NCBI GenBank assembly: GCA_021770005.1
Contig: JAETRV010000026.1
Coordinates: 1 to 34,948 of the forward strand
DNA length: 34,948 nt
Direction: 5' to 3'
DNA from: Anaerotruncus sp.
Lineage (GTDB): Bacteria; Bacillota; Clostridia; Oscillospirales; Ruminococcaceae
The translations under genes were made by a program, and so were the position numbers. The notes below the pieces were generated by a model. It had not been told where the DNA came from and searched no databases. It saw only the letters and a list, made by a program, of their open reading frames with translations. Within the stretch, counting starts at the first letter, position 1. Every line of letters starts with the position of its first letter. This document shows, in pieces, positions 1 to 34,948 of this stretch.

Positions 1-145
1 CCTAAGAGCCGACGCTTCGCGTCGGTTGGCCTATGTACGCCGATCTACGCGCTAAGAGCCGCCTTCGTCGGTTGCGCTCCGAAACGCTCGCTGCGGCTCG
101 CAGTGCGGCGGCAGTGAAAAAAATCGAGTAAAACTTTCGATCGTT
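1..145 (-). repeat. Hairpin-rich intergenic repeat, copy A (truncated by window edge)
   Basis: Positions 1-101 match 34848-34948 at the other end of the window with about five differences. The block holds a perfect hairpin (CCGACGC-TTC-GCGTCGG, 11-27), a module containing GCTAAGAGCCGCC and GCTCCGAAACGCTCGCTG, and then the reverse complement of the module TTTTACTCGATTTTT (near 118-135). The same modules recur in the copies near 13.4, 17.8, 27.7, 30.2 and 34.8 kb. No coding potential is seen. It lies 3' of the minus-strand SGNH hydrolase gene. Confidence 0.8.
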
Positions 146-181
146 TCACTGTTTGCCAAATAAAGGCCTCTCCGTCGATCT

Positions 182-1033
182 TCATCTGTCAAACAGCTTC
201 TTGAGATCAGAGAAAAACGCCGGGGAAGCCTGTCCGGCAGGGGCCGTGCCCGCATCCGGCGTCCAGACTCCGATCCGCCCTGGATGCCAGCTGCCCGGAC
301 TTTCCGGAGCCGGGGCTTGCCCGGACTCGGCCTCGGAAATATAAGGGCGGACCGCCTCCCGCCAGACCGCATAGCCCCTTTGGCTCAGATGCAGGCCATC
401 GAGCTGGTAGTCGTATGCAAGCTGCCAGTCAGAGCGGTCGAGCATGGGAAAAAACAGGTCGATATATGCCAGACCGCGCTCTTCGGCCATCTGCCGGATC
501 GACCGGTTGACCCGTTCGAGCTGCCGGTTATCCGGCAGGGTGCGCATATCCGAGCGGATTGGCAGCAGGCTCTGGACATAGATGCGGGTTTCGGGCAGCG
601 CCTGCTGTATCCGGTCGAGCAGCCCGGCATAGTCTGCACAGACCTCCTTTGGGGCGCGTTCCCCGAGGTCGTTGATCCCGACCAGCAGGAACAGCGTCCG
701 GGGCCGCAAGGCAACGACCTGATCCAGCCGGGCTTGCAGGCCGGCGATCTGGTCCCCGTCGATCCCGCGGTTGGCGATTTTCAGCGTCTTGGAAAGCTGC
801 TGCCATTCCCCGCGGTAGGTCAAGCTGTCCCCAAAAAAGACAATGTCGGCGGTTTCCCCGTGTGGCTCATATTCCTGCAACATTTTGGCGTACCCCTTCG
901 CAAACCCTTCCCCCTGCGTCTGTGCCAACTGTTCCAGGTAGACCGTCTTGTCGGGGTCCGCATGGCGCGCCCCATAGGCGGTCAGGGTCAGCGCTGCACA
1001 GACGAGCAGGGCGGCTGCCGCTCCCCATCGCAA
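182..1033 (-). CDS. SGNH/GDSL-family hydrolase with N-terminal membrane anchor or signal peptide
   Basis: A 283-aa exported esterase/lipase-fold hydrolase of the SGNH family, which removes acyl groups such as acetyl from carbohydrates or lipids; the substrate cannot be read here. The four conserved blocks are visible: GDS with the nucleophile Ser70, a glycine in NRGIDG near residue 90, GIND at 119-122 (oxyanion Asn), and DGLH at 212-215 giving the Asp-His pair. The N-terminus has Arg-Trp and then a long hydrophobic stretch without a clear lipobox, so it is a signal anchor or cleaved signal. The TTG start at 1033 is chosen because GGAGGG lies six bases upstream; the frame is open to 1174 but no ribosome site supports a longer form. 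The C-terminal ~45 residues are Pro/Ala/Gly-rich. It follows the pyridoxamine kinase gene by 86 bases on the same strand and may be co-transcribed. Confidence 0.88.
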   Translation of the reverse strand: MRWGAAAALLVCAALTLTAYGARHADPDKTVYLEQLAQTQGEGFAKGYAKMLQEYEPHGETADIVFFGDSLTYRGEWQQLSKTLKIANRGIDGDQIAGLQARLDQVVALRPRTLFLLVGINDLGERAPKEVCADYAGLLDRIQQALPETRIYVQSLLPIRSDMRTLPDNRQLERVNRSIRQMAEERGLAYIDLFFPMLDRSDWQLAYDYQLDGLHLSQRGYAVWREAVRPYISEAESGQAPAPESPGSWHPGRIGVWTPDAGTAPAGQASPAFFSDLKKLFDR

Positions 1034-1119
1034 AGCAATCCCTCCATTCACATGTTTCGACCAGATTCGACTTTGAAACCTGTAAAAAATCCCCTCCCAG
1101 CGAGAAGCCGGGCAGACGC

Positions 1120-1983
1120 TTACAGAAGCTGGTAGTTGGTGAGCACCTCGCGATGGGTCAGCCATCCGAGGCATTTTTCCAGCATCACCCCGTAGCGCGT
1201 GTCGGTCCCATAGCTAAAGGTTGTCTTGATCGCCAGCTCGACGAAACAGGTCGCCCGGTCCATCGCCATTGGGAAGCTGTCCCCGGTGAGCATCGCGCCG
1301 GTGAGTACGCTCGCGAAGATGTCCCCTGTGCCGGGATAGGAGGTCGGCACATAGTCATAGTTTACACACCAGTAGGCGTTCTGCCGGCGGTCATAGCCCA
1401 CGTTGGCGCATTCGCCGGAAGCCAGCTCCGCCCCGGTAATCACCACATACCGCGGCCCAAGCTCGGAAAGCCGCGCCATCATGCTTTTGAGCTGCTGGCG
1501 GGTGAGCGGTTCGTGGCGGTAGGGCTCCCCCAAAAGCAGGTATGCCTCGGTCAGGTTTGGGGTGATGACCGCCGCCGACTGCACCAGCAGGCGGATCTGT
1601 TCCACCAGCTCGGGGGTATAGGTGCGGTAGATTTTTCCATGGTCCCCCATCACCGGATCGACCACCGCGAGCGCGTCCGGATAGGCGGAGATGAACGCCT
1701 TCATGTCGCCCGCCTGGGAGGGGTTGGAGAGGAATCCGGAATAGATTCCTTCCAGGTCTACCGACAGCCGCTGGTAGTGCTCGACGGTGGGATAAATATA
1801 GTCGGAGAGGTCGCGGTGCACCACCTCGCCCAGCCCGCCGGTGTGGGTGGACATCACAGCGGTAGGGATCGGGCAGACCTGTACCCCCATGGCCGATAGG
1901 GTCGGGATCACGACTGCGAGCGAGCTGCGTCCGAACCCGGCCAGCGCGTGGATCGCCGCGACTCTTGGCGGACGGTTGTTCAT
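1120..1983 (-). CDS. Pyridoxamine kinase (PdxY/PdxK-like), B6 salvage
   Basis: A 287-aa cytoplasmic ribokinase-superfamily enzyme that phosphorylates pyridoxal, pyridoxamine or pyridoxine with ATP in vitamin B6 salvage. Family signs are the N-terminal AAIHALAGFGRSSL segment, DPVMGDHGK in the middle, TPNLTEAYLL, and the C-terminal YPGTGD anion-hole motif with the catalytic Asp. Length is normal for the family. The ATG at 1983 is preceded by AGGTG at about eight bases. The frame stays open upstream to 2427, but that part runs through the divergent small gene and looks like no protein. The gene precedes the SGNH hydrolase gene and is divergent from the 60-aa ORF at 2152. No riboswitch is visible in the 168-base divergent gap. 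Confidence 0.93.
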   Translation of the reverse strand: MNNRPPRVAAIHALAGFGRSSLAVVIPTLSAMGVQVCPIPTAVMSTHTGGLGEVVHRDLSDYIYPTVEHYQRLSVDLEGIYSGFLSNPSQAGDMKAFISAYPDALAVVDPVMGDHGKIYRTYTPELVEQIRLLVQSAAVITPNLTEAYLLLGEPYRHEPLTRQQLKSMMARLSELGPRYVVITGAELASGECANVGYDRRQNAYWCVNYDYVPTSYPGTGDIFASVLTGAMLTGDSFPMAMDRATCFVELAIKTTFSYGTDTRYGVMLEKCLGWLTHREVLTNYQLL

Positions 1984-2151
1984 AAGCGGACACCTGCACT
2001 TTCCTCGGTTTTGAAAAGATTCTGGAAATTCATTTTTCGCCCGGGCGGCTTGTAGATTTGTTCTGCGAACCGGGCAAACTAGTTTCGGCGGATTCCGCCC
2101 CGGGCCATCCGGCAGGAGGCCCTGAAATACGCAGATGGGGAGGTGGATTGG

Positions 2152-2334
2152 ATGAACAAGGCAGCTACCACAGCGATGACTGGTGTTGCGGTTGCGATGG
2201 CCGCGGGGACTGCGGCATATATGCTCTCGGGGCATGGCAAAAACAGCACCAGCAAAAAGCTCAAACGCAACGCGACCAAGGCGGTCAAAACGCTTGGGAA
2301 CGTGCTCGACAGCGTGGAATATCTCATGCATTGA
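2152..2334 (+). CDS. Small membrane-anchored protein of unknown function (60 aa)
   Basis: A 60-aa protein with one hydrophobic helix at about residues 5-24 (Ala/Met/Val/Gly-rich) followed by a lysine-rich stretch (KNSTSKKLKRNATKAVK) and an amphipathic end. This is the layout of small single-pass proteins of the YtxH-like kind, but I do not recognise a named family. It is judged real because GGGGAGG at 2137-2143 sits eight bases before the ATG and a good terminator follows directly. It stands alone, divergent from pyridoxamine kinase and convergent with trkH. A GTG at 2143 is in frame but overlaps the ribosome site. Confidence 0.72.
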   Translation: MNKAATTAMTGVAVAMAAGTAAYMLSGHGKNSTSKKLKRNATKAVKTLGNVLDSVEYLMH

Positions 2335-2340
2335 GAGAGG

Positions 2341-2375
2341 AGGGAGGCTTTCGGCTGCGAAAGGCTCCCTTCTTT
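2341..2375 (+). terminator. Rho-independent terminator of the 60-aa gene
   Basis: A 13-bp stem with one mismatch (AGGGAGGCTTTCG / CGAAAGGCTCCCT), a GCTG loop and a following TCTTT, seven bases after the stop codon. Confidence 0.8.
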
Positions 2376-2394
2376 GTATGTTCGGCGCAGCGGG

Positions 2395-2422
2395 CGCCGT
2401 TCCTTTTACAAAAGGAACGGCG
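2395..2422 (-). repeat. Perfect inverted repeat between convergent genes, possible trkH terminator
   Basis: Twelve-base arms (CGCCGTTCCTTT / AAAGGAACGGCG) around TACA, ten bases beyond the trkH stop. It can act as a terminator hairpin on the minus strand, but no T-run follows on that strand, so the role is uncertain. Confidence 0.5.
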
Positions 2423-2431
2423 GGCAAGCCC

Positions 2432-3844
2432 CTAAATCCCGATCTGCCCTTCGGGCAGCACCCGCCGGCTGGACGGTTCCCTGCGCATCGCGAGCGAGAG
2501 CAGGAACGAGACCGGCCCGAGCCGCCCCATATACATCAGGAGGATGAGCAGCCCGCGGGAAACCGGGCTTGCGGCGCCGGTCACCCCGACCGAAATCCCG
2601 ACCGTTGCAAACGCGGAAACGCTCTCATAAAACGCGTCGATCCCGCTGATCTCGGCGGGCCCATCGGTAAGCATCACACAGGCCGCGCTCATCGAGACCG
2701 CAGCCAACCCCATCAGCACGACCGCCAGCGACTTGTAGACCGTCCCGTGGTCCAGCCGCCGCCGGAAGAGGACGACCTCCTCATCCCCGCGGGCAACCGA
2801 GCAGACGGTCGCGGCCAAAACAACAGCAGTCGTACACTTAATGCCGCCTCCGGTCGAGCTGGGGGCAGCTCCGATAAACATAAACAGTGCGGAGAGGACC
2901 TTGGTGCTCCCCCGCATCAGATCGCAAGGGAACGAGTTAAAGCCCGCGGTGCGGCAGGTCACCGAATAGAACCACGCGGCTCCCAGCCGCTGGGCATTGT
3001 TCGGCAGCGCGCCAAGGGTGGCCGGGTTGGTCCATTCGCAGAGCAGCGTCATGAGCGTGCCGGAGACGAGCAGGACGCCGGTCGCCGCCAGCACCACCCG
3101 GGTATGGAGCTGCAAGGTGCGGGTGCGGCGGTACTGGAACAGGTCGTAATAGACCACAAACCCAAGCCCCCCGGCGATAATCAGCGCGCTGACCGTCCCC
3201 ATAACCAGCGGGTCTGCGTTGTAGTTGGTGAGGGAGGAGAACGCCCCCTGGCCGCCGAACAGGTCAAATCCCGCGTTGCAGAATGCGGAAACCGCGGTGA
3301 AGACCGCGAAGAAGACCCCCTGTACGCCGTACTGCGGCACCAGCGAGAACATCAGCAAAAGCGCGCCGGTCCCTTCCGCGGCAAGCGCGCCGCCTACCAC
3401 CAGACGGAGCAGCGGGCGGATGGTAAATTGCTGGGTGCCGATCGATTCGCGCGCGAGGTCGAGGCTTCTGCGCTCCAGCCGCCGGCCGACCGCCATGGAA
3501 AAAAAGCTGGTCATTGTGACCAGCCCAAGCCCGCCGGTCTGGATCAGCAGCAGGATCACGCACTGTCCGAACCCGGTCCAGTGGGTGTAAGTATCATAGA
3601 TTACCAGCCCGGTGACGCAGGTTGCCGAGGTCGCGGTGAACAGGCAATCGAGCAAAGGCGTCCAGCTGCCCTCCCGGCTGGAAACCGGCAGCATCAATAA
3701 AAAAGTGCCGGCGAGGATTACCATGGCAAAGCTCACCGCGATCGTCCGGGCCGGGAACCGGAAGAGAAACTGGGTCCGCGAGCCCGGCCGCCCGCGGCCG
3801 AACGGCTCCGGGCGGGAGATGCGAACCGGAAAAGAGCCGGTCAC
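2432..3844 (-). CDS. TrkH/KtrB-family potassium uptake channel subunit
   Basis: A 470-aa polytopic membrane protein forming the K+-conducting subunit of a Trk/Ktr system. Four pore-loop motifs with a filter glycine are visible: TSATCVTGL, VSAFCNAGFD, CRTAGFNS and VSAFATVGIS. The TGGGIK segment before the last third is typical of the family, and the C-terminus ends soon after MGRLGPVSFLLSLAMR, also typical. The start is the GTG at 3844, whose bases overlap the TGA of the upstream NUDIX gene (GTGA), so translation is probably coupled. No cytosolic RCK partner (trkA/ktrA) is present in the window; it must lie elsewhere or be absent. An in-frame upstream start is blocked by the overlap. Confidence 0.93.
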   Translation of the reverse strand: MTGSFPVRISRPEPFGRGRPGSRTQFLFRFPARTIAVSFAMVILAGTFLLMLPVSSREGSWTPLLDCLFTATSATCVTGLVIYDTYTHWTGFGQCVILLLIQTGGLGLVTMTSFFSMAVGRRLERRSLDLARESIGTQQFTIRPLLRLVVGGALAAEGTGALLLMFSLVPQYGVQGVFFAVFTAVSAFCNAGFDLFGGQGAFSSLTNYNADPLVMGTVSALIIAGGLGFVVYYDLFQYRRTRTLQLHTRVVLAATGVLLVSGTLMTLLCEWTNPATLGALPNNAQRLGAAWFYSVTCRTAGFNSFPCDLMRGSTKVLSALFMFIGAAPSSTGGGIKCTTAVVLAATVCSVARGDEEVVLFRRRLDHGTVYKSLAVVLMGLAAVSMSAACVMLTDGPAEISGIDAFYESVSAFATVGISVGVTGAASPVSRGLLILLMYMGRLGPVSFLLSLAMRREPSSRRVLPEGQIGI

Positions 3845-4263
3845 GGCTCCGGTTTGACCGTGAGAAACCGCTTGGCTTCCCGGATCAGGTTCTTGTCATT
3901 CCGGAAGGTGACCAGCCCATCCGCCTCGTCCAGCAGGCACCAGCGGTAGTCGCTGATCTCTTCCTCCTGCTTGGTGACGGTATCGTCCGCCTTGGGGCTC
4001 CCCAGAAAATAGACCACCTGTTTTTTGACATGCGGCTTGGGGAAATATTCGACGCTCTGCCGGAATCCATCCATCAGGTTGACATCCAGCCCGGTCTCCT
4101 CCTTGATCTCCCGGAGTGCGGTTTGCAGCTCGTTCTCCCCCGATTCCACATGCCCTTTCGGGAAAGACCAGTGACCGCCGCTTTTATGCTTAATCAGCAA
4201 AAGCTCATACTTTTCCTTTCGCTTGCGGTAGACCAGTGCACCGCACGATTTTTCACGCAACAT
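3841..4263 (-). CDS. NUDIX hydrolase, Ap4A (bis-5'-nucleosyl-tetraphosphatase) type
   Basis: A 140-aa NUDIX enzyme. The full NUDIX box is at residues 37-59: Gly37, Glu43, Arg51-Glu52, Glu55-Glu56 and Gly58, which bind Mg2+ and the diphosphate. The N-terminal KSCGALVYR and the HKSGGHWSFPKGHVE segment are characteristic of diadenosine tetraphosphate hydrolases, so Ap4A cleavage is the likely reaction, though substrates of small NUDIX enzymes are hard to call. The ATG at 4263 has an AAGGA-type site upstream. Its TGA overlaps the GTG of trkH, so the two genes form an operon, which pairs nucleotide clean-up with K+ import. Confidence 0.9.
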   Translation of the reverse strand: MLREKSCGALVYRKRKEKYELLLIKHKSGGHWSFPKGHVESGENELQTALREIKEETGLDVNLMDGFRQSVEYFPKPHVKKQVVYFLGSPKADDTVTKQEEEISDYRWCLLDEADGLVTFRNDKNLIREAKRFLTVKPEP

Positions 4264-4534
4264 TTTTGATCGTCCTTCCTGCCGCGGCGCCGGTCTGCGC
4301 CGCCTGCCTCCTGTGTGCAGAGCACAGAATTATGCTGTTCAAAGCCCGTATTCACCCTCTAGGCGATAAATAATACAAGGCTTTTAATACTATACCACGT
4401 TTGGGGCCGGTTTAAAAGTAGTATTTTCTGTTTTTTATATCCGTCCGGGATTCCGGGGCTTCTTTTGGTCCAAAAGCTTAGATTCCAATTTAGGATCTAA
4501 AGGTTTACTCGAATTGAAACAGGCCCTTAAATGG
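4264..4534. other. Intergenic stretch with a candidate NUDIX-trkH promoter and a decayed mini-repeat
   Basis: On the minus strand TATAGT (4389-4394) lies 16 bases from TTTAAA (4411-4416), a modest promoter candidate for the NUDIX-trkH pair. At about 4478-4532 there is TTAGATTCC...GGATCTAA, then GGTTTACTCGAATT and an end GAAACAGGCCCTTA. These resemble, in degraded form, the TTTACTCGATTTT module and the TTTCAAACAGGCTCTTA end of the repeat family seen elsewhere. No gene is seen. Confidence 0.45.
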
Positions 4535-4575
4535 AAAAAACGCCCCCCAGCGATTGGATCGCCGGAGGGCGTATA
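4535..4575 (-). terminator. Rho-independent terminator of the secreted-protein gene
   Basis: On the minus strand a 14-bp stem (CGCCCTCCGGCGAT / ATCGCTGGGGGGCG, with one mismatch or wobble pairs) is followed by TTTTTT, about 27 bases past the stop at 4602. Confidence 0.88.
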
Positions 4576-4601
4576 TTTTTACAAACGCTTGTTGCTGGGG
4601 A

Positions 4602-5762
4602 TCAGTCGTTCAGGACAAACTTTACGCTGCCCTCGACCGTCTCATAACGGGAGCTGGAAGGTTTGAACTTGAAGGTGTAGGAACGGCCGCTGCGGATCTC
4701 GGTTTTGGAACCGTTGCTCCAGGAAACCGAACCGCGGATCTCGTCGCCTTCGTCGTTGCGGGCGGTGATGCTGTCTTTCAGCTCTCTGGTGTAATCGCTG
4801 AGGCGGTCGCCTTCCTCAAAGTACATGGTGCTGTTATAACGCAGGGTGACATCCTCCGAGTTGCCGTCCACATAGATTTTGATATTGCCGGTAACGGTCG
4901 GGAGTCTGCTGTCATCCGGGGTAAAGACAAACGAATGGGTGCCGCTCTTATCGAGCGAATAGCTGGTGCGGCTGCTCTTCCAATCGCAATCGCCCGAGAG
5001 ATACTCCTTGTTGACCGTGTCGTAAGCCTCTACATTGTCGTTCAGCTCGTCGATCAGGTCATCCAGCGTATCGTCATAATCGGCGTTGATCGCCTTGGTG
5101 GTCAGGCGGATCCGGCTATCGGACGAGCTGGAGGTGTTGCTGTTCTTGATATTGATGGTGTTGCCCTTGTTGGAAGAGGTGTTGATGGTATTTTTGTTGG
5201 TCGAGGCGGACGGCGAGGAAACGGTGTTGGTCTTGACCGACTGGCCAGCCGAATTTTTCACAGTCGCCTTGCTGTTGCTGACATTGACCGTCTTGATCGA
5301 GGCTTTGTCCCCGACCACCACGTTTGCAGCCGCATTGACCGCCAAGGTGGTGACACTGCCGTTGACGTTGACCTTGTTCGGGGCGTTGACAGTCATCTTG
5401 GTTGCGGTCCCGTTCATTGTGACCGAGATGGCGCTGTCAAGGCTCTTATCGACGGTCAACGAATTCATGGAACCGCTGATCGAAAGGGAGGTCTGCTTGG
5501 ACAGGTTGACCGCCTTGCCGTTGCCGTTCGCATCCACGAAGCAGACAACGAAATCCTTGTCCGCATCGGTCTTGAGGGAGAAATCCGCGGATTTCAGGTT
5601 GAAGCTGCCGACTGCCGCGCCGTTCTGCACGAACTGGACCTTCCCGTTGGCGACATGCATACTGTAGACGGAAGAGGATGCCGCGCTCGCCATCACGCCG
5701 AGGCTCAACACCAGCATTGCCGCAAGCAGCAGGCTCAGGAGTTTTTTGCTGACTGTTTTCAT
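4602..5762 (-). CDS. Secreted protein with Asn/Ser/Thr-rich linker and two tandem C-terminal domains
   Basis: A 386-aa exported protein. A signal peptide covers residues 1-28 (KK, hydrophobic core, ASA cleavage site). Residues ~30-175 form a beta-rich region with many short Val/Asn/Thr repeats of the kind LTVDKSLDSAISVTMNG, suggesting a right-handed beta-helix or Ig-like fold. Residues ~175-220 are a low-complexity Ser/Thr/Asn/Lys linker. Residues ~228-305 and ~306-386 are two copies of one domain; compare HSFVFTPDDSRLPTVTG with YTFKFKPSSSRYETVEG. No sortase motif, SLH domain or catalytic motif is seen, so it is probably a cell-surface or matrix protein. The ATG at 5762 follows AAGGGTGA. The gene stands alone with its own promoter (5996-6024), and a short mobile-type repeat occupies its leader. 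Confidence 0.82.
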   Translation of the reverse strand: MKTVSKKLLSLLLAAMLVLSLGVMASAASSSVYSMHVANGKVQFVQNGAAVGSFNLKSADFSLKTDADKDFVVCFVDANGNGKAVNLSKQTSLSISGSMNSLTVDKSLDSAISVTMNGTATKMTVNAPNKVNVNGSVTTLAVNAAANVVVGDKASIKTVNVSNSKATVKNSAGQSVKTNTVSSPSASTNKNTINTSSNKGNTINIKNSNTSSSSDSRIRLTTKAINADYDDTLDDLIDELNDNVEAYDTVNKEYLSGDCDWKSSRTSYSLDKSGTHSFVFTPDDSRLPTVTGNIKIYVDGNSEDVTLRYNSTMYFEEGDRLSDYTRELKDSITARNDEGDEIRGSVSWSNGSKTEIRSGRSYTFKFKPSSSRYETVEGSVKFVLND

Positions 5763-5785
5763 AGTTCACCCTTCTTTTTTAAAAT

Positions 5786-5950
5786 TAGGGCTTGTTTGAA
5801 AATAGAGAAATAGCCGGATTTTTCGCAAGAGGCGAGCAGCTGCAAAGAGAAAAGCGCAGGAATACTTTGTGTATTCCGAGCATTTTTCACGCAGCAGATG
5901 CCGTTTCTTGTAGAAAAAGACGGTGGTTTCGATTTTTCAAACAGCCCCTA
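5786..5950. mobile_element. MITE-like element, long form, in the leader of the secreted-protein gene
   Basis: 165 bp bounded by TA on each side. The ends are inverted: TAGGGCTTGTTTGAAAA on the left and TTTTTCAAACAGCCCCTA on the right, about 14 of 17 positions matching. The interior includes a GAATACTTTGTGTATTC hairpin. It carries no ORF. The copy at 24201-24259 keeps the same two ends with most of the interior missing. TA-flanked inverted ends are typical of IS630/Tc1-type non-autonomous elements, but no transposase is in the window. It lies between the promoter at 5996-6024 and the gene. Confidence 0.75.
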
Positions 5951-5995
5951 GCGGCCGTTTTGGGAACCGCCGGGAGTGTCGCCCCCATTGCTCCC

Positions 5996-6024
5996 ATCAT
6001 ACAACAGACTCGCTATCCTGTAAA
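5996..6024 (-). promoter_or_regulatory. Sigma-A promoter of the secreted-protein gene
   Basis: On the minus strand TTTACA (6019-6024), a 17-base spacer and TATGAT (5996-6001). Transcripts would carry a leader of roughly 225 bases that includes the MITE-like element. The rest of the 353-base gap (5951-6115) holds nothing else I recognise. Confidence 0.75.
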
Positions 6025-6115
6025 CAGATTTTGCCGGGAAAAGGGGACAGTTTCTGTAAAATTTTCTGTTTGGACACAATCTGCACATAATTCAATCAAA
6101 TTTTTGACACCGGCA

Positions 6116-7552
6116 TCAGTACGCCTTCCCCCAGATGATGCTGGTGGTGGCGGGCTTGCCGCAGATCGGGCAGACCTCCCCCAGCTTTTCCTGCTCAAAC
6201 GGCATACACCGGGAGGTCAGGCCGGCCTCCTCCTTGACCTTCAGCTCGCACGCCTCGTCCCCACACCACATGGTCTTGAAAAAGCCGGATTTCTCCTGCG
6301 CGGCCTGTTTGAGCTCGTCGAACGAGGAGACCGCCCAGGTGCGGGCTTCGCGGTTGGCAAGGGCTTTGGCGTAGAGGCCGTCGTGCACCGCCTTGAGCAG
6401 CTCGGGGATTTTGGTTTCCAGCGCGTCGAGCGGGACGACGGTCTTTTCGCGGTTGTCCCGGCGCACCAGCACGCACTGGCCCGCCTCGATGTCGCGCGGG
6501 CCCATCTCGAGCCGGAGCGGGACCCCCTTCATCTCGTATTCGGCAAACTTCCAGCCTGCGGAATTGTCGCTGTCGTCGACCTTGACCCGGCAGAACTGCC
6601 CGATCCGGGCGGAGACCTCACGCGCCTTTTCGAGCACGCCCGGCTTATGCTGGGCGATCGGCAGCACCACCACCTGCACCGGCGCAATGGCGGGCGGCAG
6701 GACAAGGCCGTTGTCGTCCCCGTGGGTCATGATGATCGCGCCGATGATCCGGGTAGACATCCCCCAGGAGGTCTGGTGCGGATACTGCGGCTTGTTGTCC
6801 CGGCCTTGGAAGGTGATGTCAAACGCGCGGGCGAACCCGTCGCCGAAATAGTGGGAGGTCCCGGATTGGAGGGCCTTGCCGTCGTGCATCATCGCTTCGA
6901 TGGTATAGGTCGCCTCCGCGCCCGCAAACTGCTCCTTTTTGGTCTTGCGCCCCTTGACAACCGGGATCGCCAGCGACTGCTCACAGAAATCCGCATAGAC
7001 GTTCAGCATCCGCTCGGTCTCCTCATACGCCTCCTGTGCGGTCTCGTGCATCGTGTGGCCCTCCTGCCACCAAAATTCACAGGTGCGCAGGAACGGGCGG
7101 GTGGTCTTTTCCCACCGCACCACCGAGCACCACTGGTTGTAGAGCTTGGGCAGATCGCGGTAGGATTTGATGATCTTGGCGTAGTGCTCGCAGAAGAGGG
7201 TCTCGGAGGTCGGGCGGACACAAAGGCGCTCGGTGAGCTTCTCCTCGCCGCCATGGGTCACCCACGCGACCTCGGGCGCAAACCCTTCCACATGGTCCTT
7301 CTCCTTTTGCAGCAGCCCCTCCGGGATGAAAAGCGGCATCTGGATATTCTCATGACCCAAGGCTTTGAACCGGCTGTCGAGGTCGTTGCGGATGTTCTCC
7401 CAGATCGCAGTGCCGTACGGCCGCACGATCATACAGCCCCGGATCGAGGAATAGTCCGCAAGGTCGGCCTTGCGCACAATGTCGGTATACCATTTTGCGA
7501 AATCCTCATCCATCGAGGTAATCGCTTCCACCATTTTTTTCTGATCTGCCAT
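6116..7552 (-). CDS. proS: Prolyl-tRNA synthetase, type 3 (archaeal/eukaryal-like)
   Basis: A 478-aa class II aminoacyl-tRNA synthetase that charges tRNA-Pro. Motif 2 is in the [20 protein letters not shown] region, the [13 protein letters not shown] segment lies in the active-site domain, and motif 3 is in [11 protein letters not shown]. An anticodon-binding domain begins near [12 protein letters not shown]. The C-terminal zinc-type domain has paired cysteines (CGDEAC and CPICG) and ends in WGKAY, the terminal Tyr typical of the type-3 form; the bacterial editing insert is absent. The ATG at 7552 is chosen by family length, although its GGAG is about 12 bases away; an in-frame ATG at 7573 would add seven residues. 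It is monocistronic with a good promoter at 7613-7641 and no T-box leader. Confidence 0.96.
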
Positions 7553-7612
7553 AATTCGGTTTCGCTCCTTCATAAAATCGGTGGCTCCAAACCACCTTCC
7601 TCTGATTCCTAT

Positions 7613-7641
7613 ATCATACCGAAAATTGCCTGAAAAAGCAA
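7613..7641 (-). promoter_or_regulatory. proS promoter
   Basis: On the minus strand TTGCTT (7636-7641), a 17-base spacer and TATGAT (7613-7618). The leader is about 55 bases and includes a small GGTGG...CCACC hairpin just upstream of the gene. Confidence 0.8.
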
Positions 7642-7689
7642 GTGGATGCGATCGAAAGCGCGTAAAGTATATATTTTTGTTATGAAACA

Positions 7690-7718
7690 TTGATTTTTTA
7701 TTTTTAATCCGTTATACT
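7690..7718 (+). promoter_or_regulatory. Promoter of the GGDEF gene
   Basis: TTGATT (7690-7695), a 17-base spacer and TATACT (7713-7718). The leader of about 115 bases ends in a hairpin with arms GCCAGCA (7787-7793) and TGCTGGC (7814-7820), placed three bases before the ribosome site. This could modulate initiation, but I see no match to a known riboswitch. Confidence 0.75.
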
Positions 7719-7839
7719 TATTTAGTAATAAGTGACAAACGACAGGGACTATTTCTGAAGAAACAAATCGACGTATATGGTGAGGGGCCAGCAACACCGG
7801 CTGCATAGATTGGTGCTGGCTGGCGGAGAGGGATATGGG

Positions 7840-9240
7840 ATGAAAATCATCGAAAAACTATGGGGCAGTTCCTGTTTCGATCGTTATTTTTTGGGGGTTC
7901 TCATTGCGATTGAGCTTTTGATGTCATTTACTTCTTTGGGGTATATCCATATCCCCCCAATTTCTGTTACCATCGCATACCTTCCCATTCTGGTTGCAGG
8001 GTGCCTTTTGGGTACTGTGCAATCTGTAACCGTTGGGGTTGTTTTTGGAATCGCCAGCATGTATAAAGCATCTGCTTTTTATGTGATGCCGGCGGATGCG
8101 GTATTTTCCCCTTTTTTGAGCGAAGCCCCGGCCAGCAGCCTTGTGTTGAGCATCGGGACAAGATCGCTGTTTGGGCTTTTGATCGGGTTCGCGTTCCTGG
8201 CCGCGAAAAAAAGCAAACATTGCCGCCTATGGGCCGGCCTGGTTTCTGCGATTGCACCCAAGGTGCATTCGCTTCTTGTTTATACGGCTATGGGCATTCT
8301 GTTCCCGGAACTTGGCCGCCGCTACACCTCCGCCTTCCAATGGGATTTGGACGATACGCTCTTTGCGGCCCTTTGCGTTCTCGTCGTGGAACTCCTGTGG
8401 ACCATCTATCAGAGCGATACCATACAAAATGCAAAATCATATATCGACCAGTCGGTCCATAACCCTTATGCATCCAAAAGGGTCTATTTATTCTTTGCCA
8501 TATTCGATTTCTTTTTGTTGTGCATGGCGGTTTTTGCGACCGTTTATTTTTCCCAGAGGGAATCGTATATGCTGGGTCAACATGGCGTAGTCGTATCCGA
8601 GATTATTTCTACCGACCTACTGCATTTACAGGTACAGTTTCTGATCGCTTCCCTGTCGTTAAATGTCATTTCTGTTATTTTGTTGATCTCCATTTACAAA
8701 TATATGTCATACAAAGAGTACCGCGGGGAAATGGACGAACTGACAGGGATTATGGGGAGAAGGATGTTTCTTTACCATTGCAACAAAGCACAGGAAACGA
8801 GCCGCCCAGGCCCGGAAAAAACCGGATGGTTTTTGTTTGTGGATGTGGATTATTTTAAGGCGATCAATGATACCTTTGGGCACGCGGTTGGGGATCAGGT
8901 TTTGAGGGAGATTGCGGCAAATCTGCAAGCTGCTTTTGGGGAGGACGGCAAGGTTGGCAGGATTGGCGGGGACGAGTTTGCCGTTCTCATCGAAACGCCC
9001 ATGTTGCAGCAGAAGCTGGACCAGCGGTTGGAGCAGTTTTTGGAGGCGATCTCCGGCACGCTGCCGGATAGAAAAATCAGTTGCAGCATCGGTGGCTACC
9101 AATTCGTTTTCCCGCAGAGTGTAAAGCATATCCTGACAGAAACCGATCAGATGTTATACCAGGCCAAAGAGAACGGCCGCGCATGTTACGTAACAAAGGC
9201 ATACGCCGCCTCCGAGCTATCTGTCTGTATGGAACCATAA
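7840..9240 (+). CDS. Membrane diguanylate cyclase: ECF-S-component-like domain fused to GGDEF
   Basis: A 466-aa membrane protein. Residues ~15-180 are hydrophobic with about six helices, and the stretch LGYIHIPPISVTIAYLPILV...LLGTVQSVTVGVVFGIAS closely resembles the substrate-binding S components of ECF vitamin transporters. Two further helices (~residues 210-235 and 265-290) flank a short extracytoplasmic loop. The cytoplasmic GGDEF domain follows (DELTGIMGRRMF, VDVDYFKAINDTFGH), with the intact active site GGDEF at 376-380, so it should make cyclic di-GMP from two GTP. No RxxD inhibitory site is seen just before the motif. The ATG at 7840 follows GGAGAGGG. It is monocistronic between its own promoter and terminator. 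The natural inference is a sensor in which ligand binding to the S-like domain controls the cyclase; the ligand is unknown. Confidence 0.88.
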   Translation: MKIIEKLWGSSCFDRYFLGVLIAIELLMSFTSLGYIHIPPISVTIAYLPILVAGCLLGTVQSVTVGVVFGIASMYKASAFYVMPADAVFSPFLSEAPASSLVLSIGTRSLFGLLIGFAFLAAKKSKHCRLWAGLVSAIAPKVHSLLVYTAMGILFPELGRRYTSAFQWDLDDTLFAALCVLVVELLWTIYQSDTIQNAKSYIDQSVHNPYASKRVYLFFAIFDFFLLCMAVFATVYFSQRESYMLGQHGVVVSEIISTDLLHLQVQFLIASLSLNVISVILLISIYKYMSYKEYRGEMDELTGIMGRRMFLYHCNKAQETSRPGPEKTGWFLFVDVDYFKAINDTFGHAVGDQVLREIAANLQAAFGEDGKVGRIGGDEFAVLIETPMLQQKLDQRLEQFLEAISGTLPDRKISCSIGGYQFVFPQSVKHILTETDQMLYQAKENGRACYVTKAYAASELSVCMEP

Positions 9241-9273
9241 CCGGGTCCGCATAAAATTTTAGCGCCTGTTCTC

Positions 9274-9310
9274 AAAAGCCCTGATCCTCTTCCAAGGATC
9301 AGGGCTTTTT
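9274..9310. terminator. Bidirectional terminator between the GGDEF gene and the 600-aa lipoprotein gene
   Basis: A perfect 15-bp stem (AAAAGCCCTGATCCT / AGGATCAGGGCTTTT) with a six-base loop. The A/T tracts at its base give a U-run on either strand, serving the convergent genes on both sides. Confidence 0.9.
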
Positions 9311-9332
9311 GCAATCTCTATTGACCTGCCGC

Positions 9333-11135
9333 TCAGGCAGCGGGCTCTCCGCCGTTCCCACTGCCGGTATTGGCGAGCAGGTACCCGCCGCCGCCACCGT
9401 CCAGACTGTAATAGGATAGCAGCAGGCGTCCGTTGTCCGCGCCGCCGATCACCTGGGGGTCCAGCCCCCGGATCGAAAACCCGGTATTGTTGAGCTGCAT
9501 CGTAGCCATATCCATCTCGAACAGCTGCCAACCCTGCCCCGCCCCGGCGGAACCGAGCACCAGCAGGCCGTTTTTGGAGGGGGCGGTCACAATGTTGCGT
9601 ATCTCGTAGGGCAGCTCCACCGTATGGGTTTCCTCGGTCGCAAGGTCGAGCCAGAGATGCGGCACAATGCTCTGCTCGCTGCTCAGCCCGAATGCGAACG
9701 CCTTGTTCCCAACCAGGGTGATCTGCTCGCCGCCTGCACTGTTGACCCAGCTATAAGCCTCGTCCATCTCCCGCCCCTCGTTTTCGACGAGATCATAAAT
9801 ATAAAGCCCGCTTATCCACTCATACCCGGCGGTGTGGCAGTAGAGCTTGGTGTCGTTATCAAAAAAGGCGGGCTTGGTGAAGGTCGCCTGTGACAGCTCC
9901 TGGTCCCCCCCTTCGGAGGAGCCCTCCGGTTCAGAAGAGGAATCCGGCTCCTCTTCCGCCTCGCGTGTGGGATGTTCGGCCAGCAGCCGGACCGAATCGG
10001 TGCCGAAGTCATAGAGGCACAGCCCCTTGTCGTTGACAAAGGCCGCTTTTTTGCGGTCGGCCGAGAGGTCGAAGTCGGGGACGGTTCCCTCGTTTCCCTG
10101 CTTCATCTTTTCGGGGATCGGCACCTCCCGCGGGTCCTCGAAGTTGATGTCCCGGGTCGCGATCCGCTGGTTGGTAATCAACACGATCCGCTCGGTCTGC
10201 GGGATTGCCGAAAGGAAGGTTTCCCCCTCGCGCAGCTGGAACTCATACCGCTTTTCGGTCAGGTCATAGCTATCCGCCAGCCCGAGCACCACGTAGCCGG
10301 ATTCCTCGCTCGACCAGGAAAGCAGCAGCTTCCCGCCGATCTCCCCCCAGCAGTGCAGGGAACCCGCCCCGGATGCGGGCATTCCCAACAGGGTGTCCGC
10401 AGTGATGTACTCCCCTTCAAATTTGATCTCCTTGGGCAGTTTCCCGTGGTCGATCTCGATCCGTTTAAAATAGTAGCCGCTGCCGTCCTCGTGGGGCGCC
10501 ATGTCAAAATAGTGGATCTGGCCGTCGTCCCGGTCGACCCGCAGGCGGATCACCCCGTCCGCATCCGCAGGCGCGGCCTCCACCAGCTTGAACACATCGT
10601 TTTTGTTGAGCGATTCGTTTGCCGGGTTCTCGCCGGAACGGTCGGACCCGACCGGCAGATAGTACAGAAGCGCATTTCCCTCCTCGGACTCGAGCCGGGA
10701 AACGTCCAAATCGTTTAACCTTAGATTGAAATAACGTTTTATATAATCCGCCAGCTTGTCTTTGGGCAGGACGCTATCCCCTGCCGATTTTCCCGCCTCG
10801 GAGATCACTGCGTCGCGGTACATCTTGATCCCGCAATATTCGACCAGCGACCGGCTGTCATACTGCACGAGGGTGGGATAATCCCCCTGCATGGAATACA
10901 CCGCGTCATAGAGGTAGTCCCGCCACCAGTCGTAGAGGGACATCTCCGGCATCTCGGGCGCCGGGGTGGAGGAAACCTCCTCCTGGGAAGACCGTTCCCA
11001 TTCAAAGATGATCTCCTCCTCTTCGGAAGAAGCGGAAGCCTCGGAGGGGCTGGAACCGGCGCGCCGGGGCTGCATACACCCCGGGAGAGCCACCAGAAGC
11101 CCTGCCAGAAACAGGGCGGTCAATTTTTGTTTCAT
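9333..11135 (-). CDS. Large surface lipoprotein of unknown function, probable beta-propeller C-terminal part
   Basis: A 600-aa lipoprotein: signal peptide with lipobox LPGC (Cys20), then an acidic Ser/Glu linker to about residue 60. Residues ~65-200 form a globular part starting MSLYDWWRDYLYDAV. The remainder has repeated beta-strand patterns (LLLSWSSEESGYVVLGLADS, AFFDNDTKLYCHTAG, LVLGSAGAGQGWQLFEMDM) that resemble blades of a WD40/TolB-like propeller; this is inference from pattern, and no named family is recognised. A Glu/Ser-rich insertion lies near residues 390-415. The ATG at 11135 has AGGAGG nine bases before it. It is monocistronic, ending at a shared terminator. Its leader holds a remnant of the hairpin repeat. 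Confidence 0.8.
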   Translation of the reverse strand: MKQKLTALFLAGLLVALPGCMQPRRAGSSPSEASASSEEEEIIFEWERSSQEEVSSTPAPEMPEMSLYDWWRDYLYDAVYSMQGDYPTLVQYDSRSLVEYCGIKMYRDAVISEAGKSAGDSVLPKDKLADYIKRYFNLRLNDLDVSRLESEEGNALLYYLPVGSDRSGENPANESLNKNDVFKLVEAAPADADGVIRLRVDRDDGQIHYFDMAPHEDGSGYYFKRIEIDHGKLPKEIKFEGEYITADTLLGMPASGAGSLHCWGEIGGKLLLSWSSEESGYVVLGLADSYDLTEKRYEFQLREGETFLSAIPQTERIVLITNQRIATRDINFEDPREVPIPEKMKQGNEGTVPDFDLSADRKKAAFVNDKGLCLYDFGTDSVRLLAEHPTREAEEEPDSSSEPEGSSEGGDQELSQATFTKPAFFDNDTKLYCHTAGYEWISGLYIYDLVENEGREMDEAYSWVNSAGGEQITLVGNKAFAFGLSSEQSIVPHLWLDLATEETHTVELPYEIRNIVTAPSKNGLLVLGSAGAGQGWQLFEMDMATMQLNNTGFSIRGLDPQVIGGADNGRLLLSYYSLDGGGGGYLLANTGSGNGGEPAA

Positions 11136-11410
11136 CGGTTTGGACCTCCTAAAGGATCGGTTTCTAAGGACCTGCCTGGTATCTTTGCAGGGGATACGGG
11201 GAATCCGCCCCCGTAGGCGGGTTCCTTTTCGGATGCACGAATATGTATCCCCCGCACCCCCAGGCAAAACGCTCATGCGCAAGGCCGGCTTGCATCCTCT
11301 TCCGCCCCCAAACGCCAAAGCCGCGCTTCGGGTCAACGGCCCGAGAAGCGAGCGGCGTTGTTTTGGCTGGGATTTCAAAACAACAGGTACCCCGGAACCC
11401 AAAACGCCGC
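11136..11410 (-). repeat. Degenerate repeat remnant upstream of the lipoprotein gene
   Basis: Read on the minus strand, 11236-11150 ends with a hairpin (GGAACCCGCC...GGCGGATTCC), then CCCTGCAAAGAT and GGTCCTTAGAAA, then the gene's AGGAGG. The same order (hairpin, TGCAAAGATGCGAAA, gene) is seen in the copies near 17.75 and 30.09 kb, so this looks like a decayed copy in the same orientation. Further up (11330-11400) only weak inverted repeats and GGGATTTCAAAACAACAGG are found. No gene is seen in 11136-11578. Confidence 0.45.
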
Positions 11411-11445
11411 GCACCCAACACGCACTGATACAAGGCAGTCCTGAA

Positions 11446-11474
11446 ATTATAGTATAGTGGTTCTTGCGCAAAAA
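11446..11474 (-). promoter_or_regulatory. Possible promoter of the 600-aa lipoprotein gene
   Basis: A perfect TATAAT (11446-11451, minus strand) with only a poor -35 (TTTTTG) at 17 bases. The leader of about 300 bases would include the repeat remnant. Confidence 0.4.
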
Positions 11475-11513
11475 CGCAACAGAGAAAAATTCCTGAAAAT
11501 TGGGGCGGCAGGC

Positions 11514-11542
11514 TTGCGCGGGCAGGCAGGTTGTAGTAAACT
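11514..11542 (+). promoter_or_regulatory. pyrB promoter
   Basis: TTGCGC (11514-11519), a 17-base spacer and TAAACT (11537-11542), with the start codon only 36 bases later. The short leader leaves no room for a PyrR-type attenuator. Confidence 0.6.
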
Positions 11543-11578
11543 TAAGTGGAAAGAGAATGAAATCTGGGAGGGGATTGA

Positions 11579-12493
11579 TTGAAACATCTGATTGAGCCGG
11601 TTGACCTGACCCCGCAGGAGGTTGACGGGATCCTGGACCTTGCGGAAAAAATCATCGCCGATCCGCCTGCTTATGCGCAAAAATGCAGGGGGAAAAAGCT
11701 GGCGACCTTGTTCTACGAGCCGAGCACCCGCACCCGGTTGAGCTTTGAAGCAGCAATGCTTGAGCTTGGCGGGAGTGTGCTTGGCTTTTCTTCGGCGGAC
11801 TCATCCTCCGCGATGAAGGGGGAGAGCGTTGCCGATACGATCCGCACTGTGCAATGCTATGCCGATATCGTGGCGATGCGCCATCCAAAAGAGGGGTCTG
11901 CAAAGGTGGCTTCGCTGCATGCGTCGATCCCGGTGATCAACGCGGGGGACGGCGGGCACCAGCACCCGACCCAGACCCTCACCGACCTTCTGACCATCCG
12001 CTCGCTGAAAGGCCGGTTGGGACAGTTTACCATCGGCCTCTGCGGCGACCTGACCTTCGGCCGGACAGTGCATTCGCTCATCCGTGCGCTGATGCGGTAC
12101 GAGGGGGTCAACTTCCTGCTCATCTCCCCCAAAGAGCTGCGCATTCCCGACTACATCCGCGCGGATATGCAGCGCCGCGGGCTCGCTTTCCGCGAAGCCG
12201 AGCGGCTGGAAGAGGTCATCGGCGAGCTGGATATCCTCTACATGACCCGCGTCCAGCGGGAACGGTTCTTCAATGAGGAGGACTACGTCCGTCTTCGGGA
12301 CAGCTACATCCTCGATGGGGAAAAGATGAAGCTGGCCAAACAGGATATGATCGTCCTGCACCCGCTGCCGCGTGTCAACGAGATCGCAACCGAGGTGGAC
12401 AGCGACCCGCGCGCCTGCTATTTCAAACAGGTGCTCTATGGCAAGTATGTGCGCATGGCGCTGATTCTGAAGATGCTGGGGGTAGAAGCATGA
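11579..12493 (+). CDS. pyrB: Aspartate carbamoyltransferase catalytic chain
   Basis: A 304-aa enzyme condensing carbamoyl phosphate with aspartate, the first committed step of pyrimidine synthesis. The carbamoyl-phosphate site STRTRLSFE, the [10 protein letters not shown] segment, the [12 protein letters not shown] segment and HPLPRVNEI are all present, and length is normal. The start is TTG at 11579 with GGGAGGGG directly upstream; no ATG fits. The end overlaps pyrI by four bases (ATGA). PyrB trimers assemble with PyrI dimers into the allosteric holoenzyme. No other pyr genes follow. Confidence 0.97.
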
Positions 12494-12918
12494 ATGTGGA
12501 TAGCCTACAAAGGGGCCTGGTGATCGACCATATCCAGGCGGGAAAAAGTATGGAGATCTATCGGTTCCTGGATTTGGACCGGCTGGATTGCAGCGTGGCA
12601 ATCATCAAGAACGCCCGCAGCGGCAAGAGCGGCAAAAAGGACATCATCAAGATCGAGGATGAGATCGATGTTGATCTTGACGTGCTCGGATTCATTGATC
12701 CCAATATCACCGTCAACGTGGTGGAGGGTGGGCGGATCACCCACAAGCGCAAGCTACAGCTTCCCGCACAGGTGACCAACGTTGCAAAATGCAAAAACCC
12801 GCGCTGCATCACCTCGATTGAGCAGGAGCTCCCGCATATCTTCAAGCTCTCGGAGGAGGGGGAGCGCCGGGTTTACCGGTGCATCTATTGCGAACAGGAA
12901 TATAATCCAAAAAAATAA
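12490..12918 (+). CDS. pyrI: Aspartate carbamoyltransferase regulatory chain
   Basis: A 142-aa regulatory subunit that binds nucleotides (feedback control by CTP/ATP in characterised homologues) and docks to PyrB through a zinc domain. The four zinc cysteines are at 101, 106, 131 and 134 (C-x4-C and C-x2-C). The N-terminal allosteric domain begins near residue 7 with [12 protein letters not shown]. The start codon overlaps the pyrB stop, indicating coupled translation. The cyclophilin gene follows after 16 bases. Confidence 0.97.
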
Positions 12919-12934
12919 CAAGGAGTTGTTCTTT

Positions 12935-13417
12935 ATGCAGACAATCACGATTGAGATGGAAAACGGAAAACAGATCAAGGCCGAGCTTTATCCGGAGATT
13001 GCCCCGATCACAGTGGAAAACTTTGTCAAGCTGGTGAAGGAAGGGTTTTATGACGGCCTGATCTTCCACCGGGTGATCCCCGGGTTTATGATCCAGGGTG
13101 GATGCCCGGAAGGGACCGGCATGGGCGGCCCGGGCTACCATATCAAGGGGGAATTTGCGGCGAACGGGGTGAAAAACGACCTCAAGCACACGCGCGGTGT
13201 CCTCTCGATGGCGCGCGCCATGGACCCGAATTCGGCAGGCTCCCAGTTTTTCATCATGCATGAGGATGCGCCTCATCTGGACGGGCAGTATGCCGCATTT
13301 GGCAAGGTGGTCGAGGGGATCGAAACGGTCGATGAGATCGCCGGACAGCCGACCGATTACAGCGACCGCCCCAAAGCTGAGCAGAAGATGGTCAAGGTGA
13401 CCTACAGCGAATCTTGA
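12935..13417 (+). CDS. Cyclophilin-type peptidyl-prolyl cis-trans isomerase, cytoplasmic
   Basis: A 160-aa cyclophilin catalysing proline isomerisation in protein folding. The active-site block FHRVIPGFMIQGG carries Arg46, Phe51, Met52 and Gln54. SMARAMDPNSAGSQFFI and LDGQYAAFGKV complete the fold. No signal peptide is present. The ATG at 12935 has AAGGAG about ten bases upstream. It lies 16 bases after pyrI and is probably read from the pyrB promoter. No terminator follows directly; the next feature is a full copy of the hairpin repeat. Confidence 0.95.
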   Translation: MQTITIEMENGKQIKAELYPEIAPITVENFVKLVKEGFYDGLIFHRVIPGFMIQGGCPEGTGMGGPGYHIKGEFAANGVKNDLKHTRGVLSMARAMDPNSAGSQFFIMHEDAPHLDGQYAAFGKVVEGIETVDEIAGQPTDYSDRPKAEQKMVKVTYSES

Positions 13418-13437
13418 CCCCCACCTTTGCTCCGGCC

Positions 13438-13722
13438 TAAGCGCCTGTTTAGAATCTAAAGCTTCACTAAAGCTTTACTCAATTTTTCTCGAAAAATTGC
13501 GGTTTCCACTGCAAGCCGCAGCGCAGCGTTTCGAGCGCAACCCGCCAAAGGCGGGCTCTTAGCGCGAGATAAGGCAGAGCCTTTGGCCGCGTCCCGCAGG
13601 ACGCGGAATCTTTATCCTGTGAAGCGTATTTTTCGGGTGAATTGCCGCCCAAAGGGCGGCAAGAGGGGGCTTTTTACAAGAGAAAAAGCCCCCTGCAAAA
13701 AATTTCAAACAGGCTCTAAGCG
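13438..13722 (+). repeat. Hairpin-rich intergenic repeat, copy C (most complete copy)
   Basis: A ~285-bp non-coding element between cyclophilin and chrA. The ends are inverted: TAAGCGCCTGTTTAGAAT at left and ATTTCAAACAGGCTCTAAG at right. In order it contains AATTTTTCTCGAAAAATT (hairpin), the CCGCC..GGCGG / GCTCTTAGCGCG module in reverse, AAAGGC-AGA-GCCTTT, the CGCA-loop hairpin (13587-13606, stem CCGCGTCC), the conserved TTTATCCTGTGAAGCG and TTTTTCGGGTGAATTG, a GCCGCCC-AAA-GGGCGGC hairpin (13642-13662) and GGGGGCTTTTT-ACAAGAG-AAAAAGCCCCC (13665-13693). It points toward chrA, the same orientation relative to the downstream gene as copies D, E and the main copy at 30 kb. Confidence 0.88.
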
Positions 13723-13759
13723 CTTGTCTAAGAAGGAGGAATCCCAGCGCGGGGAACCT

Positions 13760-14347
13760 ATGAAACCAAATCAGATTTTATCCGACCTGCTTCTGACCTT
13801 TATGAAGATCGGGCTGTTCACTTTTGGCGGCGGCTATGCGATGATCCCGGTCATCTCGTCGATCTGCGTCGAGCAGAAGAAGTGGATTTCCCATGATGAA
13901 ATGATGGACATCACAGTGATTGCCGAATCGACTCCCGGCCCTATGGCGATCAACTGTGCGACCTTTGTCGGCTACCGGCAGGCAGGGCTTGCGGGGTCGG
14001 TGGTTGCCACCTTTGGGATCGTGCTGCCCTCCTTTGCGGTGATCTATGCAATCTCGCGGTTCCTCGACCATTTCCTCGAGATCACCGCGGTTGCCAGCGC
14101 ATTCAAAGGGATCAAAATTGCGGTCGGCCTCCTGATCCTGGATGCGGCGGTCACCATGCTCCGCAAGATGCCCAAAAAGCCGCTTCCCCGGGCGATTATG
14201 CTCGGATCGTTTGTGGCGATGGTTCTGACCAACTTTTTCTCCTTGCGCATCTCGTCGATCAGCCTGATGCTGCTCGCGGCGGCGGTCAGCCTCGGGGTGT
14301 CCGCCGGAGAGCGCATGTCCGCGCAGAAAGGCGGTGGGGAGAAATGA
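13760..14347 (+). CDS. Chromate transporter family protein, first half (CHR domain)
   Basis: A 195-aa membrane protein with one CHR domain of the ChrA family, about five to six helices. The signature FGGGYAMIP is at residues ~22-30 and ESTPGPMAINCATFVGYR at ~58-75. In anaerobes the two-gene, short form of ChrA is common and probably transports an oxyanion; chromate itself is not shown. The ATG at 13760 is preceded by GGGGA; an AGGAGG at 13735-13740 is too far for this codon but would suit no better in-frame start. The gene overlaps the second half by four bases. No promoter is obvious; the hairpin repeat lies just upstream. Confidence 0.9.
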   Translation: MKPNQILSDLLLTFMKIGLFTFGGGYAMIPVISSICVEQKKWISHDEMMDITVIAESTPGPMAINCATFVGYRQAGLAGSVVATFGIVLPSFAVIYAISRFLDHFLEITAVASAFKGIKIAVGLLILDAAVTMLRKMPKKPLPRAIMLGSFVAMVLTNFFSLRISSISLMLLAAAVSLGVSAGERMSAQKGGGEK

Positions 14348-14901
14348 TCTACTGGGACCTGTTTTTCGGTTTTCTGCGGGTGGGCTGCTTCGCCTTTGGC
14401 GGCGCATACGGCGCCATCCCCCTGATCCGGGAGGTGGCGCTCTCCTACGGCTGGCTGGACGACCCGTCGATCTCCTACATGATCGCAGTCAGCGAGAGCA
14501 CGCCCGGCCCGATCATTGTCAATCTCGCTACCTATGTCGGGAGCAGCCAAGCGGGTTTCTGGGGCGCTGTCCTCGCAACGCTTGCTGTCGTCTTACCCTC
14601 GTTCGTGATCCTCCTGCTTGTCGTAGCGGTGCTGAAAAATCTCCTGAAAAACCGCTCGGTACAGGCGGTGATCCGGGGGATGAAGCCCTGTGTTATCGGG
14701 ATCATCCTCGCCACCGGTGTTTATATGACCCTCAACAACTGTTTCAAACAGGGAAACGCACCCGACCCATCTGCTGTTTTCATCACCGTGGCCTTGGCGG
14801 CCATCATGCTCGGCTTCAAAAAACTGCGCGGAAACAAACTCTCCCCGATCCTATTGATCCTGATTGCTGCGGGCCTGGGGCTTGCGGTCTATGGAATCTA
14901 G
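14344..14901 (+). CDS. Chromate transporter family protein, second half (CHR domain)
   Basis: A 185-aa partner CHR-domain protein. FGGAYGAIPLI and SESTPGPIIVNLATYVG match the first half, showing the two arose by duplication and work as a heterodimer with opposed topology. Its ATG overlaps the TGA of the first gene (ATGA), so the pair is translationally coupled. It ends just before the promoter of marR; no clear terminator is present between them. Confidence 0.9.
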   Translation: MIYWDLFFGFLRVGCFAFGGAYGAIPLIREVALSYGWLDDPSISYMIAVSESTPGPIIVNLATYVGSSQAGFWGAVLATLAVVLPSFVILLLVVAVLKNLLKNRSVQAVIRGMKPCVIGIILATGVYMTLNNCFKQGNAPDPSAVFITVALAAIMLGFKKLRGNKLSPILLILIAAGLGLAVYGI

Positions 14902-14928
14902 GGGCTTTCTAAATATAATCGTACGCTA

Positions 14929-14957
14929 TTGACATTGGCCCGTCTTTGTAGTAAAAT
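14929..14957 (+). promoter_or_regulatory. Promoter of the marR gene
   Basis: A consensus TTGACA (14929-14934), a 17-base spacer and TAAAAT (14952-14957), 27 bases before the start codon. Confidence 0.85.
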
Positions 14958-14983
14958 GAACGCATACCAAGGGAGGGATACCC

Positions 14984-15409
14984 ATGTCTCAGCCAGACCG
15001 TTTTGGTCCTGTCTTTAAGCAGGTCCATGACGCCCTAGAAAAAAACGCGAACAATCTGCTGCGTGCCGACGGCCTGACGATGGCGCAGATGCATCTGCTC
15101 TTTCTTCTGGAGGACTGCCCCGACGGGTGCTACAGCCTGAAAGAGCTGGAAAAAAGGCTGCGCCTTGCCCAATCCACAATGGCCGGGATTGTAAAACGGT
15201 CGGAGCGCAAGGGATTTGTCGCCTGCTATGGGGATCCGCACGATAAGCGGATCAAACATGTACGGATCACCCCCGAAGGACGGGATATTTGCGCCGCTGC
15301 GCGGCAACATATGGATCATTCGGAAGAGCGATTCCTCGCCGGAATCAGCCCAGCAGAGCAGGCGCTCCTCCTGGAACTGCTCCACAGGGTCCTGCAAAAC
15401 CTCTCTTGA
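14984..15409 (+). CDS. MarR-family transcriptional regulator
   Basis: A 141-aa winged-helix repressor of the MarR type, acting as a dimer. The helix-turn-helix is around LKELEKRLRLAQSTMAGIVKR and the wing contains DPHDKRIKHVRITPEG. GGGAGGG sits seven bases before the ATG. It is followed by a MATE exporter gene whose upstream region has a 26-bp palindrome (15556-15581), so control of that exporter is the likely job, as in the MepR-MepA arrangement. The inducing ligand is unknown. A partial hairpin repeat (copy D) separates the two genes. Confidence 0.9.
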   Translation: MSQPDRFGPVFKQVHDALEKNANNLLRADGLTMAQMHLLFLLEDCPDGCYSLKELEKRLRLAQSTMAGIVKRSERKGFVACYGDPHDKRIKHVRITPEGRDICAAARQHMDHSEERFLAGISPAEQALLLELLHRVLQNLS

Positions 15410-15423
15410 TCCCCCCTTTCCTT

Positions 15424-15530
15424 CTAAGAGCCTGTTTAAAATCGAAAGCTTTACTCAATTTTTCTCGAAAAATTGCAGGGTCGAGGGGCAGAGCCCCCGC
15501 GGAAAGCTTTATCCTGAGAAGCGCTTTTGA
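15424..15530 (+). repeat. Hairpin-rich intergenic repeat, copy D (short form)
   Basis: It starts with TAAGAGCCTGTTTAAAATC, then CTTTACTC and an AATTTTTC-TCG-AAAAATT hairpin, then GGGTCGAGGGGCAGAGCCCC, then CCGCGG in place of the CGCA-loop hairpin, then CTTTATCCTGAGAAGCG. The 3' modules (TTGCCGC hairpin and ACAAGAG hairpin) are missing. The orientation is toward the MATE gene. Confidence 0.82.
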
Positions 15531-15555
15531 GGGGATCATTTTTTTGGCTAAATCA

Positions 15556-15581
15556 ATCGTATCATATCAATATGACGCGAT
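15556..15581. promoter_or_regulatory. Operator-like palindrome upstream of the MATE gene, probable MarR site
   Basis: A 26-bp imperfect palindrome with the pattern ATCG..TCATAT..ATATGA..CGAT; 20 of 26 positions are symmetric. It lies 20 bases before the exporter start and after the marR gene. MarR dimers bind such palindromes. No equally good copy is seen at the marR promoter. Confidence 0.6.
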
Positions 15582-15601
15582 TTAAAAGGAGACGATAAGT
15601 G

Positions 15602-16987
15602 ATGAAAAAAGATGGAACTTTAGAGACCTTCGGTTCTGGGCCGGTTGCCGCAACCGTACTGAAAAACGCGATTCCTGCCATCCTCGCAATGCTGATGGTC
15701 CTGGTCTACAACCTGGCGGACACCTTCTTTATCGGGCAGACGCATGACGCCTATCAGGTTGCTGCCGTTTCGCTCGCCACTCCCGTTTTTTTAATCTTTA
15801 TGGCGCTCGGCACGGTGTTCGGCGTCGGCGGCACCTCGGTGATCTCCCGCGCGCTGGGGGAAAAACGGATGGACTACGCGCTGAAGGTCTCGGCGTTCTG
15901 CATGTGGTCCTGTGTCGCAGTCGGGCTAATGGTAGCCGTACTATTCTACCTCTTTATGGATGAACTGCTCCTGCTGATCGGAGCCAGCGCGGAAACCTGG
16001 GAGCTGACCAGAGATTATCTAAACATCGTGACCCTCTGCGGGCCGTTTGTACTGGTCGGGAACTGCTTTTCCAATATTCTGCGTGCGGAGGGGCAGCCAA
16101 CCCGGGCCATGACCGGTATGGTGCTCGGCAACCTCCTGAACGTTATCCTCGACCCGGTGATGATCCTCGGGTTCGGCTGGGGAACCGCTGGCGCGGCAAT
16201 CGCCACCGTTATCGGGAATATCGCGGGCGCGGCCTATTATCTGCTCTATTTCCTGCGGGGCAGCTCCAACCTGAGCATCAGCCTTTCGGAGTTTACCGTC
16301 CGGGACGGGGTCTGCCGTTCGGTGCTGGGAATCGGGGTGCCCGCCTCGCTCGGCTCCCTGCTGATGAGCGTTTCCCAGATCGTCACCAACAGCCTGATGT
16401 CCGGCTACGGCGATATGGCGATTGCGGGAATCGGGGTTGCCATGAAGGTCACCATGATGATCGGCATGGTGTCGATCGGGCTGGGACAGGGAATCCAGCC
16501 GCTTCTCGGCTACTGCATCGGCGCGAAAAACTGGGACCGCTACAGCAAAATTCTGCGGTTTTCGATGCTGCTTTCGCTGGGCATGGGGGTCGTGCTAACC
16601 GGCGCCTGCTACCTGTTCACCGATGCCATTGTCAGCGCGTTCCTGACCCAGCCCGCCGCCCTCGAATACGGCGTCCGGTTCGCCCGCATCCTGCTCTCAA
16701 CCGGGTTCCTGTTCGGGGTTTTCTACTGCCTCATCAATGCGCTTCAGGCGATGGGGGCCGCGGTCCCCTCGTTCTTCATCAATATCAGCCGCCAGGGGTT
16801 GATTTACATCCCTGCCCTCTTTCTGCTACAGCGGCTCATGGGCGCGGCTGGTCTGGTCTGGGCGCAGCCGGTCGCGGACCTGCTCTCCCTGCTGCTTGCC
16901 GCCCTGCTTTACGCCCTTGCGTTCACTAAACTGAAACAGGGCGCTGCCGGTACCAGGGGGATGATCCCCGCCGCAGACAGCATCTGA
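15602..16987 (+). CDS. MATE-family multidrug/cation antiporter (MarR-linked)
   Basis: A 461-aa, 12-helix exporter of the MATE (NorM/DinF/MepA-like) family that extrudes cationic compounds using Na+ or H+. Family features are AIPAILAMLMVLVYNLADTFFIG at the first helix, GGTSVISRALGE in the first half, and LGQGIQPLLGYCIGAKNWDR in the second half. AGGAG at 15587-15591 suits either the ATG at 15602 or a GTG at 15599. The MarR gene and a palindromic operator precede it. It ends at a strong terminator shared with nrdG. It is distinct from the second MATE gene at 24.9 kb. Confidence 0.93.
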   Translation: MKKDGTLETFGSGPVAATVLKNAIPAILAMLMVLVYNLADTFFIGQTHDAYQVAAVSLATPVFLIFMALGTVFGVGGTSVISRALGEKRMDYALKVSAFCMWSCVAVGLMVAVLFYLFMDELLLLIGASAETWELTRDYLNIVTLCGPFVLVGNCFSNILRAEGQPTRAMTGMVLGNLLNVILDPVMILGFGWGTAGAAIATVIGNIAGAAYYLLYFLRGSSNLSISLSEFTVRDGVCRSVLGIGVPASLGSLLMSVSQIVTNSLMSGYGDMAIAGIGVAMKVTMMIGMVSIGLGQGIQPLLGYCIGAKNWDRYSKILRFSMLLSLGMGVVLTGACYLFTDAIVSAFLTQPAALEYGVRFARILLSTGFLFGVFYCLINALQAMGAAVPSFFINISRQGLIYIPALFLLQRLMGAAGLVWAQPVADLLSLLLAALLYALAFTKLKQGAAGTRGMIPAADSI

Positions 16988-17005
16988 ACGGCGCCAGAAC
17001 CGCAG

Positions 17006-17051
17006 AAAAAAGGAGTTTGCAGAATCAGGAAGGTTCCGCAAACTCCTTTTT
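17006..17051. terminator. Bidirectional terminator overlapping the 3' end of nrdG
   Basis: Arms AAAAAGGAGTTTGC and GCAAACTCCTTTTT form a perfect 14-bp stem around a 17-base loop. A/T tracts at its base serve both the MATE gene (plus) and nrdG (minus). The last codons of nrdG and its TGA lie inside the hairpin. Confidence 0.85.
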
Positions 17052-17516
17052 CAAATCAATCAAACGCTGGTTGCTGCTCCCCCGGAACTGCAAGCTCAGG
17101 TCCCGCAGCGATTCGACATACCGCCCATCAATCAGCAGATCGCAGAGGCGGAGCAACCGCAGAACATCCGGCTCGGTTTTCCCCTTTTCGAGCAGCTCCT
17201 CGAAGGTGTAGCCCGAATAGGCTACGATATTTTTCCCAAGCGCCCGGACCCGCTCCCCCAGCTCGCAGAGGGCCGCTGCCTGGCAAAACGGCTCCCCACC
17301 CGAAAAGGTCACGCCGCTGAGCAGCGGGTCGGCCCCGATCTGCCGGAGGATTTTTTCGGTGTCGGCAAGATAGCCGCCCTCAAAGTCATGGGTATCCGGA
17401 TTGTGGCAGCCTGGGCAGTGGTGCGGGCAGCCCTGCACAAATACGACATACCGCATCCCCGGCCCGTCCACGATCGAATCGGAAATGCAGCCGGAGATCC
17501 GGAGCGGGATGCTCAC
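17025..17516 (-). CDS. nrdG: Class III ribonucleotide reductase activating enzyme (radical SAM)
   Basis: A 163-aa radical SAM protein that uses S-adenosylmethionine and a [4Fe-4S] cluster to install the glycyl radical on the anaerobic ribonucleotide reductase. The cluster motif is Cys30-x3-Cys34-x2-Cys37 in GCPHHCPGCHN, and TFSGGEPF is the SAM-binding GGE motif. The GTG start at 17516 overlaps the TGA of the preceding 60-aa ORF (GTGA), so the two are coupled. Order in the operon: nrdD, repeat, 60-aa glycyl-radical ORF, nrdG. Confidence 0.95.
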   Translation of the reverse strand: MSIPLRISGCISDSIVDGPGMRYVVFVQGCPHHCPGCHNPDTHDFEGGYLADTEKILRQIGADPLLSGVTFSGGEPFCQAAALCELGERVRALGKNIVAYSGYTFEELLEKGKTEPDVLRLLRLCDLLIDGRYVESLRDLSLQFRGSSNQRLIDLKKEFAEPS

Positions 17517-17695
17517 AGCTTCACTTCCCGGGTGACCGCATGTTTTACACGCTCGTTCACCTCGGCGCGCTTGGCGTTATTGAACCGGTCGAGGGTACCG
17601 ACCAGATAACCGGTGATCCGGCGGATCCGCTCAAAGCCGACCCCTTCGCCGACCATCATCTCGCTGTCGTTGTTCTGTACATTCAGATTTTCCAT
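17513..17695 (-). CDS. Stand-alone glycyl-radical-site polypeptide of class III ribonucleotide reductase
   Basis: A 60-aa protein whose residues ~20-52 (FERIRRITGYLVGTLDR, then FNNAKRAEVNERVKH) match the extreme C-terminus of ordinary NrdD proteins, where RVCGYL-type sequence holds the radical glycine (Gly580 in phage T4 NrdD). Here the equivalent is Gly29 in RRITGYL. It has its own ATG with AGGGAGG seven to eight bases upstream, and its stop overlaps nrdG, so it looks like a maintained gene and not debris. The upstream NrdD lacks this motif. It most likely completes NrdD in trans, or acts as a replaceable radical domain as GrcA (YfiD) does for pyruvate formate-lyase. Assignment of the motif is firm; the mode of action is inference. 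An upstream extension to 17824 would run through repeat sequence. Confidence 0.82.
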   Translation of the reverse strand: MENLNVQNNDSEMMVGEGVGFERIRRITGYLVGTLDRFNNAKRAEVNERVKHAVTREVKL

Positions 17696-17714
17696 GGTAA
17701 AACCTCCCTTTGGT

Positions 17715-17915
17715 CTTGTGACTTTAACAACTTGTTTCGCATCTTTGCAGGGGGCTTTTTCTCTTGTAAAAAGCCCCCTCTTGCCGCCCGAAGGGCGGCA
17801 ATTCACCCGAAAAATACGCTTCACAGGATAAAGTGTTCCGCCGCGTGCGCGCGGCGGCGGGGGCTCTGCCCCTCGACCCTGCGATTTTTTGAAAAAAATC
17901 GAGTAAAACTTTTAT
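17715..17915 (-). repeat. Hairpin-rich intergenic repeat, copy E, between nrdD and the glycyl-radical ORF
   Basis: Read on the minus strand: GAGTAAAACTTT/TTTTACTCGATTTTTTTC module next to the nrdD stop, GGGTCGAGGGGC-AGA-GCCCCC, the CGCA-loop hairpin (17838-17857, stem CCGCCGCG), CTTTATCCTGTGAAGCG, TTTTTCGGGTGAATTG, GCCGCCC-TTC-GGGCGGC (17781-17801), GGGGGCTTTTT-ACAAGAG-AAAAAGCCCCC (17750-17778), then TGCAAAGATGCGAAACAAG. It fills the gap between the two nrd genes and points toward the glycyl-radical ORF. Confidence 0.88.
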
Positions 17916-17917
17916 AT

Positions 17918-20239
17918 TTATTCCACCACCGAATTGGGGAGACGGGCGGCTTCCTCGTTCGGGTCACCGCAGTAGCCGCAATCCACGTTGCCGTTCCAGC
18001 AACCAAGCGAGCGCAGTTTTTCTACGCTGACCGCTTCCCCCTCATGCCGCCCGCACCGCGGGCAGACCTCGTCGATGATGCCGGTGTATCCACAGACCGG
18101 GTCCCGGTCGACCGGGTGGTTGATCGAGCCGTAGCCGATCCCGCACTCCTTCATATACCGCACGACCTGCTCAAATGCATCGAGGTTTTTCAGCGGGTCT
18201 CCATCCAGCTCGATATACGAGATATGTCCCGCATTGGTCAGCGCGTGGTAGGGCGCTTCCAATCGGATCTTCTCGCTGGCCGAGATGTTGTAATAAACCG
18301 GGATATGGAATGAATTGGTGTAGAAATCGTGGTCGGTGACCCCTTCGATCTCGCCATACAGTTTCCGGTCGATCCGCACAAACCGTCCCGCAAGCCCTTC
18401 TGCGGGGGTTGCAAGCAGCGTGTAGTTGAAGCCGGTCTCCCGGGTTGCGTCGTCCATCCGCTTGCGCATATGCCCAATGATATCAAGGCCGAGGTTCTGC
18501 GCGTACTCGCTCTCCCCGTGGTGCTGGCCGATCAGCGCCTTGAGCGTCTCCGCCAGGCCGATGAACCCGACCGACAGGGTGCCATGCTTGAGCACCTCCC
18601 CCACCTCGTCGTCCGGGCCGAGCTTGTCGGAATCGATCCAGATTCCCTGCCCCATCAGGAACGGGAAGTTGCGGACCTTCTTTTTCGCCTGAATCTGGTA
18701 CCGCTCCATCAGCTGGTCGATCACAAGGTCGATCTTGCGGTCCAGCTCCTCGAAGAAAAAGTCGATGTCCCCTTTGGCGCGGATCGCAATCCGCGGCAGG
18801 TTGATCGAGGTAAAGCTGAGGTTCCCGCGCCCGTTGACGATCTCGCGCGAGCGGTCATGGCAGTTGCCGATCACGCGGGTACGGCAGCCCATATAGGCGA
18901 TCTCGGTTTCGGGGTGCCCAGGCTTGTAATACTGAAGGTTGTACGGCGCGTCCAGAAAGCTGAAGTTCGGGAACAGCCGCTTGGCCGATACCCGGCAGGC
19001 GAGCTTAAACAGGTCATAGTTGGGGTCCCCCGGGTTGAAGCTGACCCCTTCCTTCACCTTAAAAATATGGATCGGGAAGATGGCGGTTTCCCCGTGTCCC
19101 AGGCCGGCGTCGGTCGCCAGAAGGATTGCTTCGGTCGCCATCCGGCCTTCGGGCGAGGTATCGGTCCCATAGTTGAGGGACGAGAACGGCACCTGTGCGC
19201 CCGCGCGGGAGTGCATGGTGTTCAGGTTATGGACCAACGCCTCCATCGCCTGATAGGTTGCCCGTTTGGTTTCCTGATATGCTTGCTCCACAGCAAACGC
19301 CTGCGCCTTCATCAGGGTCGGCTCGTCGGCAAATCCCGCCAGCTCGGGCAGCTCCAGGTCGCGGTAGCCGTTGTCATCCGCCAGCACCGGATAGAGCCCA
19401 TGTGCCGCGTGGACCTTTTCCCGGACCGCCTTGGTGGCCTCGTCCGCATTTTCCAGCCCGACAAGCAGTTCGAGCGCCTTGGCAAGATTGCGGGAATAGA
19501 GCTTGCGGTAGGTCTTTCGGACCCCGTGTGCCATTCCATAGTCAAAATTCGGGATGCTCTGCCCGCCATGCTGGTCGTTCTGGTTGGACTGGATCGCAAT
19601 ACAGGCGAGCGCGGTGTAGCTTTGAATGTCGTTCGGCTCCCGCAGGAACCCGTGTCCTGGGCAGAACCCGCCCCGAAACAGCTTTTCAATGTCGATCTGG
19701 CAGCAGGTGGTGGTCAGCGTGAGGAAATCAAGGTCATGGATATGTATGTCACCCTCAAGATGTGCTTTTGAATGGACCGGGTTGAGCACAAACATGTGAT
19801 AAAACTGTTTTGCGCCCTCCGAGCCGTATTTCAGCATGGTGCCCATCGCGGTGTCCCCATCGATGTTGGCGTTTTCCCGCTTGACATCATTTTCCCCTGC
19901 GGACTGATAGGTCAGTTCCTCGTAGGTTTTCATCAGGCGGGTATTCATGTCGCGGATACGGGTGCGCTGCGCCCGGTAGAGGATATATTCCTTAGCGGTG
20001 CGGGCGTGGCCGGATTCGACCAGCTGGTATTCTACCGCATCCTGCACCTCTTCGACCGTGGGCGGGTTGTCGTCCGTGTGGGCCTGTTCCACATGCTTGA
20101 CCACCAGTTCCGCCAGTTCCCGGGCAGTCTGCCGGTCGTTGCCGCCGAGCGCCTGCGCCGCTTTGAAAATCGCGTCGGTGATCTTATCAATGTCAAACAG
20201 CACGCACCGTCCGTCGCGCTTGACAATGGTGTTAATCAT
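17918..20239 (-). CDS. nrdD: Anaerobic (class III) ribonucleoside-triphosphate reductase, large subunit lacking the glycyl-radical end
   Basis: A 773-aa reductase making dNTPs from NTPs without oxygen. Residues 1-~95 are an ATP-cone (VKRDGRCVLFDIDKI), the allosteric on/off domain. The catalytic barrel includes DIHIHDLDF, NDQHGGQSIPNFDYGMA and YMGCRTRVIGNCHD, the last probably holding the thiyl-radical cysteine. The C-terminal part has several cysteines (VCGYTG, CPRCG, CGYCG), consistent with the family's zinc site, and ends in EEAARLPNSVVE. No R-x-x-GYL glycyl-radical motif is present; it is supplied by the separate ORF at 17513-17695. Two ATGs are adjacent; the one at 20239 has AGGAG at seven bases. 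NrdR-like boxes lie upstream. Confidence 0.95.
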   Translation of the reverse strand: MINTIVKRDGRCVLFDIDKITDAIFKAAQALGGNDRQTARELAELVVKHVEQAHTDDNPPTVEEVQDAVEYQLVESGHARTAKEYILYRAQRTRIRDMNTRLMKTYEELTYQSAGENDVKRENANIDGDTAMGTMLKYGSEGAKQFYHMFVLNPVHSKAHLEGDIHIHDLDFLTLTTTCCQIDIEKLFRGGFCPGHGFLREPNDIQSYTALACIAIQSNQNDQHGGQSIPNFDYGMAHGVRKTYRKLYSRNLAKALELLVGLENADEATKAVREKVHAAHGLYPVLADDNGYRDLELPELAGFADEPTLMKAQAFAVEQAYQETKRATYQAMEALVHNLNTMHSRAGAQVPFSSLNYGTDTSPEGRMATEAILLATDAGLGHGETAIFPIHIFKVKEGVSFNPGDPNYDLFKLACRVSAKRLFPNFSFLDAPYNLQYYKPGHPETEIAYMGCRTRVIGNCHDRSREIVNGRGNLSFTSINLPRIAIRAKGDIDFFFEELDRKIDLVIDQLMERYQIQAKKKVRNFPFLMGQGIWIDSDKLGPDDEVGEVLKHGTLSVGFIGLAETLKALIGQHHGESEYAQNLGLDIIGHMRKRMDDATRETGFNYTLLATPAEGLAGRFVRIDRKLYGEIEGVTDHDFYTNSFHIPVYYNISASEKIRLEAPYHALTNAGHISYIELDGDPLKNLDAFEQVVRYMKECGIGYGSINHPVDRDPVCGYTGIIDEVCPRCGRHEGEAVSVEKLRSLGCWNGNVDCGYCGDPNEEAARLPNSVVE

Positions 20240-20261
20240 CATTCCACTCCTTGTCCAAACT

Positions 20262-20304
20262 ACTACATATATGTATTGAAAAAATACACACTACTAAATA
20301 TTGT
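20262..20304. promoter_or_regulatory. Pair of NrdR-box-like sites upstream of nrdD
   Basis: ACTAAATATTGT (20293-20304) matches the NrdR core ACwATATATwGT at 11 of 12 positions. ACTACATATATG (20262-20273) matches at 9 of 12, and an overlapping TACATATATGTA is a perfect palindrome. The two are 31 bp centre to centre, the usual three-turn spacing of paired NrdR boxes. NrdR is not in the window. The remaining AT-rich sequence to 20547 probably holds the promoter, but I cannot fix it; no gene is seen there. Confidence 0.55.
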
Positions 20305-20547
20305 AATTCCGAAATGCTATCGTAATTTATTTTAGTAGATTCAAGAGGTTCTGTCAATGGGTTCGAAACACATTTTTTAGTACAATTTCACGCGGGAAAA
20401 CACAATATCTTGTATAAAATACGAATATCTGACAAAAATATACCAAATAAGTGCATTTTAAAGGTCACTTATTGGCGGTTTGTCCAAAATTTTTGCCGCA
20501 ATTTTGTCGGCGCAATCCCCGGAAAGGTAAAGTGGAATTTTCTTCCT

Positions 20548-20582
20548 GAAAAATACAGCCCACAGCCGGAAGGCTGTGGGCT
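20548..20582 (-). terminator. Rho-independent terminator of the GH13 gene
   Basis: A perfect 11-bp stem (AGCCCACAGCC / GGCTGTGGGCT) with a four-base loop, followed on the minus strand by GTATTTTT. It lies about 105 bases past the stop at 20687. Confidence 0.85.
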
Positions 20583-20686
20583 GGTTGGGAGGATTCCAAC
20601 AGCGTCTTTCTGGTTTTTGCGGGGCTTCTTGGAGGGTATGTTCTTTTGGGGTTCCGGACCGGAACCCGGCTAACGCGGGAGCACGC

Positions 20687-22357
20687 TTACACGCGGCGCT
20701 CCCGCAGAATAACCGACTGGTAAGGCGCCAGGACCAGCGCCCCATTTTCGATCCGGACTGCGTTTTGGGTATGCCAAACAGGCTCCATACCCTCCTGGGG
20801 CAGAGGCTCGCACACCGCCTCACCGCCCAGGTTGAACCAGCAGCACAGGGATTCCTTGTCCGTAAACCGGCGGTAGGCGATGACCATCTCCTTTGCAGGC
20901 AGCGGCTCGATCTCCCCATAGATCAGGCAATCCCGATAGGGGCCGCTCTGACGGAACGCAATCAGGCTCTTGAAAAAGTGCCATACGCTGTCCGGGTCGC
21001 TCTGCTGCGCCTGCGCGTTGATGGCCGGATACTCCTCCGCCATGCCCAGCCAGGGTTTGGCCTGTGAAAATCCGCCGTACCGCTCTCCATTCCATGGGAA
21101 CGGGGTGCGGGAGTTGTCCCGGCTGCGGCGGTTGGCAAACTCGAGCGCCTCCGCCTCCGAAAATCCCTCCTGCATCGAGCGGGCGTATTGGTCAATGGCG
21201 CAGAGGTCGTCAAACGCACTGATCCCGTTCCTCTTGCAGTTGACCATGCCCAGTTCCTGCCCTTGATAGATGAAGGGGGTGCCGCGCAGCAAAAAGTACA
21301 TCGCTGCCAGCGTTTTGACCGCATCCGGATTGTGCTGGGCTTCCTTCAGATATTTGGTGGGCGAGCGGGGCTGGTCGTGGTTTTCGAGGAAGTTGGCTGC
21401 CCAGCCGCATTTCTGCACCGCCACCTGACAGGCCATGATCTTCCGATTCAATTCCGGGATGGTCCATTCCACAGGGCGGAACCATTCCCCACCAGGGCCG
21501 ATATCCAGGTCCGCATAGTTGAAATCGAAGATCATCGAGAAATGCCCATCCGGGCCGATGAAAGCATCCAGCTGGTCATAGGGGACGCCGGGCGCTTCCG
21601 CAACTGTGAAGCACTGGTACCGGTCGAAGGTGTTCTCCCGCAGCTCATGCAGAAATTCGTTGATGCCCGGTTGGTTGAGCGCCCCGCAGGCGCAGACCGC
21701 CCGTCCATCGACGCCGTCCGGCTCCCCGTCGCGCCAGGTCAGGTCTTTCTTGATGTAGGTGATCGCATCGAGGCGGAACCCGGCAATCCCCTTGTCCAGC
21801 CACCAATTGACCATCTCATACAGCTTTTGACGCAAAGCCGGATTCTCCCAGTTCAGGTCCGGCTGCTTCTTCGCAAACGTATGGAAATAGTACTCGTCCC
21901 GGCCGGGCACCGGCTCCCATACGCTGCCGCCAAAACAGGAGCGCCAGTTGTTGGGCGGGGTGCTCCCCTTTTGGAAGATGTAATAATCGTGGTATGGGCT
22001 GTCCGGGTCGGCCAGCGCCTTCTGGAACCACTCGTGTTCATCCGAGGTATGGTTGATGACCAGGTCGATCACGATCTTGATCCCACGCTGTCCGGCCTGG
22101 GCAATCAGCTCGTCCAGGTCCTCCATACTGCCGAACTCGGGCGCAATCGCCTGATAATCCGAGATGTCATATCCGTTGTCGTTCATCGGCGAGCGGTAGA
22201 ACGGGCAGATCCACAGCATGGTCACGCCCAGCTCCTGCAAATAGGGGAGCTTTTGGGTGATCCCCTTGAGGTCTCCGATTCCGTCGTTGTTGCTGTCGTA
22301 AAAGCTTTTGGGGTAGATCTGATAAACGATCTCCTCCTGCCACCATCTTTTTTCCAT
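20687..22357 (-). CDS. GH13 alpha-glucosidase (oligo-1,6-glucosidase / dextran glucosidase type)
   Basis: A 556-aa cytoplasmic glycoside hydrolase of the GH13 oligo-1,6-glucosidase group (MalL/DexB-like), releasing glucose from alpha-linked oligosaccharides. It begins WWQEEIVYQIYPKSFYDSN, typical of the group. Catalytic residues are Asp197 (GFRLDAI), Glu254 (TVAEAPG) and Asp328 (ENHDQPR); DGIGDLKGI and VINHTSDEH are the calcium/region I signatures. No signal peptide is present. The ATG at 22357 has AAGGGG upstream; codons upstream in frame are ignored because the promoter lies there. It is monocistronic. The neighbouring substrate-binding lipoprotein is of peptide type, so no dedicated sugar transporter is evident. 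Confidence 0.94.
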   Translation of the reverse strand: MEKRWWQEEIVYQIYPKSFYDSNNDGIGDLKGITQKLPYLQELGVTMLWICPFYRSPMNDNGYDISDYQAIAPEFGSMEDLDELIAQAGQRGIKIVIDLVINHTSDEHEWFQKALADPDSPYHDYYIFQKGSTPPNNWRSCFGGSVWEPVPGRDEYYFHTFAKKQPDLNWENPALRQKLYEMVNWWLDKGIAGFRLDAITYIKKDLTWRDGEPDGVDGRAVCACGALNQPGINEFLHELRENTFDRYQCFTVAEAPGVPYDQLDAFIGPDGHFSMIFDFNYADLDIGPGGEWFRPVEWTIPELNRKIMACQVAVQKCGWAANFLENHDQPRSPTKYLKEAQHNPDAVKTLAAMYFLLRGTPFIYQGQELGMVNCKRNGISAFDDLCAIDQYARSMQEGFSEAEALEFANRRSRDNSRTPFPWNGERYGGFSQAKPWLGMAEEYPAINAQAQQSDPDSVWHFFKSLIAFRQSGPYRDCLIYGEIEPLPAKEMVIAYRRFTDKESLCCWFNLGGEAVCEPLPQEGMEPVWHTQNAVRIENGALVLAPYQSVILRERRV

Positions 22358-22423
22358 TCTGACGACCCCTTTCCAGATTTTCTGTGGGACAAAGGGCACC
22401 CCTCCCCACAGGGACCAGATTCG

Positions 22424-22451
22424 ATTATAACAGAGAATTCCAGAAAGTCCA
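22424..22451 (-). promoter_or_regulatory. Promoter of the GH13 gene
   Basis: On the minus strand TGGACT (22446-22451), a 16-base spacer and a perfect TATAAT (22424-22429), 66 bases before the start codon. Confidence 0.75.
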
Positions 22452-22540
22452 GAGACCTGCCGCACAAAATAATATCCCAACCTTCCGTCCGCCTTTCCAA
22501 AAGCGGCGGGGTTGGCCGCGGGGTCCCTGACGCCCGCGGC

Positions 22541-24166
22541 TCACTTCTTTTGGGCGTCCTGGAACCGCATCCCCGCGAGAAACGGCGAAAACGCGATCCC
22601 CGAAACCCCCGGGGCAACCGCATAATAGGAGGTCTCGAAAAAGAGCGGGACCACCGGGCAATCATAGAGCAGGCGCTGCTCCGCCTCCTTATAGATCGGG
22701 TAGAGCTGGTCTACCGGGATGAGCGCCGCGCTGGACACCAGCTCCTCAAACGGCTGGCTTTCATAGCCGGTGAAATTCTGTGACGATCCCGCGCGGAAAC
22801 GGGAAAACACCGCCTCGGGGGAGGAATAGGAGACAGTCAGCGGCAGGATGGCCGCCTGATAATCCCCCATAGAAACCCGCTCCAACAGCTCCTTGCGGGG
22901 AAGCCGCACGAGGGTGGTGTAGATCGAAAGGTTGTTTTGCAGCCCCTGCTGGATATATCCCGCTAAAAGCGGCAGGTTGCCCTCATCGCAAACCAGGATC
23001 TCCCGCAGTTCGGGCTCGTCCCCCTGTTCGAGCGTTTCGGCATAATACTGCCGGGCCAGGAACGGGCTGTAGACGGTTGGCGAAAGCTCCCCGGCGAACG
23101 AACGGAACGATTCCCCGGACGAGGAAACTGCCGGCGGGATCAGGACGCTGGTGGCCCGGAGGTTTTCGGTGAGATAGGTTGAGAACCTGTCCCGGTCGAC
23201 GGTGTGCGCCACCGCCCGGCTGAAGCTGTGGCCCTCGGTCCCCAGCTTGTCCTGGTTGAGCGCCAGCACCCAGACGGTATCCTCAAACGAGGTCACCGAA
23301 CAGCCTGCCTTTTCCATCTCGGCAAGATGCCCATAGTCGATCGCATAAGCGTCGGTGTCCCCATTCAGGAACCGCGCCAGCGGGTCAAACGATTCGCTGT
23401 TTGGGAAATAAAAGTTTACCCCGAACGCACGCACCGGCAGGTCCTCCCGGTAGACCTCACTGCGGCGCAGGGCGATTGCGGTGTCGTTGTTCCAGATCGA
23501 GACGTAAAATGGCCCGTTGCTCATCAGGGTATCGACATCCAGCCCATACCGCCCGCGGGTGCTCTCGTAGAATGCCTGGTTGCAGGGCATGGCGGCGCTG
23601 GATGCAAGCAGCTCGGGGAGCTGCCGGTTGGGCTGGGAAAGGGTAATTTCGAGGGTGTAGTCCCCGTCTGCACGCACCCCCAGCATCCGGTTGCTCATCT
23701 TTCCGGCGAGAATCTCGGGGGCGTTGCGGATGCAGAGAAAATGCGCGGCAAGTTCGCTCATATGGTTTTCGTCGAACAGCCGCCGCAGGGCGAACACAAA
23801 GTCGTGCGCGGTGACCGGGGTCCCCTCCGGGTCGACCCACCGGGCGGGGTTGGAGGTCCACACCCCCTTTTCGGAGGGGGAACGGTTCCAGCGGATGCCC
23901 TGCCGGATCTGGAAGGTATAGACCAGCCCATCCGGGGAGACGGTCCATGTCTGCGCAAGGCATGGCTCCACCTCGCCCGAAGGGAGCTGCCGGAACAGCC
24001 CTTCAAACACATTGGATACGATCATGCTGGCAGTGGTATCGGTCACAAACTGCGGGTCCAGGCTGGCGACCGGGGCCGGTATATCATATTTCAGGATGCT
24101 GCCCTTTGCGCCGCAAGCCGAAAACAGCAGGCAGAAGGTCAGCAGAAGCGGGATCAGGCGTTTCAT
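22541..24166 (-). CDS. Peptide-type ABC transporter substrate-binding lipoprotein (SBP family 5), orphan
   Basis: A 541-aa extracytoplasmic lipoprotein: signal peptide with lipobox FSAC (Cys18), then the family 5 (OppA/DppA-like) fold. Signs include ASLDPQFVTDTTASMIVSNVFEGLF at the start, YTFQIRQGIRWNRS, the SNGPFYVSIWNND segment, and FSRAVAHTVDRDRF. It should bind oligopeptides or related solutes. No permease or ATPase genes are adjacent, so it either serves a transporter encoded elsewhere or has a sensing role. The ATG at 24166 is preferred to a TTG at 24184; both have only weak ribosome sites. A 59-bp MITE-like element sits between its promoter and start. Confidence 0.9.
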   Translation of the reverse strand: MKRLIPLLLTFCLLFSACGAKGSILKYDIPAPVASLDPQFVTDTTASMIVSNVFEGLFRQLPSGEVEPCLAQTWTVSPDGLVYTFQIRQGIRWNRSPSEKGVWTSNPARWVDPEGTPVTAHDFVFALRRLFDENHMSELAAHFLCIRNAPEILAGKMSNRMLGVRADGDYTLEITLSQPNRQLPELLASSAAMPCNQAFYESTRGRYGLDVDTLMSNGPFYVSIWNNDTAIALRRSEVYREDLPVRAFGVNFYFPNSESFDPLARFLNGDTDAYAIDYGHLAEMEKAGCSVTSFEDTVWVLALNQDKLGTEGHSFSRAVAHTVDRDRFSTYLTENLRATSVLIPPAVSSSGESFRSFAGELSPTVYSPFLARQYYAETLEQGDEPELREILVCDEGNLPLLAGYIQQGLQNNLSIYTTLVRLPRKELLERVSMGDYQAAILPLTVSYSSPEAVFSRFRAGSSQNFTGYESQPFEELVSSAALIPVDQLYPIYKEAEQRLLYDCPVVPLFFETSYYAVAPGVSGIAFSPFLAGMRFQDAQKK

Positions 24167-24200
24167 AAGCAGTCTCTTTCTCAAAATCTGAAATAAGGTG

Positions 24201-24259
24201 TAGGGCTTGTTTGAAAATAGAGAAAAAGACGGTGATTTCGATTTTTCAAACAGCCCCTA
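24201..24259. mobile_element. MITE-like element, short deletion form
   Basis: 59 bp with the same ends as the element at 5786-5950 (TAGGGCTTGTTTGAAAA and TTTTTCAAACAGCCCCTA), including the inner AGAAAAAGACGGTG.TTTCG. It looks like an internal-deletion derivative. TA lies at both borders. It is in the same orientation relative to the downstream gene as the long copy and again lies in the leader. Confidence 0.75.
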
Positions 24260-24268
24260 GTCAGTTAG

Positions 24269-24297
24269 AGTGTAACAGAATCCCCATGCGGATTCAA
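24269..24297 (-). promoter_or_regulatory. Promoter of the orphan substrate-binding protein gene
   Basis: On the minus strand TTGAAT (24292-24297), a 17-base spacer and TACACT (24269-24274). The MITE-like element begins about ten bases downstream of the -10. Confidence 0.65.
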
Positions 24298-24299
24298 TC

Positions 24300-24319
24300 T
24301 GATAAATGTGAATTTATCA
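24300..24319. promoter_or_regulatory. Perfect palindrome just upstream of the -35 box
   Basis: TGATAAAT-GTGA-ATTTATCA, perfect eight-base arms, ending two bases before the -35 of the substrate-binding protein promoter. The position suits an activator or repressor site; the regulator is unknown. Confidence 0.5.
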
Positions 24320-24394
24320 AGAACTCTTTCCGCGGGTGGCTTCCCGCTTTTTTCACCGCCTCCCAAAGCCCCCTCGGAAGGGATTGGGCAGGTT

Positions 24395-24661
24395 CTAATG
24401 GTTGGGCAGACCTGCCCTTCTGTTCTTCAACAGCTCCTCCCCTATCCGGGCAATCTCCCGGCGGGTCTGTTCCCGCGTTTCTGCGGACAGGTCCTGTGGC
24501 GGCAGCAGGATGCTCTTGGAACAGGCCCCGTTTTTCTTCCAACGCGTATAGATAATCTTGTTGTAGGCCCCGTCAGGATGGATGATCCCGCGTTCCCGGT
24601 CCCCGAGGTCTATGACTCTGTCAACATCCACCATCCCATAGCGCCCCGCATCAAATAACAT
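24395..24661 (-). CDS. Hypothetical protein, 88 aa
   Basis: A soluble, charged 88-aa ORF with no recognised family: DVDRVIDLGDRERGIIHPDGAYNK, then a Trp-Lys-Lys turn and a helical Arg/Glu-rich end (ETREQTRREIARIGEELLKNRR). It is called on its protein-like composition and the AGGTGG six to seven bases before the ATG at 24661; overlapping plus-strand frames look unlike proteins. It stands between the substrate-binding protein gene and the divergent MATE gene. No promoter or terminator is certain. Confidence 0.55.
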   Translation of the reverse strand: MLFDAGRYGMVDVDRVIDLGDRERGIIHPDGAYNKIIYTRWKKNGACSKSILLPPQDLSAETREQTRREIARIGEELLKNRRAGLPNH

Positions 24662-24751
24662 AGGCCCCCACCTCTCCCCCCATCTTTATGTGCCGGCCCG
24701 CCTGTCCTATGTTTTTGAATGGAAGAAAAGAGGGCATTGGAGGCAAATCGC

Positions 24752-24780
24752 TTTGCGTTTGCCGGTAACCATGGTATAAT
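24752..24780 (+). promoter_or_regulatory. Promoter of the second MATE gene
   Basis: A perfect TATAAT (24775-24780) with TTTGCG or TTGCGT at 17 or 16 bases. The leader is about 110 bases. Confidence 0.7.
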
Positions 24781-24896
24781 ACTATTGTAACATCACCGCA
24801 GAGAACCCAAACGCCCCAGGATGTGGGCGGTTTCGCGATAGCGGCTCAGAAACTGACATTTTAAAAATTTACATCCCTTGGAAAAGAGGAGACAGG

Positions 24897-26273
24897 ATGA
24901 AACAGGACATGGACTACCGTTTCTCACATGAGAAGATGCCCAAACTGATCGTTTCGCTCGCGGCGCCAGCGATCGCCGCACAGGTAATCAACGCACTCTA
25001 CAACATTGTGGACCGGATGTATATCGGGCAGATGCCCGGGGACGGCACACAGGCGCTCACCGGCGTGGGGGTGACCTTTCCGATTATTATGATGGTTTCC
25101 GCCTTTGCCGCGCTGGTGGGCTTCGGCGGTGCGCCGCTCTCGTCGATCAAGATGGGGGAGGGGGACCGGGAAGGCGCGGAGCGGATCTTGGGGTTCTGCT
25201 TCTCGATGCTGATTGGCTGTGCGCTGGTCCTGACCATCCTGCTGCTGCCCACCCAGGACTATCTGCTCCCGCTTTTCGGCGCAAGCCCGGAAACCATGCC
25301 CTATGCCTCCAGCTATCTGCGGATCTATCTGACCGGCACGATCAGCGTGCAGCTTGCGTTGGGGATGAACCAGTTCGTCTCGGCGCAGGGATTTGCCAAA
25401 ACCGCGATGTTCACCGTCTGTATTGGCGCTGCCCTCAACATCCTCCTCGACCCGATCCTGATTTTTGGGCTGGGGATGGGGGTGCGCGGTGCGGCGTGGG
25501 CGACTGTCATTTCGCAGACCGTCTCGGCAGTCTGGGTGCTGTCCTTCTTTTTCTCCAACCGTTCCAATCTGCGGCTGCGGGTCAAAAACATGAAGTTTGA
25601 ATGGAAGATCGCATGCAATGTCCTGGGGCTGGGGCTGTCCCCGTTTATCATGCAGAGCACCACGAGCCTTGTGCAGGTGGCATTCAATTCCTCCCTCGCT
25701 TACTATGGCGGGGACCTCTATGTCGGCGCAATGGTCATCCTCAACAGCGTGATGCAGTTTGCGCTGATGCCAGCCATGGGGGTTGCGCAGGGGGCACAGC
25801 CGATCATCGGCTACAACTATGGTTCGGGCGACCACGACCGCGTCCGCTCGGCAATCCGGTACAGCACCTTCTTCTGCGTCCTGTTCTCCGGGGTGGTCTG
25901 GACGCTCACCGTCTTTTTCCCCACCATCCCGGTGCGGATGTTCACCCGGAGCCCCGAACTGATCGAACTCACCGCCCAGACCATGCGGGTATTTTTCCTC
26001 GGCATCCTGATCTTTGGATTTCAGATTGCATTCCAGCAGGCATTCGTTGCGCTCGGACAAGCCAAGGTTTCGATCTTCATCGCCGCGCTGCGCAAGCTGA
26101 TCCTCTTGATCCCGCTGATCCTCTTCCTGCCGAAACTGCTGCCCTCCCCGGTTTGGGGGGTCATCATCGCAGAACCGGTTGCGGATACGATCGCCGCGAC
26201 CACCTGCATTATCCTTTTCCGGCTTCGGCTCCGCACACTGCTGCACCCAGAGGACCGGGCCGGCAGACCTTGA
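24897..26273 (+). CDS. MATE-family multidrug/cation antiporter (second copy)
   Basis: A 458-aa, 12-helix MATE exporter. AAPAIAAQVINALYNIVDRMYIG at helix 1, GGAPLSSIKMGEGDREGA, LNILLDPILIFGLGMGVRGAAWATVIS and GVAQGAQPIIGYNYGSGD are family hallmarks of the MepA-like branch. GAGGAGA lies upstream of the ATG at 24897; a second ATG four codons in is possible. It has its own promoter and no adjacent regulator gene, unlike the MATE gene at 15.6 kb. Sequence divergence between the two shows they are not recent duplicates. Confidence 0.93.
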   Translation: MKQDMDYRFSHEKMPKLIVSLAAPAIAAQVINALYNIVDRMYIGQMPGDGTQALTGVGVTFPIIMMVSAFAALVGFGGAPLSSIKMGEGDREGAERILGFCFSMLIGCALVLTILLLPTQDYLLPLFGASPETMPYASSYLRIYLTGTISVQLALGMNQFVSAQGFAKTAMFTVCIGAALNILLDPILIFGLGMGVRGAAWATVISQTVSAVWVLSFFFSNRSNLRLRVKNMKFEWKIACNVLGLGLSPFIMQSTTSLVQVAFNSSLAYYGGDLYVGAMVILNSVMQFALMPAMGVAQGAQPIIGYNYGSGDHDRVRSAIRYSTFFCVLFSGVVWTLTVFFPTIPVRMFTRSPELIELTAQTMRVFFLGILIFGFQIAFQQAFVALGQAKVSIFIAALRKLILLIPLILFLPKLLPSPVWGVIIAEPVADTIAATTCIILFRLRLRTLLHPEDRAGRP

Positions 26274-26309
26274 GCGGCCCTGTTTTTCTGCCTCAGGGAG
26301 GTAGCCCTC

Positions 26310-26432
26310 AAATGTGCCCAAGAGGAATTCCGCGTCCTGCGGGACGCGGCGGGGGCTCTGCCCCTCGACCCCGCAGCCTTTGAAAAGGCTGGCGAAACTT
26401 TTTTCACCACGATTTTTCAAACAGGCTCTTAC
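26310..26432 (-). repeat. Hairpin-rich intergenic repeat, copy F
   Basis: Read on the minus strand: TAAGAGCCTGTTTGAAAAATC end, then AAAAGTTTCG, a CAGCC-TTTTCAAA-GGCTG hairpin, GGGGTCGAGGGGC-AGA-GCCCC, and the CGCA-loop hairpin (26330-26349, stem CCGCGTCC). The distal modules are missing. It lies between the convergent MATE and LacI genes, so here it is downstream of both. Confidence 0.82.
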
Positions 26433-26436
26433 GGAA

Positions 26437-26475
26437 AAAACATGCAGGGATACCCCGTGTATCCCTGCATGTTTT
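26437..26475. terminator. Bidirectional terminator of the LacI gene and the second MATE gene
   Basis: A perfect 17-bp stem (AAAACATGCAGGGATAC / GTATCCCTGCATGTTTT) with a five-base loop and A/T tracts on both sides, ten bases past the lacI-type stop. Confidence 0.92.
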
Positions 26476-26485
26476 CGTTTTGTAA

Positions 26486-27514
26486 TCAGTCGATATTTTC
26501 CTTGATTTTAATGACCGTCCCTGTGATATGGTCCTGTGGGACCACCTGTTTCCCGCTCATATAATAATCAAACATCAGCTGGATGGAGCAGCGCCCCTGT
26601 TCCACCGGCTCCTGCCCGATCGTAAAATTGATAACCCCATCCCGCACGAGCTGCCGGGTGGTTTCGATCTCATCATAGGAGAGCACGTAAATCCGGTCCT
26701 GACGCCCCAGCTCGGTGACCGCCCGGCAGACCCCTGCCCCACCGGCTGCGACGATATAGATACAGTTGATATCCGGATGGGCGCAGAGCGCCTGCATCGT
26801 GGGCTGATAGACATATTCATCATTATCGAGCGATTCAAAGACATCCACCAGCCTGTAGGGGACCTTTTTCTCCCGAAGGGTGCGTGAGAAGCCGCGGATG
26901 CGCTCGTTGTGGCCCTTGATCTTGAGGGACCCGGTGACAATCAGCAGGTTGAGCCGGGAGGGGTTCATCATGGAGAGCAGCCCCGCGGCGACGCTGCCCC
27001 CGCGCAGATAGTCCGACCCGACATAGCAGAGCCGCTTTGTGCCGGTCAGGTCGGTATTGACGGTGATAACCGGGATCCCCGATTCGATCAGCCGGTTGAG
27101 GAAGCTGCGTATTTCATGGGTATCAACCGTAGAGACGCAAAGCGCCTGGCAGCCTGCATCCACCAGCCCCTGGATCGCCCGGATGTGTGTCTGAACATCG
27201 TATCCCTCCACCCGGGACAGCTCAACCGTTACGCCGAAATCCGCATATTCCGCCTCTGCCTGCCGGAAGCCTGTGACGACGTCTTCATAAAAAGCGTTGC
27301 CAATCCCAGGCAGGAAACACCCGATTTTGAGCGGCTGTTTACGTGCCGCGAGGATTTTTCCAGCGCGGTTCGGCTCATAGCCCAGGTCGTTTGCAATCTG
27401 GCGCACATGAGCCGCAATTTCGGGTTTCACCCCCGACCGGTTATGCAGCACCCGGTCAACTGTCCCGCGGGATACCCCCGCCGCCGCTGCGATCTGTTTG
27501 ATTGTGGCCGGCAT
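26486..27514 (-). CDS. LacI-family sugar-responsive repressor
   Basis: A 342-aa LacI/GalR regulator. The N-terminal HTH and hinge read TIKQIAAAAGVSRGTVDRVLHN and GYEPNRAGKILAARK; from about residue 62 a periplasmic-binding-protein fold of the ribose-binding type follows (KIGCFLPGIGNAFYEDVVTGF, TVNTDLTGTKRLCYVGSDY). It is in the direction of, and just downstream of, the sugar operon (xylulokinase, DUF4867, isomerase) and is the obvious regulator of it, acting at the paired GTGC-x-CG-x-GCAC sites near 32.0-32.1 kb. GGGAGG lies ten bases before the ATG at 27514; the ATG at 27523 is too close to it. The hairpin cluster at 27552-27876 forms its upstream region. Confidence 0.92.
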   Translation of the reverse strand: MPATIKQIAAAAGVSRGTVDRVLHNRSGVKPEIAAHVRQIANDLGYEPNRAGKILAARKQPLKIGCFLPGIGNAFYEDVVTGFRQAEAEYADFGVTVELSRVEGYDVQTHIRAIQGLVDAGCQALCVSTVDTHEIRSFLNRLIESGIPVITVNTDLTGTKRLCYVGSDYLRGGSVAAGLLSMMNPSRLNLLIVTGSLKIKGHNERIRGFSRTLREKKVPYRLVDVFESLDNDEYVYQPTMQALCAHPDINCIYIVAAGGAGVCRAVTELGRQDRIYVLSYDEIETTRQLVRDGVINFTIGQEPVEQGRCSIQLMFDYYMSGKQVVPQDHITGTVIKIKENID

Positions 27515-27551
27515 GCACTTCATTCCTCCCAAATTGCAGTTTGAAAAGATA

Positions 27552-27876
27552 GGCGGAGCGGCTTTCTGCCGCTCTGCCCACCCAGACCGTCAAAAAAGTC
27601 GATAGGGAGACTTTTTTTGACAGATTTTATTTTTGTCCGGACATGTGCCGGACAAAAATTCCTCAAAGCGTAAAACCGTTCGTAGGGCGGTTTTACAAGA
27701 GGAAGGGTGGTGCTGGCGGGGAAACAAGCGAGATGATGCGAGTGCGGCCCGCAGGCCGCCTTTCGGAGCGCAACCGCCGTAGACGGCTCTTAGCGCGTAG
27801 TCCGGGTTCCTCGTCCAGCAGTTTGCCAATAAAATCGGCAAACTGAATAGGCGGAGCGGCAGAAAGCCGCTCCGCC
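27552..27876. repeat. Cluster of six perfect or near-perfect hairpins upstream of the LacI gene
   Basis: In order: GGCGGAGCGGC-TTTCT-GCCGCTCTGCC (27552-27578); GTCAAAAAAGTC...GACTTTTTTTGAC (27589-27621); TTTTTGTCCGG-ACATGTG-CCGGACAAAAA (27630-27658); GTAAAACCG...CGGTTTTAC (27670-27696); AGTTTGCC...GGCAAACT (27820-27844); GGCGGAGCGGC-AGAAA-GCCGCTCCGCC (27850-27876). Between the fourth and fifth is the GCGCAACCGCC / GGCTCTTAGCGCG module of the repeat family (27740-27800). The first and last hairpins are the same sequence with the loop inverted. No gene is seen in 27515-27932. The last hairpin may end the operon transcript. Confidence 0.8.
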
Positions 27877-27932
27877 CAATCCTATTCTACACCTTTTTCG
27901 ACAGGATTACCAGCAATTTGTGTCGATATGCT

Positions 27933-29417
27933 TTATACGAATGGATTTTCGTCGCGATAGAGCATCCCCTTCGGCTGGTTGAACGCGATGTCCGGTACGC
28001 CGAGATAGTCAAAGATGGTATAAAGCGCCTTGCCCACATGCCCGAACGCCACCGCGCCATGGTGCGGATACCGCTTGGAGATCAACACATGACGGTAGAA
28101 CCTGCCCATCTCGGGGATCGCAAAGACGCCGATGCCGCCAAACGACCGGGTCGCGACCGGGAGCACCTCGCCCTGTGCGATATACGCCTGAAGCGAAGTG
28201 TCCGCGTTCGAGTGCAGCCGGAAGAAGGTGATACCGCCCGCCGCGATGTCCCCTTCGAGGGTGCCGCGGGTGAAGTCCGGGTCGCCGCCGTTCTCGAGCA
28301 GACGGTTCTGGATCAGCTGGTATTTGACCGCGCCCGCCTTCAGGCGGCAGAACGGGGTGTTCCCGCAATGGAAGCCCATGAAGGTGTCGTGCAGGGTATA
28401 CGGGTATTTGCCCTCGATATCCTCTTGAAACAGGTCGGCCGGAACCGAGTTGTTGATATCGAGCAGGGTGACCGGCGCTCCGGTGACACAGGCGCCGATA
28501 TACTCGCTGACCGCGCCATAGATGTCCACCTCACAGGCGACCGGGATACCGCGCGAAGCCAGCCGGCTGTTGACATAACACGGCTCAAAGCCGAACTCTT
28601 TCGGGAACGCGGGCCAGCATTTGTCCGCGAATACGACATAGTCCCGGGAGCCTTTGTTGGCCTCGGCCCAGTCGAGCAGGGTCAGCTCAAACTGCGCCAT
28701 GCGGGGCAGCAGGTCGGGGTACTGGTTGCCCTGTACACCCAGCTCGGCCGCCATATCCGCGACCACCCCTTCGATCCGGGAATCCCCCTCATGCGCTTTG
28801 TAGGCGACCAGCAGGTCCAGCTCGGAGTTCTCCTGGATCTCGATGCCGAGATCATAGAGCGCCTTGATCGGCGCATTGCAGGCGAAGAAATCCTGCGGAC
28901 GGGGCCCGAAGGTGATGACCTTGAGCGAGCTCAACCCGATCAAGGTGCGCGCGACCGGCAGGAAATCGGTAATCATCCCGCAGATTTCCTCGGCGGTGCC
29001 GACCGGGTACTCGGGGATCACCGCTTTCAGCTTGCGCAAGCCGAGGTTATAGGAGCAGTTGAGCACGCCGCAGTAAGCGTCGCCGCGTCCATTAATGAGG
29101 TCTTTGCCGGTTTCCTCGGCAGCGGCGGCATACATCACCGGGCCGTTGAAATATTGGGCGATCAAGGTTTCGGGGGTTTCGGGGCCGAAGTTGCCCAGAT
29201 AGACAAACAGCGCATTGCAGCCGGCGGCTTTGACGTCCTCGACCGCCTTCAGCATGTCCTTTTCGTTCTCCACCGCAACCTTGCACTCGTAGATGCTGCC
29301 GCCCTTTGCGGTGTAGGCGTCCACAATCGCCTTGCGGCGGCGCTCGGACAGCGAAACGATGAAGCAGTCGCGCGAGACGGCGATGATACCAAGCTTGACT
29401 TCAGGGATATTTTTCAT
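27933..29417 (-). CDS. L-fucose/L-arabinose isomerase family protein (FucI-like aldose-ketose isomerase)
   Basis: A 494-aa sugar isomerase of the FucI/AraA superfamily, converting an aldose to the ketose with Mn2+. The metal ligands are placed as in E. coli FucI: Glu296 in ACEVDIYGAVSEY and Asp320 in LLDINN are 24 residues apart, the same distance as Glu337 and Asp361 there; the third ligand is probably a His of HHGAVAFGH (452-460). It is about 100 residues shorter than FucI, as in the FucI-like branch of unknown sugar. AGGAGAG lies about nine bases before the ATG. It is the last gene of the operon xylB-like, DUF4867, isomerase. Confidence 0.9.
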   Translation of the reverse strand: MKNIPEVKLGIIAVSRDCFIVSLSERRRKAIVDAYTAKGGSIYECKVAVENEKDMLKAVEDVKAAGCNALFVYLGNFGPETPETLIAQYFNGPVMYAAAAEETGKDLINGRGDAYCGVLNCSYNLGLRKLKAVIPEYPVGTAEEICGMITDFLPVARTLIGLSSLKVITFGPRPQDFFACNAPIKALYDLGIEIQENSELDLLVAYKAHEGDSRIEGVVADMAAELGVQGNQYPDLLPRMAQFELTLLDWAEANKGSRDYVVFADKCWPAFPKEFGFEPCYVNSRLASRGIPVACEVDIYGAVSEYIGACVTGAPVTLLDINNSVPADLFQEDIEGKYPYTLHDTFMGFHCGNTPFCRLKAGAVKYQLIQNRLLENGGDPDFTRGTLEGDIAAGGITFFRLHSNADTSLQAYIAQGEVLPVATRSFGGIGVFAIPEMGRFYRHVLISKRYPHHGAVAFGHVGKALYTIFDYLGVPDIAFNQPKGMLYRDENPFV

Positions 29418-29432
29418 GGATGCTCTCTCCTC

Positions 29433-30056
29433 TTATTTTATGGTAATATTTTCTCCGCTCAGGCCGACAAAAGCGCCTTCCTTTGCTTCGTTGGAATCCG
29501 GATGGGCGATCAGCCATTTGTTGCGGGCGCGCAGGAACCGGTCTTCCAGCGTCTCCGGCTGGATTGCCGGCATATCGGTATTGGTGCCGCGCGGCAGCAC
29601 GACCGCCACTCGGAACCCCTCCTTGCCCGGCATGGTCACCGGCGCATAGTGCAGGGTGGTTTCATAGAGCAGAACCGCGGTTCCCGCCGGAGCGGAGAAC
29701 GCCTCGACTTCGCTGGTGTCCAGCCTGCCGTCCTGCACCTTTTGGAGCGATGCGACCAGAAACACCATGTCATCGTCCGGGATATTCAGTTCGCTGTTGC
29801 GGTGGTATTCCAGGCAGTTCAGTTTCTGGTTGTGGCCGTTGCAGTAGCCGACCTGCACCGGCATCCCGCCGAACACCCTTTCCGCGACCTTCTGGGAGAC
29901 CGGCAGTGCCTCAGCCGCCGGGTCGCTGGGGACATAGATGGTGTGATCGGCCGGTTTTTCGCTCGTCTCGCGGACCAGCTTGAGCAGGGGGGCAAAGTCA
30001 TACCCCTCGACCACCTTGCCATAAACGGCAAACTCCTTGTCAAATACAGATTTCAT
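29433..30056 (-). CDS. DUF4867 family protein in a sugar catabolic operon
   Basis: A 207-aa soluble protein of DUF4867, recognised from MPVQVGYCNGHNQKLNCLEYH, LYETTLHYAP and VLPRGTNTD. The family has a cupin-like look; His85, Glu89 and His136 are candidate metal ligands, and the closest functional idea is a sugar epimerase, lactonase or ligand-sensing cupin, none proven. It sits 15 bases before the isomerase gene and after the xylulokinase gene, suggesting a step on the same sugar. AGGAGGG is nine bases before the ATG at 30056. A hairpin repeat fills the gap to the kinase gene. Confidence 0.85.
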   Translation of the reverse strand: MKSVFDKEFAVYGKVVEGYDFAPLLKLVRETSEKPADHTIYVPSDPAAEALPVSQKVAERVFGGMPVQVGYCNGHNQKLNCLEYHRNSELNIPDDDMVFLVASLQKVQDGRLDTSEVEAFSAPAGTAVLLYETTLHYAPVTMPGKEGFRVAVVLPRGTNTDMPAIQPETLEDRFLRARNKWLIAHPDSNEAKEGAFVGLSGENITIK

Positions 30057-30074
30057 CGGATGGTTCCCTCCTTC

Positions 30075-30340
30075 TAAGGATCTATTTCGCATCTTTGAGG
30101 GCGCTTTTTCTCTTGTAAAAAGCGCCCTCTTGCCGCTTCGCGGCAATTCACCCGAAAAATACGCTTCACAGGATAAAGTGTTCCGCGCTCTGCGGAGCGC
30201 GGCCAAAGGCTCTGCCTTTGGAATCCGCGATTTTTTGGAAAAAATCGAGTAAAACTTTTCGTTTTTCCAAAACCAAAAGTTTCGTCCACCTTTTCAAAGG
30301 TGGCGGGGTCGAGGGGCGGAGCCCCCGTTGCGCCCAGGCA
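30075..30340 (-). repeat. Hairpin-rich intergenic repeat, copy H (full copy plus an opposed partial copy)
   Basis: The main copy (30075-30265, minus orientation) has AAAGGC-AGA-GCCTTT, the CGCA-loop hairpin (30183-30202, stem CCGCGCTC), CTTTATCCTGTGAAGCG, TTTTTCGGGTGAATTG, GCCGC-GAA-GCGGC (30130-30146) and GGGCGCTTTTT-ACAAGAG-AAAAAGCGCCC (30099-30127), then CAAAGATGCGAAA toward DUF4867. A partial copy in plus orientation follows (30266-30340): AAAAGTTTCG, CCACCTTT-TC-AAAGGTGG and GGGGTCGAGGGGCGGAGCCCC, reaching the kinase stop codon. Confidence 0.87.
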
Positions 30341-31864
30341 TTAAAGCGTGGAAAGCGTGTGGAAACTCTCCCGCAGAGCGGGATAGAGCGACCGGTAGAG
30401 CTGGTAGAACGGCTCATACTGCGCGGAGGCTTCCGGGTCAGGCTGCTGGGCGGGGTTGGTGCGGATCATGGCGTGGCAGGCGTCCTGCACGCTGGGGTAG
30501 AGCCCCGCACCCACTCCGGCGAGGATCGCCGCGCCGAGCGCCGGACCCTCTTTGGAGACGACCGTTTTGACCGGGCAGCCGTAAACATCCGCGAGCATCT
30601 GCCGCCAGAGCGGGCTGCTTCCGCCGCCGCCACAGGCGAGCATCTCGGTCGAGACGACCCCCATCCCGCGCAGGACGTCGAGACACTGGCGCTGGGAATA
30701 GGTGACCCCCTCCATCACCGCGCGCAGCAGGTCATACTTGGTGTGGATCGCCGACAGCCCGAAGAACACCCCGCGGCTGTTCTCATCGAGCAGCGGGGAC
30801 CGCTCGCCCATCAGATAGGGCAGGAAGAGCAGCCGGTTCGCGCCGATCGGGATACGTTCGGCCTGTTTGTCCATCAGGTAGTAGGGGTCCACCCCCATGC
30901 CTGCCGCGGTCTGCATCTCTTCGGTGAAAAAGTTATCCCGCAGCCATTTGAGCGAAAGCCCCGCCGCGAGGGTGCAGCTCATCACCGTCCACGCACCCGG
31001 CACTGCGGCGCAGAAGGTGTGTACCCGACCCTCAGGATCGATGGTGACCTGATCCGAATGTGCGAACACGACGCCCGAAGTGCCGATCGTGGTGAACGCC
31101 TTGCCGGACTCCACGACGCCGGTGCCGACCGCCGCCGCCGCATTGTCGCCCGCGCCGCCCACGACCGGGGTGCCCGCTGCAAGGCCGGTGAGGGCAGCGG
31201 CCTCCGCCGTGACCTGCCCGGTGACCTCACAGGATTCATACATCTTCGCGAGTAGGGATTGATCGATCCCGAGTTTTTCGAGAATCTCGTCCGACCAGCA
31301 GCGGTTGGGGACGTCGAGCAGGTTCATGCCCGACGCATCCGAAACCTCGGTGGCAAAGACACCGGTCAGTTTATACCGGATGTAATCTTTCGGGAGCAGG
31401 ATATGGCGGCACTTTTCATACAGCTCCGGCTCGTTGCGGCGTACCCAGAGGATTTTTCCAGCGGTGAACCCGGTGAGCGCGGGGTTGGCGGTGATCTCGA
31501 TCAGCCGCTGTTTGCCGACCAGCTCGGTGATCTCCGCACATTCGCGGGAGGTGCGGCCGTCACACCAGATGATGCTTTTGCGCAGCGGCTCGCCCGCCTC
31601 GTCGAGCATGACCAGCCCATGCATCTGCCCCGAAAGGCCGACCCCCTTGACCGCTTCCGGCGCAACGCCGCTTTCCTCCATCACCCGGCGGATGGTGGCC
31701 GCTGCCGCATTCCACCAGTCAGCGGGGTCCTGCTCTGCCCAGCCATTCTGGGGCTGGTAGAGCGGGTATTCCACCGTGGCCGAACCGGCGACATTCCCGC
31801 CCTGATCGAATAGGACGGTCTTGGTACCCGAGGTACCGAGGTCAATACCAATCAAATAATCCAT
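30341..31864 (-). CDS. xylB: Xylulokinase-family sugar kinase (FGGY)
   Basis: A 507-aa FGGY carbohydrate kinase that phosphorylates a ketose with ATP, giving a ketose phosphate for central metabolism. YLIGIDLGTSGTKTVLFD is the N-terminal phosphate motif, SGQMHG (78-83) is the xylulokinase substrate signature, GGAGDN carries catalytic Asp240, and ACGGGGSSPLWRQMLADV is the adenosine site. Since the operon has a FucI-like isomerase and no xylose isomerase, the true substrate may be xylulose, ribulose or fuculose. AGGAGGG is eight bases before the ATG. It is the first intact gene after the LacI-controlled promoter. Confidence 0.93.
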   Translation of the reverse strand: MDYLIGIDLGTSGTKTVLFDQGGNVAGSATVEYPLYQPQNGWAEQDPADWWNAAAATIRRVMEESGVAPEAVKGVGLSGQMHGLVMLDEAGEPLRKSIIWCDGRTSRECAEITELVGKQRLIEITANPALTGFTAGKILWVRRNEPELYEKCRHILLPKDYIRYKLTGVFATEVSDASGMNLLDVPNRCWSDEILEKLGIDQSLLAKMYESCEVTGQVTAEAAALTGLAAGTPVVGGAGDNAAAAVGTGVVESGKAFTTIGTSGVVFAHSDQVTIDPEGRVHTFCAAVPGAWTVMSCTLAAGLSLKWLRDNFFTEEMQTAAGMGVDPYYLMDKQAERIPIGANRLLFLPYLMGERSPLLDENSRGVFFGLSAIHTKYDLLRAVMEGVTYSQRQCLDVLRGMGVVSTEMLACGGGGSSPLWRQMLADVYGCPVKTVVSKEGPALGAAILAGVGAGLYPSVQDACHAMIRTNPAQQPDPEASAQYEPFYQLYRSLYPALRESFHTLSTL

Positions 31865-31884
31865 ATGGACGGTCCCTCCTTATG

Positions 31885-31990
31885 ATTTCGTCGAACGCTT
31901 TTTGGGGGCACCTCGAACACGGCCACCGTCAGCAGGACCAGGCCTTGGACCACCCGCTGCCAGTTGGAGCCGGTACCGCGGTCACTGGGA
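31885..31990 (-). pseudogene. Probable 3' remnant of a sugar ABC-transporter permease gene
   Basis: A minus-strand open stretch reads GTGSNWQRVVQGLVLLTVAVFE (in two overlapping parts: GTGSNWQRVVQG and VQGLVLLTVAVFE). This resembles the C-terminal end of RbsC/XylH-type sugar permeases, where a W-Q-x-V-x-x-G helix closes the protein. Nothing upstream in the frame looks like the rest of a permease, and the frame runs into the kinase start. It lies in the operon leader between the promoter and xylB, where transporter genes usually stand. A chance resemblance is possible because the match is short. Confidence 0.42.
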
Positions 31991-32025
31991 GAAAGCCCAT
32001 GGCATCCGGGTACCAATTCGCCAGC

Positions 32026-32037
32026 GTGCACGAGCAC
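32026..32037. promoter_or_regulatory. LacI-type operator, downstream copy
   Basis: GTGCACGAGCAC: a 12-bp near-palindrome with central CG, symmetric at 10 of 12 positions, identical to the site at 32098-32109. It is about 87 bases into the operon leader. Confidence 0.7.
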
Positions 32038-32097
32038 AAAAAACGTTTCAAAAATTTCTTTGTTTTTTTTCGTCAAACCACCCGAAAGAGAGCTTTC

Positions 32098-32109
32098 GTG
32101 CACGAGCAC
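32098..32109. promoter_or_regulatory. LacI-type operator, promoter-proximal copy
   Basis: GTGCACGAGCAC, identical to 32026-32037 and 72 bp away (near seven helical turns). It is centred about 15 bases downstream of the expected transcription start, a normal repressor position, and would allow looping with the other copy. Confidence 0.75.
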
Positions 32110-32124
32110 ATACTTCTACAATCA

Positions 32125-32153
32125 AGCATATTGCAAAAAGGGTTGTTTGTCAA
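32125..32153 (-). promoter_or_regulatory. Promoter of the sugar operon
   Basis: On the minus strand a consensus TTGACA (32148-32153), a 17-base spacer and TATGCT (32125-32130). The leader to the kinase start is about 255 bases and contains both operators and the permease remnant. Confidence 0.85.
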
Positions 32154-32263
32154 CCTCTTTTTACAGGGTCCCTCTGATTTTGGATATAAGCATAATTTTC
32201 AGCCCGCCGGATTGGTGAAAAGGCAAACAGCCCCTAAGGCTGGGAAAGGGAAAGCGGCCGTTC

Positions 32264-32299
32264 TGAAAGAAAATCGCCTCTGCCCGCAGGCAGAGGCGA
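32264..32299 (-). terminator. Terminator of the DUF885 lipoprotein gene
   Basis: On the minus strand TCGCCTCTGCC-TGCG-GGCAGAGGCGA, a perfect 11-bp stem, then TTTTCTTTC, about 15 bases past the stop. Upstream, at 32218-32237, GGCAAACAGCCCCTAAGG looks like a lone end of the MITE-like family. Confidence 0.88.
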
Positions 32300-32313
32300 G
32301 GGGGACGGTTCTG

Positions 32314-34095
32314 TCATGCCGCTTGCGGCAGCTGCTGCGCGGATGCAGAAGAGAGGGTTTCCTCAATATACCGGTCCATCTGTTTTTCTAGGATCGGGAA
32401 ACTGGCGGCCCCGGTGTCAAGGATCACCTTGTGGAATTCCACCGGGGAAAACGCATCCCCCAGCCGTTCCTCGGTCTGCTCCCGCAACCGGGCGAACAGG
32501 AGCGCCCCCAAATCGTAATTGAGGTAGTTCCCGGGCGATTCGAGGAACAGCAGGTAGTTCTGTTCGAGCAGTTCCGGGTCCTGCTCGCCGTAAACGATCT
32601 GGAACCGGTTGCAGAACTCCGCAAAATCCCAGCCGTCATAATGCACCCCGATATCAAACAGGCAGGTATAGATCATCGAAACGCGGCTGGAACCCGCCAT
32701 AATCTCATTGGCAGGGTTCTGATCGGGGGCGTAGTCGGGGGCAAACTCCTCCACATAGGTTGCCCAGCCTTCCGAATATCCGCCGTAGTCGAGCATATAG
32801 CGGATGGTCGGCGCCTGTAGGCTTTTATAATAGATCCCCTGGTACATATGCCCGGGATACCCTTCATGCATGAGGGTGGGGAAGAGCGACTGGTCAAACG
32901 CCCCGTTCAGGTAGATCATCTGGGGGGAGGAGAGTGGGCTGTCGATCGCGTCCACAACATAGGCCGCCGGGGAAAAATTCTCTTTCATCGAGTCGGGCAC
33001 CTGCCGGACCTCATAATTGAGCTGCTCGAGCGGCGGGAACTCCGCAGCGACCGCCTGGGCGAGATAATCCACCACCTCTTCCGCAGAGGAAAAGTCCCCA
33101 TAATGCGGCTCGGCGAGCAGATAGTCAAGGTCGGGGTTGGCGTCGATGATATCGGAATAGCCGAGCATCGCGCGGTCCATCTCTTCCGAAAGCAGCGCCT
33201 TGATCTCCCGGATGGTCAGGTCGGTGCCGACATTGGCCTGTACCAGCGCCTCATAGTATTCCTTGCCACCCTCAAACTGCGCAAGGCCGGCCATCTCCTC
33301 GGCGCCTTTCAGCTCCGAGAGCGCTTCCCCCAGCGAACGGTAGGCGTTGAGCAGGTCATTTTTCAGGAGGGTTTCATTCTTTTCCTTTGCCTGCGCTTTC
33401 TTTTTGTCCGAGAGGAACTCCGCTTGGTCGATCCGCGCGTTGACCGACTCGATCAGGAACGGTTCCCCGTCCGCGGCGAAGGTCTCGCACTGGGCGATCA
33501 CCAAGTCCAGCATCTTTTGGCTCATCCCGTAGCCGTTTTCCAGGCGCACCTTTTCCAGCTCCGCATATTTGAGAAACGTCTCTTCCGCTGTTTCGAGGAT
33601 GTTGAAATAGCTGTCCAGGTCGCTTTTCCGATTAAAGGTGAAGTTCTCGAGCAGGATCGGCAGATTCGCCTGATACCCCAGAAAGCTCCCCAGATATTTA
33701 TTGTCCAAATAGTAATATTCCTGTAATTTTTTATTTCTGGTAAAATAGTCCTCGATGATATCATAGGTGAGCTGCTGCTGGTTATCCAGCTCTTCATAGG
33801 GGAACTGCCCGAGCATTTCCAACAATGCGTCCGCCCATTCGATCGAATCCAGATAGTCCTGCTCGTCCGAATAAGGCAATTCGTAGAGGGCGGTCTGGAA
33901 CCCGTAGTCCTGCGGGTTCTCAAACAAGACATTCAGCGAGAGGTTATTTGCGCCGATTACTTGGGTGGGCAGCTCTTCCACAAAATCGTCAAATGCTTCG
34001 ATGGTTGTCTGCACCGGGGCGCAGGAGGACAGTTGCAGGCAGAACAGGACCACAAGCAGGGTGGAAAGTGGTTGCAAAAGATGGGAATGTTTCAT
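32314..34095 (-). CDS. DUF885-family metallopeptidase-like lipoprotein
   Basis: A 593-aa extracellular lipoprotein: lipobox SSC (Cys25), then the all-helical DUF885 fold. The zinc-type motif is HEGYPGH (His410, Glu411, His416), and a downstream SEGWATYVEE supplies Glu442 as likely third ligand; this H-E-x4-H form is characteristic of DUF885, considered peptidase-related. It may trim peptides outside the membrane; substrate unknown. A Lys/Glu-rich coiled segment lies near 225-245. AAGGAG is six bases before the ATG at 34095. It is monocistronic with its own promoter and terminator. Confidence 0.9.
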   Translation of the reverse strand: MKHSHLLQPLSTLLVVLFCLQLSSCAPVQTTIEAFDDFVEELPTQVIGANNLSLNVLFENPQDYGFQTALYELPYSDEQDYLDSIEWADALLEMLGQFPYEELDNQQQLTYDIIEDYFTRNKKLQEYYYLDNKYLGSFLGYQANLPILLENFTFNRKSDLDSYFNILETAEETFLKYAELEKVRLENGYGMSQKMLDLVIAQCETFAADGEPFLIESVNARIDQAEFLSDKKKAQAKEKNETLLKNDLLNAYRSLGEALSELKGAEEMAGLAQFEGGKEYYEALVQANVGTDLTIREIKALLSEEMDRAMLGYSDIIDANPDLDYLLAEPHYGDFSSAEEVVDYLAQAVAAEFPPLEQLNYEVRQVPDSMKENFSPAAYVVDAIDSPLSSPQMIYLNGAFDQSLFPTLMHEGYPGHMYQGIYYKSLQAPTIRYMLDYGGYSEGWATYVEEFAPDYAPDQNPANEIMAGSSRVSMIYTCLFDIGVHYDGWDFAEFCNRFQIVYGEQDPELLEQNYLLFLESPGNYLNYDLGALLFARLREQTEERLGDAFSPVEFHKVILDTGAASFPILEKQMDRYIEETLSSASAQQLPQAA

Positions 34096-34143
34096 AAAAG
34101 GCTCCTTCGTTAGAAAACGGTTGGGGGTGTTTTGGTTTCCTAG

Positions 34144-34172
34144 ACTATACCACATTTCTGCACCGCTGGCAA
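34144..34172 (-). promoter_or_regulatory. Promoter of the DUF885 lipoprotein gene
   Basis: On the minus strand TTGCCA (34167-34172), a 17-base spacer and TATAGT (34144-34149). Confidence 0.75.
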
Positions 34173-34249
34173 TCGCGGTAGGCTGCATTATCCATATGCG
34201 CCCGGCGGGACAGGTATTCCTGCACAGCGGCGGGGGTTTCCCTACACAA

Positions 34250-34280
34250 AAGGGAACCGCCTTTCCCAAGCGGCTCCCCT
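34250..34280 (-). terminator. Terminator of the MerR gene
   Basis: On the minus strand GGGAGCCGC...GCGGTTCCC (nine pairs with one G-U) followed by TTTTG, eight bases past the stop at 34288. Confidence 0.7.
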
Positions 34281-34287
34281 GCCTGTA

Positions 34288-34662
34288 TCAACGAAGTTCG
34301 GCTTCTCCCGCAAATCCGGTTTCCCCATAGATCGAAATTTTGTAATCCAAGCGGTCAAGCACCGCCTGCATCGCTGCGATCCGCCCGGCGAGCTGCTGCC
34401 TTTGTTCCACAAGAATCTGCTTGCGGGCAGCAGCGGAAGCTTCCCCTTGCGGGAAGAGGGATACATATTCGGTCAATGCGTCAATCTGCAACCCCGCGCC
34501 CCGCATACATTTGATGAATTCTACCCAGGCGCAAGCTTTTTCGTCATAGTCCCGGATGCCTCTCCCGTTGCGCGGCACCGGCGGGATCAGCCCGATCCGC
34601 TCATAGTACCGCAGTGTATCCGCAGTGATTCCATATTTTCTGCTCACTTCGGCGATTGTCAT
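34288..34662 (-). CDS. MerR-family transcriptional regulator (AdhR/NmlR-like)
   Basis: A 124-aa MerR protein. The winged HTH is MTIAEVSRKYGITADTLRYY with ERIGLIPP, followed by the dimerisation helix from about residue 75 (EASAAARKQILVEQRQQLAGRI). No C-terminal ligand domain and no metal-binding cysteine pair are present; the single Cys residues near KACAWVEFIKCM match the AdhR/NmlR group that senses aldehydes or electrophiles. GAGGGGGG precedes the ATG at 34662; the frame is open to 34719 but without a site. The target gene is not in the window, or lies beyond the right edge. Confidence 0.88.
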   Translation of the reverse strand: MTIAEVSRKYGITADTLRYYERIGLIPPVPRNGRGIRDYDEKACAWVEFIKCMRGAGLQIDALTEYVSLFPQGEASAAARKQILVEQRQQLAGRIAAMQAVLDRLDYKISIYGETGFAGEAELR

Positions 34663-34725
34663 AGCGTGTTCCCCCCTCAGCCATGCAACGTTTTCCATGG
34701 TCAAAGACGTGTTTTCCATCTCTTA

Positions 34726-34948
34726 GAGCCTATTTAAAATTTAAAGTTTTACTCGATTTTTTTCAAAAAATCGCGGGGTCGAGGGGCGGAGCCCCCGCCG
34801 CCGCGCGCACGCGGCGGAAAGCTTTATCCTGAGAAGCGTCGCTCCGGCCTAAGAGCCGACGCTTCGCGTCGGTTGGCCTCTGCACGCCGATCTCCGCGCT
34901 AAGAGCCGCCTGCGGCGGTTGCGCTCCGAAACGCTCGCTGCGGCTCGC
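34726..34948 (+). repeat. Hairpin-rich intergenic repeat, copy B (runs off the window)
   Basis: It begins TTAGAGCCTATTTAAAATTT, then GTTTTACTCGATTTTTTTC, GGGGTCGAGGGGC-GGA-GCCCC, the CGCA-loop hairpin (34798-34817, stem CCGCCGCG), CTTTATCCTGAGAAGCG, then CCTAAGAGCC-GACGC-TTC-GCGTC and the GCTAAGAGCCGCC module. The last 101 bases match the first 101 of the window at about 95 percent. Confidence 0.85.

Follow-up and report, generated by a model that had tools for sequence, protein, structure and literature searches.

The window analysed here, a whole contig of 34,948 nucleotides (C10) from the draft genome of an Anaerotruncus sp. (G000; 2.93 Mb, 155 contigs), carried copies of an extragenic, multicopy array of short hairpins. 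The unit consisted of H1-H2-H3, often then followed by H4-H5. H1 occurred for example as CGATTTTT-TTCA-AAAAATCG or CCACCTT-TTCA-AAGGTGG, H2 was of the GGGGC-AGA-GCCCC or the CCAAAGGC-AGA-GCCTTTGG type, H3 followed the pattern YCGC-NNNN-CGCA-N'N'N'N'-GCGR, and H5 had the form AGGGGGCTTTTT-RCAAGAG-AAAAAGCCCCCT; a core (TTTATCCTGWGAAGCG) lay between H3 and H4. The H5 loop letters GCAAGAG also recurred at the H4-H5 junction in many copies, e.g. L001. The following features were located in the window:

13440..13717, plus strand: copy 1, a 278-bp unit between inverted ends, with TAA flanks; H1 13479-13499, H2 split by an insert (3' part 13571-13586), H3 13587-13606 (CCGCGTCC), core 13611-13626, H4 13642-13662, H5 13664-13694; as a split copy, 13467-13544 and 13563-13612
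13509..13570, plus strand: second palindromic repeat (CTGCAAGCC...GCGAGAT), which interrupts H2 of copy 1 in its 5' arm
15427..15523 (also given as 15443-15508), plus strand: H3-less copy with end repeat, H1, H2 and core
17749..17914, minus strand: copy 2, full H1-H5; H1 17882-17902, H2 17860-17872, H3 17838-17857 (CCGCCGCG), core 17817-17832, H4 17781-17801, H5 17749-17779
26324..26429, minus strand: copy 3, with end repeat, H1 (CAGCC) 26374-26391, H2 26352-26364 and H3 26330-26349 (CCGCGTCC), without core, H4 and H5
30098..30260, minus strand: copy 4, full H1-H5; H1 30228-30248, H2 (CCAAAGGC type) 30203-30221, H3 30183-30202 (CCGCGCTC), core 30162-30177, H4 30130-30146, H5 (GGGCGC) 30098-30128
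30274..30357, plus strand: H1-H2 piece beside copy 4 in the opposite orientation; H1 (CCACC) 30286-30303, H2 30313-30325, H3 not intact
34725..34840, plus strand: copy 5; end repeat 34725-34740, H1 34753-34773, H2 34783-34795, H3 34798-34817 (CCGCCGCG), core 34823-34838; interrupted by a third repeat from 34841 to the contig end

All five H3 hairpins listed had a perfect 8-bp stem and a 4-nt spacer, as the initial annotation had reported from the sequence. Its description of a CGCA closing all five stems held once the copies were oriented; as given on the plus strand, the spacer reads CGCA at 13587 and 34798 and TGCG at 17838, 26330 and 30183, which are minus-strand copies. Pairwise comparison of the three stems CCGCGTCC, CCGCCGCG and CCGCGCTC gave 2, 3 and 4 differing positions, short of the five of eight that had been claimed. 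The neighbouring hairpins covaried as described, with GCCGCCC or GCCGC in H4, GGGGGC or GGGCGC in H5, and CAGCC or CCACC in H1. The number of pieces in the window exceeded five, with the H3-less copy, the H1-H2 piece and the split form of copy 1. In the H3-less copy, H3 was cleanly absent and H2 abutted the core directly.

Two other palindromic repeats were associated with the array. The second repeat (CTGC[AG]AGCCGCAGCG...GAGAT) was found directly 3' of the CGCA loop of H3 in both Anaerotruncus species, at 14 of 169 anchored loci, and second-repeat loci included 13509-13570 in the window, L033, L044, L053, L155, L159, L168 and others. In copy 1 it sits after the TTCCA of H2, and it seems to target a CA within a hairpin. 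The third repeat (GCTCCGGCC...) was present at both contig ends (1-101 and 34848-34948, 95% identical); as the contig ends lie inside it, the draft assembly breaks at these repeats.

In the genome as a whole, a DNA search returned at least 47 matches (40 of 272 candidates scored), and the exact core pattern was found at 56 places. The own-genome loci examined comprised 66 distinct core-anchored copies of this palindromic repeat. In the relative Anaerotruncus sp. G3(2012) (G006), an exact pattern scan gave 34 stretches; when 7 loci of G006 were compared with these, 5 agreed with a G3 locus at 8 of 8 probes and 2 with none of the 34.

Loops and module order are largely kept across genera while stems differ yet stay paired

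A model of H1-H3 (R1) was matched by 44 genomes in a family sample of 197, representing 30 of 125 genera, and, in a sample of the gut-bacterial order to which Anaerotruncus belongs, by 40 of 295 genomes from 29 of 149 genera and nine families (by the list of genome handles); R1 scores base pairs, so the genomes recovered with it come from a pair-favouring search. In the class sample, 12 of 291 genomes matched, six of them within the order; the remaining matches were strong in one incomplete genome outside the order (G727) and weak in five others. G727 (61% complete) had at least 15 R1 matches, many of them strong, pointing to transfer, contamination or misplacement. Among the loci listed across genera, the order of the hairpins was unchanged and the stems were different. 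Some genomes, e.g. G040 and G120, possessed H1-H3 with H4-H5 not recognisable. H5 retained the loop [GA]CAAGAG with stems such as GGGGACGCCCT, GGGGAGGCTCT and GAGGACTTTTT. When the three best-sampled genomes were set aside, 22 distinct places were anchored, of which 12 paired at 11 of 11 positions and the rest at 1 to 10, the anchor having only seven letters, so that some of the 22 places are chance hits (two of the 24 rows were duplicates).

No match to the 174-nt query from copy 4 was found in the plasmid and phage collections. Among contigs of the viral collection, the H2-H3 pattern was present in one 12.6-kb stretch (L371), which may be phage or host DNA, with three anchored places, two of which had perfect stems. 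No description of the H1-H5 repeat was found in the literature covered, which is weak evidence with most subscription papers outside that coverage, and a word search of a REP survey (PMC12306157) returned no Clostridia or Ruminococcus terms.

Covariation of H3 was measured on copies anchored by the loop and H2 context, with no pairing filter (of 151 anchored loci, 14 were excluded for an insert, 13 for their offset and 60 as duplicates; the 64 remaining sequences included 44 distinct ones). In this set 93.8% of 352 cells paired, compared with 64.4% when the 3' letters were shuffled, and the covariation score was 0.799 compared with 0.209; none of 500 shuffles reached the observed score or paired share. 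In register, double changes were present at all 8 pairs. When the structure was slid by 1-3 columns, only 30-49% of cells paired. The weakest of the five measures was the number of further pair types (21 vs 18.3), which was equalled or exceeded in 32 of 500 shuffles. The shuffle test ignores kinship, and sets of related sequences can outscore shuffles of this kind; kinship as the whole cause of the H3 signal is argued against by the slide control and by how many distinct stems there are. A first stem table, first alignment and its fold had demanded pairing of H2 and H3 and were not used as proof.

Across cellular genomes, 169 H3 loci were anchored, 14 of them with an insert after the loop; 126 of the 155 left had perfect stems. 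These insert-free loci came from 44 genomes and yielded 33 distinct perfect stems from 37 genomes, in which the outer CGC/GCG was nearly invariant and the four inner pairs took nearly all types. Overall, the covariation is real and order-wide, and the compensatory stem change by which structured RNAs are recognised was found.

Sets anchored on CGCA cannot show conservation of the loop, which was therefore counted with the loop free at up to two sites in tail-anchored copies from three genomes of the genus. CGCA was present in 71 of 82 parsed H3 hairpins and another loop in 11, with 40 of 122 copies unparsed; by reading, 8 of these 40 had perfect stems whose register was shifted by a single base, and the second repeat was present in about 22. 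The loop that was said never to change was thus invariant in the five window copies, not in the genus.

Folded DNA or folded RNA

The strong order-wide signal was found without a strand preference or a G.U excess, and part of it reflects the swapping of cassettes. At the insert-free anchored H3 loci, mispairs comprised 8 G.T and 7 A.C (4 and 3 in the tail-anchored set), and 27 copies of H5 gave 6 G.T and 10 A.C, with 49 of 76 rows of three Anaerotruncus genomes (fewer than 6 Watson-Crick pairs) omitted from the H5 counts. The excess of G.T over A.C expected of an RNA made from one strand was found neither in H3 nor in H5. Between co-directional genes both orientations occurred, 28 vs 19 in G000 and 15 vs 13 in G006 (total 43 vs 32; p = 0.25). 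Given the lack of a G.T excess and the mixed orientation, the data do not support selection on an RNA of one strand.

If the hairpins worked at the RNA level, stabilising 3' UTRs or acting as attenuators or terminators, compensation would keep an RNA fold, and this explanation, the best surviving of the alternatives, is considered rather unlikely. The gene context agrees with it, as simple coding-score gene calls placed no counted copy inside a called gene in G000, G006 or G007, and few copies lay in divergent gaps (0 of 55 in G000 and 3 of 43 in G006, i.e. 3 of 98, vs 22 of 99 element-free gaps); within the gap sample alone, 3 of 38 element-bearing gaps and 22 of 99 without an element were divergent (p = 0.08). 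Several spacers also read UNCG on the other strand (TGCG, TACG, TTCG). The mispairs and orientations given above count against it, and so does the comparison with Rfam, in which the window had no match at threshold; with relaxed filters, E-values in 30000-30400 ranged from 0.39 to 0.93, and the best for copy 4 was a sub-threshold 0.42. The gene-context pattern resembles that of known REP-like DNA and would stay compatible with a role in transcripts of either strand.

The initial annotation had put the compensation down either to selection acting on folded DNA or RNA or to palindromes being regenerated by a copying mechanism. The data do not favour RNA over DNA as the molecule whose folding is selected; they do support a pairing constraint and, inside the genome, support a copying mechanism well, as set out below.

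Intact hairpins are reassorted between copies within a genome

Stem change could be followed on three time scales: among the copies of one genome, at matching sites of two species, and over genera. Within a genome, all four combinations of module types (four-gamete sets) were found in 19 of 20 module pairs (41 copies from G000, 34 from G006). H2 and H3 were tightly linked in both genomes (V = 0.86 and 0.96; 0 of 500 shuffles as high). Weaker linkage was detected in G000 for H2-H4 and H3-core (28 and 24 shuffles as high) and in G006 for H1-core, core-H4, H3-core, H1-H3, H1-H4 and H1-H2 (4 to 39 shuffles as high). Differences between copies within a genome look largely like a shuffling of intact hairpins.

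Copies at the same site in the two species were compared for the three secure pairs among five with both flanks matching; L005/L312 and L001/L168 were left out, their immediate flanks being unlike, and may be separate insertions. In L024/L165, H2 and H3 had both switched type, H1, core and H5 were unchanged, and the H4 spacer also differed. The flanks of this pair were 99% identical upstream and 95% downstream, whereas homologous flanks of at least 500 bases between the two species are mostly 82-93% identical, which suggests that the stretch was transferred recently between species. The two other secure pairs showed single uncompensated H3 changes (L101/L161 at pair 1; L099/L175 on one arm), and in L101/L161 H4 differed on both arms. 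For only 5 of the 68 G000 copies anchored on the core did both flanks match those of a G006 copy in order; this was a sample of loci rather than a full comparison, and it suggests a high turnover of copies.

Among the 33 perfect H3 stems, 30 had a neighbour one pair away. In an earlier set of 34 stems that included the viral contig and twelve loci with provisional genome labels, the share with such a neighbour was 0.94, compared with 0.68 after column shuffling. Single-pair neighbours across genera are as expected if pairs change singly on both sides. Within the genus, changes were fewer in the arms (14 of 1148 sites; 1.2%) than in the loop (12 of 328; 3.7%; Fisher p = 0.007); the difference between the arms and the core linker (2.1% per site), which was itself a search anchor, was not significant (p = 0.11). 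As the arms change less than the loop and 37 genomes hold so many distinct perfect stems, a pairing constraint is supported.

Inversions of the spacer on unchanged arms were found in H1, H3, H4 and H5, and were few. They included an inverted TGAA in 2 of 84 parsed H1 copies, CTCTTGT in one copy of H5, and the H4 spacers TTC/GAA and TTTG/CAAA on identical arms. In two genomes, L218 and L225 shared the H3 stem TCGCACTC with TGCG in the former and CGCA in the latter. The weak linkage of modules, the block swap of H2 and H3, and the inverted spacers on unchanged arms give direct support for copying.

Mutation might even suffice by itself, with template switching from arm to arm perfecting imperfect palindromes and so producing covariation without any selection on folding. 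The spacer inversions and the lower rate of change in the arms both agree with this; two papers (PMC8794818, PMC8604942) describe, in their accessible parts, the homogenisation of arms, compensatory changes of several bases and inverted spacers, and template switching yields spacer inversion according to the second. Mutation of this kind cannot, however, explain why the loops CGCA, AGA, TTCA and GCAAGAG and the hairpin order persist across genera, and it leaves the copy number unexplained; as a complete account it is unlikely.

It is highly improbable that the five window stems simply represent three ancestral types copied about in a few recent events. A few stems do dominate the genus, chiefly CCGCCGCG, hairpins are reassorted, and one block swap was observed, so that within this genome a few copying events explain the stems in part. 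They do not across genera, where covariation was also found, and the 33 distinct stems, 30 of them one pair from another, contradict recent copying as a full account, which stands for the window alone.

Mobility, meaning and likeness to known systems

Inverted ends of AGAGCCTRTTTAAAAT (GAGCCT..) enclosed some of the copies in the window's species. There were 22 candidate pairs, one of them in G006; 8 of the 22 candidate units were 204-206 bp long, the longest measured 513 bp, and 16 of 22 had equal TTA or TAA on both sides (flanks compared by eye). The end pattern was nearly confined to G000, with 25 exact matches there, 2 in G006 and none in nine further genomes of the genus. In G007 and in other genera, the copies that were read showed no inverted ends, and in five G007 copies without them neither a target duplication nor a fixed upstream tetranucleotide, such as the target of an IS200/IS605-derived (PATE-like) element would provide, was recognised by eye. 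At the matching site of Anaerotruncus sp. G3, copy 1 was absent.

In the window's species, some copies may owe their movement to an IS with GAGCCT.. ends. In the draft genome (155 contigs), no autonomous partner IS with these ends was found; the nearest longer end pair, 2.8 kb apart on C155, enclosed proteins read by eye as SerC- and SerA-like, and no transposase was recognised by eye in this interval. No transposase or other mobiliser could be tied to the element.

The least probable of the alternatives, a very doubtful one, is that of a REP/RAYT or IS200/IS605-dependent element moved by the Y1 transposase of its own genome: it would suit extragenic hairpin DNA with a loop- and pairing-dependent logic like that of group-3 REPs (PMC8266576, accessible text), and G000 has one Y1_Tnp match, but Y1_Tnp (E ≤ 0.001) was present in 20 of 44 R1-positive (three of the 20 by weak matches) and 62 of 153 R1-negative genomes, G040 has at least 23 R1 matches and no Y1_Tnp candidate, and no conserved GTAG or CGTC tag beside the hairpin stood out by eye in the copies read. 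The lack of association with R1 presence, together with G040, speaks against a Y1 transposase as the general mobiliser.

The reading favoured here, held with moderate confidence, is that the repeat is a REPIN- or BOX-like, non-autonomous extragenic hairpin array, of which H3 is one module, and that it spreads and is kept as folded DNA. The element would be both spread and retained as folded hairpin DNA, its recognition depending on the loop sequences and on a stem that has to be paired and is indifferent to sequence, by analogy with the group-3 TnpAREP and IS200/IS605 transposases. New stems would arise through single-pair changes on both arms, probably by template switching from arm to arm and recombination between copies, the template-switch step resting on spacer inversions, which are few; they would then be exchanged between copies as cassettes.

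A more specific version is put forward only tentatively, in which a putative protein would read each hairpin of an order-wide mobile array by its loop, as folded single-stranded DNA, and the stems would drift while pairing is maintained by recognition and template switching. Covariation would then mark a DNA parasite, not an RNA.

Covariation is usually read as a strong sign that an RNA is functional, and here it sits in an extragenic repeat. The array would be a natural test bed for telling apart RNA selection, DNA hairpin recognition and template-switch maintenance. This abundant repeat family of gut bacteria has no label in Rfam and coincides with breaks between contigs of the draft assembly; it may bring with it a new mobiliser that acts on single strands.

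Among known systems, REPINs and REPs are the closest kind, as they too are short extragenic hairpin DNA in many copies. Compensatory changes are common in REPIN hairpins, according to the part of PMC3116915 available, and group-3 TnpAREP need both the loop and a paired stem, stem swaps having at most a moderate effect in one system, and mismatches being harmful (PMC8266576, in the portion accessible). The present element differs in having three to five different hairpins in a fixed order with their loops kept, and two defining tests of REP/RAYT failed here, as no tag was seen by eye and no tie to Y1 genes was found.

Modularity is shared with the BOX elements, as described in the available text of PMC3049150. 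BOX and RUP are placed there in S. pneumoniae, S. mitis and rarely other streptococci, whereas this array spans an order, and most of its copies that were read from outside the window's species have no inverted ends. MITEs with TNA target duplications are similar to the units of the window's species that have inverted ends and TTA/TAA flanks. The ends, which may be IS5-like, are nearly confined to G000, and the hairpin array is far wider. Template-switch hairpins are alike in their multibase compensatory change and spacer inversion, but the cases presented in the accessible parts of PMC8794818 and PMC8604942 concern RNA genes and inverted repeats in coding sequence rather than a repeat family that keeps its loops. 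What is new is an order-wide array of several hairpins whose loops are largely kept and whose stems are free yet paired. By analogy, we think that it works like REPINs and group-3 REPs while standing outside the REP/RAYT family.
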